This document shows positions 1 through 64,000 of a stretch of 64,000 bases of DNA, one piece after another. The stretch lies in contig CP070701.1 in the NCBI GenBank assembly GCA_020349885.1, positions 1,363,178 through 1,427,177 of the forward strand, in the 5' to 3' direction. Position 1 is the stretch's first letter; every line of letters starts with the position of its first letter. The stretch comes from Acidobacteriota bacterium. Lineage in GTDB: Bacteria > Acidobacteriota > G020349885. The notes beneath the pieces were generated by a model. The model was not told the origin of the DNA and ran no database searches. It saw nothing but the letters and a program-made list of their open reading frames with translations. The position numbers and the translations under genes were made by a program.

Positions 1-174
1 GCGCTCGCCGAGGACTGGCTCGTCGCGTTCGACCACGACCCGAAAGTGCCGTTCGCGCGCCTGCGCGGGACCGTCGAGAAGCCCGTCGCCGAGGCCGTGC
101 CCCTGGCCCCCGGCGACTACGTGACGCCGTTCGACACTCGTCATGGCGAAGCGCCCGGCCGTAGCCAGAAATGA
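1..174 (+). CDS. MBL-fold metallo-hydrolase, C-terminal fragment
   Basis: Frame 1 is open from the window edge to a TGA at 172-174 and encodes the last 57 residues of a protein whose start lies outside. The stretch WLVAFDHDPKVPFARL resembles the C-terminal strand of metallo-beta-lactamase-fold hydrolases, where a '(F/Y)xHDP' motif follows the metal-binding core. No metal ligands are in view, so the family call is an inference from this tail. The stop overlaps the next gene's ATG (ATGA), which suggests translational coupling to the S26 peptidase gene. Confidence 0.5.
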   Translation, partial: ALAEDWLVAFDHDPKVPFARLRGTVEKPVAEAVPLAPGDYVTPFDTRHGEAPGRSQK

Positions 175-602
175 GCGACTCTCTCGAAGCGATACGGAAA
201 TTCCTCCTCGACGGCGGCGCGTCCGAATGCATGCTCACCGTCGAGGGGCGCAGCATGGCGCCCGCGCTGCTTCCGGGGGACGAGATTCTCGTCCGCCGCG
301 TCGCGGAGGAAACGCTCCGCCTGGGCGACGTCGTCGTGTTCTACCTCGACGGCTGGAAATTGCCGTGCACGCACCGGCTGATCTGGAAGCGGAGCCGCGG
401 GGGAAAGACCCGCTACTACACGAAGGGCGACGCGCTGCCCCACGCGGAGTGCTTCGAGGCGGACGCCTTCGTAGGCCGCGTGGAGCGGGCGCTGCGCGGG
501 GGCGAGGCGATTCGCGAAAATCCCCTCGCCGCCAAAATCCGCGCGCTCCTGGGCTGCGCGCTATACCTCCTGTTCAAGGCGCGGCGCCGACTCGACCGCT
601 AG
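171..602 (+). CDS. S26-type signal peptidase-like protein (Ser/His type)
   Basis: A 143-residue protein with the signal-peptidase core: GRSMAP, with the presumed nucleophile Ser28, then PGDEILV, a THRL motif with His68, and TKGD near residues 84-87. The THR motif in place of a Lys general base is characteristic of the S26B branch (SipW, archaeal and ER signal peptidases). Unlike classical LepB there is no N-terminal membrane anchor. The only hydrophobic stretch is near the C-terminus (ALLGCALYLLF), followed by basic residues. It overlaps the upstream hydrolase by 4 nt. It may process an exported peptide or be a soluble S24/S26-like protease; the substrate is unknown. Confidence 0.7.
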   Translation: MSDSLEAIRKFLLDGGASECMLTVEGRSMAPALLPGDEILVRRVAEETLRLGDVVVFYLDGWKLPCTHRLIWKRSRGGKTRYYTKGDALPHAECFEADAFVGRVERALRGGEAIRENPLAAKIRALLGCALYLLFKARRRLDR

Positions 603-611
603 AGCCGCTTC

Positions 612-1175
612 TTACGGAGGCTCGACCCGGAGCATCTTCCGCAGGCTCCCGACGGCCGCATGGACGTGCGCCTTGGCGGCGCCCACCGAGCAGTCCATGG
701 CCTCGGCGATGTCGCCGTAGGTCATCTCGTCGAGCCACAGGAGAAGCGCCTCGCGCTGGCGGGGCGGCAGGCGGCTCACGAGCGCGCGCACCTTCCCCGA
801 GTCGGCGTGGACGGAGTCGGGCGCAGTGGAAGCGGCGGCGGAGGGAGGCGCGTCATCGAGGGAAACGAGCCGCAGCCGCTTCTCCTTGCGGATGAAGTTG
901 AGCGCCGTGTTAGCGGCGATGCGCCGCAGCCACGCGAGAAGGCGGTCCGGGTCGCGCAGCTCGCGGCGGTGGGTGTGGGCGCGCAGGAAGGTTTCCTGGA
1001 GAATCTCGTCCGCCTCCTCGTGCGTCGCGGCGAAGCGGCGCGCGAGGCGGTAAAGCCGCGGCCCGAATTTTTTCACCATCCACGCAAAGGCCTCCTCGTC
1101 CCCCCGCCGGAACGCCTCAGCCCGGCCGCGCCGCTCCCTCTCCGACGGTTGGGGGGAATCCGATTCTCGAGACAC
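612..1175 (-). CDS. RNA polymerase sigma factor, ECF subfamily
   Basis: A 187-residue protein with the two-domain ECF layout. Region 2 covers about residues 25-95 and includes EADEILQETFLRAH and the DPDRLLAWLRRIAANTALNF segment. Region 4 covers about residues 125-180, with LPPRQREALLLWLDEMTYGDIAEAMDCSVGAAKAHVHAA as its helix-turn-helix. The start is GTG. It is convergent with the S26 peptidase gene, and its start lies only 24 nt from the stop of pyrC on the same strand, so the two could be co-transcribed. No anti-sigma gene adjoins it, so its control cannot be read from context. Confidence 0.88.
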   Translation of the reverse strand: MSRESDSPQPSERERRGRAEAFRRGDEEAFAWMVKKFGPRLYRLARRFAATHEEADEILQETFLRAHTHRRELRDPDRLLAWLRRIAANTALNFIRKEKRLRLVSLDDAPPSAAASTAPDSVHADSGKVRALVSRLPPRQREALLLWLDEMTYGDIAEAMDCSVGAAKAHVHAAVGSLRKMLRVEPP

Positions 1176-1199
1176 GGTCGCCCGCGAAAGCGGCTTTCC

Positions 1200-2489
1200 C
1201 TACGACGGCCGCTCGTACACCACGCGCCCCGAGACGATCGTCGCGCACGGTGCGCCCTTCAGCTTCCAGCCGTCGAAGGGAGAGTTGCGGCTGCGCGAGC
1301 GGAAGGCGGACGCGTCCACCGTGACCCGGACCTCGGGGTCGATCACGGTCACGTCCGCGTCCGCGCCGGGAGAAAGATGCCCCTTGCTCCGCTGGTTGAG
1401 GATGCGTGCCGGGTTTTCGGAAAGCAGCTCCACGAGGCGCGTCCACGTAAGCAGCCCCGCGCGGACGAAGCGGTCCGCCATGAGCGAGACGGCGGTTTCC
1501 AGTCCCACGATCCCGAAGGGCGCGAGAGGGAATTCGAGTGATTTCTCGTCCCAGTGGTGCGGGGCATGGTCGGTGGCCACGGCGTCAACGGTGCCGTCCG
1601 CGAGCGCTTCCTTGAGCGCCTCCACGTCGGCCTTCGGGCGAAGCGGCGGCTTCATCTTGGTGTTCGTGTCGAACGCCTTGCAGGCCTCGTCGCTCAGGAC
1701 AAGGTGGTGCGGCGCGACCTCGCAGCTCACGCGGACGCCGCGCGCCTTGGCCTCGCGAACGATGCGGACGGCCTCGCGGGTGGAGAGGTGGGGCACATGG
1801 AGGCGCGAGCCAGTGAGCTCCGCCAGGTACACGTCGCGCGCCACCATCGCGTCCTCCGCCGCGCCGGGTATTCCGCGCAGCCCGAGCAGGGTCGAGATTT
1901 CCCCTTCATGGATGTCACCGTCACCGCTCAGGGAAGGCTCCTCGGCGTGGTTGATGACGGGGAAGTCAAACAGTTTCGCGTATTCCAGGGCGCGGCGCAT
2001 CAGCTCGGCGTCGGCGACGGGAATGCCGTCGTCGGAGACGGCCACGATGCCCTCCCCGGCCATGTCGCCGAACTCGGCGAGCTCCTCGCCGCGCAGCCCC
2101 TTCGAGACGGCGCCGATGGGGAAGACGTTCACGAGCCCCGCCTCGGCGGCCCGCTCGCGGATGAAACGCGTCACGTTCTGGTTGTCGTTGGGGGGCTCGG
2201 TGTTGGCCATGCAGGCGACGGAGGCGAAGCCACCTTCGGCGGCCGCCCGGCTTCCCGTCTCGATAGTCTCCTTGTACTCGAAGCCCGGCTCGCGCAGGTG
2301 CGTGTGCATGTCGAAAAACCCCGGCGCGACGATGCGCCCCTTCGCGTCGAAGACCTTGCACCCCGCGGGCGCCTTTATGCTCTTTGCGACGCGCGCCACC
2401 TTGCCCTTCTCAACGAGAACGTCGCACACCTCGTCCCGCTCGTTGGCGGGATCCACGACGCGGCCGCCGCGCACAAGCAGGGCTTTCAT
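1200..2489 (-). CDS. pyrC: dihydroorotase (class I)
   Basis: Catalyses reversible cyclisation of N-carbamoyl-aspartate to dihydroorotate, step three of pyrimidine synthesis. The 429-residue protein shows the amidohydrolase metal site: HTH in DMHTHLREPG (about residues 60-69), a metal-bridging Lys region, histidines in INHAEE and HVPHLS, and the Asp of ATDHAPHH. The start is set at ATG 2489 (MKALLVRGG), where the family's N-terminal beta-strand begins; a start 10 codons upstream is possible but unlikely. Length is typical. The usual partner pyrB is not adjacent. pyrF lies 22 kb away, so pyrimidine genes are scattered here. Confidence 0.93.
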   Translation of the reverse strand: MKALLVRGGRVVDPANERDEVCDVLVEKGKVARVAKSIKAPAGCKVFDAKGRIVAPGFFDMHTHLREPGFEYKETIETGSRAAAEGGFASVACMANTEPPNDNQNVTRFIRERAAEAGLVNVFPIGAVSKGLRGEELAEFGDMAGEGIVAVSDDGIPVADAELMRRALEYAKLFDFPVINHAEEPSLSGDGDIHEGEISTLLGLRGIPGAAEDAMVARDVYLAELTGSRLHVPHLSTREAVRIVREAKARGVRVSCEVAPHHLVLSDEACKAFDTNTKMKPPLRPKADVEALKEALADGTVDAVATDHAPHHWDEKSLEFPLAPFGIVGLETAVSLMADRFVRAGLLTWTRLVELLSENPARILNQRSKGHLSPGADADVTVIDPEVRVTVDASAFRSRSRNSPFDGWKLKGAPCATIVSGRVVYERPS

Positions 2490-2678
2490 CGAGGCCGGCT
2501 CCCCACACCTGGCGGGCAAGATTTAAACGTCCCCCGCTCCCCTGTCCCAGCCGTGGTTCTTGGCGCGAACGTCCGTAGGAGACTCATTTCCAAAGGCCGT
2601 AGCTATGTTACCACAGAAAGGACGCTCTGAGAACATGTTCCTCCGGATCGGAGCGATTTTTCTTCCCGCCTTGAGCTC

Positions 2679-3665
2679 TCAGAGGAGGTCGATCGTCCAG
2701 TGAAAGTATTCGTCCGGATGCGCAAACGGGGGGAGCAAAAAATTTTCCCTGATGGGACGCACCATCACGAGGCGTTTCTCCTCCCACCGAAATTGACGGG
2801 CGGGGCACAGGTTGACGAAGCGCGACGGAACCTTTCCCCTCAAGCGCGAGACGCCCTCCCGCTCGAGCCGCTCCATCAGAAAGCGCAGCATGGCGGTGAC
2901 GTCCTCTTTCGCGCCCGCCTCGAAGCCGTATTCGAGAACGCGGAGCGTGTCGTCGCCCGTGAAGCGGGTGCGCAGGTACGAAACGACGCGCCCCTCCCGC
3001 TCGCCCACGAGAAACGCCCACGGATGGTTTTTTCTTGAAAACATCTCATGAAGCAGACGCTCCCTCATGATGTCGAATTCCCAGTAATCATCCTCGCGCA
3101 GGCATGCCATGCGCTGCGCGCTGACGTGGGTGTTGTAAAGATTGCGGACGGAGGGGAAATCACGCGGCTCGTAGGGGCGGATGCCAGACGGCGTCCGGCT
3201 CCGGGGGCCGGCCTCGCGCCAGCCGTCCATCCCGGCTTCGAGGTGTTGCGTGGGAAGCACCGTGTAGCCCAGGCGCTCGTAGTAGCCGGGGTCGATGAGA
3301 GAATAAAGAAGCGCCGCGTCGTAGCCCTCCCTTGCGAGAAGGCCGTGCGCCTCCTCCATCAGGCGGCGGCCGATGCCCCGGCCCCGGAGGTCCCGGCGCA
3401 CGCCGAAGGAAGCGATGGCGCACACGCGGACGCGCGCGTTCTCGAGAGCGAACGTGAAGTCGTACAAAAACATCGTGGCCGCCACGCCCCCTTCCGCCCG
3501 AAGCGCCGGCGCGCGCCAATGCGCGCGGCCCCACGGCGTTTCTTTCAGCGCGCGCATGAAGCGCTGGTAGTCGTCGCGCCCCTTCTCGCGATTCCACTCC
3601 TCCCGCGAGCGCTCGATGGCCGGACAAAGCTCATCGCCTTCAAGAAAAGCGAATTGCAAATTCAT
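2679..3665 (-). CDS. GNAT-family N-acetyltransferase
   Basis: A 328-residue protein with a clear GNAT acetyl-CoA motif: VRRDLRGRGIGRRLMEEA (about residues 89-106), preceded by a beta-strand (VCAIASFGV) and followed by SLIDPGYYERLGY. The second half contains a further GNAT-like section (PSVRNLYN, AFLVGEREGRVVSYLRT), so this is probably a tandem-GNAT protein of the Eis/acetyltransferase-1 type. The substrate cannot be read from the sequence. It lies 11 nt downstream of the Omp85 gene on the same strand, so the two are probably co-transcribed. Confidence 0.8.
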   Translation of the reverse strand: MNLQFAFLEGDELCPAIERSREEWNREKGRDDYQRFMRALKETPWGRAHWRAPALRAEGGVAATMFLYDFTFALENARVRVCAIASFGVRRDLRGRGIGRRLMEEAHGLLAREGYDAALLYSLIDPGYYERLGYTVLPTQHLEAGMDGWREAGPRSRTPSGIRPYEPRDFPSVRNLYNTHVSAQRMACLREDDYWEFDIMRERLLHEMFSRKNHPWAFLVGEREGRVVSYLRTRFTGDDTLRVLEYGFEAGAKEDVTAMLRFLMERLEREGVSRLRGKVPSRFVNLCPARQFRWEEKRLVMVRPIRENFLLPPFAHPDEYFHWTIDLL

Positions 3666-3676
3666 GGAAATCTTCC

Positions 3677-5026
3677 TTAGAACGCCCGTCCCACGTCCGC
3701 CAGGATTTTCCAGTCGTGAATGTCAAAGCCGTAGGCCGCGTCGAGGCGCAGGATGCCGTCAACTATGCGCTGGGCGTAGAGGCGCAGGCCCCCGCCGGCG
3801 CCGATTTTCCAATCGTCCGGCCGCGCGAGGCTTCGGAACGAGGCGTCGCCCACGTCCACGAAAGCGGCGAGGCCCCACAGGAGGCGCTCGCGCCACACTG
3901 GCCGCCCGAGCGGAAGGCGTGCCTCGGCAGTCGCTAACCAGGCGTCGCGCCCGCGGTATTGGCCCTCCTCGTAGCCGCGCAGGCTGCCCGAGCCGCCGAC
4001 GGATGAGGCAAAGGTGTCGAAATCGCCCGCGAAAAGGCGCCGCGCCTCGGCGCGAAAAACGGCGTTTCCGTACTCGCCGAGGCGCGCATAGCGAAGAAAC
4101 CGCGCGCTCCCGACCGTGCCCGAAACATCCGAGCCAAGGCGCGTGCTGTGCACGGAGCCTTCGAGACGGAGCGTGAAGCCCGAGCGCACGAACCAGGGAT
4201 GAACGTTTGATCTATCCCAGAAATAGCTCTTTCCGACGCCGAAAATGCTTCGCGCCTCGCGCGGCGGCCCGCCCGAAAAAAGCTCATAGCGGATATCCTG
4301 GTAGCGAAGTTTTCCCCGGAGATGATGACGCTGAAGAAAGCGCCGGCCCACGGAGACCTCGGCAACATCGCGCTCGATGCCGTATTCCGCCAAGAGCACC
4401 TCATCCGAGAAAATTTGCTCGAAATCACGCCGTTTTCCTACCGAGGCGCCGAAGGCGTAGTAGGTGCCGAAGATGCGGGGCTCCTCGAAAATGACCCGGC
4501 CCTCCCATCCCAAGGTGACGTCGAAGTCCTGGGCGCCGACGTGCGCGGCCTCGACCTCAAGCTTCTGGTTGAGTCCGAGCAAATTGTATTCCTTTAGCTG
4601 CAGGCCGATCTCCGTGCGCCCCGAGGACTTGCGCGTCAGGAGCACGTCGGGCAGGAGGCTCCAGCGGTCGCGCGCCACGATGACAAGGTCGTAGACGGAG
4701 ACGCGCGCGGTTGGCTCGAACTCGAAGCGCACGAACTGGAAAATGTCCAGATTCTGAATGAGATGGCGGCTCTCCTCGACGGCGGCCGCGTCGTAGGCGT
4801 CGCCGGTGTGAAACGAAAGCTCCTGCAGAAGAATACGGTCGCGCGTGCGGCGCGTGCCCTCTACGCGAATCGAGCCGATCCGCACCGTCTGCTCCCGCGC
4901 CAGCGCGTCCATCTCGGCCTGGCTATGCCGCCGTCCGACTTCTTTACCCTGAGGCGCCCCCTGCGCCCACGCCAAGCCGCCCATGAGCAGCGTCGCCGCC
5001 GCCGCGCACCCCAGCCACTTCGTCAT
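3677..5026 (-). CDS. Omp85-superfamily outer-membrane protein (BamA/TamA-like)
   Basis: Predicted outer-membrane beta-barrel with a signal peptide (MTKWLGCAAAATLLMGGLAWA), one POTRA-like domain (about residues 40-125, including VRIGSIRVEGTRRTRDRILL) and a C-terminal barrel ending in the aromatic residue Phe, as expected for Bam substrates. At about 449 residues it is far shorter than BamA, which has five POTRA domains, so it is not the main insertase. It resembles the 'bacterial surface antigen / D15' group. Start 5026 was chosen because AGGA lies 8 nt upstream; ATG 5035 has poorer spacing. It is followed directly by the GNAT gene. Confidence 0.78.
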   Translation of the reverse strand: MTKWLGCAAAATLLMGGLAWAQGAPQGKEVGRRHSQAEMDALAREQTVRIGSIRVEGTRRTRDRILLQELSFHTGDAYDAAAVEESRHLIQNLDIFQFVRFEFEPTARVSVYDLVIVARDRWSLLPDVLLTRKSSGRTEIGLQLKEYNLLGLNQKLEVEAAHVGAQDFDVTLGWEGRVIFEEPRIFGTYYAFGASVGKRRDFEQIFSDEVLLAEYGIERDVAEVSVGRRFLQRHHLRGKLRYQDIRYELFSGGPPREARSIFGVGKSYFWDRSNVHPWFVRSGFTLRLEGSVHSTRLGSDVSGTVGSARFLRYARLGEYGNAVFRAEARRLFAGDFDTFASSVGGSGSLRGYEEGQYRGRDAWLATAEARLPLGRPVWRERLLWGLAAFVDVGDASFRSLARPDDWKIGAGGGLRLYAQRIVDGILRLDAAYGFDIHDWKILADVGRAF

Positions 5027-5197
5027 GGCATCCATCCTACCATGCCCCTCGCTTCCCTGTGCTTCGCGCACGCGGCGGCCGCAAAAGGCCTCGCTTCGCT
5101 TGGAGGCGGAAGGTCTCCTCCGTCCCCGAAAGGGGTGCTACGCGGCGTGGATGATAAAGAAACGAACCCTTCCCTGGAGGACTCTACGTCTCCCCGC

Positions 5198-6561
<1,364 letters not shown>

Positions 6562-6562
<1 letters not shown>

Positions 6563-7731
6563 CAGAGCGCCGCGGCTTTCTTGATGGCGTCCGCCTTGTC
6601 CGTGCGCTCCCACGTGAACGCTTCTTCCTCGCGCCCGAAGTGGCCGTAGGCGGCCGTCTTGCGGTAGATGGGGCGGCGCAAATCGAGATGCTCGATAATC
6701 TTGAGCGGCTGGAGCGGGAAATTGCCGCGGATGATTTTCTTGATTTTCTCATGGGAGATTTTTCCCGTGCCGAAGTCGTTGACGAAGATGGACACCGGGT
6801 CGGCCACGCCGATGACGTACGCAAGCTGCACCTCGATGACGTCGGCCACGCCCGCCGCCACGAGGTTCTTGGCGATGTAGCGCGCCATGTAGGAGGCCGA
6901 GCGGTCCACCTTCGTCGGGTCCTTGCCCGAGAAGCAGCCGCCGCCGTGATGGCCGAAGCCGCCGTAAGTGTCGACGATGATTTTGCGGCCCGTCAGGCCG
7001 CAGTCGCCCATTGGGCCGCCGGTGACGAAGCGTCCCGTGGCGTTGATGTGATATATCGTGCGGTCACTGAGAAGGCCCTCGGGAATGGCGGGCTTGACGA
7101 CCGCTTCAACGAGGTCGCTTCGCAATTTATCGAGCTTCACGTCGGGGTGGTGCTGGGCGGCGAGAACCACCGTATCCACGGCGACCGGCTTGAGGGTGCC
7201 GTTCTTTCCCTCCCGCACGTAGCGCACGGTAGCCTGCGCCTTTCCGTCGGGACGCAGGTAGGGCAGCACGCCTTCCCGCCGCGCCTCGGCGAGGCGGCGC
7301 GTCAGGCGGTGCGCGAGCATTATGGGAAGCGGCATCAGCTCGGGCGTCTCGCGGGTGGCGTAGCCGAACATCATGCCCTGGTCGCCCGCGCCGCCCGGGT
7401 CGACGCCCTGGGCGATGTCGGGCGACTGCTCGTCAATCGTGGAAATGACGGCGCATGTTTCGTAATCGAAACCGTAATCGGCGCTCGTGTAGCCGATGTC
7501 CTGGATCGTGCGGCGAACAACCTTCGGCAGGTCGGCGTAGGCCGTCGTCGTAACCTCGCCGGCGATGCACGCAAGCCCCGTCGTCACGAGCGTCTCACAG
7601 GCGACGCGTCCTTTAGCGTCCTGGCGTAAAATTTCATCCAGAACGGCGTCCGAGATCTGGTCGGCCACCTTGTCAGGGTGCCCCTCCGTCACGGATTCCG
7701 AAGTAAAATAGGTAAATTTATCGTCTTTCAC
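6562..7731 (-). CDS. metK: methionine adenosyltransferase (SAM synthetase)
   Basis: Makes S-adenosylmethionine from methionine and ATP. The 389-residue protein shows the signature regions: [18 protein letters not shown] near the N-terminus, the flexible-loop/ATP region around [15 protein letters not shown], the phosphate-binding [17 protein letters not shown], and [15 protein letters not shown] at 7731 is the start; AAAGG lies 8 nt upstream. Length is typical. It heads a metK-ahcY pair. Its leader (7732 to about 7790) shows no SAM-riboswitch pattern that I can recognise. Confidence 0.96.
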
Positions 7732-7792
7732 AAATAAAACCTTTCTGTGCTTAAATTGTGTTTGCGTTGTGGTTGTTTGCTAAAGCAATGAG

Positions 7793-7821
7793 AGGTTAGC
7801 AGAAACGGCGGTGAAATGCAA
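7793..7821 (-). promoter_or_regulatory. possible sigma-70 promoter of metK
   Basis: On the minus strand TTGCAT (7816-7821) is followed after 17 nt by TAACCT (7793-7798), about 60 nt before the metK GTG. The match is moderate. Confidence 0.4.
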
Positions 7822-7996
7822 CGACATGGCCGCCCGGCGAGTCTCCGGTTTTGCTTTTTTCTAAAAAAGTCTTATTTGGCGTTGAGTTACGCGCGCTCCA
7901 CCAGAAAATGGCGCAAACCATGAAAATCCTGGCATTACCGAAAGAGGACTCGCGCTTTCGATTCCGATGAAACACGCTCTTTTCGGCTTAATTGTA

Positions 7997-8025
7997 TTGA
8001 TTTCCATGCGAATCTCTCCTATACT
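7997..8025 (+). promoter_or_regulatory. sigma-70 promoter of tmRNA
   Basis: TTGATT (7997-8002), a 17-nt spacer, then TATACT (8020-8025). Transcription would start near 8032, giving an about 40-nt 5' leader to be removed by RNase P before the mature tmRNA end at 8071. Confidence 0.75.
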
Positions 8026-8070
8026 AAATGCAGACGACTTTTTCGCGTGCAAAACCGCACGGCAACCGTT

Positions 8071-8416
8071 GGGGGCGAAATGGCTTCGACGGAGAGACGC
8101 GAAGCGGACGGGTGCATGCCGAGGCGCCTGGCCTCGTAAAAACGGGCACCAACATAACTGCTGACCACGAGTTGGCACTCGCTGCTTAACATTAAGTAGC
8201 GCGCGGAACGGAGGACGTGCTCGGCGTCGCCGTACCGTGTCATTTTTCCGAGCTGGCCGCCCGGGGGCGCCCTTATCTCGGGCGGCGAGAAACTAAGGGC
8301 TGGCCGCTCGGTATCCCGCCCGGCGGAGACTCGGCGGCGAGATAAAAAGCCGAGCTGAGCATGGAGTGCCCGCCGTGTAGCCTTTTCGGACGGGGGTTCG
8401 ATTCCCCCCGCCTCCA
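8071..8416 (+). ncRNA. ssrA: transfer-messenger RNA (tmRNA)
   Basis: Rescues stalled ribosomes and tags the truncated peptide. The 5' end GGGGGCGAAATGG and the 3' end, a T-arm (GGGGGTTCGATTCCCCC) followed by CGCCTCCA, pair as a 7-bp acceptor stem. It contains the G3-U pair that alanyl-tRNA synthetase recognises. CCA is not encoded. The tag frame ends CTC GCT GCT TAA (stop 8187-8189); read from GGC at 8145 the tag is GTNITADHELALAA, with the LALAA-type degradation end. A resume codon at 8148 would give a 13-residue tag. The size (346 nt) and one-piece layout are normal. Confidence 0.96.
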
Positions 8417-8449
8417 GTCTTCGTTCGAAACGAAGTGAGAACGAAGACT
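8416..8449. repeat. 11-bp inverted repeat at the tmRNA 3' end
   Basis: AGTCTTCGTTC (8416-8426) and GAACGAAGACT (8439-8449) are perfect reverse complements around a 12-nt loop. There is no T tract, so it is not a standard terminator. It overlaps both the last tmRNA base and the first bases of the direct repeat at 8448. Confidence 0.75.
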
Positions 8450-8478
8450 GCCACGGCGAAGCCGTCAGGCGAAGCCGG
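8448..8478 (+). repeat. 31-bp direct repeat, left copy
   Basis: Begins CTGCCACGGCGAAGCCG. It matches 8822-8852 at 29 of 31 positions; the differences are at repeat positions 9 and 28. The two copies bracket the GIY-YIG gene. Confidence 0.85.
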
Positions 8479-8557
8479 GCAGCCATTTGATGATGTGAAC
8501 ATCCGTTTCGAACTTCGCCTTGGCAAGCCAGCCGTGAACAGGCCGTCCATGTAAGAC

Positions 8558-8806
8558 ATGAACAAATTTCATTATGTCTACATTCTCCTGAGCGAAGCAG
8601 AGCCAGTCCACCACTACGTGGGACTCACGCAGGATCTTGAAGGTCGCCTCAAGGCTCATAACAATGGGAAAGTTCCACACACAGCCAAGTTTTGCCCATG
8701 GCGTATCGAAACCGCTATTGCCTTCCGCTCCCGCAAGAAGGCTGCTGAATTTGAGAAATACCTCAAATCACGCTCCGGCCGTGCCTTTGCCAAGAAGCGG
8801 CTTTGA
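8558..8806 (+). CDS. GIY-YIG nuclease superfamily protein
   Basis: An 82-residue single-domain protein of the small UvrC/YhbQ-like GIY-YIG group. The paired motif is YVY (residues 6-8) and YVG (20-22), followed by Arg30 in LEGRLKAHN and a Glu in the later AAEFEKYLKS helix, which are the expected catalytic positions. There is no DNA-binding extension, so it is not a full homing endonuclease. The gene stands alone between 31-bp direct repeats just downstream of tmRNA, with no neighbour in operon. Its biological role is unknown. The placement suggests a small mobile or recently inserted unit. Confidence 0.85.
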   Translation: MNKFHYVYILLSEAEPVHHYVGLTQDLEGRLKAHNNGKVPHTAKFCPWRIETAIAFRSRKKAAEFEKYLKSRSGRAFAKKRL

Positions 8807-8821
8807 GATAGAATAAAAAGG

Positions 8822-8852
8822 CTGCCACGCCGAAGCCGTCAGGCGAAGGCGG
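8822..8852 (+). repeat. 31-bp direct repeat, right copy
   Basis: Begins CTGCCACGCCGAAGCCG and lies 16 nt after the GIY-YIG stop codon. See the left copy at 8448-8478. Confidence 0.85.
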
Positions 8853-8860
8853 ACTTTCTC

Positions 8861-8899
8861 AGGGGGTTCTTTCTATACGCTATACGCGAGACACCCCCT
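8861..8899. repeat. inverted repeat enclosing TATACGC x2, at the dcd 3' end
   Basis: AGGGGGT (8861-8867) pairs with ACCCCCT (8893-8899). Between them is a tandem TATACGC doublet (8874-8887). The right arm overlaps the dcd stop codon. It could act as a weak 3' hairpin for dcd on the minus strand. Confidence 0.5.
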
Positions 8900-9452
8900 A
8901 CAGCTTCGGCAGCGTAATCTTCTTCTGCGCCTGGTATTTTCCCTTCTTGTCGGCGTAGGTCGTCAGGCACGCCTCGTCCCCCTCGAAGAAGATCACCTGC
9001 GCGATGCCCTCGCCAGCGTAAATCTTGGCGGGAAGCGGCGCGGTGTTCGAGATCTCTAGCGTGGCATAACCCTCCCAGCCGGGCTCGAAGGGCGTGACGT
9101 TCACGATGATGCCGCAGCGGGCGTAAGTGCTCTTTCCGACGCACAACGTGAGCACGTTCTTGGGGATGCGGAAATACTCGACCGTGCGGGCGAGCACGAA
9201 GGAGTTCGGGGGGATGACACATACGTCGTTATCGTGCTCGGCGAGCGAGCGGAGGTCGAATCGCTTGGGGTCGACCACCGTGGTGTTGATGTTCGTAAAG
9301 ATTTTGAACTCCGAGGCGATGCGGATGTCGTAGCCGTAGGAGGAGAGGCCGAAGGAGATGACGCCCTCGCGCACCTGTTTCTCCTCGAACGGATCTATCA
9401 TCTTGTGCTCGAGCGCCATGCGCTTGATCCACGAATCTGACTTGAGACCCAT
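8898..9452 (-). CDS. dcd: dCTP deaminase
   Basis: Deaminates dCTP to dUTP, the precursor route to dTMP. The 184-residue length is typical. Visible family motifs are SYGYDIRIA (about residues 37-45), the [11 protein letters not shown] nucleotide-binding segment (conserved Ser/Arg) and [14 protein letters not shown] with the catalytic Glu. It could be the bifunctional DCD-DUT form, but the sequence does not decide this. It is transcribed away from tmRNA and has no operon partner; a 123-nt gap separates it from the DUF2784 gene upstream. Confidence 0.93.
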
Positions 9453-9575
9453 CTGTCGTGCTCCTTTTCAAATATTGGAGAGGGCCATTCTAACGTATTC
9501 CGTCCCGAAAGGCGAGCAAGGAAGCGTCATCGCGGCCACGGTGAAGCTGAAAGCGAAACCGGGTGGCAAGTCAAA

Positions 9576-9971
9576 CTACGCTTCGGCGCGCTGGCGCCAT
9601 ACGTACACTGCGGCCCACAAGAGAATCCACGCGGCAGCGGCCATAGCGATGCTGCCCCGCGGGATGTCCCAATAGACGATTCTTTCGAGATAGAAAACAA
9701 TGAACCCGCCCGGATAGGCGGCCTCGCCCGCGTGGCGGCGCATCATGTTTTCAAGCGTGGTGAGCGGGCACCCCCCCCATGCGGGCCAGATGATGAGCGT
9801 CGCCGCCATGAACGAAAGCTGGAAAAAACGCCACCGGCGATACTTCAAGCCCGCGAACGGCCCGAAAACGTAGGTCAAGACCCACAGCGCATGAAGCGCG
9901 AGAGCGGTGTCGGCCGCCAGGCTCCACCCCCAATTTCCCGCGAATTCCATCTTCCAGTTTAGGGCTTCCAC
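9576..9971 (-). CDS. DUF2784-type membrane protein
   Basis: A 131-residue protein with about three to four hydrophobic segments (AADTALALHALWVLTYVFG, FFQLSFMAATLIIWPAWG, SIAMAAAAWILLWAAVYVW). The pattern CPLTTLEN after the second segment and a later GGFIVFYLERIVY are the conserved features of DUF2784 proteins. Family function is unknown; it is an inner-membrane protein by prediction. It is divergent from rarA with about 55 nt between the starts, so the two may share a regulatory region. Confidence 0.8.
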   Translation of the reverse strand: MEALNWKMEFAGNWGWSLAADTALALHALWVLTYVFGPFAGLKYRRWRFFQLSFMAATLIIWPAWGGCPLTTLENMMRRHAGEAAYPGGFIVFYLERIVYWDIPRGSIAMAAAAWILLWAAVYVWRQRAEA

Positions 9972-10014
9972 CGCTTCCCATCAACGTTTCCCTATTTCGG
10001 CGGGAGGGCTAAGG

Positions 10015-10020
10015 TATAAT
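10015..10020 (+). promoter_or_regulatory. -10-like TATAAT immediately before rarA
   Basis: A perfect TATAAT ends 6 nt before the rarA ATG at 10027, so a transcript from it would be leaderless or nearly so. No good -35 was found. gltX has the same arrangement. Confidence 0.5.
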
Positions 10021-10026
10021 GCCGCT

Positions 10027-11343
10027 ATGAGCCTTTACGCTTCCCAAGCTCCTTCACCCCTGGCCGAGCGCATGCGCCCGAAGGCCCTCGGCGAGTTCAT
10101 GGGCCAGGAAGAGCTTCTCGGTGAGGGAAAGCCCTTCCGGCGGATGCTCGAGTCGGGAAAAATTCACTCCATGATCTTGTGGGGGCCGCCGGGCGTGGGA
10201 AAGACGACTCTTGCGCGCCTCATGGCCTCGCTCGCGGACGTGCAATTCGTGTCCCTCAGCGCCGTGACCAGCGGCCTCAAGGAAGTGCGCGAGCTCATGG
10301 CGGAAGCGCGCGAGCTCCGGGCGAAGGCGGGACGGAGGACGCTTCTTTTCATCGACGAGATTCACCGCTTCAACAAGGTGCAGCAGGACGCCTTCCTGCC
10401 GCACGTCGAGTCCGGGGACATCGTCCTGGTGGGCGCCACGACGGAAAACCCCTCGTTCGAGGTGGTGTCGCCGCTTCTCTCGCGCTGCAAGGTGTACGTG
10501 CTGAAGCCGCTTTCGAGGGAAGACATCCGCGCCATCGTGCGGCGCGCGCTCTCGAGCGACGAATTTCTCCGGTCGCGCGGCGCGCCGCTCTCGGAGGACG
10601 GCGAGGAGTTTCTTCTCACCTACGCGAACGGCGACGCTCGCACGGCGCTCAACTTGCTGGAAGCGTCCACGGAAACGCTCCCGGAAGGCGAGGCGCAAAT
10701 TTCCGTCGAGCGCCTGCGCGAGGCGGCGCAGAGCAAGATGATGCTCTACGACAAGGCGGGCGAGGAGCACTTCAACCTCATCTCGGCGTTCCACAAAAGC
10801 CTCCGAAACTCCGACCCCGACGCCGCGCTCTACTGGCTCGCGCGCATGCTCGAAGGGGGCGAAGACCCGCTCTACATCGTCCGCCGCATGGTGTGCGTCG
10901 CCGCGGAGGATATCGGCCTCGCCGATCCGCGGGCGCTCACGGTGGCGCTCGACGCGAAGGAGGCCGTGGACTTCATCGGCATGCCGGAAGGCCACCTGGC
11001 GCTCTCGGAGGCGACCGTTTACCTTGCGCTTGCGCCCAAAAGCAACTCCGCCTACGTCGCCTACGGCGAGGCGGCGAGCGACGTGCGCACCAAGGAGTGC
11101 GGGTCCGTGCCGCTTCATCTGCGCAATCCCGTAACTGGGCTCATGAAGGGCATTGGTTACGGCAAGGACTATCGCTACGCCCACGACGAGCCAGAGGGCG
11201 TCGCCCCCATGGAGTGCCTGCCGGAGAACCTGCGCGGGCGGGAATACTACCGCCCCACGGAGCGGGGACTGGAATCGCGCCTTCGGGAGCGCCTGGCGGA
11301 GATTAAAAAGATACAAAGGAAGGGAAAGCCCGATGGCAAATAG
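10027..11343 (+). CDS. rarA: replication-associated recombination protein A (AAA+ ATPase)
   Basis: Conserved AAA+ ATPase (MgsA/RarA/Mgs1 family) acting at stalled replication forks with SSB. The 438-residue protein has the N-terminal [20 protein letters not shown], Walker [12 protein letters not shown] (about 54-64), Walker [13 protein letters not shown] with DEIH, sensor 1 [10 protein letters not shown], and the RarA-specific C-terminal region ([20 protein letters not shown]). ATG 10027 matches the family N-terminus. The last 11 nt overlap the next gene's start, so the two are likely translated from one message. Confidence 0.95.
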
Positions 11344-12736
11344 CCGCTTTGCATCTCTTTGCTTCCGCGCGTCAGCTGTTCTTCGTCCGCTGTCTGTCAT
11401 CCTCCTTCTCGCGCTTTGGTCCTGCGCCGCACGGACGCCGCTGGCGGCGGAAGCTCCGCCCGCTCCCTCCCCGGCCCCCGAGTCGGCACCCGCCGAGCCC
11501 GAGCCGGAGCCGACGCCCGAGCCGGAGCCGACGCCCGAGCCGGAGCCGACGCCCGCGACGCCGGAAGAACTTTCCACTGCAGAGCGTATCCTCGGCGCGC
11601 AAATTTTCAAGCTGCCCGAGCCTGAGAACCTTGAAGCGTTTTTCGAAAAACTCGAAAACGCCGGCGTTAACACGCTTTTCGTCCGCGCGTTTCACAATCC
11701 CAACGACCGCTACCACGGCGGCGTGGAAACTTCGGAGGACACGCCTCCGGCGGGCGTCTATTTCGAGACCATGAACGCGCCCGTGGTCGCGCCGCTTCTC
11801 GCGGAGACGGCGCGGGCGGCCAAGGCACGGGGATTCAAGGTGTTCGCGTGGATGATTTCTCGGAAAATCCCGTGGTATTTTCACGACAAGAGCGACCTGC
11901 TTGAATACCGCTACGACTTCGCGACGCACCGGGTCGAGCGCGGCGAGGGCCTCGACGTTTTCCACCCTTCGGTCGAACAGTACTTGAGGCGCCTCTACCG
12001 CGACCTCGCGCGCGCGCCGATCGACGGCGTGCTCTTTCAGGACGACCTCGTCCTGCGCCACAACGTGGGCTTTGGTCCTTTCGTCGAATGGACTTTTTCG
12101 CAGAAAGCCGGCGGCACGCTTCGGCCGTTCCTGCTTTACCGAAACGTCCGGTGGGAAAACGGCCGCGCGCAGGCGGATTACACGAAAACATTCTGGGACT
12201 GGACGCGCCTCAAGAGCGAGCGCATTCTCGACCTCGCCCTCGCGTTGCGAGAGGAGATGCGCCGCGCCAACCCTTCCCTTTCGGTCGCGCTCAACGTGTA
12301 CTACGACAGCGTCCTTGTGCCGCAGGGCGGCTTCGCGTGGCTCTCGCAGGACGTGGAAGCGTGGGCCGTGTCCCCCATCGAGCATTTCGCCGTGATGGCC
12401 TACCACCGGCAGATGGCGCGGGAACTCGACACGTCCTTCGAGGACACGCTCAAGGCGCTGGAAGACATGAGAACGCAAATGAAGGCATGGGTCGGCGGCG
12501 ACGCAAAGAGAATCCTGTGGAAACTACAGGTGCGCGATTGGGAAACTCTCGAATTCATCCCTTCGGAGAAAATTCAAGAAGTGCGGCACATCCTCGACGA
12601 TGAAGCGGCCGGGATGGTCCTGGTTCCGGTCGAGGAAGACTGGGAAGGGCTGGACGCCTGGGAGTGGAAGCTCCGCCTTCCGGAGATGGCCACCAGCCGT
12701 TCGGGGGATTCAGTGGACGCGCCTCCACCCCCGTGA
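11333..12736 (+). CDS. PgaB-like glycosyl-hydrolase-fold (GHL13-type) lipoprotein
   Basis: A 467-residue exported protein. The N-terminal signal ends in LWSC, a slightly atypical lipobox, followed by a Pro/Glu linker of perfect EPEPTP repeats. The rest resembles the C-terminal TIM-barrel domain of PgaB, the poly-N-acetylglucosamine-processing enzyme: VNTLFVRAFHNPNDRYHGG, GFKVFAWM and YRDLARAPIDGVLFQDD, where DD is the likely catalytic pair. The N-terminal deacetylase domain of PgaB is absent, so a role in exopolysaccharide hydrolysis is an inference. It overlaps rarA by 11 nt; a purine-rich AAGGAAGGGA lies upstream of the ATG. Confidence 0.65.
   Translation: MANSRFASLCFRASAVLRPLSVILLLALWSCAARTPLAAEAPPAPSPAPESAPAEPEPEPTPEPEPTPEPEPTPATPEELSTAERILGAQIFKLPEPENLEAFFEKLENAGVNTLFVRAFHNPNDRYHGGVETSEDTPPAGVYFETMNAPVVAPLLAETARAAKARGFKVFAWMISRKIPWYFHDKSDLLEYRYDFATHRVERGEGLDVFHPSVEQYLRRLYRDLARAPIDGVLFQDDLVLRHNVGFGPFVEWTFSQKAGGTLRPFLLYRNVRWENGRAQADYTKTFWDWTRLKSERILDLALALREEMRRANPSLSVALNVYYDSVLVPQGGFAWLSQDVEAWAVSPIEHFAVMAYHRQMARELDTSFEDTLKALEDMRTQMKAWVGGDAKRILWKLQVRDWETLEFIPSEKIQEVRHILDDEAAGMVLVPVEEDWEGLDAWEWKLRLPEMATSRSGDSVDAPPPP
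11498..11551 (+). repeat. three perfect 18-bp tandem repeats in a coding linker
   Basis: CCCGAGCCGGAGCCGACG occurs three times in a row with no mismatch and encodes (PEPEPT)3 in the linker of the PgaB-like lipoprotein. Confidence 0.9.
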
Positions 12737-12835
12737 CGACCGCCAGAAAAAACGCCTTTCAGAAAAACGAAGCCGAAAAATCTGCTCTGTCCGGCGTGTT
12801 GACTGCTTTTCGCCTTTATACTAACATTGAGCATT

Positions 12836-12865
12836 GCCCGGCCCCGCCCGACAGGCGGGACGGGC
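12836..12865. repeat. GC-rich hairpin upstream of the kinase
   Basis: Outer arms GCCCG/CGGGC (12836-12840 and 12861-12865) and inner arms CCCGCC/GGCGGG (12843-12848 and 12854-12859) form an interrupted stem. It lies in the 183-nt gap before the kinase and has no T tract. Confidence 0.6.
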
Positions 12866-12919
12866 CAACCAAATTTTACCGGACAAAAACAACATCGTAC
12901 ACAACACGCGGCGATACCC

Positions 12920-14923
12920 ATGAAGTTTGAGCAAATCGGGCGGTACCAAATCAAGAAAGAGCTCGGCAAAGGTGCGATGGGCGAAGTGTTCCTCGCCTAC
13001 GACCCCGATTTGGATCGCGAGGTCGCCGTCAAGACCGTTTACTACGACCCGGGACTTCCGGCCGACGAACTCAAGGAAACGAAGCTGCGTTTTCTGCGCG
13101 AGGCGCGCATCTCGGCCAAGCTGAGCCATCCGAACATCATCGTCATCCACGACGTGGGTGAGCACGAAAGCATTCCGTTCATCGCCATGGAGTTCATCTG
13201 CGGTGAAACGCTCGAGCCTTACGTCAAGTCCGCGAGCCTGCTGCCCCTCAAGCGGGTCGTCGAAATTATTGGCCAGGCGGCCAACGCCCTCGATTACGCC
13301 CACCGGGGCGGGTTGGTGCACCGCGACATAAAGCCCTCGAACATCATGCTCACGCACGACGGCGGAGTGAAAGTGATGGACTTCGGCCTAGCGAAGAAGC
13401 CCTCGGCAAACCTGACGCAGGCAGGCATGTTGCTTGGGACCCCGAGTTACATGTCGCCCGAGCAAATCAAAGGTGACCCGCTCGACGGCCGGAGCGACCT
13501 GTTTTCCTTGGGCATCGTCCTCTACCAGCTCCTCACGGGCGAAAAGCCCTTTAAAGGAGAAACCATCTCCACCATCATGTACAAGATTATGAATGAGGAG
13601 CCGCCCGAGCCCACCATCCTCAACAAGAAGCTCCCGAGGCAGTTCGACGGCATCATCCGAAAGGCGCTCGCCAAGAAGCCCGAGACTCGCTTTCAGAGCG
13701 GAAAGGACTTCCGATCGGCGCTCGAGGATTATCTGAATTTCACCGCCCGCATGACGCGCGTCAAGCCCGCGCCGCCGTCCCTCGCGGAGGTGCCCCAAGA
13801 AGAAACCGCCGCCCTCGTCCGCTCCTCCCTTCCCGTCGCGATGGCACCCAAGCCATCGTTTTCGCTCAAACCGTCGTTTTCGTTCAACCCACTCTTGAAA
13901 GTCGCCGCGGGCGTAGTGCTTCTCGCCGGGGCGCTTTTCTTCGGCTACCAGCCGGTGAAGGAGTGGGCCAAGGAAAAGTCAATGGAACCGGGGTTTCCGC
14001 TCCCCGGATTTCTCATCACCTGGGCGAATGACGGTGAGAATCCGCGGCTTTTGAACAAGCATATCTACATCGAAGTCGAGAGGGGGGCCGCGCTCACCCT
14101 GGACGGATGGGCGCTCGAGAGGCCCGTGCTCAAATTTCCCGTCACCGACCAGAAGGAGCACGAGCTCGTGGCAACGCTCGGCTGCCGAAGGGCGGAGCGG
14201 AGCTTCCACGTGCAGGACGTTGACGAAGCCATCTCCCTCACGCTCGAGCCGGCCCTTATCAGGGTGCAGCTTACGACCATACCGGAAGGAGCGACACTCC
14301 ATTACGGCGAAGATTTTTCCCAAACGACCGTGACGCCGGCCGTTCTGACGCTGGATGCATGCCGGCAACACGACGTTAAATTCACGCTCGATGGTTACCG
14401 AGAAAGAAAAGAATTCATCGCCGTGGCACTAGACCGTGAGAACCGATTTGAGCCGTACGTTCTGGAGCCGCTCCCGAAGCCCGGGCGCGTCCGCTTCGCC
14501 AAGGGCGCTTATCCCTACCAGGTGCGCCACAAGGGAAAGGTTCTCGCCCGAGGAGGAAGCGAGGTGGAGCTTCCGCCCGGCGCGTACACCGCACAGATCG
14601 TCAACGACGGTTATTTCCTGGAAACGGACTACGAGTTTCAGGTAGACTCGGAAAAACTCCACAAGTACGCGCCCCGCATTCCCGCACTTGGGAAGCTCTC
14701 GGTGATGTGCTACACTTCCGGCGCGGTGTTCATCAACGACAAGCCTGCGGGCGACGCGCCTTTCAGCGAGAAAGAAATCGCCGCCGGCACCTACAAGGTC
14801 AAGTGCGTCATGTACGAGGAGGGACGCACGCGCCCGGAAACCGTCCAGATTGAGGTGCAGCCTCGGCTCGTCACCGAAATCCGCTTCGCAAAGGACAAAC
14901 CGAGATGGGATATTATCGAATAG
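12920..14923 (+). CDS. Ser/Thr protein kinase with transmembrane segment and PEGA domains
   Basis: A 667-residue Hanks-type kinase. The kinase domain spans about 8-275: glycine loop GKGAMGEV (16-23), Lys38 in AVKTV, HRDIKPSN (134-141), DFG (154-156) and GTPSYMSPE (173-181), so all catalytic residues are present. One membrane segment lies at about 325-345. The extracytoplasmic part carries PEGA-like repeats (TTIPEGATLHYG; GKLSVMCYTSGAVFINDKPAGDAPF), which suggests a sensor bound to the cell envelope. ATG 12920 begins the kinase fold; an upstream in-frame ATG at 12827 would add a non-conserved tail. It overlaps the TPR gene by 19 nt. Confidence 0.92.
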   Translation: MKFEQIGRYQIKKELGKGAMGEVFLAYDPDLDREVAVKTVYYDPGLPADELKETKLRFLREARISAKLSHPNIIVIHDVGEHESIPFIAMEFICGETLEPYVKSASLLPLKRVVEIIGQAANALDYAHRGGLVHRDIKPSNIMLTHDGGVKVMDFGLAKKPSANLTQAGMLLGTPSYMSPEQIKGDPLDGRSDLFSLGIVLYQLLTGEKPFKGETISTIMYKIMNEEPPEPTILNKKLPRQFDGIIRKALAKKPETRFQSGKDFRSALEDYLNFTARMTRVKPAPPSLAEVPQEETAALVRSSLPVAMAPKPSFSLKPSFSFNPLLKVAAGVVLLAGALFFGYQPVKEWAKEKSMEPGFPLPGFLITWANDGENPRLLNKHIYIEVERGAALTLDGWALERPVLKFPVTDQKEHELVATLGCRRAERSFHVQDVDEAISLTLEPALIRVQLTTIPEGATLHYGEDFSQTTVTPAVLTLDACRQHDVKFTLDGYRERKEFIAVALDRENRFEPYVLEPLPKPGRVRFAKGAYPYQVRHKGKVLARGGSEVELPPGAYTAQIVNDGYFLETDYEFQVDSEKLHKYAPRIPALGKLSVMCYTSGAVFINDKPAGDAPFSEKEIAAGTYKVKCVMYEEGRTRPETVQIEVQPRLVTEIRFAKDKPRWDIIE

Positions 14924-16443
14924 GAAAACGCCGGAGATGCGCCCTTCCCCGTGCGCTCATACTTGCGGCGGCGCTCCTTGCGGCGGCAGCGGCGCACGGA
15001 AAGGAAGAAAGCGGTCTCGACAAGCGCCTCTTCGAGAGCGCCCTCGATCTCTACCGGCTGGGCAAGGTGGAGCAGGCGCTCGCGGATTTTCAAAAGCTTC
15101 GTGAAGAGTTCTCCTTGAGCGAATATGCCGACGACGCGCTCTTCGAGCTCGCGCGGCACGCCTACGACGTGGAACGCCTTGGCGAGTTCCGCCCCGCGCG
15201 CGACCCCGAAGAGGCGAAAAAGCTCCTCGAAGTCATCCTCGCCGAGTATCCCTCCTCCGACAAGGCGCCCGAGGCGCTCGTGCGCATGGGGATGCTCCAC
15301 CTCGACCCTTACGTCGCGCCTCCGAACCTGAACGAGGCCTACGCGAATTTCCTCCGCGTTCAGAACATCTATCCCGCGTCGGACGCCGCGGACACGGCGC
15401 GCTTCGGCCTGGGCTATACGCTTTACCATCAAGGGGAGTTCGAGCGCGCGGCGGGAACGCTCGAGCGGCTGCTCATGGATTTTTCCGACAGGGCATACCT
15501 TCCAACGGCGCGCCTTTACGCGGCGCGGGCGCTCGCCGCGCATGACCGCCCGCAGGAAGCGCTCCACCATTTGGCCCGCCTGCACCGCGAATTCCCCGAG
15601 GGCCCCTACGCCGAGCAGGCGCTCGACGGAGCGAGCCTTCTGGCGCGCTTCGCCTTTCCCCACACCTACACCTTCCGGGGAAGCGTTACGCTCGGGGAAG
15701 AACGGGAATCTTTTCGTCGCGTCTCCTCTCTGCGTATGGCGCGCGATGGCTTGATCCTGGCCGTGGACACCTCGCTTCGCCAGGCGGCGCGCTTTGACCG
15801 AAAGGGCAAGCGCGTCGCGTCCTACGCGGCCGAAAAACCGACTGACGTCTGGGAAGCCGCCGACGGAACGCTCTGCATCGCCAACGAGCGCGACGTGCTC
15901 GTGGGGGAAAAAGCCATCGCTGTGGAAGAGGACACCCCTCGCGTCGTGATTCTCTACGACCGGCTCAAGGCGGTCGTGACTACATTGAGCGGCGAAATCG
16001 TCGCCTTCGACGGGAAGCAGAACACCCTCATACACGCCGACCGGGACGGCATAGTGCAGAAGCACCTCATGGATAAGATCCGCGACGCCTCGCTCCACTG
16101 TGACGCCCAGGACCACATATGGGTCCTATCCTCGAGCGAGCGCTCGCTGCAATGCCTCACGCTAGGGGGTGATACGCTCGTCAGCCTCGAAGCCGGCCGC
16201 GACTCGCCCGTCGAGCAGCCCGCCGCGTTCGCGCTTGACGCAATGGGAAACGTGTACGTCCTCGACGCGCGGAAGCTCGCCGTGCTCGTCTTTGACCCTT
16301 CGCTCAAGCTTCTCAAACGGGAAATCACTCCTCCCGATGGTTCCGACGGCGAGATGAGTCGGCCGACGGCGCTCGCCGTGACCCGCGACGGCGCGGTGCT
16401 GGTGTTCGATGAAGGGCTCGGCAAAGTATTGCGGTACGAGTGA
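14905..16443 (+). CDS. exported TPR plus beta-propeller-like protein
   Basis: A 512-residue protein with a signal peptide or anchor (LILAAALLAAAAAHG) and then helical TPR/YbgF-like repeats over about residues 40-245 (ALDLYRLGKVEQALADFQKL; FGLGYTLYHQGEFERAAGTLERLL). The second half has short beta repeats resembling NHL or Kelch-like propeller blades (GNVYVLDARKLAVLVFDPS; GAVLVFDEGLGKVLRYE). It starts inside the kinase 3' end, so coupled expression is likely and it may be the envelope partner of the PEGA kinase. Enzymatic function is not indicated. Confidence 0.7.
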   Translation: MGYYRIGKRRRCALPRALILAAALLAAAAAHGKEESGLDKRLFESALDLYRLGKVEQALADFQKLREEFSLSEYADDALFELARHAYDVERLGEFRPARDPEEAKKLLEVILAEYPSSDKAPEALVRMGMLHLDPYVAPPNLNEAYANFLRVQNIYPASDAADTARFGLGYTLYHQGEFERAAGTLERLLMDFSDRAYLPTARLYAARALAAHDRPQEALHHLARLHREFPEGPYAEQALDGASLLARFAFPHTYTFRGSVTLGEERESFRRVSSLRMARDGLILAVDTSLRQAARFDRKGKRVASYAAEKPTDVWEAADGTLCIANERDVLVGEKAIAVEEDTPRVVILYDRLKAVVTTLSGEIVAFDGKQNTLIHADRDGIVQKHLMDKIRDASLHCDAQDHIWVLSSSERSLQCLTLGGDTLVSLEAGRDSPVEQPAAFALDAMGNVYVLDARKLAVLVFDPSLKLLKREITPPDGSDGEMSRPTALAVTRDGAVLVFDEGLGKVLRYE

Positions 16444-16631
16444 GACCGGGGTCGGCCGTCAATCGTCCGCAAAAGAAAATTTTCCTAACCGGGTAATTAC
16501 GGACACGGCTCCGCTGCGGGCCAAGTGCCCATCGTCCGCCGCTCCACGCCCGCGCTGTCGCGCCTTACGCTCGATTCGCCCGCCGCGTTTGCCGCCGTCG
16601 CCAGGACAGGAAAAGCCGGTGGTAATGCGGT

Positions 16632-16661
16632 TTGCCAAGCTTCATTGTTTCCGCTTATACT
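16632..16661 (+). promoter_or_regulatory. probable sigma-70 promoter of the flavoprotein gene
   Basis: TTGCCA (16632-16637), an 18-nt spacer and TATACT (16656-16661), followed by a 32-nt leader to the ATG at 16694. Confidence 0.55.
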
Positions 16662-16693
16662 AAACGCTAATCACGCAAAGAGGGTACCCACTC

Positions 16694-17980
16694 ATGACTA
16701 TCAAAGAGAAAAATTTCTGGCTCGACACCGTAACCATGCCGTCTCCCGAGCCGCAGCAGGCTTTGCCGCCCAAGGTGGACGTAGCCGTGCTCGGGAGCGG
16801 GTTTACCGGTCTGTCGGCGGCGCGTGAGTTGGCCAAACGCGGGGCGAAGGTCGCCGTGCTCGAGGCCGAGACCATCGGCTGGGGCGCGAGTTCACGCAAC
16901 GCGGGCATGGTCCTCACCGGCCTCAAAGCCATCTACGGGGGAATTATTAAAAATTACGGGCGAGAGACCGCGCACCGGATGTTCGCCGCCAACATGGCTT
17001 CCATAGACTGCGTTGAACAAGTGGTCAAGGAGGAGAAAATCGACTGCGATTTTTCGCGGAGCGGGCATCTGGTCGTGGCGGAGAAGCCGCCGCACTTTGA
17101 CGCGCATGCGCACGAAATGGCTTTGCTTGACAAGGAGTTCGGCCATAAGACCCGTGTTGTCCCGCGCGCCGATATGCGGGATGAGATCGGGTCGGACATC
17201 TATTGCGGGGGTTTTGTGGACGAAGCGAGCGTGGGCGTGAATCCGGCCCGGCTGGTCGGCGGGTTGGGGCGGGCCGCGCTCGCCGCCGGGGCCGCCGTCC
17301 ACGAGCGGGCACGCGTCACGGCGGCGGAGCGCGAAGGCGCGGGCTTTCGGGTGCGCACCTCGCGCGGCGACGTGCACGCCGACGCGGTCGTGGTCGCCAC
17401 CTGCAGCTACACGGGCGGGTTCGCGCCGCAGTTGCAGCGCAAAATTATCTCCCTCGGATCGTACATCATCGTCACCGAACCGCTCGCTCCCGCCGTGGCC
17501 CGCGACGTCAGTCCGCGCAACCGGATGATGTTTGATTTAAAGAATTATGTGTATTACTTCCGGCTCACGCCCGACAACCGGATGTTGTTCGGCGGGCGCG
17601 CGGCGTTCTTTCCCGAGTCCAAAAGCACGGTGCGCAGAAGCGCGAAAATCCTGCGGCGCGGGATGGTGAGCGTGTTCCCGCAGCTGCGCGACGTGAGGGT
17701 GGAGTACGCGTGGGGCGGCATGGTGGAATTTGCCTTCGACAAAATGCAACACACCGGGCAGATGGGCGGCCTCTATTACGCGCTCGGCTACGGGGGGCAC
17801 GGCGTGGCCATGGCGGTGTATATAGGCGCGCAGCTGGCGAAGAAGGTCAACGGCGAGACGTACGACGACACGTTCGAGGGGTATTCGTTCCCGGACGCTC
17901 CGCCGGGACTGAACAAGGGCCAGCCGTGGTTCCTGCCATGTGTCGGGGCGTGGTACAAGTTTCTGGACTGGGTGAGATAG
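16694..17980 (+). CDS. FAD-dependent oxidoreductase (DAO/OrdL-like amine oxidase family)
   Basis: A 428-residue flavoprotein with the Rossmann motif VAVLGSGFTGLSAARELAKRG (about 30-50), an Arg/Asn-rich FAD contact (WGASSRNAGMV) and a C-terminal ATG-like segment (YYALGYGGHGVAMAVYIGAQLA). This is the D-amino-acid-oxidase superfamily, near gamma-glutamylputrescine oxidase and sarcosine/glycine oxidase types. The substrate is probably a primary or secondary amine but cannot be named. It has its own promoter, and no puu-type genes are nearby. It is followed by a tRNA gene on the opposite strand. Confidence 0.82.
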   Translation: MTIKEKNFWLDTVTMPSPEPQQALPPKVDVAVLGSGFTGLSAARELAKRGAKVAVLEAETIGWGASSRNAGMVLTGLKAIYGGIIKNYGRETAHRMFAANMASIDCVEQVVKEEKIDCDFSRSGHLVVAEKPPHFDAHAHEMALLDKEFGHKTRVVPRADMRDEIGSDIYCGGFVDEASVGVNPARLVGGLGRAALAAGAAVHERARVTAAEREGAGFRVRTSRGDVHADAVVVATCSYTGGFAPQLQRKIISLGSYIIVTEPLAPAVARDVSPRNRMMFDLKNYVYYFRLTPDNRMLFGGRAAFFPESKSTVRRSAKILRRGMVSVFPQLRDVRVEYAWGGMVEFAFDKMQHTGQMGGLYYALGYGGHGVAMAVYIGAQLAKKVNGETYDDTFEGYSFPDAPPGLNKGQPWFLPCVGAWYKFLDWVR

Positions 17981-18111
17981 AGCCGAGGGGGGAAGCGGAG
18001 CCGAAGAAGCGCACCGGGCGAACCGTCGTTCACCCGTGCGCGAAAACCGAAGCGAAGGGAAAGGGGAGCAGCTTACGCCAAGGCGCCCTCGGGGACGTTG
18101 GGTGAAAAAAG

Positions 18112-18198
18112 TGGTGCCGAAGGGGGGACTCGAACCCCCATGGGCTTACGCCCACCAAGTCCTGAGCCTGGCGCGTCTACCAATTCCGCCACTTCGGC
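18112..18198 (-). tRNA. tRNA-Leu (anticodon CAG)
   Basis: The 87-nt minus-strand sequence begins GCCGAAGTGGCGGAATTGGT and ends GTTCGAGTCCCCCCTTCGGCACCA. The acceptor GCCGAAG pairs with CTTCGGC, with discriminator A and encoded CCA. The anticodon loop is CTCAGGA, giving CAG, and there is a long variable arm as in class II tRNA-Leu. A T6 run follows at once downstream and may end transcription. Confidence 0.95.
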
Positions 18199-18252
18199 GA
18201 GAGACCAGTTTAGCAAAGACCGGCCGACGGCCGCAACGCGGGATCTTCCCTT

Positions 18253-18281
18253 TTGAATCATGCGGGGCTTCTTTCTATAAT
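18253..18281 (+). promoter_or_regulatory. sigma-70 promoter of the methyltransferase operon
   Basis: TTGAAT (18253-18258), 17 nt, TATAAT (18276-18281). It is the best candidate promoter for the methyltransferase/deacetylase pair and implies an about 220-nt untranslated leader. Confidence 0.7.
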
Positions 18282-18510
18282 CTCCATAATAAAATCATGA
18301 CAGCGTCGCGGTTTCCGAAGCGCGGTTTTTACCATGCCTTGCGGGGAAGCGGAACCAAGAGGTTCGCTTTGCTCCGTCGTGCCAACCTTCCATGATGGCC
18401 ACCGGCCCAAAGCTTGTGCTCCGTGCCTGCAGCCTCGCCGGCGAAGCTCCCGCTTCCCCAAGGCGCTCCCGGAAGCAATTTTCCTCACAACCTGACGGGA
18501 TTTCTCCGCC
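18282..18510 (+). other. long 5' leader of the methyltransferase operon
   Basis: A 229-nt non-coding stretch between the promoter and the ATG at 18511. It holds a small CGCG-GTTTCCGAAG-CGCG hairpin followed by five Ts near 18307-18330, which could be a weak attenuator. I recognise no known riboswitch and no convincing small gene. Confidence 0.4.
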
Positions 18511-19485
18511 ATGAATCACCCAAACTCCGGGCAGAAAAGAAGGGTCCGAAGCTACGAGGACGTAGGCTACAAGCAATTCTGGGTCGGAAAACAAAAAGAA
18601 TATTTGCACCAGGTGGAATCGCATATTCTTAAAAAAGCCCTGCACCCGGGCGGACAACTCGTGGTAGACGTGGGATGCGGCTACGGCCGCTTCGCACCGC
18701 TCTATCTTGAGCAATTCCAGTGCACCGTGATGGTCGACTACTCCATGTCGATCCTCAAGGAGGCCGCGGCGGCCCACGGACACAGGAAAAACGTGTTGTT
18801 CGTCGCCGCGGACACCGGCAAGCTTCCCTTACGCGACAGCGTGTCGGACGCTTGCCTGGCTATCCGTGTCATCCACCATCTCGACGACCTCGATATGCTT
18901 TTTTCTGAAATGCATCGCGTCCTCGCGCCCGCGGGCCGCTTCTTCTACAACTACACCAACAAGCGCTACGTGCGGGAAATCGCGAAATTCTTCCTGGGGT
19001 TGAACCACCACCGCCCCTTCGTGCGAGAACACCTGGAAGTGGACCCCATGTTGTTTCACACCCACCCCGATTGTTTCCAGTCCCTCCACGAGAAATACGG
19101 GTTTCGCGAGACGAAAACATGGAACGCCGGTTTCTCGCACAAGCTCTGCGGATGGGTTCCGTCTTTTCTTGTGCCTCCCGTCGCGCTTGAAATGTTCCTC
19201 CTACGGCTTACGGGATGGATGAAATTGCTTCCTCTGATGTACGTCCTTTGCACGACTCGAAAGGACGCCCCTTCTGCCGAGCCGCTTTCCCTTACCCGGA
19301 TTACGGACTGTCTGGCATGTCCGAGATGCGGGGCATTTCCCCTTTCGGAGGAGCCCCAGGGCCTTCGGTGCTCCCCCTGCGGGGCGTCCTATCCCGTTCA
19401 TGACCGTATTTACGACTTTCGTCTGCCGGACGAAACTTCCCTGGAAACGGTTTTTGACGAAAGAAGGACCGGGAGTGAACCTTAA
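18511..19485 (+). CDS. class I SAM-dependent methyltransferase with C-terminal zinc ribbon
   Basis: A 324-residue protein. Motif I is DVGCGYGRF (53-61); motif IV-like VIHHLDDLDMLFSEMHRVLAPAGRF follows, typical of the Methyltransf_11 family. After about residue 275 there is a Trm112-like zinc ribbon (CLACPRCGAF ... LRCSPCGASYPVHDRIYDF, four Cys). This combination is common in methyltransferases of unknown substrate near polysaccharide genes. It overlaps the downstream deacetylase gene by 11 nt, so a joint role in modifying a glycan or lipid is a reasonable inference. Confidence 0.85.
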   Translation: MNHPNSGQKRRVRSYEDVGYKQFWVGKQKEYLHQVESHILKKALHPGGQLVVDVGCGYGRFAPLYLEQFQCTVMVDYSMSILKEAAAAHGHRKNVLFVAADTGKLPLRDSVSDACLAIRVIHHLDDLDMLFSEMHRVLAPAGRFFYNYTNKRYVREIAKFFLGLNHHRPFVREHLEVDPMLFHTHPDCFQSLHEKYGFRETKTWNAGFSHKLCGWVPSFLVPPVALEMFLLRLTGWMKLLPLMYVLCTTRKDAPSAEPLSLTRITDCLACPRCGAFPLSEEPQGLRCSPCGASYPVHDRIYDFRLPDETSLETVFDERRTGSEP

Positions 19486-20527
19486 TTTTTTCAAGAAAGC
19501 CTTGTACGTTGCGTGTAAAATCAGCGGACTCACGCCGTGGAGGTTTAAAGCGTTCGCCTCGCATGCGACCATCCTGCTCTACCACCGGGTAATTCGCCAA
19601 ACACACAATCGCTTCTGCCCCAACGCCTCCATCGAGGTTCCCTTTTCCTCCTTCGAAAAACAGATGGTGTTTTTGGCCGAGCGATGCCACGTCGTCTCGC
19701 TGGAAGAATGTTTGGAGCGGCTCGCGGAGAACGCCAAGCTGCCGCCGAACACGGTGGTTCTTACCTTTGACGACGGCTACCGCTCCGACTACGAGCTGGT
19801 TTACCCCCTTCTTAAACGCCATCAATTTCCCGCGACGTTTTATATCGTCCCGGGATTCGTGGACGGCCAAATTTTTCCCTGGTGGTACGAAGTCGAAGAC
19901 CTGATCGTTCAATGCGATCGGCGAAACTGCATCGTTCCGTTTGAAAAAAAGCCCCGGGATCTCCGCCAAGCCGGGCAAAAATTAACCTCCCACCGGCGCA
20001 TCGCGGCGCGGATGAGAACCATGCCCCTGAGGAAACGCCGCGCTTTTCTCGCCCGGCTGCGAGATTGCCTTGCCCGTCCCGAGTGGCATCCTGACCGGCT
20101 TGATTTAATGCTCACATGGGAACAGATAAAAGAAATGAGCGATAGCAAGCTCGTTCAGGTCGGAGCCCACACCGCCCGCCACCTCAACCTGGCGAAAGAG
20201 AGCCGAGAGACCGTTCGGGAAGAAATTTCCCGCTCAAAAAATATTCTTAAAGAACGTCTTGGAAAGCCCGTGCGGGCATTTGCTTACCCCTACGGCCACA
20301 GCGGCAGTTTCACCCAAGACACGCAAGACGCGGTCAAGGCGCACGGGTTCACGAGCGGAGTCAGCACCGTCGCCGGACACCTAAACCCGGAAGTATCCAT
20401 CCATCCGTGGCGTCTCCCCAGAATCCACGTGGACGGCCGTGACGATCTCGCCGCGTTCCAAGCCAAGCTGTCGGGCATCTATTGGCTTCTCAAAAGCACG
20501 CCCCTTATGGCCGGCGCTTCTTCCTGA
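19475..20527 (+). CDS. polysaccharide deacetylase (NodB-homology domain)
   Basis: A 350-residue carbohydrate esterase family 4 type protein. Visible NodB motifs are TFDDGYRSD (catalytic Asp and metal Asp, about 97-105), the metal-binding HTARH and AYPYGHSGSFT. LLYHRV near residue 37 is the family's N-terminal marker. The start is set at GTG 19475, with AAGAAGG 7 nt upstream; this overlaps the methyltransferase stop by 11 nt. An ATG 75 nt upstream would extend into the preceding gene without conserved sequence. The enzyme probably removes N- or O-acetyl groups from an envelope glycan. Confidence 0.88.
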   Translation: MNLNFFKKALYVACKISGLTPWRFKAFASHATILLYHRVIRQTHNRFCPNASIEVPFSSFEKQMVFLAERCHVVSLEECLERLAENAKLPPNTVVLTFDDGYRSDYELVYPLLKRHQFPATFYIVPGFVDGQIFPWWYEVEDLIVQCDRRNCIVPFEKKPRDLRQAGQKLTSHRRIAARMRTMPLRKRRAFLARLRDCLARPEWHPDRLDLMLTWEQIKEMSDSKLVQVGAHTARHLNLAKESRETVREEISRSKNILKERLGKPVRAFAYPYGHSGSFTQDTQDAVKAHGFTSGVSTVAGHLNPEVSIHPWRLPRIHVDGRDDLAAFQAKLSGIYWLLKSTPLMAGASS

Positions 20528-20565
20528 AACTTTCTCTCATCCAAGACGAGGAGCGGCAAACGTCT

Positions 20566-20594
20566 TTGGATTCGTTCGCGGAGAGTATTATAAT
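20566..20594 (+). promoter_or_regulatory. sigma-70 promoter of the RDD gene
   Basis: TTGGAT (20566-20571), 17 nt, TATAAT (20589-20594), followed by an about 70-nt leader to the ATG at 20668. Confidence 0.65.
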
Positions 20595-20667
20595 GGGTCG
20601 GCGCTAGCAATTCCCTATGATTGCACCGCGCTCCCGAAAGATCGCGGTGCAGCAACCAGGAGAACTT

Positions 20668-22202
20668 ATGGTGGAACCGATATCGGGCTTTCTTTCCGAG
20701 GGCGACAAGAAAACGTTCTCCATCGTGGCCGGGGCGCTGGGCGCCGTGTTCTTCATCGCCCAGCTCGTCATCCCGATGGCTGCGATGTTTGCGGTCATGC
20801 CGTTCATCATCAAGGGGATGTCGATGAAGGAGATCGAGCTCGGCGGCGCCGCGCTGTTTCGAGGCCGCGTCCACGCCGTCGAGAAATCTTCTCCCTTCGA
20901 GGACCGAAGCGAAGCCTCAAGCCGCTTGGTGCGGATCGGCGAAGAGGGACTCGAAGAGGTCCTTCCGTTTGAAGGATGGTCGCCCCGGCTTCTTTCGGAC
21001 GCAGACCGATTGTGGCTGATTTCCTCGGAGCGCATCGCAACGTTCGACGGACAAATCCTCCAGCAGCACGATGCGGATCCGCTCGGGGACATCGGCCGAC
21101 CCTTTCTTTTCGAGGGAAAGCCCGCCGTTATCGAGAGCCGTCCCGAGGGAAAACACCTCAAGGTATGGCGCGACGGGCGGTGGGAGAACGTTTTACCGAT
21201 CGATGTCTCGACCGGTCGGTGCCAGCATCTCCAAGCCCTGGAGACGAACGGAACGCTTCTTCTCTTCCGACAGGACGGGGACACGCTTTATGCACGGACG
21301 CTCGGAGAGGATTTCTCCGAATGGGACATCGTCATGTCCGAACCGACGGAGTGGTTCGTCTTCGTCAAGGACGGGATGCCCGCCGTGATCAGCTCCGGGG
21401 CTCAGGGCTTCCGCGGCGTGGAGTTCGACGGAAACCGATGGACGCCTTTTCTAAAGAATAAAACAACCTCCTCGTTTGCCAGAGATGTGGCGGCGTTTCA
21501 GAGAAAGGCCGGTGGCAACATTATAGTCGTTACGCAATCGTTCCCCGGATCTCTCCGCGTGCAGGAGTGGGACGGAGAGCGGTTCACCTCCGAGCAACGA
21601 ATCGGAAAGTTTTCTCCGTTTCCCCGCAGCATGCTGCTCCTCTACACGCTGCCCTATCTGGGCACGATGATCCTGAGCCTGCTACTCGCCATGATCCTCT
21701 CGACCCTCATGCGAAGGCACCGAGTAACCACCCACTCCCATGAAGGAAGGGAGGCGAATTACGCCTCGCTCACGCGGCGGGCGCTTTCTCAAATCCTCGA
21801 TTACGTCGTCGTTGGACTGCCCCCCCTGGGTCTCTTCGCCCCGATGTTCTACGACATGGAGACGTTCCTTTCCGGCAAGGGTTTTTTCTATTTCTTCGGC
21901 GCCATGGCAGGCATGCTCGCTTGGGCCGTTCTCGTGCTGTTCGTCTACAGTTTTACCGAAGGTCGCTGGGGCGCGACGCCCGGAAAACGGGCCCTGGGAA
22001 TCCGTGTCGTGGGTACCGACCTCCAACCGTGCGGATTCGGGCGGGCCTTCCTGCGCAACATCCTCAAGCTTGTGGACGGTTTCTTTAACTTTCTCATAGG
22101 CATTCTCCTCGTCGCGTTCACACAGAACTGGCAGCGACTCGGCGACATGGCCGCGCGCACGATCGTCGTGCGGGCGGGGGCGAGGGCGGGGGCGAATAAC
22201 CC

Positions 22203-22206
<4 letters not shown>
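20668..22206 (+). CDS. RDD-family membrane protein with large extracytoplasmic domain
   Basis: A 512-residue protein. It has an N-terminal hydrophobic segment ([27 protein letters not shown], about 15-45) and a long soluble middle part of short beta repeats (about 50-325). A membrane helix ([22 protein letters not shown]) and a C-terminal RDD domain follow: [30 protein letters not shown] and [15 protein letters not shown] 20668 has AGGAG 6 nt upstream. RDD proteins are often transport-related, but this architecture is not one I can assign. Its stop overlaps the dnaK stop of the opposite strand at a shared CTAG (22203-22206). Confidence 0.8.
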
Positions 22207-24170
<1,964 letters not shown>

Positions 24171-24219
24171 GCGTAAAACCTCCAAATTTTACTTATCCAA
24201 CGTCGTTTAGTGCATTGTT

Positions 24220-24248
24220 ATTATAATACCTTAGCGCGTACCTGTCAA
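24220..24248 (-). promoter_or_regulatory. consensus sigma-70 promoter of dnaK
   Basis: On the minus strand, perfect TTGACA (24243-24248), 17-nt spacer, perfect TATAAT (24220-24225), about 50 nt before the dnaK ATG. This argues for strong housekeeping expression. Confidence 0.9.
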
Positions 24249-24373
24249 GGTAAAAAACCCACTTCAATAGATCCCTTCCCTGACACCGATTTCCGATCGA
24301 GGGCTGCCTGCCTTGGGCGGATAAAGGAAAATGCTTCATCCCGCCCGTGAGCGGGAGGGGTGAACGGAGCAGA

Positions 24374-24406
24374 GCCCCGCCTTGGAGAAAGGCGGAGCGG
24401 TTTTTT
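24374..24406 (+). terminator. intrinsic terminator facing the plus strand
   Basis: CCGCCTT (24377-24383) pairs with AAGGCGG (24389-24395), extended by flanking GC pairs, then T6 (24401-24406). A second hairpin CCCGC/GCGGG is at 24340-24355. Both flanking genes run on the minus strand, so it would stop antisense transcription heading into pyrF or is a relic. Confidence 0.65.
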
Positions 24407-24437
24407 AAAAGCTTAAAGGGACGGCGGCCAAACTACC

Positions 24438-25250
24438 CTACCCCGCGCGCCGCGCAGACAAACCCTCCTCTATCTCCTTTGCAACGGCCTCGGCCACTTG
24501 GCGTTTTTTATCGCCGGCCCTGATAACGGGCCTGCCGACGACGATGAAGTCCGCTCCCTCTTGAATCGCCTTCCTGGGAGTTACGACCCGCTTTTGGTCG
24601 TCGTTTCGGACGAGAGTAATTTCGGGTCTCACCCCCGGCGTGACCACAACGATGTCCTTGCCGTCTCTTCCGCCCAGTCTTTTCTTGACGGCTCCGGCCT
24701 CCCGGCCCGAGCACACGATGCCGTCACACCCGGCCTTCTTGGCCTTTTCAGACACCTGAAGAACAAACTCCTGCACAGTGACGTCCACGTGGTAGAGTTC
24801 TTTCAGATCCTCTTCGCTAAGGCTCGTCAGGAAAGGGACGAGAAGAATCTTGGGCCGGGATTTTTTCAATTTGCTGATGGCTTCCTTGGCCGCCCGTACG
24901 GTCTGGTCGCTTCCGTGGTTCATCGTCATGAACTCAACGTCCAGATGTGCGGCTACGGTGGCGACCTGCGCGACGGTCTCCGGAATGTCCAGCGCCTTCA
25001 AGTCAAGGAAGATGTACTTTCCTTTTTTTCGAAGGCACTCGACGACCCGGCCGAACACGGGGAAAAGGCGAAGCCCTACCTTGTAGAACGAGACGGCGTC
25101 TCCCAGCTCGCTGATGATGGAAGCCGTCTCTTGGAATAGTTCGTCTTCGAAGTGCTTTCCGCTGCCGTACTCAAAGCCGGCGTCGCCGTAGGGCGGGTCC
25201 AGCGCGACAATGAGACGGTCCCTCGGGGAGGGCTCACCACCCTTCGTCAT
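24438..25250 (-). CDS. pyrF: orotidine 5'-phosphate decarboxylase
   Basis: Last step of UMP synthesis. The 270-residue protein has RLIVALDPP at the N-terminus, SFYKVGLRLF with the substrate Lys, the catalytic array DLKALDIPETV (DxKxxDI pattern), VTPGVRPE and a phosphate-binding VVGRPVIRAGD near the end. About 20 extra residues lie between the first strand and the Lys (YGDAGFEYGSGKHFEDE), longer than usual. ATG 25250 overlaps the gdhA stop as ATGA, so pyrF is translated from the gdhA message. Further in-frame codons upstream lie inside gdhA and are rejected as a start. Confidence 0.9.
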   Translation of the reverse strand: MTKGGEPSPRDRLIVALDPPYGDAGFEYGSGKHFEDELFQETASIISELGDAVSFYKVGLRLFPVFGRVVECLRKKGKYIFLDLKALDIPETVAQVATVAAHLDVEFMTMNHGSDQTVRAAKEAISKLKKSRPKILLVPFLTSLSEEDLKELYHVDVTVQEFVLQVSEKAKKAGCDGIVCSGREAGAVKKRLGGRDGKDIVVVTPGVRPEITLVRNDDQKRVVTPRKAIQEGADFIVVGRPVIRAGDKKRQVAEAVAKEIEEGLSARRAG

Positions 25251-26500
25251 GGATAGATCCCCCGGGTCTTTGTCGCCTCGGCGACGCGGCCGATAGCGAG
25301 GATGTAGGCCGCCGTGCGCATGTGCACCTTGTACTTCTTCGAGATTTCGTACACGTCGTGGAAGGAGCGGCGCATGATGTTGCGAAGCTCCGCGTTGACG
25401 CGCTCCTCGTCCCAGAAGAAGGCCTGCAGGTCCTGAACCCACTCGAAGTAGCTTACGGTGACGCCGCCCGCGTTGCAAAAGATATCGGGGATGAGGAAAA
25501 CCCCGTTCTTGTGAAGAATGTCGTCAGCCTCTGGGGTCGTGGGCCCGTTCGCAAGCTCCGCGACAACCTTGGCGTTCACATCGGCGGCGTTGTTGCGCGT
25601 GATGGCGCCCTCGAGCGCGGCGGGAACGAGAAAATCGCACTCCAGCGAGAGGAGCTTTTCGTTTGAAATCTTTCTGGTATGGGGGAAGCCCACGACGGAG
25701 CCGGTTTTCTCCTTGTGCTTGATGACTTCCTTATAGGAAAGGCCCTTGGGATTGTGGATGCCGCCCTTCGAGTCGCTCACCGCGATAATCTTGAGGCCGT
25801 CCTTCTCGAGGAGTTTGTGGCAGATGGCGCCGGCGTTTCCGTAGCCCTGGATGACCGCTGTTGCTTTCTTGTAGGGTATCTTCAAAACCTTGGCCGCCTC
25901 GCGCATGGCATAGACGCCGCCGCGCGCCGTGGCCTCGCTCCGGCCCTCGGAGCCGCCCACGGAAAGCGGCTTCCCCGTCACCACCCCGAGCGTCGTCGCC
26001 CCCCGTCCCACGGAATACGTGTCCATAATCCACGCCATCGTCTGCGGGTTCGTGTACATATCGGGGGCGGGAATGTCGCGGTCGGGGCCGATGATGACGC
26101 TGATTTCGCTTGCAAAGCGGCGCGTCATGCGCTCGATCTCGCCCTGGGACATTTCCTTGGTGTTGCAGACGACGCCGCCCTTCCCGCCGCCGAAGGGAAG
26201 ATTCACGACGGCGCACTTCCACGTCATCCATGCGGCCAAGGCCTTCACCTCGTCGAGCGTCACGCCCGGGTGATAGCGTATGCCGCCCTTCGCCGGGCCG
26301 CGCGCCACGTTGTGCTGAACGCGGTAGCCCTCAAAAACCTTGTAGGTGCCGTCGTCCATCCGCGTGGGTACGGAAACGACAAGCTGAAGTGCCGGGGCTC
26401 TCAGAATCCTGCACAAATCTTTAGGAAGGTCCAAATGCTTGACAGCGTTGTTGAACTGTTGAACGGCGATTTCAAACGGGTTGAGTGCTTTCTTGGTCAT
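25247..26500 (-). CDS. gdhA: glutamate dehydrogenase (Glu/Leu/Phe/Val dehydrogenase family)
   Basis: Interconverts glutamate and 2-oxoglutarate plus ammonia with NAD(P)H. The 417-residue length is typical of the hexameric small class. Key regions are GPAKGGIRYHPGVT, the PFGGGKGGVV segment with the catalytic Lys region, DIPAPDMYTNPQTMAWIMDTY, and the Rossmann GYGNAGAICHKLL. Cofactor preference is not clear. It lies 201 nt downstream of the FMN glutamate synthase operon but has its own promoter at 26573-26600, and it overlaps pyrF by 4 nt. A decayed copy of its 5' end lies upstream of nuoE. Confidence 0.95.
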   Translation of the reverse strand: MTKKALNPFEIAVQQFNNAVKHLDLPKDLCRILRAPALQLVVSVPTRMDDGTYKVFEGYRVQHNVARGPAKGGIRYHPGVTLDEVKALAAWMTWKCAVVNLPFGGGKGGVVCNTKEMSQGEIERMTRRFASEISVIIGPDRDIPAPDMYTNPQTMAWIMDTYSVGRGATTLGVVTGKPLSVGGSEGRSEATARGGVYAMREAAKVLKIPYKKATAVIQGYGNAGAICHKLLEKDGLKIIAVSDSKGGIHNPKGLSYKEVIKHKEKTGSVVGFPHTRKISNEKLLSLECDFLVPAALEGAITRNNAADVNAKVVAELANGPTTPEADDILHKNGVFLIPDIFCNAGGVTVSYFEWVQDLQAFFWDEERVNAELRNIMRRSFHDVYEISKKYKVHMRTAAYILAIGRVAEATKTRGIYP

Positions 26501-26572
26501 AAAAGGCTCCTTCCGTCAGTTAGGCTTGTCCGCCTCGTCAGAAAGAAAGCTTCGGGCGATTCACGAAAAGTT

Positions 26573-26600
26573 ATTGTAGCACCTTCGGAGGGAAAAGCAA
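26573..26600 (-). promoter_or_regulatory. sigma-70-like promoter of gdhA
   Basis: Minus strand TTGCTT (26595-26600), 16 nt, TACAAT (26573-26578). The core GAAGGTGCTACAATAA is shared exactly with the promoter upstream of nuoE. Confidence 0.65.
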
Positions 26601-26701
26601 CGGGGTGTGTAACCGACGGGGCCCCTGTTCTCGCTCGCACGAGTAAGTTAAATCGAGAAAAAGCCCTTTCGCGACAAAGGGTTAGGGGAAATTCTTAAAC
26701 C

Positions 26702-28321
26702 CTATTTCTTTTTCTTGCTTTTAGCGGCTCCGCGCTTCCGGAGGCCCAGGATTTTCTCAACTTCCTGCTTATCCAAGTCCATCACATACGGGATGCCGCT
26801 GATGTCGGACGCCTCGCGGGTAAGGGCGGCCAAGTCGTCCCGCGACAAGTACTTGAGCGCGAACTTGCGGCAGCCCGCCATAAGCTGGCGCATTCCTTGG
26901 GCCAAGCGCTCGTAGTAGGTATAAAGGCCGATGGCGCCCGTGGGCAGCGTTTCGTACTCCTTGTTGCCCAGTTCGTTACGAAGATGACTCGCGGTCACAA
27001 AAATGTCATCCTGGGTGCTTCCAAAACGCTCGACGTACACCGGAAGCTGGTGCTCCGCGATGGCCCGCCCGATGGTCTTGCCCACCATGGTGGCGGCGAT
27101 CGGTGATCGAGCCATGCCGACGAGCTTGACAAAGGGCGCCCCCATGGCAAGGCCCTTGAAGATTTGGTCCTCCAAGACGAACCCGCCGGCCACGGCGATG
27201 CTCGGCACATACCGACCATTGTCTGCAAGCCGCTTTGCGTACTGATAAAGAAGCGAGTGCAATTCCACCGTCGGCACTCCCCACTCGTTCATCATTCTCC
27301 ACGGACTCATGCCCGTTCCGCCCCCCGCACCGTCAACGGTGAGCAGGTCGATCTTGTACTTGGAGGCGAACATAACCGCTTGGGCCAGGGCGGCCGGCCG
27401 GTAGGCGCCCGTCTTGAGGAAGATGTACTTGGCGCCGGCCTTGCGAAGCTCCTCCGCCCGTTTGGCGAAGGCCTCCTCCGTGACCATGCCGACTCGCGAG
27501 TGCCGCTCGAACTCCTTGAAGTTGCCCTGCTCGAAAGCCCGGATCACATCGGGATCAGTCGGGTTCGGCAGAACCACGTAGCCGCGTTCGTAGAGCATTT
27601 GCGCCTTCTTCAGGTCGCGGACCTTGACCTCGCCCCCGATGTTCTTGGCCCCCTGCCCCCACTTCATCTCCACGCACTGGACCCCCAGCTCCTTGATGGC
27701 ATACTCGTGCACACTAAGGCGGGTGTCTTCCACGTTGGCCTGTACGATTATCGCCCCGTAACCGTCCCGCTGGTGGTCCGTAAAGAGCCTAATGCGGCGC
27801 TTCAGATCCACCGTGTCCACGACCTTACCGTTCTTGAACACGCTCTTGGGGTCCATGCCGGCCACGTTCTCGCCGATCGTCAATCCGGTACCGGCAATCG
27901 CCGAGCCGATGGCCAGCCCCTCCCAGTTGTTTTTGGCGATGTCCGTGGATCCAATCCCGGGAATAACCAAAGGATAGCGGAACTTCAGTCCGCCGTCATG
28001 GCCGAACCGCACCTCCAGATCGACGGCCGGAAAGACGGCCTTGTCGCTGTCCGCCTCGATACCCTCGGCGCCCACCACCCCGCCCATGATGTTGAAGTGG
28101 GAGTAGTCCACGGGATAGACCTTTTCCGCGGCGGTCGTGATCACACCGAAAGGCTGAGGGTAAATCACCTCGTGCCCGCGGTAGGCCGACTTGCCTATCT
28201 CGCACATGCCGATGCAGCCGTCGACGCATGTGACGCACATTCCCGAGATGGGAGTTATCGATCCTTCGGTCCTGTTCTTGGTTAGCGTTGCGGCAGAAGT
28301 GTTTACTCTCGAAAGCGACAT
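26702..28321 (-). CDS. FMN-binding glutamate synthase core (archaeal GltB2-type)
   Basis: A 539-residue protein corresponding to the FMN/synthase domain of glutamate synthase. The N-terminus has a Cys cluster (Cys29, 32, 36, 40) likely to bind Fe-S. The TIM-barrel core shows MKWGQGAKNIGGEVK, the GAGGGTGMSPW FMN/substrate loop and AVAGGFVLEDQIFKGLAMGA. The class II glutaminase domain is absent, so ammonia must come from solution or another protein. The tail is very Lys-rich. ATG 28321 was chosen because GGAG lies 8 nt upstream. It is the last gene of the nuoE-like operon, 20 nt after the HoxU-like gene. Confidence 0.85.
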   Translation of the reverse strand: MSLSRVNTSAATLTKNRTEGSITPISGMCVTCVDGCIGMCEIGKSAYRGHEVIYPQPFGVITTAAEKVYPVDYSHFNIMGGVVGAEGIEADSDKAVFPAVDLEVRFGHDGGLKFRYPLVIPGIGSTDIAKNNWEGLAIGSAIAGTGLTIGENVAGMDPKSVFKNGKVVDTVDLKRRIRLFTDHQRDGYGAIIVQANVEDTRLSVHEYAIKELGVQCVEMKWGQGAKNIGGEVKVRDLKKAQMLYERGYVVLPNPTDPDVIRAFEQGNFKEFERHSRVGMVTEEAFAKRAEELRKAGAKYIFLKTGAYRPAALAQAVMFASKYKIDLLTVDGAGGGTGMSPWRMMNEWGVPTVELHSLLYQYAKRLADNGRYVPSIAVAGGFVLEDQIFKGLAMGAPFVKLVGMARSPIAATMVGKTIGRAIAEHQLPVYVERFGSTQDDIFVTASHLRNELGNKEYETLPTGAIGLYTYYERLAQGMRQLMAGCRKFALKYLSRDDLAALTREASDISGIPYVMDLDKQEVEKILGLRKRGAAKSKKKK

Positions 28322-28341
28322 ACTTGTTTCTCCAATTTCCT

Positions 28342-29022
28342 TTACGTGTCTTTCTTGATTTCGCAAGCCACACAGGGATCCATGTAGCACATCATGTCAT
28401 CGAACCATGTCTTTTCCTCGCACGGCGGGCTGAGGTTCATGCAGCCGCCGCAAATACTCTTTTCGGGCTCCGTGTACGTGCAACGGAGCTGACAGGCCGG
28501 GCACACGTACATGCAGCCTCCACACAGCCTGCAGGCCTCCGACTTGATGTCGAAGGGCGTTCCAATACTGCGATTCTCGCCCCGGCCCCTGAACCCAATG
28601 GCTCTGGCCATCATCTGCTCCGCACACATCCGCACGCACAGCCCGCAAAGAATGCAGTCCTCGTACTCCTGCCGGAAGCGTTGTTTCTGGGCGCCGTGTT
28701 TGGACGCCAGATCCTGGATGATTTTCGACTGCGGGCACGAGGCCAGCAGAAGCTCCAGGACCATCCGCCGCGCCCGCAGCACCCGGGAAGACGCCGCCCG
28801 CACCTTGAGCCCCTCCTCGGCCAGGTAGGTGCAGGAGGAGACCAGCTTCGCCCCCGCGCCCTCCCCGATTTCCACCACGCAGAGCCTACAGGCGCCGTAG
28901 GGGGAAAGCCCGTCATCGTGGCAAAGGGTCGGTATAGGAAAGCCCAGGAATTTCGCTGCTTCGAGCAGAGTAGTCCCGTCCTCGACCGATACGGGCAGCC
29001 CGTTGATGGTTAAAGTAATCAC
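28342..29022 (-). CDS. HoxU/NuoG-N-like iron-sulfur subunit with extra C-terminal cysteines
   Basis: A 226-residue electron carrier. It has a plant-type 2Fe-2S domain (Cys34, 45, 48, 64) and two CxxCxxCxxxC ferredoxin motifs (Cys123-133 and Cys164-174). The His/Cys-cluster segment of NuoG is only loosely conserved. A C-terminal extension has eight more Cys (177, 181, 191, 194, 201, 212, 217, 220), beyond the usual HoxU layout and enough for further metal sites. The GTG start overlaps the upstream fusion gene's stop (GTGA). It probably hands electrons from the NuoF/GltD subunit to the FMN glutamate synthase. Confidence 0.82.
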   Translation of the reverse strand: MITLTINGLPVSVEDGTTLLEAAKFLGFPIPTLCHDDGLSPYGACRLCVVEIGEGAGAKLVSSCTYLAEEGLKVRAASSRVLRARRMVLELLLASCPQSKIIQDLASKHGAQKQRFRQEYEDCILCGLCVRMCAEQMMARAIGFRGRGENRSIGTPFDIKSEACRLCGGCMYVCPACQLRCTYTEPEKSICGGCMNLSPPCEEKTWFDDMMCYMDPCVACEIKKDT

Positions 29023-32000
29023 GCTTGTTTTACCTTAATTGCTTTTTTCTCAGTTTGAATGGATTCAGTAGGCAAAAAGTTCAGATCGCAACGCAAACAC
29101 CGCTTGGCTTCCAGCAGGGCATCCTTTTCACTCAAGCCTCTCTCTACTTCATCAAAGCTTTGTTGGCGCCTGTCCATAGGAATCACAGATTCCGTTGCGC
29201 GGGTTGCCTTGGCCAGCTCTTCTTCACTGAGCGGGATTGGCTCTATGTAACATGTTGGCCGACTTGCCGGGAGTGGCTGGTGCAGGTCTTCTCCATTCAG
29301 ATAGCGATCAATCATCACCGCGGCCTTCTTTCCGGTAGCGATAGCGTCAACGACTGTATTGGGGCCTGTAACAACATCACCACCCGCGAATACACCTGGC
29401 GTATTGGTCATTAGAGTTTCTGCGTCCGCATCTATGGAACCCCATGAACTCGTTTTTAGGTTCGAAGAGAGTTCTTCTGTATTTGGTGCTTCACTAATGG
29501 CGACAAGCAATGTGTCCAGTGAAACTGTGAATTCTGAACCGGGCACTGGCACAGGCTTTCGCCGACCGCTGGCATCGACCTCGCCAAGTTCATTTTTAAG
29601 GAATTCAACTCCGGTCAGTTTGCCTGCTTCTGTATGAACCTTGACCGGTGAAACCAAGCTTTCTATTTTGATGCCTTCTTCCAGGGCTCCTTCTATTTCA
29701 TCTGCAATGGCAGGCATTTCATTTCGGGTGCGGCGATAATAAATAGTTAATGATTCTACTCCTTCCTGGCGGAGGGCCACGCGAGCCGCATCCATTGCAG
29801 AATTTCCACCGCCAATTACTCCCACATGCCCTTTGGCCAGTTGTTTATTATCGACATTAAAGCCCTTGAGGAATTCCATTGATGAGTACACGCCCTCGAC
29901 ATCTTCGCCTTCAATACCGAGATTCTTACTCTTGTGTGCGCCAAGGGCGACAAATAAAGCCTTGAAACCCTCTTTCATCAAACCATCAACGGTTATATTT
30001 TGGCCCAGCGTGCTATTACACTTTACAGTGATATTTTCGTTAAGAAGTGAATCGATTTCCTTTTGCAGCATTTCCCTGGGAAGTCGGTAAGAGGGTATCC
30101 CTAAATGCAACATGCCACCCAACTCAGTAGCGGACTCAAAGAGTGTCACTTGATATCCCAGCAGAGAAAGATCATGAGCCGCCGTGATACCAGCGGGCCC
30201 TGCGCCGATTACAGCAACTCTGGGCATACCTTTTTTTGTCTTTATTTCTGGTCTGAATACTGAAGGATCGACGTTATCGGTGACGAAACGTTTTAGACTC
30301 CGGATAGCAATAGGCTGCTGTCCACCCACACCTGCCTGGCAAGTGCTTTCGCAAGGATGATGGCATACGCGCGCGCATACCGAAGGAAAGGGATTGGATC
30401 GACGGATTACCCTGTACGCATCCTCATATTCTCCTCTCTGGATATGGGCGACATAGCGCCAGACCTCAGTGCCCAAGGGACAAGATGACTGGCAGCGCAC
30501 ACCCACCAATTCGGAGCAAACTTTGGCGGGGCATTTTTTGTGCACAATGTGCTGTTCATATTCGTTGTAGAAATAGCGTAAAGCACTCAGAACTGGATTC
30601 GAAGCAGTTTGGCCCAGGGCACACATCGTGGTATCCTTCACGACCTCCGCCAACTCCTTGAGCAGGTCGAGTTGCTCCAGCGTCCCTCGGCCTGTGGATA
30701 TGTCATCGAGAATTTCGTACATCCGCTGCGTGCCCTTGCGGCAGGTAAAACACTTGCCGCAGGATTCTTCTTTCAGGAATTTCATGAAGTACTTGGCGAC
30801 ATCCACCATGCAGGTGTCCTCATCCATCACGATCATGCCGCCGGACCCCATGATGGATCCGACTTTGCTCAAGCTGTCATAGTCGATGGACAAATCAAAC
30901 ATGGATGAAGGAATACAGCCGCCCGAAGGTCCTCCAGTTTGGACTGCTTTAATTTTTTTCCCGCCAGGTGCACCACCGCCAATGTCATAAACCATTTCCC
31001 TGAGAGTCGTGCCCATTGGCACTTCCACCAAGCCAGTGTTATTGATTTTACCCACCAAGGAAAAAATCTTGGTTCCGGTATTTCCGGGGACTCCGACCTT
31101 TGCATATTCCTCGCCACCTTTGCTTATGATGACTGGAATATTGGCCAGTGTTTCGACGTTGTTGATTACCGTAGGTTTGCCGTCAATGCCCTTCTGTATG
31201 GGGAATGGCGGCCTTTGGCGCGGCTCGCCCATTTTCCCTTCAATGGACTTCATGAGAGCAGTCTCTTCCCCGCATACGAAGGCTCCAGCCCCCTGGACAA
31301 TTTCAATATCGAAATTGATATCGGTTCCCAAAATCCCATCACCCAGAATCCCCATTTTCCTTGCCTGCAGAATCGCAATAAGCGCATGCTTAATCGCAAG
31401 GGGATATTCACTACGCACATAGATGATACCCCGAGAGGCACCGATGGCAATCCCGGCAATAAGCATGCCTTCGATAATGGAATGCGGATTGCCTTCCAGG
31501 AGACTTCGATCCATATATGCGCCGGGATCACCCTCGTCAGCGTTACAGACGATAAACTTCTGAATCCCTTCTTTGCCGGAACGCCTGGCAAGTTCCCACT
31601 TCGTACCGGTAGGAAAACCTGCTCCACCGCGTCCCCTGAGACCGGAAAGCTTAACCTCTTTAATAATCCATTCGGGATCAGGGTTGTTTAATACTTTTTC
31701 TAGGGCGTCATACCCATTCGCCTTGATGTAATCTCGGATACGGATTGGATCAAGTTGCTGATTCTTTCCTAAGATGGTACGGGTTTGCTTCCGGAAGAAA
31801 GGAATATGATCTTGAGTATCGTGGCGTTTCTGATCGGCAGGTTCCCTGTAAAGCAGGCCCTCAACGATTTCCCCTTTTAAAGCAGCATCAATGATCCTGG
31901 GAACATCGTCTGTTTTCAATTTTGGATATAGTTGTCCTCCAGGTTCAACCAGAATGAACGGGTCCATTTCACAAAATCCCAGACACCCGGTAATTCGCAG

Positions 32001-32186
32001 TGATATTTTTTCGTGAAGCTTGCGTTCGAGTATTTGGCGCTTAAGGACCCGCATGATATCGTTTGAGCCGCTGGCCTGACCACCTGTGCCAGCGCAAAGA
32101 ATTAAAGTGGGTCTATCCGGGCTGTATTTATCGAGTAGAACCCTTCGATATGCGTGAAATTCTTCTAATGAACCCATATTTCGCAT
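29019..32186 (-). CDS. NuoF-like NADH dehydrogenase fused to GltD-like FAD/NADPH oxidoreductase
   Basis: A 1055-residue fusion. Residues 1-110 are a thioredoxin-like 2Fe-2S domain with Cys31, 68 and 72, but Gly36 where a fourth Cys is usual. Residues 115-545 are NuoF: GRGGAGFPTGTKW (184-196) for NADH/FMN and a 4Fe-4S site (Cys476, 479, 482, 522). Residues 550-1055 are GltD/NfnB-like: Cys552, 557, 565, 569 and 604, 608, 612, 616, FAD GAGPAG (661-666), NAD(P)H IGGGNSAMDA (791-800) and GVFAGGDVVTG. Two nucleotide sites on one chain suit electron bifurcation or transhydrogenation, which is an inference. The gene is much more AT-rich than its neighbours. Confidence 0.9.
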   Translation of the reverse strand: MRNMGSLEEFHAYRRVLLDKYSPDRPTLILCAGTGGQASGSNDIMRVLKRQILERKLHEKISLRITGCLGFCEMDPFILVEPGGQLYPKLKTDDVPRIIDAALKGEIVEGLLYREPADQKRHDTQDHIPFFRKQTRTILGKNQQLDPIRIRDYIKANGYDALEKVLNNPDPEWIIKEVKLSGLRGRGGAGFPTGTKWELARRSGKEGIQKFIVCNADEGDPGAYMDRSLLEGNPHSIIEGMLIAGIAIGASRGIIYVRSEYPLAIKHALIAILQARKMGILGDGILGTDINFDIEIVQGAGAFVCGEETALMKSIEGKMGEPRQRPPFPIQKGIDGKPTVINNVETLANIPVIISKGGEEYAKVGVPGNTGTKIFSLVGKINNTGLVEVPMGTTLREMVYDIGGGAPGGKKIKAVQTGGPSGGCIPSSMFDLSIDYDSLSKVGSIMGSGGMIVMDEDTCMVDVAKYFMKFLKEESCGKCFTCRKGTQRMYEILDDISTGRGTLEQLDLLKELAEVVKDTTMCALGQTASNPVLSALRYFYNEYEQHIVHKKCPAKVCSELVGVRCQSSCPLGTEVWRYVAHIQRGEYEDAYRVIRRSNPFPSVCARVCHHPCESTCQAGVGGQQPIAIRSLKRFVTDNVDPSVFRPEIKTKKGMPRVAVIGAGPAGITAAHDLSLLGYQVTLFESATELGGMLHLGIPSYRLPREMLQKEIDSLLNENITVKCNSTLGQNITVDGLMKEGFKALFVALGAHKSKNLGIEGEDVEGVYSSMEFLKGFNVDNKQLAKGHVGVIGGGNSAMDAARVALRQEGVESLTIYYRRTRNEMPAIADEIEGALEEGIKIESLVSPVKVHTEAGKLTGVEFLKNELGEVDASGRRKPVPVPGSEFTVSLDTLLVAISEAPNTEELSSNLKTSSWGSIDADAETLMTNTPGVFAGGDVVTGPNTVVDAIATGKKAAVMIDRYLNGEDLHQPLPASRPTCYIEPIPLSEEELAKATRATESVIPMDRRQQSFDEVERGLSEKDALLEAKRCLRCDLNFLPTESIQTEKKAIKVKQA

Positions 32187-32253
32187 CCAGGTATTCCTCT
32201 TTTCTATAAGGGAAAAACTGACTATCTTTCAGCTTGACGATCAAGCAGAAGTA

Positions 32254-33129
32254 TCACCCCAAATCTAACAAGTGGCCTTTGCAGCCATTACGGGGACATA
32301 TCTGCACCACACCGCCACTTCGTACAATCATAGGGACCATACTAACATTGCATTCTGGGCAAGGCCCAGTTCCAATCAGTTCGGTATGACAGTGGGGGCA
32401 GAAAAAATTCAGCACTTCACCTTCCGGTATTTCATGCTTTCCTTCTACATTATGACTTCCGTATAATGATGAGAAACTTAATGAAAAATGCTTGGTGTCA
32501 AATGAAACAGTTACTCTGATGGAAGGGTAACCATCAACAGGGCGGCTCGGGTCCATCAGGCTCCGATTACAGCGCGGGCAACTCACATCGATTGGAAAGA
32601 TTCGTTCATCTCCCTCGATTTCGACTTTGTCAAGTCCGTCACGCGCCTTCCCAATAATTTCAGAAACCCGGCTTCTGTTCACGTGGGAAAAATAATGTCC
32701 ATCTACCACCACTACAGGCCCGAGCGCGCACGCGCCCAGACAGTTCACGGTTTCCAGCGTGAACTCGTTGTCCGAGGAAGTTTGACCGGCCTTGACCTTT
32801 AGCTGACGCTCGAACTCCTCGGAAATTCCCGGGGCCCCCCTCACATGGCACGCCGTGCCGAGGCAAACGGATAGGATGTGCCGTCCTTTGGGGGTCAGGC
32901 TGAAGGATTTGTAAAAGGTGGCGACCCCGTAGATGTCGACCAGAGAGCGGCCCGTCTCCTCGGCAAGTTCCTTCAGAGCCTCGGCGGGCAAATAGTTGTA
33001 TTTCGATTGAATGTCCTGGAGAACGGCGATGAGGCTGCCGCGGCTTCCCCTGTGTTTTTTGACAATCTCCTCCACCATCCCCTCCGGTATCTGCTCTTGT
33101 CCAGAGGTATCAAGTGTACTTGTCGCCAT
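32254..33129 (-). CDS. NuoE-like 2Fe-2S subunit with C-terminal zinc-ribbon extension
   Basis: A 291-residue protein. Residues 15-170 are NuoE/HndA-like: helical YNYLPAEALKELAEETG, then thioredoxin-fold cluster ligands Cys89, Cys94, Cys130 and Cys134. The extra 120 residues contain CPRC (184-187), CPHC (244-247), CPEC (257-260) and a CPRNGC pattern (278-283), typical of zinc ribbons and not part of standard NuoE, which is about 160-180 residues. It is the first gene of the operon and pairs with the NuoF domain as NADH input module. Base composition shifts within the gene near 32650-32720, AT-rich towards its 3' end. Confidence 0.88.
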   Translation of the reverse strand: MATSTLDTSGQEQIPEGMVEEIVKKHRGSRGSLIAVLQDIQSKYNYLPAEALKELAEETGRSLVDIYGVATFYKSFSLTPKGRHILSVCLGTACHVRGAPGISEEFERQLKVKAGQTSSDNEFTLETVNCLGACALGPVVVVDGHYFSHVNRSRVSEIIGKARDGLDKVEIEGDERIFPIDVSCPRCNRSLMDPSRPVDGYPSIRVTVSFDTKHFSLSFSSLYGSHNVEGKHEIPEGEVLNFFCPHCHTELIGTGPCPECNVSMVPMIVRSGGVVQICPRNGCKGHLLDLG

Positions 33130-33261
33130 CGCGGACCTCTCGTGCTCTCCGCACTACCAGACGACTCCCTCCGGTTTCGGGTATGTGCAGGTTAATAGCC
33201 TTTCGCTGTCGGCGTACAGCCATCCGCACGCCTGCTAACCATCCCCTTTTAAGGATAAGGA

Positions 33262-33410
33262 ACGCAACGTTGTCGAACTGCCGAACAGCGGCTTCAAACG
33301 GGCTATGTGAGCTTCTTGTTATAAACAGCTCCTACTGTCAGCGTAACTCGTTAGCCTCAGCGGTAAGGAGGCTCTAGATGCTTCTTAAAAATTATTGTAG
33401 CACCTTCAGA
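33262..33410 (-). pseudogene. decayed copy of the gdhA promoter, leader and 5' end
   Basis: The minus-strand sequence aligns with 26435-26590, which is gdhA codons 1 to about 22, its Shine-Dalgarno and leader, and the promoter core. From 33322 it reads ATA ACA AGA AGC in place of the gdhA ATG ACC AAG AAA, then SPFEAAVRQFDNV against NPFEIAVQQFNNA. The start codon is lost and the frame soon leaves the similarity, so it cannot make a protein. Its surviving promoter now sits upstream of nuoE. Confidence 0.8.
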
Positions 33411-33421
33411 AAAAAAATCAA
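33394..33421 (-). promoter_or_regulatory. sigma-70-like promoter of the nuoE operon
   Basis: Minus strand TTGATT (33416-33421), 16 nt, TACAAT (33394-33399). It has the same spacing and core as the gdhA promoter and lies about 265 nt before the nuoE ATG. Confidence 0.6.
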
Positions 33422-33784
33422 GGGGGGAATTGCAACAAAAACCGCACTCTCCTGCTTCCGCAACCCGAAATTGCCCGACTCCCGAACCGGATCGCGGTCC
33501 TCGTGGCCACCCGGGGGGATTCACGGCTGCGCAGGCTGTGGCGGCGGGCTCATCCGCCCCGTTGTTCCACGTGGAACAATTGCACCAAGGGGCCGAAGTG
33601 CCTCCGTGAACCCTTCGGTGAAGCTTGGGTCGGCGGCGGACTGAGGCTGCGGAAGCGGGAAAGAGGGGTGGATTCGTTCGAAAATCCACCTTATTCAGGG
33701 TTTTTGCCCCGTTTTTTGGGTTTTTCCCTTACCCTCAATTGATACGCCATCCCCTTCCCCCCCCTTTCCATCGGGACGCTGCCG
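33422..33784. other. intergenic region between nuoE promoter and cyclase gene
   Basis: 363 nt with no convincing gene: the short open frames here have no recognisable motif or ribosome site. It contains the parS-like palindrome at 33563-33578. Otherwise I see GC-rich sequence and, near 33690-33740, runs of T and C. Confidence 0.5.
33563..33578. other. parS-like centromere site
   Basis: TGTTCCACGTGGAACA is a perfect 16-bp palindrome, 18 bp with the flanking T/A, matching the bacterial ParB-binding consensus TGTTNCACGTGAAACA at all but one position and fully symmetric. It is intergenic and about 14.5 kb from dnaA, where parS sites usually cluster. No parA or parB is in this window. Confidence 0.85.
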
Positions 33785-34843
33785 CTACCTCCCGCGGTGC
33801 TTAAAAAGCTTCAACGCCTGCACTTTGCCCTTCAACTTAATCTCTCCCACCGAGGTGAACTCAGAGGGATCCTTGAGGCGGGAAAACGTGGATTCGGAAA
33901 TATACAACGAGCCGGTCTCCGCCCTGGCCTCTATGCGGGAGGCGGTGTTGACCACGTCCCCGATCACGGTCAGGTCTTTCCTGTCGGCGGTTCCTATATC
34001 TCCCTGGATAACGGGGCCGCTGTTTATCCCGACGCGGACGCCTATCGCGTCCTCGCTTTGCCGGAGCCGTCTCTCGTTAAGCTCGGGCAGGTACTGAAAC
34101 AGGATTTTCGAGGCTGCGCGGACGGCGTCGTTCGCGTCCAGGAACATGGCCATCACCGCGTCGCCTATGAACTTGTCTATGTCGCCCTGGCAGTCCTTGA
34201 TGACGCCGCTGCATACCTCGAAGAGCTCGTTCAACATACTAACGACCCGCTCAGGAGAATATTTTTCGGAATAATTGGTAAAGCCCACTACGTCCAGGAA
34301 CATTATGGTCAGATCAACCTTGCGGGAGGTGTCCGCGGCTCCAACCTGAACCTTGGACATTATTTCTTCAAAGGTGGTGGTGGAAACGTACTTCTTGATA
34401 ATGCCGCTGAACTTCTCCTGAAGAATACGATGCTCCTCTTCCTGGGAGATGTCCCTGAACACCTCTATCGCGGCGATTATCTCATTCTTGAGGTTCCTTA
34501 TGGGATATATGTGCGTCTTTACCGGAAATCTCCTCCCCGATTTGTGCAAAGTATATATCTTCACCTTGACGTGCTCGCCCGTCGCGAGCGTCCTCTCCAA
34601 AGGGCACCCGTGAATACAGAGCAGGGTGCCCTCGTCGTCGATATGGTTCAAGATGTTATCCGAGCATTTTCTGCCAAAGACCTCGTCATTGGAATACCCG
34701 GTGATCTCGCGCGCGCCCGTGTTCCAGAAAACAATAGTTTTAGTCTTGTCGACAACATACACGCCGTCAAAGATGTTGTTGAGCAGCGACGATAAGATCG
34801 TGCTCCTGTCACCCAGCCGTTCAACGGTGATATCTTCGCGCAT
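33785..34843 (-). CDS. PAS-domain class III adenylate/guanylate cyclase
   Basis: A 352-residue signalling enzyme. An N-terminal PAS domain (about 15-135: IFDGVYVVDKTKTIVFWN, ALEVFRDIS-like end) is followed by a class III cyclase domain (about 172-350). Metal-binding Asp residues are visible in IMFLDVVGFTNYSE and KFIGDAVMAMF, and a nucleotide-binding segment in GDVVNTASRIEARA. ATP or GTP preference cannot be judged safely. No membrane segment is present, so it is a cytoplasmic sensor. It stands alone, transcribed away from the parS-like site region. Confidence 0.9.
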   Translation of the reverse strand: MREDITVERLGDRSTILSSLLNNIFDGVYVVDKTKTIVFWNTGAREITGYSNDEVFGRKCSDNILNHIDDEGTLLCIHGCPLERTLATGEHVKVKIYTLHKSGRRFPVKTHIYPIRNLKNEIIAAIEVFRDISQEEEHRILQEKFSGIIKKYVSTTTFEEIMSKVQVGAADTSRKVDLTIMFLDVVGFTNYSEKYSPERVVSMLNELFEVCSGVIKDCQGDIDKFIGDAVMAMFLDANDAVRAASKILFQYLPELNERRLRQSEDAIGVRVGINSGPVIQGDIGTADRKDLTVIGDVVNTASRIEARAETGSLYISESTFSRLKDPSEFTSVGEIKLKGKVQALKLFKHRGR

Positions 34844-34975
34844 TTGGTTGGTTTCCGAGGAGGAATTGCGTGTTTTCTTGAGAACATCTCATCGTAATTC
34901 CCTCATGTGGCCTTGTCAAGCGGCCGGCGTGTTCCAGCCGCCCGTTACTCAAGTGCGGAAAGGCAAACGCGCTTA

Positions 34976-35020
34976 CCGTACCTGCTGCACCTTCAGCACC
35001 TTCCGCACCCTTCGGAGGAG
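34976..35020. repeat. GCACCTTC-word repeat, intergenic copy
   Basis: Tandem-like CTGCACCTTCAGCACCTTCCGCACCCTTCGG in the gap between queH and the cyclase gene. The same word recurs at 52629-52672 and 59371-59460. The rest of the 290-nt gap (34844-35133) holds nothing that I recognise. Confidence 0.6.
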
Positions 35021-35133
35021 AAAGGCAAGAAGGAAAGGAGCGGATCTTGTCGGCGGGACGAAAGCCGGTCGAGGCCGGCTCAGTCGGACGCTTCCATTAC
35101 TCCCTCCGCGGCGCGGTGCCTTTCCGCGCAGAA

Positions 35134-35766
35134 CTACCGCAGCGCCGGATGCGCGTCGGACGGTTTTCCGTAGGCGCACCCGCAGCGCTCCTGCCGGTAG
35201 AGCCCCATCGCCTCACCCTCCTCGACGCTTCGTTTGAAGCCGTCCTTTTTCTTGAAGTCCGACGCGACATAAACAACGCCGCAGCGCGCGGCCATCTCCC
35301 GGCCTATGTGGTTGATGAGCGCCGCATTCTTGTGCGGGCTTACGGTGAGCACCGTGGCGAAGGCATCGAATTTACGCTCCCGGCAGAAGCGCGCCGTGCG
35401 CTCAAGGCGCATATCGAAGCACACGATGCAGCGCGCGCCGCCCTCGGGCTCTCTCTCCAGGCCCCTCGTGCGCCGGAAAAACTCCGATGCGTCGTACTCG
35501 CCCTCGTAAACGGACACGCCGAGGGCCTCGCCCACGCGCAAGGCCTCGTCGAGGCGCAGGTCGTACTCCTCCCTCGGGTGGATGTTCGGATCGTAGAAAA
35601 AGCCCGCGATGTCGCACGGCGCGCCCGCCCTGAGCGCCTTGAAGATGTAGGCGCTGTCCGGCGCGCAGCACATGTGCAGGACGAGCGTCTTCGCGCCGGG
35701 CGGCGGCTCCTCCATGACGAGGCCGCCGAGCTCGGTGAAGCGGAAAGGGGTGGCCGGGGAGGACAT
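35134..35766 (-). CDS. queH: epoxyqueuosine reductase QueH
   Basis: Catalyses the last step of queuosine tRNA-modification synthesis, reducing epoxyqueuosine; non-homologous to QueG. The 210-residue protein has the DUF208 cysteine pattern: HMCCAPD (Cys33-Cys34), ARCIVCFDMRLE, and the C-terminal ERCGCAYGK, giving ligands for a 4Fe-4S cluster and metal. TVSPHKN is also family-typical. ATG 35766 is the first start; an internal Met at residue 18 is possible. No other queuosine genes lie nearby. Confidence 0.9.
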   Translation of the reverse strand: MSSPATPFRFTELGGLVMEEPPPGAKTLVLHMCCAPDSAYIFKALRAGAPCDIAGFFYDPNIHPREEYDLRLDEALRVGEALGVSVYEGEYDASEFFRRTRGLEREPEGGARCIVCFDMRLERTARFCRERKFDAFATVLTVSPHKNAALINHIGREMAARCGVVYVASDFKKKDGFKRSVEEGEAMGLYRQERCGCAYGKPSDAHPALR

Positions 35767-35899
35767 GGCGAGGATATGGTAGCAGAATACGGCAGTTGAG
35801 TTCTATCCAACCGTTAATTCACAGCAATTTCTGCGACACGGCACTATCCGCGCGCCGCACAACCCAGCGGGCGCATCCGACAATTCGTAAACCGCGCCC

Positions 35900-36703
35900 C
35901 TACCGCTCGTAGAACTCCGGCCTGCGGTCGCGCAGAATGTCGTTCTGGGGCGTCACGTGCTTGTCACGCGCAAGAGCGGGGTCAATCTCGACGACGCGGA
36001 AATTTTCCTCCTCGGCGTCCATCGCAATGAGGCGCTCCCCCTCGGGTGAGACCACCTGGCTCCGGCCCGTGAAAGAAATTTTTTCCTTCCCGCCGCGCTC
36101 CTCGGCGCCCGTGCGGTTCGCCGTGGCCGAGAATACGCGGTTCTCGAGCGAGCGGGTGACCATGGCGTCGGGGCAGTGCGGGTGGACAAGGTTGGCGGGA
36201 TGGGCCAGGATGTCCGTCCCCCGTAGCGTGAGCGTCCGCGCCGCCTCGGGAAACCGCCAGTCGAAGCAGACCATAATGCCCACGCGCGTCCCGCGGGCCT
36301 CGAACACGGGCAGGGGACGATCTCCCGGGCGAAACCACACGGTTTCCTCTGCGAACAGGTGAATTTTCCGGTAAAGCGCAAGCACCCCATTTGAGCCCAC
36401 CGAGACGGCGGCGTTGTAGACGGCCTCGCCGTCTTTCTCGGCAAGCCCCCCGACGACGACGCAGCAGCGTTCCTTTGCGAGGCGGAGAAGGAATTGCGTC
36501 GTCGGCCCCCCGGGCACGGGCTCGGCGAGTTTTCCTACCTCGGCATGAGAGACAAACTGGTAGCCCGTCGCGAAGAGCTCCGGCAGAACGACGAGGTCGG
36601 CGCGCTCGGACGCCTCGACCGCCTTCTCGACGCGGGCGAGATTCTTATCGACCTCGCCGAAGGCGGGAGCGAATTGGAAGACGCCTATGCGAAAAAACGC
36701 CAC
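35900..36703 (-). CDS. carbon-nitrogen hydrolase (nitrilase superfamily)
   Basis: A 267-residue amidase-type enzyme with the full catalytic triad Glu42 (LPELFATGY), Lys113 (YRKIHLF) and Cys146 (MVCFDWRFPE). Family members hydrolyse small amides, such as omega-amidase or N-carbamoyl substrates; this one cannot be assigned further. The gene ends 132 nt before queH and starts 11 nt downstream of the dnaE stop on the same strand, so it may be read through from dnaE. Confidence 0.88.
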   Translation of the reverse strand: MAFFRIGVFQFAPAFGEVDKNLARVEKAVEASERADLVVLPELFATGYQFVSHAEVGKLAEPVPGGPTTQFLLRLAKERCCVVVGGLAEKDGEAVYNAAVSVGSNGVLALYRKIHLFAEETVWFRPGDRPLPVFEARGTRVGIMVCFDWRFPEAARTLTLRGTDILAHPANLVHPHCPDAMVTRSLENRVFSATANRTGAEERGGKEKISFTGRSQVVSPEGERLIAMDAEEENFRVVEIDPALARDKHVTPQNDILRDRRPEFYER

Positions 36704-36713
36704 GCGCCACCCC

Positions 36714-40202
<3,489 letters not shown>

Positions 40203-40303
40203 GGAAAAATCCTAGCCCGCCCAGTAAAGCACAGACCGGGGAAGGGTGCAAGGAATTTTCTCGACGTGGGGCGGCTCTCCGGTTTTCTCCCCGAAGACCT
40301 CGC

Positions 40304-41824
40304 CTATAGGTAGCCGAGGCTTCGGAGCATTTCCATGGCTTCCTCGTCGCGCTCCAGGGGCACCTCCGCCTTGGCGTCCTCGGCGTCCCACCGAAGAAGC
40401 TCCTGTCGAAGGCTTTCAAACACCTCGGGAAGCTGGTGTACTCGATTCGGGGCGCGAAACGAATCTTTCCAAACCTCCCGCACGTCGTAGAGCTCGTACT
40501 CGGTGAACTCCGGGCGCGGAATGGCCGTGAGGAAATAATTTTCCTTGCGAACGGATTTCCACTTACCGCGCACCCCGCGGACGTACAGCCGATGGTAGCG
40601 CGCCGGAATCGGATCGAGCTCGGGAACGTAGAGGCGATTTTCCGAAAACGCCGCAGCCTCGAGGGCTTCACCCCGAATGGCGGGAGCCAAATCGACCCCC
40701 TCCGCGGTGTCCGGAACGTCGATTCCAGCAAGCCGCAGCACCGTGGGAAAAATGTCGATGCTTCGCACCACTTGCGAAACACGCTGTCCGGCGGGCACCC
40801 TGCCCGGTGCGCGAACGAGGAGCGGCACATGGACCTGGGGGTCAGAAAGATGCATGCCGTGGGAAAAGTAAAGCCCATGCTCGCCGAGGCTTTCCCCGTG
40901 GTCTGAGGTTACGACAAGAACCGTACGGTTCCCCGCAAGTTTGAGTTTCTCCAGCGTTTGGATCAACTCCCCGACGTGAGAATCCGCATAGGCGATCTCG
41001 GCGTCGTACAGGCTCCGGTTGTAGGCGGCGTCCTCCTCGGTATAGCCGAGCTCCTCGTAGCGAAGCACCAATTCCATCCAGGACATCTGTTTGCGTGCGG
41101 TAAAATTGCGATAATCGGCCAGGAATTCCGACTGGTACCCGAACGGCTGAGCGAAGCGCCGCGCAAACGACTCGGGTGGAACATAAGGAAAGTGAGGAGC
41201 CAGCAGACAGACCCACAGGAAGAACGGCCCATTGGCGCCGTTTTCGGAAAGCCACTCCTTGGTTCCTTGCACCACGGCCGCATCGTTTTGTCCCGGAAAA
41301 TATTTGTACACGTCAAATCCCTGATGGTAGTTCCATCGCTCATCCACCATGGAGTTCGTATGAAAACCCGCCGTTCGATACCCGGCTTCCTCAAAAACTT
41401 CAGCGAGCGTCACGTTGCGGTCCTCGAGCACCTGTGGGTGGTCGCGCACGCCATGCGTGTGTGGATAGGTGCCCGTGAAGATGGAAGCGTACGAGGGACC
41501 GGAAAAGGTCGCTTGGCTGTACGCATTCTCGAACAAGACGCCCTGCCCTGCAAGCTCGTCCATGTGGGGCGTGGTGGGGCGGTCATAGCCGTAGCACGAA
41601 ACTCGGTCGGCCCGAATCGTATCCGCCACGATGAGAACCACGTTGGGCCCTGCCAAGCGGCTTCCTTTACGCAAAAGCGCTACCGCCGCAACAATCCCGA
41701 GCGCAAGGACGAGGAGAACACCGAGCAGCAGGAGGTTCCCGACAGGCCGCTGTTTGGCACCCTTGCTCGGCCGGGTTTTCGGCTCCCTACGCTCGTCTTG
41801 CTTTCCGGGTCGACGTTTCGACAT
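40304..41824 (-). CDS. membrane-anchored sulfatase-fold protein with altered active site
   Basis: A 506-residue alkaline-phosphatase-superfamily protein: basic N-terminus, one membrane helix (about 30-51), then NVVLIVADTIRADRVSCYGY with metal Asp68. At the place of the formylglycine motif CxPxR it reads S108-G-P-S-Y112, so Ser replaces Cys and Tyr replaces the conserved Arg. TSDHGESLGEHG supplies another metal site. It ends in LRSLGYL, a common tail in this superfamily. It may be a phosphodiesterase or transferase rather than a sulfatase. It lies 16 nt downstream of a large membrane protein gene on the same strand. Confidence 0.8.
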   Translation of the reverse strand: MSKRRPGKQDERREPKTRPSKGAKQRPVGNLLLLGVLLVLALGIVAAVALLRKGSRLAGPNVVLIVADTIRADRVSCYGYDRPTTPHMDELAGQGVLFENAYSQATFSGPSYASIFTGTYPHTHGVRDHPQVLEDRNVTLAEVFEEAGYRTAGFHTNSMVDERWNYHQGFDVYKYFPGQNDAAVVQGTKEWLSENGANGPFFLWVCLLAPHFPYVPPESFARRFAQPFGYQSEFLADYRNFTARKQMSWMELVLRYEELGYTEEDAAYNRSLYDAEIAYADSHVGELIQTLEKLKLAGNRTVLVVTSDHGESLGEHGLYFSHGMHLSDPQVHVPLLVRAPGRVPAGQRVSQVVRSIDIFPTVLRLAGIDVPDTAEGVDLAPAIRGEALEAAAFSENRLYVPELDPIPARYHRLYVRGVRGKWKSVRKENYFLTAIPRPEFTEYELYDVREVWKDSFRAPNRVHQLPEVFESLRQELLRWDAEDAKAEVPLERDEEAMEMLRSLGYL

Positions 41825-41840
41825 AGAGCATCCCTTTGCA

Positions 41841-43820
41841 TCAAGGATTTCGAACTTTCACAAGATACATGGCATGTGCTTCCTGTGCCGCCCTTCTCGA
41901 ATAGGCGTACTTTCGCAAAACACGGGTTGAAGCTTCCGGCAGCACGGCCTGAAAATGCCGCAGGACGTCCTCGGGAACAAGAAGGTAATCGGGCCGCCAT
42001 GCGAGAAAGTCTTCTTTCTCGCGAAGCTTCAGCGAAGCGTCAAAGGCTTCCTTCTTCCTATAGCCTAAAAAAAACCAAGGAGACGGCGGATCATGAAGAG
42101 CAAAATACCCGTTGCTGTGCAGAGGATAGATAAAGTCCGATGCGGCAAGGATTCGCGCAAGAGGCGGGACTCGACGCTTCAGGTCGGAAACCACAGCTTC
42201 TATTTCACTATCTACAGCAAGCCCCAGGCCAATCTTCTTGTATGGTGCTCTTGAACCGTGGAGCCATAAATGGCCCGTCCAATAGCCCACGGGCGTCAGG
42301 ATCATCACCGATACGAGCACAGCCAGCGATATTCTGCGCACAAAGGGCCTCGTGACCCACCTGCCAATCAGGCGAACCAGAAACGAGCTTGCAAACAAGT
42401 GAACAACCAACATCGGCGCATGAAAAAATTTCGACATGTTGAATTCGTCAAGGCCATAACCCACCAAGCAAGGCACCCCCAGCGAGACACAAACCGCCAA
42501 CATAAGAATCTGCTTGAATGAATCCCCACCCGGCTTCAGAAAATAAGGAAAAAGAAGAAACAAGGGCCCGAATTCCAGCAGCGCCACACGCCAGAACATC
42601 GGAGAAAATATGCCTGCATACCCGCTCCAAGTCGGAATTGCCGGGGGCCACATAAGGTAAAACTTATCCCCCACGTTCTTGTATTGCGGTTGTACCATGT
42701 ATTCGCTTTCAAGATGGACGTTCTCGTCCCCAGACGAAAAGAAGCCGCTGGTCAAAAATCCTCCTTGCAAGAAGGAGACAACCAAGCTCAATGCAAGCAC
42801 TCCCACCAGCACGGCTTTGCGCACCCCACCCTCCTTTCCTCTCCAAATATCCTTTAGAGCCACGACGACCATCGCAAGTCCCAGGACGGCCAACAGCTCC
42901 GGCGCCGTGAGCCCGAGCGACGCCATAAGGCACGCAACCAGAACAAACCATGGCAACAAGGAACTCCCCAATCGCCTCTTCCAGAACGCCTCTACCAACA
43001 ACAAAAGCACCGGCAGCAAGGCATACCCCACCGATCTGCCCAGTCCATGCGAAAACTGAATGTAGGGGAGGGCGCCATACGCCTTCAATTCCCCAGGCGG
43101 CGCGTGGGCCAAGACAACCGCCACCCCCGTAATGCTGCTCCCGAAAAAATAAAACAGGACCCCCACTACGCTCACCGCAGGCCTCGCCGAAAAATAGGCC
43201 TTCTGGAACCCCACGACCGCCAGCGCCGCACCCAGAAAGACCCATACCCCCACCATCCCCGCGACGAATCCAATACCCCATCCCGCCGCTCGATAGGGAA
43301 GAGCCGCCAACAAGTCGAAGCCGTAGAAATAGGCGAGTGGCTCGTCCGGCGCGTAGGGATACATGACGGGAAAGTTTCCGTGGGCAATCGTCCCAATGAA
43401 GGCGTGGTGCGCCAGGAAATCGAACGTGAAAAGGAAGAATTTCGTGCATGCCACCAGCGCCAGCGTCAACACCACCGCCCACCATACGGGAGACTTCGGA
43501 AGCCCCGGTATCGTCGGCAAGAACCTTCTGAAGTGCGCGCACCCCAAGCGTGCCTCCTCCCGAAAGCCCTTCGACCCCCACCAGCAAAAAAGCACCGCCA
43601 AAAATCCCAAGGCGTGCCCCAGCACCACGCTCCATATGAACGGAATCGCGTAACTTATGAAGTTAACAATGAAAATCGTGAGCGAGCACCCCGCGGCGAC
43701 GGCTCCGTAGTACATCGCCGCCGGGTTGGAAAAACCCCTGGAAAACGGCCGGCACGCCAGGCCGATCGCCGCGAGCCCTAATAACGTAGTCGAGAGGAAA
43801 AACAGAAAAAGAAAAAGCAT
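41841..43820 (-). CDS. polytopic membrane protein, possibly GT-C-fold glycosyltransferase-like
   Basis: A 659-residue protein with about 13-15 hydrophobic segments and a C-terminal soluble portion (about 545-659). The loop after the third to fourth helix reads AHHAFIGTIAHGNFPVMYPYAPDEPLAYFYGFDLLAALPYR, which recalls the acidic, aromatic-rich first loop of GT-C/DUF2298-type proteins; this is a weak resemblance only. I do not recognise the family with confidence. Co-transcription with the sulfatase-fold gene (16 nt) suggests a joint role in envelope glycan or lipid modification. Confidence 0.55.
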   Translation of the reverse strand: MLFLFLFFLSTTLLGLAAIGLACRPFSRGFSNPAAMYYGAVAAGCSLTIFIVNFISYAIPFIWSVVLGHALGFLAVLFCWWGSKGFREEARLGCAHFRRFLPTIPGLPKSPVWWAVVLTLALVACTKFFLFTFDFLAHHAFIGTIAHGNFPVMYPYAPDEPLAYFYGFDLLAALPYRAAGWGIGFVAGMVGVWVFLGAALAVVGFQKAYFSARPAVSVVGVLFYFFGSSITGVAVVLAHAPPGELKAYGALPYIQFSHGLGRSVGYALLPVLLLLVEAFWKRRLGSSLLPWFVLVACLMASLGLTAPELLAVLGLAMVVVALKDIWRGKEGGVRKAVLVGVLALSLVVSFLQGGFLTSGFFSSGDENVHLESEYMVQPQYKNVGDKFYLMWPPAIPTWSGYAGIFSPMFWRVALLEFGPLFLLFPYFLKPGGDSFKQILMLAVCVSLGVPCLVGYGLDEFNMSKFFHAPMLVVHLFASSFLVRLIGRWVTRPFVRRISLAVLVSVMILTPVGYWTGHLWLHGSRAPYKKIGLGLAVDSEIEAVVSDLKRRVPPLARILAASDFIYPLHSNGYFALHDPPSPWFFLGYRKKEAFDASLKLREKEDFLAWRPDYLLVPEDVLRHFQAVLPEASTRVLRKYAYSRRAAQEAHAMYLVKVRNP

Positions 43821-43904
43821 CTTATTCCCCGGCCGCGAAAATATTCACTACGAACCAAAGGCCGGCCAAGCCAAAAAACCCTATGGGAAACACGCAAGGA
43901 CGGA

Positions 43905-44552
43905 TCACGACCACCGATGACCGCAGACGCGGCACGCAAGATGCCGTCTGAAAAAGGGAAGGAGGAGGATGGCTAGGGCTTGAAACAGGGCCAAGCAAGC
44001 TATGAGGAAATCAAACCAGCAGCTTAGAAAAATAAGCACTGCGAAAGCGGCAACAAACCAGATAGAATTGTCCCTGAGTTCCCGATTAACCTCGCGCACA
44101 TCCTCAGAGTCACAATTTAGACAACCTTGCCGGTCGGCTGGTGCAGAAAGAATTTCGTATGCTTGCTTCGCGTCCGAGCGCCGCACTTGAAGCCTCGGCT
44201 TTCCAACAGCCTGCGTGTAGAGCCAATTCATGGATGTGATGTGTTCTTCCGCAACGAAGGCTGAAACGCCGTTGTCCTCAAGAAAGCTCCTCGCTATGTT
44301 CGCCTGGTAAGGGTGCTGAAACCGCGCCACCGTGACAAGCTCAGCTTCCGGTGACAAGTCAGGTTCAGGCCTCGCATGTGCTTTTCGGAATCCTTCCACT
44401 TGCTCCTGCGTGATCTTCCTGCGTTTTCGTTCTTCCTCAAGCACGGCGCGCCCCTCCGGGGTGAATCCATCCGCTTTAAGCGCTAGAGCTTCAAGGAGCT
44501 CTCGATCGGGGCGCTCCGTCCAATAGCGGCGCATGTAGAGCAAGTCGTTCAT
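43905..44552 (-). CDS. DUF2007-type protein with zinc-ribbon and membrane segment
   Basis: A 215-residue protein. Its N-terminus (RPDRELLEALALKADGFTPEGRAVLEEE) and a DUF2007-like middle (VTVARFQHPYQANIARSFLEDNGVSAFV) are shared with the next gene. The C-terminal part has CLNCDSE and CRVCGHRW, a split zinc-ribbon-like pattern, around a hydrophobic hairpin (IWFVAAFAVLIFLSCWFDFLIACLALFQALAILLL). Function is unknown. It is the last gene of the dnaN-adjacent pair and differs from its paralogue in the C-terminal half. Confidence 0.7.
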   Translation of the reverse strand: MNDLLYMRRYWTERPDRELLEALALKADGFTPEGRAVLEEERKRRKITQEQVEGFRKAHARPEPDLSPEAELVTVARFQHPYQANIARSFLEDNGVSAFVAEEHITSMNWLYTQAVGKPRLQVRRSDAKQAYEILSAPADRQGCLNCDSEDVREVNRELRDNSIWFVAAFAVLIFLSCWFDFLIACLALFQALAILLLPFFRRHLACRVCGHRWS

Positions 44553-44591
44553 CAGTTTTTTTCAACACAAAAACGTTCTTGCGTGCTCTTC

Positions 44592-45194
44592 TTATCCAAA
44601 AAACCGCAGCAACGCCATGGCCAGCGCCGCGAGCACGAACACAAGCCACAAAAGGCCGAGGATTTTCTTCCAAAGCCAGGGATCTATGCGGCGGTCGTAA
44701 ACCCCCGGGTCGGGCTCGACGGCACGCTCGGCGGTTTCGTAGAAGTGCTCGGCCTCGGGCGTATCCTCCTCCGGGACGTCTTCGTCCACCTCCTCCGCTT
44801 GCGAAAGAATTTCCCTCGCGCGCTCCTCGTCCTGGCGGCAAACCTGGAGGCGCGCCTCCGCAAAGCCGGCGCCGCCCTTGCGCACATCGCGCTCGCCGGA
44901 AAGGAAAACCGAAATTCCTTCGCTCTCCAAAAGTCCCTTGGCGAGATTCGCCACGTACGAGCGCTCGAATTGCGCGATCGTGACCAAGGAAGATTCCCCG
45001 GTGGCCTGGGGAGCGGGCCGCGCATGGGTTTTTCGAAAATTTTCGATGCGCTCCTGGGAAATCCCCCGGTTTCGGATTTCCTCTTCGAGGACGGCGCGGC
45101 CCTCGGGGGTAAAATCCCCCGGGCGAAGAATGTAGGCCTTAAGCAGCTCCTCGTCCTTGCGCTCGGCCCAATGGCGGCGCAGGCCATCAGGCAT
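44592..45194 (-). CDS. DUF2007-type membrane-anchored protein, paralogue of the next gene
   Basis: A 200-residue protein. Residues 5-60 (RRHWAERKDEELLKAYILRP ... FTPEGRAVLEEEIRNRGISQERIENFRKTHARP) match the protein at 43905-44552, as does LVTIAQFERSYVANLAKGLLESEGISVFL, a DUF2007-like signal. An acidic linker then leads to a C-terminal membrane helix (ILGLLWLVFVLAALAMALLRFF). No Cys pairs are present. It lies 9 nt downstream of dnaN on the same strand, so it is probably co-expressed with the sliding clamp. Role unknown. Confidence 0.7.
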   Translation of the reverse strand: MPDGLRRHWAERKDEELLKAYILRPGDFTPEGRAVLEEEIRNRGISQERIENFRKTHARPAPQATGESSLVTIAQFERSYVANLAKGLLESEGISVFLSGERDVRKGGAGFAEARLQVCRQDEERAREILSQAEEVDEDVPEEDTPEAEHFYETAERAVEPDPGVYDRRIDPWLWKKILGLLWLVFVLAALAMALLRFFG

Positions 45195-45203
45195 CGGCGC
45201 CCC

Positions 45204-46367
45204 CTACAGCCGCATGGGCATGATGACGCAGAGGCATTTAAGGGGCTTCCCGCCGTTGTCGGCAGGCTCCAAAAGCGCCTGGTCGGTTTCGCTTTTGAGC
45301 GACACGAGCACGTCGTCCGTGCCGATGATCGAGAGGAAATCAAGAAGGTGGCTTGCCTTGAAGCCGATTTTAAACCCCTCGCCCGTGTAGGAAATGGGAA
45401 GCTCGCTTTTCGCCTCGCCCGAATCGGGATTCTCGGAGGCGACACAAAGGGAGTTGTGCGAGAACTCGAAGCAGACCGGTCGCGCCGCGTCGGAAAGAAC
45501 GACGGACGCGGACTTGACGGCGCGGATGAGGTGCTCGCGGCTGAAGCGAATCACCTTGTCGTTGTCTTTGGGAACAACGCGCTCGTAGTTTGGAAAGGAA
45601 TCGTTCAGGACGCGCATGACGATGCAGCGGCTTCCAAGCGTGAAGAAAAGATGGTTTTCCTTGCGCGAGAACTCGACGGAAACGGCCTTCTTGCCCTTTT
45701 TGCTCTTGTCCTTATCCTTGCCCGACGAGACGTGGCTCAGAAGCTGCTGAAGCTCCCGGACACCCTTGTGGGGAAGAATGACCTCGAATTTGTCCTTCAC
45801 CTTTTTGACGCACTTCTCTCTGTGCACGATGGCCAGCCGATACCCGTCGGTGGCCACGGTCTTCAGGGAATCGCCCTCAAATACAAGCAGGACGCCGTTA
45901 ATGGCGTAGCGGCTCATCTCCCGGCTTGCGGCGTAGGCCGTCAGACGAAACATCTCATCCAGGGCTTCTCCGTCAATGGTGATTTTGTCCTGCGCACCCT
46001 CCATCTCAGGAAGGGAGGGAAAGTCGGCTACGTCCGCCCCGACGAACTTGTAGCCGGTGCCGCCTTCAAAAGAAACCTTCACACCGCTTTTTTCCGTTTT
46101 CTTGATGCGCGCCAGCCCCTCGCCGGCGAGTGACACGGCGTCGTAGAGGACGCGCGAGGGAATGAGCGCCTCGCCGTCCTTTCGAACCTCTCCCCCAAGC
46201 GTGCTCAGGTAGCCCACCTCAAGGTCCGTAGCGAAGAACATGACGCGGTCCTTCTTTGCGGAAACATAAAGGTTCGAGAGCACCGGCATGGCATGACGGC
46301 GCTCCACGACGCCTTGAATGAGCGAGAGGTCTTCAAGGAATTCTTTACAGTTAAGGGCAAACTCCAT
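45204..46367 (-). CDS. dnaN: DNA polymerase III subunit beta (sliding clamp)
   Basis: Ring-shaped processivity clamp, 387 residues, close to the family norm. Three repeated clamp domains are visible: SLIQGVVERRHAMPVLSNLYVSA in domain 1, FRLTAYAASREMSRYAINGVLLVFEGDSLKTVATDGYRLAI at the domain 2 turn, and a C-terminal CLCVIMPMRL like the PMR(L/I) tail that forms part of the peptide-binding pocket. A Lys-rich insert (GKDKDKSKKGKKAV, near 230) is unusual. It is downstream of dnaA on the same strand, the classic origin-proximal order. Confidence 0.94.
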   Translation of the reverse strand: MEFALNCKEFLEDLSLIQGVVERRHAMPVLSNLYVSAKKDRVMFFATDLEVGYLSTLGGEVRKDGEALIPSRVLYDAVSLAGEGLARIKKTEKSGVKVSFEGGTGYKFVGADVADFPSLPEMEGAQDKITIDGEALDEMFRLTAYAASREMSRYAINGVLLVFEGDSLKTVATDGYRLAIVHREKCVKKVKDKFEVILPHKGVRELQQLLSHVSSGKDKDKSKKGKKAVSVEFSRKENHLFFTLGSRCIVMRVLNDSFPNYERVVPKDNDKVIRFSREHLIRAVKSASVVLSDAARPVCFEFSHNSLCVASENPDSGEAKSELPISYTGEGFKIGFKASHLLDFLSIIGTDDVLVSLKSETDQALLEPADNGGKPLKCLCVIMPMRL

Positions 46368-46703
46368 CGTCCTTTATCTCCATCTTAGGGTTTTTGTAGG
46401 AAAAATTCCTTCTCATTGCGATTTCAGGGTTGAGCGCGACTCCTATTAATGAGAAAAGGCTTCCTTTATCTTCATCACCGTCATCATAGAACCTTTGAAA
46501 TCTGTGAGGAACGTGCTGCATGCCTCCAAGCATAGCACAAAAGGGTGTCAAAAACATTGGGAAAAAAAGCGCCTCGTTTTCAAGGCGCCTGGAAAAATTT
46601 CGTCCGCGGCTCTCCGGTGAAGTGGGAACACAAGAAGGGGTGTGAAAAAGTCTCGTTTCTCTTGTGCTGGCAAGGTGTTAGCACCTTCCAAGCCTGGGGG
46701 GAA
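46368..46703. other. dnaA-dnaN intergenic region
   Basis: 336 nt with no convincing gene. It contains the dnaA terminator at 46562-46589, a GGTGTTAGCACC palindrome near 46674-46685, and near 46440-46520 AT-richer sequence. I found no TTATNCACA box. Confidence 0.45.
46562..46589 (-). terminator. intrinsic terminator of dnaA
   Basis: On the minus strand GCGCCT (46588-46583) pairs with AGGCGC (46574-46569) over an 8-nt loop, followed at once by T7 (46568-46562). It lies about 115 nt after the dnaA stop. Confidence 0.8.
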
Positions 46704-48098
46704 TCATGGGAAAAAGGCGCGCAGTCGGTCAAGAAGCTTTTTAAATTCCTTGTCGTGTGCGGCGCGGCGGCGGATTTTTTTACAGGCGTACACGACGCTC
46801 GCATGGTCGAAGCCGAACTGGCGGCCGATTTCGGGAAAGCTCTCCGACGTGAGCTCTCGGGCGAGGTACATCGCGATATGCCGCGGCGTGGAGACGGTGT
46901 GGGTGTTGCGGTGCTCCTTGAGTTTCTTGACGGTCAGGGAAAAGTGCTCGGCGACTTTCTTCTGGATGTCCCGCACGGTTACGGGGGGCTCTCCCTCCGA
47001 GCCGCCGCGTTCGGCCAGCGCGTCGCGGGCAAAGTCTTCGGAAATGGCGGCGCCGTCCATCGAGGCGCGCACAATGAGGTAGTTGAGGAGGCCTTCGAGC
47101 TCGCGGATGTTGGATTTGACGCGGCTGGCGAGCATCAGGGCGACCTCGTTGGGCAACTCGATCCTCTTGATGTAGGCCTTCTTTCGCAGGATGGCCACGC
47201 GGGTCTCGAGGTCCGGGGGCCGGATGTCGGCCTGAAGGCCCCAGGTGAATCGCGAGCGCAGCCGCTCCGTGATGCGGGATAGTTCCTTTGGCGAGCAGTC
47301 GCCCGTGAGGACGATCTGCCGCCCCGCGCCGTGAAGGTGGTTAAAGGTGTGAAAGAATTCTTCCTGGGTCTGCTCCTTGCCGGCAAAAAACTGCACGTCG
47401 TCGATGAGCAAAATATCAATGCTTCGATACTTGGCGCGGAACTCGTCGGTCTTCTGGTGGCGGATGGCCGCAATGAGTTCGTTGGTGAAGCGCTCGGCCG
47501 TGATGTAGCAGAGGCTGAAGTGGGATTTCTGCGCCGCAATCTGGTTTCCGATGGCATGAAGAAGGTGCGTTTTCCCGAGTCCCACTCCACCGTAGAGAAA
47601 AAGCGGATTATAGCTCTGGGTGGGATTGTCCGTGACGGCCTTGGCCGCGGCGTGCGCGAGGCGGTTGCCTTCGCCCACGACGAAGGTGTCGAACGTGTAG
47701 TAGGGATTGAGGGCGGAGGTGATGCGGGCGCCCACGGGCTCGAAGGGAAGCTCCGATGGGGTGGGCTTCGTTTCGGCCGAATCGGTGAACTCGATGTCCA
47801 GGTCGGGATAGCCGATGTGCGCCGCCTCCTCGCGCAGGATCGGCGTATAGGTTTCGGCGAGCCAGTCGCGGTAGGTGGGGTTGGGAACCAGAACGCGCAG
47901 CCGCGAGTCCTTGAACGAGAGCGCCCGCGCCGGCCGGAGCCATGTTTCGTAATCGGCCACCTCGACGCGCTCCCGCAGGCGCTCCACGAGAGTTTGCCAA
48001 AGAGATTCTGCTTTTGAGTCGTGTTCAGGCCCGGTTGTTCCCGACGAAGGCCGGGTACGGGCGGGCGAAAATGCTTGACTCCCTTGCCGGGAATCCAT
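46704..48098 (-). CDS. dnaA: chromosomal replication initiator protein DnaA
   Basis: Origin-binding AAA+ initiator, 464 residues from ATG 48098, which has AAAGGA 7 nt upstream. Domain I is about 32-105 (WQTLVERLRERVEVADYETWL). Domain III has LFLYGGVGLGKTHLLHA (Walker A, about 167-183) and ILLIDDVQFFAGKEQTQEEFFHTFN. Domain IV has PRHIAMYLARELTSESFPEIG and then GFDHASVV (429-436), where most DnaA proteins have a GGRDHTTV signature. The base-contacting Thr-Thr pair is Ala-Ser and one residue is missing. This may alter DnaA-box preference. It is divergent from gltX and precedes dnaN. Confidence 0.95.
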   Translation of the reverse strand: MDSRQGSQAFSPARTRPSSGTTGPEHDSKAESLWQTLVERLRERVEVADYETWLRPARALSFKDSRLRVLVPNPTYRDWLAETYTPILREEAAHIGYPDLDIEFTDSAETKPTPSELPFEPVGARITSALNPYYTFDTFVVGEGNRLAHAAAKAVTDNPTQSYNPLFLYGGVGLGKTHLLHAIGNQIAAQKSHFSLCYITAERFTNELIAAIRHQKTDEFRAKYRSIDILLIDDVQFFAGKEQTQEEFFHTFNHLHGAGRQIVLTGDCSPKELSRITERLRSRFTWGLQADIRPPDLETRVAILRKKAYIKRIELPNEVALMLASRVKSNIRELEGLLNYLIVRASMDGAAISEDFARDALAERGGSEGEPPVTVRDIQKKVAEHFSLTVKKLKEHRNTHTVSTPRHIAMYLARELTSESFPEIGRQFGFDHASVVYACKKIRRRAAHDKEFKKLLDRLRAFFP

Positions 48099-48267
48099 GC
48101 AAAAATCCTTTCTTAATAAAAAATGAAAGCGTTTCCCAGCCCCTTGAAGACCCGGACGTCGCAGGCAGCGGGAACTCCAAAGGGTTTCACCGTTCCCTTC
48201 CACTGCGCCTCGACGCAAAATGATTTACGCAAAAGCTTCGGTGGAAGAACTAAGCCTATCCCATCGC

Positions 48268-48347
48268 TTTGAGTCGAGTCAAGAGAAAAAAAAACAATTT
48301 ATTAAAAAAAGAATTCAGTTGTTTTGAGTCAAGTCAAGGGAAAAAAA
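48268..48347. repeat. two direct repeats TTTGAGTC(G/A)AGTCAAG plus A-tract, 55 bp apart
   Basis: Copy 1 is at 48268-48294 and copy 2 at 48323-48347. Both carry GAGTCAAG-type words and then 7 to 9 As. On the minus strand they read CTTGACT(T/C)GACTCAAA. The AT-rich sequence between them could be an unwinding element or part of dnaA control. Confidence 0.6.
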
Positions 48348-48389
48348 GTCATATTAAGAAATGGTCGATGCTTGCTTGGCGGCAGCCAA

Positions 48390-48460
48390 GGGTCGACAGT
48401 CAACTATCAATAGTCAGAGGACCAGCAGTCATTGACCGTCGACCGTTGACCCTTGACCGC
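48390..48460. repeat. GACC/GTC-word quasi-palindromic element upstream of gltX
   Basis: GGTCGACAGTCAACTATCAATAGTC on the left and CATTGACCGTCGACCGTTGACCCTTGACC on the right; the left start is a near reverse complement of TTGACCGTCGACC. The same word family recurs at 60101-60168. Confidence 0.7.
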
Positions 48461-48464
48461 GTGC

Positions 48465-48470
48465 TATAAT
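48465..48470 (+). promoter_or_regulatory. -10-like TATAAT immediately before gltX
   Basis: A perfect TATAAT ends 6 nt before the gltX ATG at 48477, the same distance as at rarA. The following words, GCCGTG here and GCCGCT at rarA, are also alike. No strong -35 was found, and a leaderless message is implied. Confidence 0.5.
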
Positions 48471-48476
48471 GCCGTG

Positions 48477-49940
48477 ATGTCCGAGCCCGCCGTCTGCGTT
48501 CGTTTCGCCCCAAGCCCCACGGGCTCGTTCCACGTTGGAGGCGCGCGTACGGCGCTCTACAACTGGCTTTTTGCGCGAAAGCATGGTGGTGTGTTCGTCC
48601 TGCGGATCGAGGACACGGACGCCGAGCGCTCCGCCCCGGAGATGATGGAGGCCGTCCTGCGCGACATGCGCTGGCTCGGGCTTGACTGGGACGAGGGGCC
48701 GCATTTTCAGTCCAAGCGCGGCGCGCTGCATCGGGACGCCGTCAAGCAGTTGCTTCACTCGGGATGCGCCTACCCGTGCTTCTGCCCGAAGGAACGGCTC
48801 GACTCGCTCAAGGAAAAAGCCTTGAGCGAAGACCGCGCCTATCGCTACGACAAGCGCTGCCGGAATTTATCCGAAGAAAAACGGCGGGAGAAGATCGGGG
48901 CGAAGGTTCCATGGACGGTGCGCTTCCGGACGCCCGAGGGCGAGAAAATTTCCTTTCGGGACACCGTTTACGGCGACATTTCCGTCGTCTCGGACGAGTG
49001 CGACGACTTCATCATCGCCCGCTCGGACGCAACGCCCGTCTACAACCTTTCGGCCGTCGTGGACGACGTCGAGATGCACATCACCCACGTCATCCGGGGA
49101 AACGAGCACGTCGCGAACACGCCCAAGCAGATTCTTCTCTACCGCGCGCTCGGGGCGCCGCCGCCGCGGTTCGCCCACCTGCCGCTCATCCTCGGAAAGG
49201 ACAAGAAAAAACTCTCGAAGCGCCACGGCGCCGCTTCGGTTGGCGAGTTCCGCGACATGGGATACCTCCCCGAGGCCCTCGTCAATTATTTGGCGCTCCT
49301 CGGCTGGTCGCCCGGGGACGACCGGGAGTTTTTACGCCGCGGCGAATTAATTAAGGAATTCTCGCTCGAGCGCGTGGGGCAGGCGGGCGCCATTTTCGAC
49401 GAGGACAAGCTTTTCTGGCTCAACGGCCAGTACATCTCGAACTGCGAGGCGGGCGAGCTCTGGCATCCCCTTCGGGAAGAGCTCGTCGGGCGCGGCCTCT
49501 GGCAGCCGGAATTCGACGGCGAAAAACACGCGTGGCTCGAGGCGAGAATCGATCTTCTCAAGTCGCGCGCGCGCACCCTGGTCGAGTTCGCCGCGAATTT
49601 GCGGCCCTACGTTTCGGACGGTTTTCCCTACGACGAGGAGGCCGTCAGGAAGCGCCTGAAGAACGCGAGGCCCGAACACATGAAGGCGCTCCAGAAGGCG
49701 TTCTCGCAAGCGCAGCCGTTCGAGCACGACGCCGTGGAGGCGGCGCTTCGCTCGACCGCGGAGCAGTTGGGCCTCAAGGCCGGCGACCTGATTCACCCGA
49801 CGCGCATCGCGCTCACGGGGCAGAGCGTGGGCCCGTCGGTTTTCTCCGTCGTCGAGGCCGTCGGGCGCGAGAAGACCGTGGAGCGCCTCAAGCGTATGGA
49901 AGAGTTTTTAGGGAAGCAAGAAGCGGGGGATAAGCAGTAA
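48477..49940 (+). CDS. gltX: glutamyl-tRNA synthetase
   Basis: Charges tRNA-Glu, and possibly tRNA-Gln in non-discriminating lineages. The 487-residue class I synthetase has RFAPSPTGSFHVGGARTALYNW at the N-terminus, where HVGG stands for HIGH, a Zn-like segment at CFCPKERL, DDVEMHITHVIRGNEH, and KKLSKRHGA as the KMSKS signature. ATG 48477 was chosen over the ATG at 48453 because the family starts about here. There is no clear Shine-Dalgarno. The last 10 residues, GKQEAGDKQ-like, derive from a repeat element. Confidence 0.95.
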   Translation: MSEPAVCVRFAPSPTGSFHVGGARTALYNWLFARKHGGVFVLRIEDTDAERSAPEMMEAVLRDMRWLGLDWDEGPHFQSKRGALHRDAVKQLLHSGCAYPCFCPKERLDSLKEKALSEDRAYRYDKRCRNLSEEKRREKIGAKVPWTVRFRTPEGEKISFRDTVYGDISVVSDECDDFIIARSDATPVYNLSAVVDDVEMHITHVIRGNEHVANTPKQILLYRALGAPPPRFAHLPLILGKDKKKLSKRHGAASVGEFRDMGYLPEALVNYLALLGWSPGDDREFLRRGELIKEFSLERVGQAGAIFDEDKLFWLNGQYISNCEAGELWHPLREELVGRGLWQPEFDGEKHAWLEARIDLLKSRARTLVEFAANLRPYVSDGFPYDEEAVRKRLKNARPEHMKALQKAFSQAQPFEHDAVEAALRSTAEQLGLKAGDLIHPTRIALTGQSVGPSVFSVVEAVGREKTVERLKRMEEFLGKQEAGDKQ

Positions 49941-50003
49941 GAAATAGAAAACACACCACAAACCTCAGCCCTTGCTACGTACTACTTGCCGCTTGCGGCT
50001 TTC
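49913..50003. repeat. AGCAAGAAGC/GCTTGCGG-word element at the gltX 3' end
   Basis: The left side reads GGAAGCAAGAAGCGGG and ATAAGCAGTAAG, and the right side CTTGCTACGTACTACTTGCCGCTTGC, a loose inverted repeat. The left arm encodes the end of GltX. Confidence 0.45.
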
Positions 50004-50040
50004 TAAGCTATCCTGCTTTCCTATAACATAAGGGAGTCTT

Positions 50041-50577
50041 GTGGCGGGGGATGAACGCTCGCTCATCGAGCGCGCCCGGCGGAGAGACCGCGATGCGTTT
50101 TCGGAGCTTGTTCGCGGAAGATGCGAACGCTGGTTCTGGCTCTGCTATCGCATCCTAGGTGACGCCGAAGAGGCGCGCGACGCGGTGCAGGAGGCCCTCC
50201 TGCACATGTGGGACGGCTTGGCCTCGTATCGGCCCGCGCACGTAGACGACGCCGTCCGCGCCTTCGACGCCTGGTGTTACCGCATCGCCTATCACGCCGC
50301 CGTGGATCGCGTCCGCGAGAGGAAGCGCCGGGCGGCGCTTTCGCCTGGCGACGTCACGTGGGAAAAAACGGAAGGCATCACGCCCGAGGCGCTTGTCGAG
50401 TCCAAGGAAGAAATCGAAAAAATGCTTTCGGCGCTCGCACCCCGCGAGCGCGAGGCGTTCGTCCTGTGCGCCATGGAGGGTTTTTCCTCCGAGGAGGCGG
50501 CGCGCATCATGGACGCGGCGCCCTCGACGGTGCGCAACCTCGTGCGGCAGGCGCGAGGGCGGCTGAAGAAACAGTAG
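50041..50577 (+). CDS. RNA polymerase sigma factor, ECF subfamily
   Basis: A 178-residue ECF sigma factor. Region 2 (about 15-85) contains RDAFSELVRGRCERWFWLCYRILGDAEEARDAVQEALLHMW. Region 4 (about 115-176) contains LAPREREAFVLCAMEGFSSEEAARIMDAAPSTVRNLVRQARGRLKK, a clear helix-turn-helix. The start is GTG 50041, with AAGGGAG about 8 nt upstream. An anti-sigma-like protein is encoded 1.7 kb downstream (52291), beyond a symporter gene on the other strand; that protein is its most likely regulator. Confidence 0.9.
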   Translation: MAGDERSLIERARRRDRDAFSELVRGRCERWFWLCYRILGDAEEARDAVQEALLHMWDGLASYRPAHVDDAVRAFDAWCYRIAYHAAVDRVRERKRRAALSPGDVTWEKTEGITPEALVESKEEIEKMLSALAPREREAFVLCAMEGFSSEEAARIMDAAPSTVRNLVRQARGRLKKQ

Positions 50578-50631
50578 CCGGAGACCGGTAAAAAAAGAAT
50601 TTCGGCTTGCTGACCGGCTGGTCGCCAGCTA

Positions 50632-52221
50632 CTAGAGAAATTCCTTCCCCTCCACGTCCCGCAGCGGCTTGGGGGGACAAAGCCTCTGCGTGAGGAGCGA
50701 GACGGCGACCAGGAGAACGACGGAGGCGATTAATCCCCAGACGGAGCTGATGTAGAGCGAATCCCACATCGCGGCGTCCATGTTCACCGCGCCGTCGGGG
50801 GCGGTGTTCACGGCGATCGTGTAGGGCCGGTGGACGAAGTACATGGCGGCCCACGTGGCGAAGCCGCCGACGTACGAGGACACGGCCCCGGCGTTGTTCG
50901 CTTTCTTCCACCAATACGCCGCGGCGAGAGGCGCCAGCAAGGCCACGAGCGTGAGCACGACCGATAAAACCATGAGGTTGTAGATCGCCTCGAACACGAG
51001 CGCCAGTAAGAGGGCGGCCCCCGCGACGATGGGAACGGCGATTCGCGTCACGAGAAGGGTCTCGCGCCCCGACGCGGAAGGCCTGAGCATGCGGTAGGCG
51101 TTGTGGCCGAGCACCGACGAGGCCGCGAGCATGGCGCTGTCCGCCGAGCTCATGAGTGCCGCCACCAGGGCGCTTACGAAGATGACGGTCAGCCAGGGCG
51201 GGAGATGGTCCACCGCCATGAAGAGCAGGAGCTTGTTCATCGCATCCCCGTCGGCAAGTTCCGGCTTGAGCTGGAAATAGATCATCCCTAGGAGCACTGG
51301 AATCATTCCGACCGTGAGGTAGAGAGTGCCGCCCAGTACGCAGGAGACGGTCGCGGTCCGCCCGTCGCGGGCCGAGAACACGCGCTGCATGAGGTCTTGC
51401 CCCGCAATGCCTCCCAGCCCTACGGAAAACCAGGCCGCAAGCCAGTAGAACCAGCCCATGTAGCCCGTGTAGGCGAGAAAACCCGCGGGGTAGGAGCTGT
51501 CTTCGGACGTCGGGAAGAAGGCCCAGGGCTCGAGGCCGTTCTTGTTGAGCGGCCGCTCCGCGTCGCCCGCGGGAAAGATATTTTCCCATCCGCCCACGGC
51601 TTCCACGCCCGCTAGAAGGAGCACGACCATGCCCGCCGTAAGAATCAGAAGCTGCGCGGCGTCCGTAAGCGTCACGGACCACATGCCTCCGAGGAAGGTG
51701 TAGGTGACGATGAGCACCGTCGAGATGGCGATTCCCCATGCGAGGCTCACGCCGCCGAAGAAGTGAATGATGGCCCCGAACCCGACGAGCTGTGCGCCGA
51801 GCCAGCTGCACTGCATGGCGGCGGTGGTCAAGAGGCAGCAAACGCCCATGGTCCGGCTGTAGCGGCTCTCGAATAGGTCGACGAGCGTGAGGTAGCGGCC
51901 ACGGCGAAGCCACCTGGCGAAGAAGAACCCTACGAGAATAAGGCACAGCGCGGCGCCCCACGGGTCGAAGATCACGCCCTGGTTGCCGTAGAGGTAGGCG
52001 TTCCCGGCGCCCCCCATGGCCGTGCCCGAGCCGAACCACGTGGCGAAGAGCGTCCCCGTCGCAAGCGGGATGCCCAGGCGGCGGCCCGCGACCAGGAAGT
52101 CCGAGGAAGTCTTGATGAGGCGCGACGAGTACCAGCCGATGCCGAGCATCGCCGCCATGTAAATCCCGAGTCCCACGAGGACCCAGTTCGCGTAAGGGTA
52201 GGTCGAACTGATGCTTTCCAT
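50632..52221 (-). CDS. sodium:solute symporter (SSS family)
   Basis: A 529-residue inner-membrane transporter with about 13 hydrophobic segments. SSS-family features are YSSRLIKTSSDFLVAGRRLG in the first loop, GNAYLYGNQGVIFDPWGAALCLILVGFFFA, GLGGIAGQDLMQRVFSARD, and the sodium-site segment ALVAALMSSADSAMLAASSVLGHNAYR. The substrate is unknown; relatives carry sugars, proline, pantothenate or nucleosides. It lies alone on the minus strand between an ECF sigma gene and an anti-sigma-like gene, both on the plus strand. Confidence 0.9.
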   Translation of the reverse strand: MESISSTYPYANWVLVGLGIYMAAMLGIGWYSSRLIKTSSDFLVAGRRLGIPLATGTLFATWFGSGTAMGGAGNAYLYGNQGVIFDPWGAALCLILVGFFFARWLRRGRYLTLVDLFESRYSRTMGVCCLLTTAAMQCSWLGAQLVGFGAIIHFFGGVSLAWGIAISTVLIVTYTFLGGMWSVTLTDAAQLLILTAGMVVLLLAGVEAVGGWENIFPAGDAERPLNKNGLEPWAFFPTSEDSSYPAGFLAYTGYMGWFYWLAAWFSVGLGGIAGQDLMQRVFSARDGRTATVSCVLGGTLYLTVGMIPVLLGMIYFQLKPELADGDAMNKLLLFMAVDHLPPWLTVIFVSALVAALMSSADSAMLAASSVLGHNAYRMLRPSASGRETLLVTRIAVPIVAGAALLLALVFEAIYNLMVLSVVLTLVALLAPLAAAYWWKKANNAGAVSSYVGGFATWAAMYFVHRPYTIAVNTAPDGAVNMDAAMWDSLYISSVWGLIASVVLLVAVSLLTQRLCPPKPLRDVEGKEFL

Positions 52222-52290
52222 GGTAAAAGCCGTATTCTAATTCCTTACGGCGCGATAGACAATTCCCCCCTTTCCCCCGTTAAAGGTTAT

Positions 52291-52788
52291 ATGGGAAGCT
52301 GTTCTGAGTGGGACGGGCTTTTTGAGCAATATGAGGCCGGGGGCGAGGCGGCGCCCCTCGTGCGGCACGTGCGCGGGTGCGCCGAATGCCTCGGGCGCGC
52401 CGGGGAGGAGGCTTCAGAAATTCGCCTCGCCGCGCTCGCCTCGCGCGCCCGCTTGAAGGAAGGCTATCTCGATTCCGTCCGCATGCCGTGGGATTTGCCC
52501 GCCGAAGCGGCGCCTGCGCCGCGTCGAAGCATTTGGCTGGATGGTCTCCGCAAGGCGGCGGCGATTGCGCTCGTCGTGGGCGCGGCGTGGGCGGGCTGGT
52601 GGTTCTACGAGCGCTCTCGAACTTTTAAAAGTACGGCAGGCATGGCCGCACCTTCTGCACCTTCTGTACTTGAGGAACTACGCACCCGCTACCCTCTGGT
52701 GCGCTCCGGGGCCGCGCAGATGCCCTACTACACGGCGGAGCTTCCGGACGGAACGCGCATGGTGTGCTTCTATGCGGCGGATTTTTAG
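52291..52788 (+). CDS. anti-sigma-factor-like zinc-finger membrane protein
   Basis: A 165-residue protein with an N-terminal ZAS-like motif HVRGCAEC (His-x3-Cys-x2-Cys, about 26-33) and Cys4 upstream, typical of zf-HC2 anti-sigma proteins. A single membrane helix follows (AAAIALVVGAAWAGWWFY, about 88-105), and the C-terminal domain is outside the cytoplasm. The segment AAPSAPSVLEELR is encoded by a GCACCTTC-word repeat. Probably it holds the ECF factor encoded at 50041; it could alternatively serve the sigma factor at 612. It overlaps the next gene by 17 nt if that starts at 52772. Confidence 0.65.
   Translation: MGSCSEWDGLFEQYEAGGEAAPLVRHVRGCAECLGRAGEEASEIRLAALASRARLKEGYLDSVRMPWDLPAEAAPAPRRSIWLDGLRKAAAIALVVGAAWAGWWFYERSRTFKSTAGMAAPSAPSVLEELRTRYPLVRSGAAQMPYYTAELPDGTRMVCFYAADF
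52629..52672. repeat. GCACCTTC-word repeat inside the anti-sigma gene
   Basis: AGTACGGCAGGCATGGCCGCACCTTCTGCACCTTCTGTACTT, read in frame as part of the protein. It is the same word as at 34976 and 59371. The arms AGTAC/GTACT are inverted. Confidence 0.6.
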
Positions 52789-53512
52789 CGTGAGAAACGT
52801 GGGGAGGAAAACGCTTGTGGTTCTGGCAAGCGCGGCTTTCGCATGGCCTGCGGCGGCCCAGGCGGCGGATCCTCCGCCCCTCGCGGAGGAGCAGGAGGTG
52901 GTGGAGTTTCGAGTGACGCACCGGCCGCTCGACCCGCTCGCCACGCTGGTGCGCGCCCGGCTGAGCGACACGGGCGAGATATTGCTTCAGCCCGCGAGGC
53001 GAGTGCTTCGCGTCCGGGACGCGTCCGAGCGCATTAAGGCCATCCGCCTTCTTGTCAGCCAGTACGACGTGCCCCTGCGCCGCCTGGAGGTCGTGGTGAA
53101 GCTCATCGAGGCGTCGGGCGCGCCGCAACCGGAGAGCGTCTCGGAGGAAATCCGGGAAATCGGCTCGCGCTTGAGGAACGTGCTTCGCTTCACGAGCTAC
53201 GAGCTCGTGGACACGCTGGTGCTTGAGGGGCTCGAGGGCCGCGCCCTGAGCGGTCATTTGGGCGGCTCGTACCGCGTGAGCTTTTCTCTGGGCTACGTCG
53301 AGGAGGGCGGCAAGGTGATCCCTCTGGAGGTGTTTCGCTTCGACAAGGTGATTCCGGCCCAGGAGGAAGGGCAACCGCCTTTCTATCAAAACCTGGTGAG
53401 CACGGCGCTCAACCTTTTCGACGGCGAGGAAATTCTCTTCGGCGCCTCGCGCATGGATGACAGAAACGAGCGGGCGCTTGTGCTGGTAATTTCGGTTCAG
53501 ACGCTGTCATGA
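52772..53512 (+). CDS. exported secretin-N-domain-like protein
   Basis: A 246-residue protein with a signal peptide (KTLVVLASAAFAWPAAAQA). It has a secretin N1-like fold pattern: EILLQPARRVLRVRDASERIKAIRLLVSQYDVPLRRLEVVVKLIEAS, with the conserved DxPxxxVxVxxxIxE layout. The second half has YRVSFSLGYVEEGGKVIPLEVFRFDKV and ends in ALVLVISVQTL. The barrel-forming secretin domain is lacking. ATG 52772 lies inside the preceding gene, and GTG 52790 is a good alternative start. Its place beside the pilus cluster suggests an accessory of the PilQ channel; this is an inference. Confidence 0.6.
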   Translation: MRRIFSVRNVGRKTLVVLASAAFAWPAAAQAADPPPLAEEQEVVEFRVTHRPLDPLATLVRARLSDTGEILLQPARRVLRVRDASERIKAIRLLVSQYDVPLRRLEVVVKLIEASGAPQPESVSEEIREIGSRLRNVLRFTSYELVDTLVLEGLEGRALSGHLGGSYRVSFSLGYVEEGGKVIPLEVFRFDKVIPAQEEGQPPFYQNLVSTALNLFDGEEILFGASRMDDRNERALVLVISVQTLS

Positions 53513-53604
53513 CGACCAAGAAGATGACCAAATTTCCGAATCTCCAAATGACCGGATGTAAGGCATTCGGTCATTTGGTCATCTGGTCATCTGGTCATTT
53601 GATT
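53511..53604. repeat. GGTCAT-word quasi-palindrome before the pilC gene
   Basis: Left arm words GATGACCAAATTTCC and AAATGACCGG, right arm GGTCATTTGGTCATC and GGTCATCTGGTCATTT. Similar to 62461-62567. It directly adjoins a GACCGTCGACC word of the other family at 53605. Confidence 0.8.
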
Positions 53605-53629
53605 GACCGTCGACCGGGAGTTCTGCGAC

Positions 53630-54844
53630 ATGCCTGAGTTCTTGTGCCGGCTGGGCGCCCCCGGGGGCGACATTGTCCAGAAGGTCTACGCGGCGGAGAG
53701 CGAGGCCGCCCTCATGGAAAACCTTTCCTCCGAGGGCTATCACATCTTTCGCGTCGAGCGCCGCCAGCCGTTCCGCGAAGCTCTAGGAAACCTCTTCCGC
53801 CCGCGGCGCGCCAAAGTGCCGCAGAAGGATTTTATCCTTTTCAACCAGGAGTTCGCGGCGCTCGTGCGCGCGGGGCTTCCCATTCTCCAGGGGCTCGAAA
53901 TTCTTTTGGAGCGCATGAAGGTGGGCGTCATGAAGCAGACGCTTGAGAAGGTGACGCGCGAGGTGCGCGAGGGAAAGACCCTCTCCGAGGCGTTTGAGGA
54001 CTGCGGTGACCTCTTTCCGCCCATCTACTACGCCTCCCTGCGCGCTGGCGAGCGAAGCGGCAACATCCAGGAGGTGCTCGTGCGCTTCATCCGCTACTCG
54101 CAGCTTACCTTCGAGACGCGCCGGCGCATCCTCACCATGCTTCTCTATCCTTCGGTTCTGCTCGTGGTCGCGGTAGGTTTGATCTCCCTTTTTATTTTCT
54201 ATGTGCTTCCCCGGTTCATGACGATTTACGAAGGCACAAAACAAGAGCTCCCCGCGCTCACCCGGGCAGTAACGGCCGTGGCAAGCTTCGGCATCGACAA
54301 TGGGGGCATTTTGCTCCTCGGCGCCCTCGGCCTGTTCGTGGTTTACCAGGGCTACCGCTACACGCCCCGCGGAAGGCTCCAGGTCGACCGGTGGCAGCTC
54401 AACATGCCGGGCATCGGGCCGATTCTCTCCAAGTTCAACGCGGCCCAGTACACGCGCACGCTGGGGACGCTCCTTGCGGGCGGCATCCCCGCCGTGCAAG
54501 CGCTCGAGATTGCCGGGCAGAGCCTGAACAACGCGTATTTCGTCTCCCGCCAAGAGAGCATCGTAGAGCGCGTCCGGGAAGGTTCGACCATGCACGCCGC
54601 GATGGAGGACACCGGCCTCTTCGAGCACATTGTGATCGAGATGGTCAAGGTGGGCGAGTCGACCGGCGCCGTCGTGGACATGCTTCAAAACCTTTCGGAC
54701 TTCTACGACCGGGACATCGACTCTTCCCTTTCGCGGATCATCGCCATGCTGCCGCCCGTCATTCTCCTGACCATTGCGTTCGTTGTGGGCATAATTCTGG
54801 TTTCGGTTTACATGGCCATTTTCGAGGCGGTTCGCACGATATGA
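53630..54844 (+). CDS. pilC: type II secretion / type IV pilus inner-membrane protein (GspF/PilC)
   Basis: Polytopic platform protein, 404 residues from ATG 53630 (GGGAG about 10 nt upstream). Two T2SSF domains are visible: LFNQEFAALVRAGLPILQGLEILLERM (about 65-95) and the later YTRTLGTLLAGGIPAVQALEIAGQSLNN. Three hydrophobic helices (LYPSVLLVVAVGLISLFIFYVLPRF, GILLLGALGLFVVY and IIAMLPPVILLTIAFVVGIILVSVYMAIF) match the family. It comes first in a run of co-directional pilus genes; pilB follows after 41 nt. Whether it serves pili or secretion is not decided by the sequence. Confidence 0.9.
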   Translation: MPEFLCRLGAPGGDIVQKVYAAESEAALMENLSSEGYHIFRVERRQPFREALGNLFRPRRAKVPQKDFILFNQEFAALVRAGLPILQGLEILLERMKVGVMKQTLEKVTREVREGKTLSEAFEDCGDLFPPIYYASLRAGERSGNIQEVLVRFIRYSQLTFETRRRILTMLLYPSVLLVVAVGLISLFIFYVLPRFMTIYEGTKQELPALTRAVTAVASFGIDNGGILLLGALGLFVVYQGYRYTPRGRLQVDRWQLNMPGIGPILSKFNAAQYTRTLGTLLAGGIPAVQALEIAGQSLNNAYFVSRQESIVERVREGSTMHAAMEDTGLFEHIVIEMVKVGESTGAVVDMLQNLSDFYDRDIDSSLSRIIAMLPPVILLTIAFVVGIILVSVYMAIFEAVRTI

Positions 54845-54885
54845 GACGACAGGCAAAGCTGCGGGAGTTCCGCAGGAGATAAGCT

Positions 54886-56595
54886 ATGGCATCGGACAAG
54901 GAAATATCTTCGAAAACACCGGGCAAGGGCGGGTCCCAGCCGCCAGCCGAGGATTCGTCCTCCGGTGGGCCGGCCATCCACGTCGAGGGCATTCAGTATC
55001 CCGAGAGCGTGCGCACCGAGATGGAGGCCCGCGCCCTCGCCGAGCGGCACGGCCTCTCCTACCTGGACCTCGAGAAGCACGAGCTAGACTTCGAGCTTTT
55101 CCGGACAATTCCGGTGGACCTCATGTACCGCTACAACTTCGTGCCGCTGCGGCGCGACGACGGCGTGCTGACCATCGCCATCGCCGACCCGTCGGACATC
55201 ACCGTGTTCGACGACCTCGAGGTGCTCCTCGGGTTCGCCATCCGGAGCGTCGTCGCCTCGAACCGCGCCATCCAGGAGGTCCTCAAGCGCAGCGAAAGCT
55301 CGAAGCGCGTCCTCGACGAGGTCACGGAGAGTTTCAAACTGCAAATCGTTCAGGAGGACGGCGATTCAGAGGAGACGCTTTCCATCGACAAGCTCACCTC
55401 CGATGCGAGCCCCATCATCCGCCTCATCGACACGACGCTCTTCAACGCCCTGCAGCAGCGCGTGAGCGACATCCACATCGAGACGCGCGAGGACAGCGTC
55501 GTCATCAAGTACCGCATCGACGGCGTGCTCTACTTCGCCATGGACCCCATCGACAAGCGCTACCACTCGACCATCATCTCGCGCATCAAGGTCATGAGCG
55601 ACCTCGACATCGCCGAGAACCGCATTCCCCAGGACGGGCGCTTCAAGGTGAAGTACAAGACGCGCTCCATCGACTTCCGTGTCTCCATCATGCCGAGCGT
55701 CCACGGCGAGGACTGCGTCATCCGCATCCTCGACAAGGAGAGCGCGAACGAGGAATTCTCCCAGCTTCGGCTCGACATTCTGGGATTCGAGGGCGATGGC
55801 CTGCGGAAAATTCGCCGCTACATCAAAATGCCCTACGGCATGTTCCTGGTTACGGGTCCCACGGGTTCGGGGAAAACGACGACGCTCTACGCGGCGCTTT
55901 CGGAAATCAAGAGCGACGAGGACAAGATTATCACCATCGAGGACCCCGTGGAGTACCAGCTCGTGGGCATCGCCCAAATCCCGGTGAACGAGAAGAAGGG
56001 CCTCACGTTCGCCCGGGGGCTGCGAAGCATCCTGCGGCATGACCCGGACAAGATCATGGTGGGCGAGATACGCGATGCCGAGACGGCCCAAATCGCCATC
56101 CAGTCGGCGCTTACGGGGCACCTCGTGTTCACCACCGTGCACGCGAACAACGTCATCGACGTGCTCGGGCGGTTCATCCACATGGGAATCGAGCCGTACA
56201 ACTTCGTCTCCGCCCTCAACTGCATCATGGCCCAAAGGCTCGTGCGGCGCATCTGCACGGAGTGCAAGACCGAGGTGCAGCTCTCGAAAGGAGAGCTAGA
56301 GGAGTCGGGGCTGGACGCGAAAAAGTACGGCACGCACACGTTTTACGAGGGCAAGGGATGCTTCCAGTGCAACGGCACGGGGTTCCGCGGGCGGCAGGCG
56401 ATTATGGAAATCATCGAGATGACGGACAAGATTCGCGAGATGATCGTGGGCCGGCGCCCGGGCTCCGAAATCCGGCGCGCCGCGCGCAAGCAGGGCATGA
56501 CCAGCCTGCGCCATGACGCCGTCAAGAAGCTGGTTGCGGGTGCGACGACGCTTGCCGAGATCAACAAGGTGACGTTCGTGGAGGACGTTTTGTGA
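54886..56595 (+). CDS. pilB: type IV pilus / type II secretion assembly ATPase (PilB/GspE)
   Basis: Hexameric extension ATPase, 569 residues. An N-terminal MshEN-like domain (about 30-150) is followed by the ATPase core: Walker A VTGPTGSGKTTTLYAAL (about 321-337), the Asp box IITIEDPVEYQL, Walker B MVGEIRDAETAQIAI and the His box LTGHLVFTTVHANN. The C-terminal tetracysteine (CTECKTE ... CFQCNGTG) is present, as in GspE/PilB and not PilT. Its stop and the next GTG overlap (GTGA). It sits between pilC and pilM, and no retraction ATPase pilT is seen. Confidence 0.95.
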   Translation: MASDKEISSKTPGKGGSQPPAEDSSSGGPAIHVEGIQYPESVRTEMEARALAERHGLSYLDLEKHELDFELFRTIPVDLMYRYNFVPLRRDDGVLTIAIADPSDITVFDDLEVLLGFAIRSVVASNRAIQEVLKRSESSKRVLDEVTESFKLQIVQEDGDSEETLSIDKLTSDASPIIRLIDTTLFNALQQRVSDIHIETREDSVVIKYRIDGVLYFAMDPIDKRYHSTIISRIKVMSDLDIAENRIPQDGRFKVKYKTRSIDFRVSIMPSVHGEDCVIRILDKESANEEFSQLRLDILGFEGDGLRKIRRYIKMPYGMFLVTGPTGSGKTTTLYAALSEIKSDEDKIITIEDPVEYQLVGIAQIPVNEKKGLTFARGLRSILRHDPDKIMVGEIRDAETAQIAIQSALTGHLVFTTVHANNVIDVLGRFIHMGIEPYNFVSALNCIMAQRLVRRICTECKTEVQLSKGELEESGLDAKKYGTHTFYEGKGCFQCNGTGFRGRQAIMEIIEMTDKIREMIVGRRPGSEIRRAARKQGMTSLRHDAVKKLVAGATTLAEINKVTFVEDVL

Positions 56596-57770
56596 ACGTG
56601 CGAAGCGCGGTTTCCACCTTTTCCCGATGTGCCGAGGCGCTCTTTCGGCGGGAGCACATCCCTACGTTTTCGGGTTGGGCCGGGGCCGCGGGCAGGCGTG
56701 TGCGCGAAGAGCTCCGGTTTCACTACCCGCGCGTGGCCGTCGAGATTTCCGCCGTCTCCGTCAAGGCGGTGCGCCTTGAGCCCGTCCTCCCGCCGCGTGC
56801 GCCGGAATTTCTGCTTCACCATGCCGAGCGGCCGCTGGAAGAAGGCGTTGTGGACGTGAATCTCCTCGACATGGAGGTGGCACGGCCGGCCGACGTCGCC
56901 CAGGGCGTTGCGCGGGCGCTGGAAGCGGTGGGGGGGCTCGAGGCGGAGGCGTCCGTTCTCTTTCCCTCGCTCGTCGCCCGGGCGGCGTTTCTGGAGATCG
57001 AATCGCTTCCCGCCTCGCCTGCGGAGCGTCTCGACATGGTGCGCTGGAAGATCGCGGGAAAACTCCCCTATTCAGCGCAGCTTGCACGCATTGTGTACGA
57101 AGTGCAACCGGCCGTGAACGGAAAACATCCCGTGTTCGCCGTGGCCGTCAAGGAGGCGATCGTCCTCGCCATGGAGGAAATTTTTCAGACTCTTGGAATC
57201 CACGCGGGGTTCCTTCAGCCCGCGGGGTTTGCGCTGCTCTACGCCGCGCCCCGCCCCGGCCGGGGCACGCTTCATCTCATAGCGGACGAGCACAGCCTTC
57301 TCCTTGCGGTCACCTGCGGAGACGAGGTGCGCTTCCTGCGCACGAAGAACATGCGCCACCTCTCCGCTCTCCGTCCGGACGCGGGCGTCGGGACTACGGA
57401 GGACGAGTTCACCCTCCCCATTTCCGCTGCGGAAGAAGGGTCTGCCCTTCCCAATTCCACCACGGAGGACGGGTCGCGCGAGGGCTACGCGGAGGGGCTG
57501 CGGCGGGAGCTTGAGGCGACGCTCGCGTATCTGAGGCAACAGGGTGAGCGCTTCGCGTTCGACGTCTGCCGGCTTTCTGCAGGCGGGATGGGGGAGGTTG
57601 TCGGTAAGGATGCCGTCGAGGAGGCGGTCGGCGTGCCGGTCGAGTCCTATCCGTGGCCCGAGAAGGTGCGAGGGGGCGAGGCCGTTGACTTGCCCGCTCA
57701 GCCGGGGGGGCCGCCTGTGCGCGACGCGCTTGCAGCGCTTGTCTGGACAGCCATGGGACGGGAGGCGTAA
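56592..57770 (+). CDS. pilM: PilM/GspL-like actin-fold pilus assembly protein
   Basis: A 392-residue protein starting at GTG 56592, overlapping pilB. It resembles the actin-like PilM family: AVEISAVSVKAVRL near the N-terminus, EIESLPASPAERLDMVRWKIAGKLPY, and a C-terminal ATPase-like segment (VCRLSAGGMGEVVGKDAVEEAVGVPVESYPW). The phosphate-binding loops are weakly conserved, so ATP binding is uncertain. A variable insert near 275-305 (TTEDEFTLPISAAEEGS ... TTEDGS) holds a short imperfect repeat. It links the cytoplasmic ATPase to PilN in related systems. Confidence 0.75.
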   Translation: MNVRSAVSTFSRCAEALFRREHIPTFSGWAGAAGRRVREELRFHYPRVAVEISAVSVKAVRLEPVLPPRAPEFLLHHAERPLEEGVVDVNLLDMEVARPADVAQGVARALEAVGGLEAEASVLFPSLVARAAFLEIESLPASPAERLDMVRWKIAGKLPYSAQLARIVYEVQPAVNGKHPVFAVAVKEAIVLAMEEIFQTLGIHAGFLQPAGFALLYAAPRPGRGTLHLIADEHSLLLAVTCGDEVRFLRTKNMRHLSALRPDAGVGTTEDEFTLPISAAEEGSALPNSTTEDGSREGYAEGLRRELEATLAYLRQQGERFAFDVCRLSAGGMGEVVGKDAVEEAVGVPVESYPWPEKVRGGEAVDLPAQPGGPPVRDALAALVWTAMGREA

Positions 57771-57773
57771 GCG

Positions 57774-58673
57774 ATGATTCACGAAGCCTCAAATTTCGCC
57801 TCACAACCCTTTCGCCACTACGGCATCTACTCGCTGGGCTTTCGCATGGGCATTGTGGCGGTGCTTGCCCTGACCGCTCTCCACGGGCTTTGGTTCTACC
57901 GAAGCACCCTTGCGCGCGAAGACGCACGCGAGGTTTTGGGAGAATTCGAGACGCGGCGTGACGCCCTGCGCGAGGAGGTGCGCACGCGCGCGGCGCAGCT
58001 TGATGTCGACGCTATCAAGGCGCTTAACGAAAAAGTCATCGCTGCGAACGCGCTCATCGACTCGCGGCGCTTCTCGTGGACGCAATTCCTCACGGACCTT
58101 GAGCAGGTGCTTCCCATGCGCGTTTTCGTCCACAACATTTCTCCTTCGATTCAGAAAGAGGGCGTCAAGCTGCGACTTTCCACGATTTCCAAGGAGCCGG
58201 CTGATTTGGTGGATTTTCTAAACGAACTCGAGCTCTCACCTCACTTCTCGCACGCCTATCCTCAGAACGAACGGGAGGACACGCTTCAAACACTCGGACG
58301 CGGCATCGCCTCGGAGGTCGAAGTGCTGTATGTTCCGTTCGGCGAAGCTCAGGGTGAGCCCTTGGGTGAGGGGAAAGCCGAGGCCGTTGAGGAGAAAGCA
58401 CCCGAAAAAATAGTGGCCCCGACATCGTCGAAGCCCCTGCCGAGAGAAGAACCCAAGGCAGAGATGAAGAAACCGGCGGTGATGAGGCCTCTTCCTCCTC
58501 CTGTAAAGGGGACGGGCGCCGCGCCCCCATCGAGCGAAAAACCCAAAGCAGGGGCGGAGGAACCGGCAGTGGTGGGGCCTCTTCCTCCTCCTGTAGAGGG
58601 GACGGGCGCCGCGCCCCCGCGGAGCACAAAACCCCAAACAGAGCGAGGGCAGAAAGAAGAGGCGCAGCCATGA
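57774..58673 (+). CDS. pilN: PilN-like pilus assembly protein with repetitive Pro-rich tail
   Basis: A 299-residue protein with a short cytoplasmic start, one membrane helix (RMGIVAVLALTALHGLWFY, about 24-42), a coiled-coil region and a ferredoxin-like periplasmic part ending near residue 185. This is the PilN layout. The last 110 residues are low-complexity, with a 30-residue unit (EPAVVGPLPPPVEGTGAAPP type) repeated at a 90-bp DNA period; such a tail is not usual for PilN. It overlaps pilO (ATGA). The PilM partner motif near the N-terminus (ASNFASQPFRHYG) is plausible. Confidence 0.78.
   Translation: MIHEASNFASQPFRHYGIYSLGFRMGIVAVLALTALHGLWFYRSTLAREDAREVLGEFETRRDALREEVRTRAAQLDVDAIKALNEKVIAANALIDSRRFSWTQFLTDLEQVLPMRVFVHNISPSIQKEGVKLRLSTISKEPADLVDFLNELELSPHFSHAYPQNEREDTLQTLGRGIASEVEVLYVPFGEAQGEPLGEGKAEAVEEKAPEKIVAPTSSKPLPREEPKAEMKKPAVMRPLPPPVKGTGAAPPSSEKPKAGAEEPAVVGPLPPPVEGTGAAPPRSTKPQTERGQKEEAQP
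58471..58637 (+). repeat. 90-bp tandem repeat in the pilN tail
   Basis: Copy 1 is 58471-58560 and partial copy 2 starts at 58561. Both carry GGCCTCTTCCTCCTCCTGTA, then AGGGGACGGGCGCCGCGCC. A weaker earlier fragment lies near 58429-58470. The DNA identity is high, so the duplication looks recent. Confidence 0.8.
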
Positions 58674-59485
58674 AGCGAATCCTGCTTCTTCCGAAAACCT
58701 TCGCCTATGACAATCGCCGCCCGCTTCTTATCGTGGCGGCGGCGGCGTTGGTGGCCCACGGGCTTGTTGCGGGGCTGGCCACGGTTCCGCTTTCGCGTTC
58801 TGCGACTTCGCTTGACAAGGAGCGCCGGGCGCTTGAAAAAGAGGTGCGCTCACTCGAAGCCGAGCGTGACGGGCTCGTCGCGCTCGAGGGGCAGATCGAA
58901 AAAAACCGCGACGGCCTTGAGTACTTCCACAGAGAAGTGCTTTCCACGAAGCGGGAGCGCATGACGTTCTTTCAGCGGGAAATCCGCCGCATGGCGCAGC
59001 AGGCGGGCGTGCGGCTCGAAACCATCGGGTACAGCGCTGAAGAAGTTCGGGAAAACCGCGGGTTGCCGGGCGCCGTCAATCTGGGCCCGGCCTGGACAGA
59101 CGCGGGGGAGGGCGCACTGGTCCGGTTTTCCACGACCCTTCCTCTCGAGGGAACCTATAGAGCCATCCGGAAATTCCTGAGCGCCGTGGAAAACAACCCG
59201 GGCCTCTTTTTGGTCATCAAGCGGCTGACGCTTCGGAGCAACGCGGCGGATCGCGTCAACCAAATCAGCCTCAACGTGGAATTTTCGACCTATTTTTTTG
59301 AGTTCGAGGGCGTTGAGCCGAAGACCGGGAAGTCCCCGGCGATGGCGGCGGCAATCGGGGGTTCGGAAGGTGCAGAAAGTACGGAAGGTGCGGACATGGC
59401 TCTCCTGTACTTTCCGCATCCCTGGCTACCCTCGGGCAAGCTTCTGCACTTTCGGCACTTGGATTTGACGGGAGGCATCGCATGA
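58670..59485 (+). CDS. pilO: PilO-like pilus assembly protein
   Basis: A 271-residue bitopic protein with one membrane helix (PLLIVAAAALVAHGLVAGLATVPL, about 18-41), a coiled coil (SLDKERRALEKEVRSLEAERDGLVALEGQIEKNRDGL) and a ferredoxin-like periplasmic domain (FSTTLPLEGTYRAIRKFLSAVENNPGLFLVIKRLTL), as in PilO. The last 45 residues are encoded by a GAAGGTGC-word element (59371-59460), so the native C-terminus may have ended earlier near residue 225. The start overlaps pilN and the end overlaps pilP by 4 nt. Confidence 0.8.
   Translation: MKRILLLPKTFAYDNRRPLLIVAAAALVAHGLVAGLATVPLSRSATSLDKERRALEKEVRSLEAERDGLVALEGQIEKNRDGLEYFHREVLSTKRERMTFFQREIRRMAQQAGVRLETIGYSAEEVRENRGLPGAVNLGPAWTDAGEGALVRFSTTLPLEGTYRAIRKFLSAVENNPGLFLVIKRLTLRSNAADRVNQISLNVEFSTYFFEFEGVEPKTGKSPAMAAAIGGSEGAESTEGADMALLYFPHPWLPSGKLLHFRHLDLTGGIA
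59371..59460. repeat. GAAGGTGC-word quasi-palindrome inside the pilO 3' end
   Basis: Left words TTCGGAAGGTGCAGAAAGTA and CGGAAGGTGCGG; right words CTGTACTTTCCGCATCC and CTTCTGCACTTTCGGCACTT, which are reverse-complement forms. It is translated in frame. Confidence 0.75.
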
Positions 59486-60081
59486 GCACGCGTGAGAAGG
59501 CACTCGGCGTCGCGGCCTTGATCGTGCTCCTGATGGCGCTTTGGAATTATGCGCCACTGCTTTTCCGGGGCGGCGATGACGCGCCGTTGGCGGTGGCTCG
59601 GCTCGGGGAGTCCCGCGGGGCCATCTCCGTGGAGTCTCTCCGAATCGACGAACTCGAAGCGCCGCGCCCCCAATACGAGGGCGCGGAGCGCAATCTCTTC
59701 AGCTTTGGCCACATCCCCACACCGCAAGCGGTGCGTGATGAGCAGCAGGAGAAACTTCAACAAATGCGCGAACAGGCCGCGCGGGAGCGTGAGCGGAAGG
59801 AGAAAGAAATCAAGAAGCGTATTGAGGAAGATAGGGCTGCCTCTGGGGGGAGCGTGAACTTTGTGATGCCTTTTATAGGCTACATCGGCCCGCCCGACGA
59901 CGAAATCGCCATCTTCCGCGACGGGAAGACGTTCATTTACGCCAAGCGGGGCGAGGTTCTGAAGGAACAATTTGTCGTTGTGGACATCGGATATGAGTCC
60001 GTGGAAATTCGGGTCGCGGGCACACAGCAAACGAAACGGTATCCCTTGGCCACGAAGGTAAAATCCATTTTCAGCAAGTAG
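59482..60081 (+). CDS. pilP: PilP-like pilus assembly lipoprotein/periplasmic protein
   Basis: A 199-residue protein with an N-terminal membrane helix (ALGVAALIVLLMALWNYAPLL, about 7-27) and no lipobox. A periplasmic linker, a charged coiled coil (QEKLQQMREQAARERERKEKEIKKR, about 92-116) and a C-terminal beta domain (FIGYIGPPDDEIAIFRDGKTFIYAKRGEVL ... ESVEIRV) follow. Position between pilO and the secretin gene and the overall size support a PilP/GspC-like role bridging PilO and PilQ; sequence identity to PilP itself is not obvious. It overlaps pilO by 4 nt. Confidence 0.65.
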   Translation: MSTREKALGVAALIVLLMALWNYAPLLFRGGDDAPLAVARLGESRGAISVESLRIDELEAPRPQYEGAERNLFSFGHIPTPQAVRDEQQEKLQQMREQAARERERKEKEIKKRIEEDRAASGGSVNFVMPFIGYIGPPDDEIAIFRDGKTFIYAKRGEVLKEQFVVVDIGYESVEIRVAGTQQTKRYPLATKVKSIFSK

Positions 60082-60088
60082 GAGAGCT

Positions 60089-62452
60089 ATGAAACAGCCG
60101 GCAGTCAACAGTCAACAGTCAATGGTCAAAAAACTATCGACCATCAACCATCGGCCATCGACCGTTCAAAAACATTCTTTCGCTGGGGCGTTCATCTTGG
60201 TTCTCTTCGTTGCGGTGTCGTTCGTCGGATGCGCGGGGCGGCAGGACGTACGAAAGGCGGAAAAGTATTCGATGACGGAGGACTGGGACCAGGCCGTGCT
60301 CCATTACGCCCGCGCAGTCGCCCAGAACCCCGGCAACCTCGAGTACCGCATGAAGCTCATGCGGGCGCGCATCAAGGCCGCGCAGGTGCACATCGAGCGC
60401 GCGAAGAAATACCATGTGGCGGGACTCTACCCCCAGGCCGCCGAGGAATACCAGCAAACACTGGCCCTCGACCCGACGAGCCAGTTCGCCGCCGACGAGC
60501 TTCAGAAAGTCATAGCGATCATGGAGGAGGAGGCCGAGGCGCAGAAGCTCGGCATGAGCTTGGAGGAAATGAAGGAGGCGGCGGCGAAGATTACACCGAC
60601 GCCGCGCCTTGATCCCCAGGCCAACATTCCCATAAAACTCAAGTTCGCCGACCAGGACCTGAAGGATGTTTTCACCGCTCTCTGCAAGGCGGCGGGCGTC
60701 AACGTGCTTTTCGACGCGGCCATCGCAGACAAAAAGATTTCCGTTGATTTGCAGGATGTGACGTTCCTCGAAGCTCTCGACATCCTGAATATCCAGACCA
60801 AAACGTTCTACAAAATCATCAACTCCTACACGATCATCATAGCGCCCGACAACCGTCAAAAGCGCCAGGAGTACGACGACCAGGTCATCAAGACGTTTTA
60901 CCTCTCGAACGCCGAGGCGAAGGGCGTGTTCGGGCTGTTGAGGGGTCTTATTGACGCGCGCAACGTGGCGCAAAACGATGAGCTTAACGCCATCACGATC
61001 AAGGACACCCCGGACAAAATCGCCGTCGCCGAGCGCATCATCGGCGCGAACGACAAGGCGAAGGGCGAGGTCGTGATTGACGTGGAGCTTATGGAGGTGA
61101 AACGCATGCGCCGGCGGGACATCGGCGTCGAGCTTCCGCAGTCGCTGAATGAAACGTTCGATGCCGTGGACTCGCTTGACGGTGGCGGCTCCAATATCCG
61201 GCTCCATGAGCTGGATCTCCTTAAAAAGCAGTACAACTGGGTTGTGGGGATCCCCTCCCTCACCTACAACTTTTTCAAGTCCGTCACGGAAGCCAACACC
61301 ATCGCCCGTCCCCAGCTCCGGGTCACCGAAGGGGAGAAGGCGAGCATCAACATCGGCGACCAGGTTCCCATTCCCACGACCACCTACAACGTGGCCTCCA
61401 CGGTGGGTGGAATCGGCGGCGCGCCGATTACGAACTTCACGTACCAGAACGTCGGCGTCCAGATTAGCGTTGAACCCCGCGTTCACCACAATCAGGAGAT
61501 CACGCTCAAGGTGCAAATCGAGGTTTCTTCCATCACAGGGGAAGTGCAGGCGACCGTGGGCGCCCAGCCCATCATCGGCACCCGCAGCATCGACACCATC
61601 ATCCGGCTCAAGGACGGGCAGGTGAACATTCTTGCCGGCCTCATCCGCGACGACGAGCGCGATTCCCTCTCAGGTGTGCCGGGCCTCGGCGACACGCCCA
61701 TTCTGCGGCGGCTGTTTGGAAACACCAGCCGCTCAAAAGAGGAGACCGACATCGTGCTGTCTCTTACGCCGCACATCGTCCGCATGCCGAACATCACGTC
61801 GGAGGATCTCGAGGCGCTGTGGATCGGCTCGGGTGACCGCATTCGGCTCATGGAAAAGCCGCCTCCCAGCGTGCTTTTGGGCAAGGGCGAGGGCGGGACG
61901 CCTTCCCCGCCCAAGCGGCCGAAGCCCACCGGGGAAGCCGAAGAAAAGGTCGGGCGAGAAGCACCGCAGGCACCGCCGGACGAGGCTCCGGAGGAGCCGC
62001 CCGCACCCAAGGAGCCGCCGAGGCCTCCGAGGCCGGCCGTCCTGCGCATCGTGCCCCAAAACGAGGCCATGAAAAAGGGCGAGGAACTTCAAATTAGTAT
62101 CGTTATCGGAAACGGCGTGGACGTGGCCCATGCGCCCCTGGTGCTTGGCTACAACGCGGAGATTCTCCACGTGCTCGACGTGGTCGAACTCGGGTATCTG
62201 CGGCAGGGCGGCGCGCCGATTACGTTCGTGCGCGACATTGATAACGACAAAGGCTCCGCGGTCGTCGGCTATTCACGCCAGGCTCCGCAGGGTGTGAGCG
62301 GCGACGGCATGCTCGTGCGCGTGACCCTCAAGAGTGTGGGCGTGGGCGCGTCGCCTCTCTTTCTCACTAGGAGTGAGCTTCGCGATTCACAGAATCAGAG
62401 AATTCCGGTTTCGCTCGTGCATGGGCGCATTAGGGTGAGTGAAGGAGAGTAG
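60089..62452 (+). CDS. pilQ: PilQ/GspD-type outer-membrane secretin with cohesin-like C-terminal domain
   Basis: A 787-residue secretin. Residues 1-30 are encoded by a GACC-word repeat, so the true start may be ATG 60122 (MVKKLS). A lipobox-like VSFVGC follows. Next are TPR-like helices (about 65-140), the STN/N0 domain (IPIKLKFADQDLKDVFTALCKAAGVNVLF, about 175), an N1 domain and the secretin core (about 350-595), including the VPIPTT gate region and GLIRDDERDSLSGVPGLGDTPILRRLFG. After a Pro-rich linker, residues about 670-785 resemble a cohesin domain (SGDGMLVRVTLKSVG). Cohesin-like ends are seen in some candidate-phylum secretins. Confidence 0.9.
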   Translation: MKQPAVNSQQSMVKKLSTINHRPSTVQKHSFAGAFILVLFVAVSFVGCAGRQDVRKAEKYSMTEDWDQAVLHYARAVAQNPGNLEYRMKLMRARIKAAQVHIERAKKYHVAGLYPQAAEEYQQTLALDPTSQFAADELQKVIAIMEEEAEAQKLGMSLEEMKEAAAKITPTPRLDPQANIPIKLKFADQDLKDVFTALCKAAGVNVLFDAAIADKKISVDLQDVTFLEALDILNIQTKTFYKIINSYTIIIAPDNRQKRQEYDDQVIKTFYLSNAEAKGVFGLLRGLIDARNVAQNDELNAITIKDTPDKIAVAERIIGANDKAKGEVVIDVELMEVKRMRRRDIGVELPQSLNETFDAVDSLDGGGSNIRLHELDLLKKQYNWVVGIPSLTYNFFKSVTEANTIARPQLRVTEGEKASINIGDQVPIPTTTYNVASTVGGIGGAPITNFTYQNVGVQISVEPRVHHNQEITLKVQIEVSSITGEVQATVGAQPIIGTRSIDTIIRLKDGQVNILAGLIRDDERDSLSGVPGLGDTPILRRLFGNTSRSKEETDIVLSLTPHIVRMPNITSEDLEALWIGSGDRIRLMEKPPPSVLLGKGEGGTPSPPKRPKPTGEAEEKVGREAPQAPPDEAPEEPPAPKEPPRPPRPAVLRIVPQNEAMKKGEELQISIVIGNGVDVAHAPLVLGYNAEILHVLDVVELGYLRQGGAPITFVRDIDNDKGSAVVGYSRQAPQGVSGDGMLVRVTLKSVGVGASPLFLTRSELRDSQNQRIPVSLVHGRIRVSEGE
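60101..60168. repeat. GTCAACA/GACCATC-word quasi-palindrome at the pilQ start
   Basis: CAGTCAACAGTCAACAGTCAATGGTC followed by GACCATCAACCATCGGCCATCGACCG, a left and a reverse-complement-like right part. It supplies the first 30 codons of the open frame. The family is shared with 48390-48460. Confidence 0.8.
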
Positions 62453-62458
62453 AATCCG

Positions 62459-63028
62459 ATGGCCAATGACCAAATGACCAAATTCCCAAATGCCTGTCCT
62501 GAGCGGAGCCGAAGGGACCGAATGCAACGTATTTGGTCATCCGGTCATCGGGTCATTAGGTCATTTAACTCACGGGGGCTGACACTGGTGGAGCTTGCGG
62601 CGACGGTGGCGATCATTCTTATCCTCGCGGCCATTGCCCTTCCGCTTACGCGGGTGGCGCTCCAGCGCAGCAGAGAGGTCGAGCTCCGCCGGGCGCTGCG
62701 CACCATCCGCACGGCCATTGACCAGTTCCACGAAGCCGCCATGGGGGGGCTGATCAATCCGCGCGAGATCGGCGACGTCGGCCAGATGAACTATCCCAAG
62801 GACTTCGACCAGCTCGTCGAGGGCGTCGACGCCACCGTGGGAGTGGGCAGCAAGCTGAAGTTTTTGCGGCGCGTCCCCATCGACCCGATGATGAAGACGG
62901 ACGAATGGGGCAAGCGCTCCTATCAGGACGACTTCGATTCGACCCTCTGGGGAAGGGAAAATCTTTACGATGTCTTTACGGAAAGCGACGGCGTGGCGCT
63001 CGATGAAACGGAATACAAGGAGTGGTGA
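62459..63028 (+). CDS. type IV pilin / type II pseudopilin (GspG-like)
   Basis: A 189-residue prepilin with the class III signal SRG|LTLVELAATVAIILILAAIALP: Gly then a hydrophobic residue, Glu5 after cleavage, then the transmembrane helix. After the helix come the GspG-type features RRALRTIRTAIDQFHEAA and DPMMKTDEWGKRSY. The leader before the Gly is about 40 residues, far longer than normal, because it is encoded by a repeat element; a start at ATG 62522 (MQRIWSS) is more natural. It follows pilQ by 6 nt and overlaps the next pilin gene by 7 nt. Confidence 0.85.
   Translation: MANDQMTKFPNACPERSRRDRMQRIWSSGHRVIRSFNSRGLTLVELAATVAIILILAAIALPLTRVALQRSREVELRRALRTIRTAIDQFHEAAMGGLINPREIGDVGQMNYPKDFDQLVEGVDATVGVGSKLKFLRRVPIDPMMKTDEWGKRSYQDDFDSTLWGRENLYDVFTESDGVALDETEYKEW
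62461..62567. repeat. GGTCAT-word element interrupted by a CTGAGCGGAGCCGAAGGG element
   Basis: Left arm AATGACCAAATGACCAAATT and right arm ATTTGGTCATCCGGTCAT plus GGGTCATTAGGTCATTT. The middle, 62491-62519, is TGCCTGTCCTGAGCGGAGCC and then GAAGGGACC, the widely seen repeat that translates as PERSRR. It runs in frame through the pilin leader. Confidence 0.85.
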
Positions 63029-63483
63029 GAAAAATGACCGATTTCCGATTACCGGTTACCGATAAGAAAACGACGTTGGATTTAAAAAATCGGCCATTGG
63101 CGCGCGGCTTCACGATTCTTGAGCTTCTGGCGGTGGTGTTCATTATCTCGCTGATTGCGGCCATCGCCATTCCGAGATATCAGCGCGCCATCCTCAAGGC
63201 GCGCGAGGCGGCGCTCAAGCAAGACCTCCATGTCATGCGGTCCGTAATCGACCAGTACTTCGCCGACAAGAAGAAATACCCCGAAAGCCTCGAAGAGCTG
63301 GTGAGGGCGGGCTACCTGCGCTCCGTGCCCGTGGATCCGTTCACGGAGTCGAGCAACACGTGGCAGACGATTCCGGCCGAGTCGAATCCCTTCGGCCCTC
63401 CCGAGGAATCTGGAGGAATCTTCGACGTCAAAAGCGGCGCCTCGGGCGTCGGAACGAACAACATTTCCTATGGTGAGTGGTGA
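63022..63483 (+). CDS. type II secretion pseudopilin GspG-like
   Basis: A 153-residue prepilin: ARG|FTILELLAVVFIISLIAAIAIPRYQRAILKAREAALKQDLHVMRSVIDQYFADKKKYP shows the cleavage Gly, Phe1, Glu5 and a long helix, then the GspG signature region. The C-terminal beta part has SVPVDPFTE, as in GspG, with a Ca-loop-like segment. Residues 1-27 include a TACCG-word repeat (63036-63065), so the leader is again longer than usual. It overlaps the preceding pilin gene by 7 nt (63022-63028) and is translated in another frame. It is probably the major pseudopilin. Confidence 0.88.
   Translation: MVRKMTDFRLPVTDKKTTLDLKNRPLARGFTILELLAVVFIISLIAAIAIPRYQRAILKAREAALKQDLHVMRSVIDQYFADKKKYPESLEELVRAGYLRSVPVDPFTESSNTWQTIPAESNPFGPPEESGGIFDVKSGASGVGTNNISYGEW
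63036..63065. repeat. TACCG-word repeat in the leader of the second pilin
   Basis: ACCGATTTCCGATTACCGGT then TACCGATAAG. The core ACCGATTTCCGAT also occurs at 24285-24297 between pyrF and dnaK. Confidence 0.5.
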
Positions 63484-63498
63484 GGAAAGGATGATAGT

Positions 63499-64000
63499 AT
63501 GATGAAACGCGGAAAGAAAGGACGCAGGACGATAAAGCAAAGGAATTCTACATCCTACCGTCCTACGTCCTACGTCCTGTTTTTGGCCGTAGGGGCTTTC
63601 GTGTTTCTCCTTGCCGCGTGTGAGGGCGGTGACCCGACGACCGTCGGGGGTTGCGTCGGGGCGGATCTCGACGCGCCGGTCCTCTCGCAGCCCTCGGACG
63701 GGGGCACGGTGGCCTGGGATCCCGGCTTTCAGTGGACTGCCGCCAAGTCGGACAACGAACCGGACATAGACGTTGAAAAACACGTCGTCGAGATCTTCTG
63801 GGGGACGGCTTGCTCCGGAACGGTTGAACGCACGAGCGGTGATCTCGGGGCGGAGGCGACCTCGTACAAGCTTGGCGATTTCTTGGATCCGAGCACGACG
63901 TACGCTTGGCACGTCGAGGCGACGTTTACGAGCACGACGGACCAAACGACGTGCATTAAGAAGAGCGGATGCCGCATCTTCACGACGACGGCGACGCAAT
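63499..64000 (+). CDS. lipoprotein with fibronectin-like domain, partial at window edge
   Basis: Open from ATG 63499 to the window end with no stop (167 codons). After about 25 residues partly encoded by a repeat (SYRPTSYVL), a signal with lipobox LLAAC appears (VLFLAVGAFVFLLAACEGG). The rest has beta-rich, fibronectin-III-like sequence: DAPVLSQPSDGGTVAWDPGFQWTAA and STTYAWHVEATF. Four Cys follow the lipobox one. It follows the second pilin gene by 15 nt and so is likely the next gene of the pilus operon. It may be a surface-exposed accessory or adhesin-like protein; the complete length is unknown. Confidence 0.7.
   Translation, partial: MMKRGKKGRRTIKQRNSTSYRPTSYVLFLAVGAFVFLLAACEGGDPTTVGGCVGADLDAPVLSQPSDGGTVAWDPGFQWTAAKSDNEPDIDVEKHVVEIFWGTACSGTVERTSGDLGAEATSYKLGDFLDPSTTYAWHVEATFTSTTDQTTCIKKSGCRIFTTTATQ
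63518..63581. repeat. CCTACGT-word quasi-palindrome at the lipoprotein gene start
   Basis: Left AAGGACGCAGGACG and right ACATCCTACCGTCCTACG, then TCCTACGTCCTG, a simple word repeated and inverted. It is translated in frame ahead of the lipoprotein signal. Confidence 0.7.

Follow-up and report, generated by a model that had tools for sequence, protein, structure and literature searches.

Within the window, by which we mean the whole stretch of 64,000 nucleotides of an Acidobacteriota genome analysed here, a decayed copy of the promoter, leader and first codons of the glutamate dehydrogenase gene gdhA stands before a four-gene operon of nuoE, nuoF-gltD, ferredoxin and gltB2 genes. We consider it fairly probable that this gdhA segment was duplicated to its place before the operon, that its coding part decayed, and that its promoter was kept and is, by prediction, used there. 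The locus would then be a natural case in which the copied 5' end of a neighbouring gene apparently supplies an operon with its promoter, while the start of that gene stays behind as a fossil. It lets one ask directly if co-regulation with the donor gene is the reason for which copied promoters are retained. The features are collected in Table 1.

Table 1. Features of the region between gdhA and the segment upstream of nuoE.
Feature	Position	Strand	Basis
Decayed copy of gdhA promoter, leader and first ~20 codons	33265..33426	-	70% identity, shuffles, zone identities
Promoter-like pair TTGATT-16-TACAAT, TG before -10; presumed nuoE operon promoter	33394..33421	-	scan, alignment
ATA at gdhA-start position	33320..33322	-	alignment and frame reading
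Leader between remnant and nuoE	33130..33261	-	no similarity to gdhA or elsewhere in the window
nuoE-like gene, C-terminal zinc ribbon	32254..33129	-	PF01257 (7.5e-47), PF13453
nuoF-gltD fusion: NADH-binding NuoF part and GltD-like NAD(P) oxidoreductase part	29019..32186	-	domain profiles
HoxU/NuoG-N-like ferredoxin subunit	28342..29022	-	PF13510, PF12838; NF005745 below cut-off
gltB2-like gene: FMN-domain part of glutamate synthase only	26702..28390	-	PF01645
Possible intrinsic terminator after gltB2: CCCTTTGTCGCGAAAGGG then CTTTTTC	26664..26681	-	scan match
gdhA promoter-like pair TTGCTT-16-TACAAT, TG before -10	26572..26599	-	sequence, alignment with copy
gdhA, intact archaeal-type glutamate dehydrogenase	25247..26500	-	PF00208, PF02812

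Local alignment of minus-strand positions 33426-33265 with 26605-26443 gave 119 identities in 166 columns, 7 of them gap columns. Its score of 123 lies far above those of dinucleotide shuffles (20.2 +/- 2.8, maximum 40, n=2000) and demonstrates that the two segments are homologous. Thus, the pairwise alignment that the initial annotation had proposed as a check bore out its reading of a duplicated gdhA promoter, leader and gene start, with the edges corrected to the positions just given. The core, the equal 16-nt promoter spacing, the peptides NPFEIAVQQFNNA and SPFEAAVRQFDNV and the change of the start ATG to ATA were all found as it had described them. Searched against the single-contig genome of 2.4 Mb, the gdhA 5' segment matched only itself and the copy (E = 9.3e-12, 70% identity over 163 bases); no comparable third match was found genome-wide, the next best having E = 0.2. 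Likewise, the exact string GAAGGTGCTACAATAA occurs twice in the genome, once in gdhA and once in the copy. The copy reaches from the promoter to about codon 20 of gdhA and lies in direct orientation relative to it, so that alignment and orientation both agree with the earlier statement that direct copies bracket the operon. The similarity breaks off sharply at both edges: the following 60-130 bases and the preceding 75 bases are no more alike than shuffles (P about 0.9 or more), and no additional gdhA sequence turned up when the surroundings of the remnant were searched. Other short repeats between 24 and 36 kb look like chance matches within coding sequence.

Identity differs by zone. It is 82% in the stretch from -35 to -10, with a 16-base core at 100%, 62% in the leader, 75% in the Shine-Dalgarno part, 86% in codons 1-8 outside the gaps and 80% in codons 9-20. 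Between the lost start codon and codon 7 the copy has compensating 1-base gaps. Transitions account for 28 of the 40 substitutions, as expected of decayed homologous DNA. From codon 7 on, the differences at codon positions 1, 2 and 3 number 2, 4 and 2; they lack the third-position excess that selection on a pair of genes would leave, which together with the transitions indicates a decayed gene start. The segment can accordingly be classed as a gdhA pseudogene fragment: it is homologous to gdhA, its start is lost and its similarity ends near codon 20. If translation were to begin at the ATA, a frame of 70 codons would cross the nuoE start out of frame and continue to 33110. Loss of the ATG may therefore have helped the translation of nuoE.

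At the residue level, the copy and the live gdhA have V13 and N18 in common. Of 110 other GdhA proteins, 109 have one of Q, L, M, K, R, S, A, E or I at position 13, so that V13 is absent from at least these 109, and in the same set N at position 18 falls outside the nine commonest residues. Position 17 is D in the copy, as in 85 of the 110 other proteins, and the N of the live gdhA is derived. Since V13 and N18 are rare yet shared and D17 is kept in the copy, the copy most likely split from the gdhA of this lineage once V13 and N18 had arisen but while D17 was still unchanged, and a distant donor is unlikely. Judged by a divergence of about 30%, the event is an old one.

The same residues bear on the idea that the fragment arrived together with the nuoE-nuoF-gltD half from a closely related organism, as the donor's own gdhA start. 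GC3 is 0.57 in nuoE and 0.49 in nuoF-gltD, against a window median of 0.72, whereas the ferredoxin and gltB2 genes have a host-like 0.78; in the compared relatives, the four operon genes are much more alike in GC3 within each genome. This split gives the operon (nuoE and nuoF-gltD, 29019-33129, on the one side) a mosaic look, with a first half that is possibly foreign. In trees, NuoF groups differently from GltB2, at weak support, which would also suit such a transfer. However, with the rare V13 and N18 common to the copy and the host gdhA, the donor would have to come from the same narrow lineage, and we regard this origin as quite improbable.

In the minus-strand interval 33130-33785 the promoter scan found a single sigma-70-like site, the TTGATT-16-TACAAT of the copy, within a region in which promoter-like sites occur in near chance number. 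Because this -35/-10 pair is preserved and no other such site was found before nuoE, takeover by the operon is likely, and the operon is predicted to be transcribed from the copied promoter. The presumed leader lengths would be about 258 nt for the operon and about 65 nt for gdhA. A run as long as the identical core arises with P = 0.16 when the same mismatches are placed at random, so that the core alone does not demonstrate selection on the promoter. Nor was the promoter uniquely spared, as the dead coding part (about 80-86%) is more identical than the leader. The possible terminator (26681-26664) precedes the gdhA promoter; terminator-like matches occur in near chance number and its fold is weak. 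Immediately ahead of dnaK, at 24220-24248 on the minus strand, stands TTGACA-17-TATAAT, which matches the promoter consensus perfectly.

The promoter and Shine-Dalgarno-like parts kept in both segments could also mean that each works as a regulatory leader (operator, attenuator or riboswitch) and that their likeness is maintained by function. Against this, the leader is the least conserved zone, and the folds of the two leaders, with z-scores of -0.48 and -0.09, are no better than those of shuffles, so that a shared structured RNA is not indicated. The Rfam families found in the window are tmRNA and one tRNA only. A functional cause of the likeness is therefore, in our judgement, very improbable.

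To place the arrangement among relatives, 60 and then 396 same-phylum genomes, plus 80 loci, were surveyed, the nearest relatives being of the same phylum. Strong GltB2 relatives were found in about 45 of the 396 genomes of this phylum sample, and same-phylum relatives of gltB2 are 76-79% identical. The order nuoE-nuoF(-gltD)-ferredoxin-gltB2 recurs in most neighbourhoods that reach far enough (20 were fetched). A gdhA start fragment directly before nuoE was found in none of 17 operon loci, all of them compared at the level of the phylum. The operon is common in the phylum, where it normally lies away from gdhA and has no such fragment. Two loci (L188 and L189) have a distant dehydrogenase relative nearby, at about 30% identity.

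These neighbourhoods allow three routes to the present locus, namely promoter copying, insertion of the operon at gdhA and collapse of a tandem gdhA pair. The initial annotation had favoured insertion or tandem duplication at gdhA, after which the operon took over the old gdhA promoter. On an insertion route, in which a circular or tandemly duplicated piece might have recombined, the upstream copy would be the original gdhA promoter with the broken 5' end of a first gdhA, and the whole gdhA would lie downstream. The direct repeats that bracket the operon, the low GC3 of nuoE and nuoF-gltD as a possible foreign mark, and the position of the operon away from gdhA in most relatives fit such an event. 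On the other hand, the host-like GC3 of the ferredoxin and gltB2 genes argues against an operon that came as one foreign piece, the block between the copies consists of the four operon genes only, with no transposase or integrase recognised in it, and no gdhA body adjoins nuoE. Insertion is thus not specifically supported, and we hold it to be somewhat unlikely. An operon that lay upstream of gdhA beforehand and then received the copied promoter fits equally well. The wording 'old gdhA promoter' presupposes that the upstream copy is the original; either copy may hold the original place.

In the case of a former tandem pair, the first gdhA would have lost its body and left its 5' end before the operon. 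Neighbouring gdhA genes do occur in other organisms surveyed, and in the same phylum L197 has a tandem gdhA pair about 5 kb upstream of nuoE, the only gdhA of this type nearby among the 20 neighbourhoods. Here, however, the interval from remnant to nuoE holds no further detectable gdhA and gdhA is single in the genome, which makes a collapsed pair unlikely.

Promoter copying is preferred because nuoE has no gdhA body beside it and the block has no mobile gene. In this preferred reading, a gdhA segment reaching from just before the -35 box to about codon 20 was duplicated in this lineage and now lies in direct orientation before the nuoE / nuoF-gltD / ferredoxin / gltB2 operon. The useless coding part decayed through loss of the start codon and small gaps while the promoter remained. 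On the simplest model, P-nuoE-nuoF-gltD-fd-gltB2 and P-gdhA, each behind its own copy of one promoter, would be transcribed in parallel. A segmental or tandem duplication may have joined the gdhA promoter to the operon, possibly with later loss of a redundant copy. The activity of the copied promoter, the regulation shared by both units and this route are what we infer from the two segments.

As to the products, the nuoF-gltD fusion has the domains PF01512, PF10589, PF14691 and PF07992 and matches TIGR01959 and NF009410, both below their curated cut-offs; the best NCBIfam match of gdhA, NF040817, is below cut-off as well. Profile searches found neither the glutamine amidotransferase domain (PF00310) nor the GXGXG domain (PF01493) anywhere in the genome, with positive controls in 12 and 13 of 14 genomes. 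With the FMN domain of glutamate synthase (GOGAT) present and these two absent, the GltB2-NuoEF-GltD set does not qualify as a glutamate synthase of the classical, glutamine-dependent type.

The more novel side of the locus may be a partnership of GdhA with this operon so unlike classical glutamate synthase. Twin promoters could hold GdhA and a NuoEF-GltD-GltB2 complex lacking the amidotransferase in fixed co-expression, a reading that we put forward as doubtful. With the same doubt, GdhA and the complex together might form an ammonium or glutamate redox route, and the duplication would have fixed the partnership for that reason. The proposal starts from a genome without classical glutamate synthase, and is also hinted at by four loci (L129, L136, L140 and L141) of unrelated bacteria and an archaeal record. 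There, gdhA adjoins gltB2-like or nuoEF-like genes, so the neighbourhood is not unique, and these cases hint that a functional link recurs.

Multi-subunit NAD(H)/ferredoxin enzymes of the NuoEF type include the proposed Bfu family (PMC9304861). Like them, the operon encodes NuoE-, NuoF- and NuoG-N/HoxU-like subunits together, a likeness drawn from their domains. What sets it apart is the fusion of NuoF to a GltD-like part, with a GltB2 FMN-domain protein as the partner; glutamate and Glt go unmentioned in the main text of PMC9304861.

Tandem duplication is an established way for genes to capture a promoter, described in Salmonella for histidine genes and in E. coli for horizontally transferred genes and the citrate transporter gene (PMC11111574). 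As in those cases, a neighbour's promoter and 5' part were copied before genes able to use them, and the gene to which the promoter first belonged may leave its truncated 5' end at the junction. Here, a direct copy of a resident promoter and gene 5' end precedes the operon, and V13 and N18, which are shared, and the ancestral D17 mark it as derived from a resident gene of the same lineage. The locus therefore probably adds a new example of promoter capture by segmental duplication, a rearrangement that is known although uncommon. It differs from the published cases in its age, with about 30% divergence, in a promoter use that is predicted from sequence, and in the captured unit, a redox operon of four genes that members of the phylum normally have.
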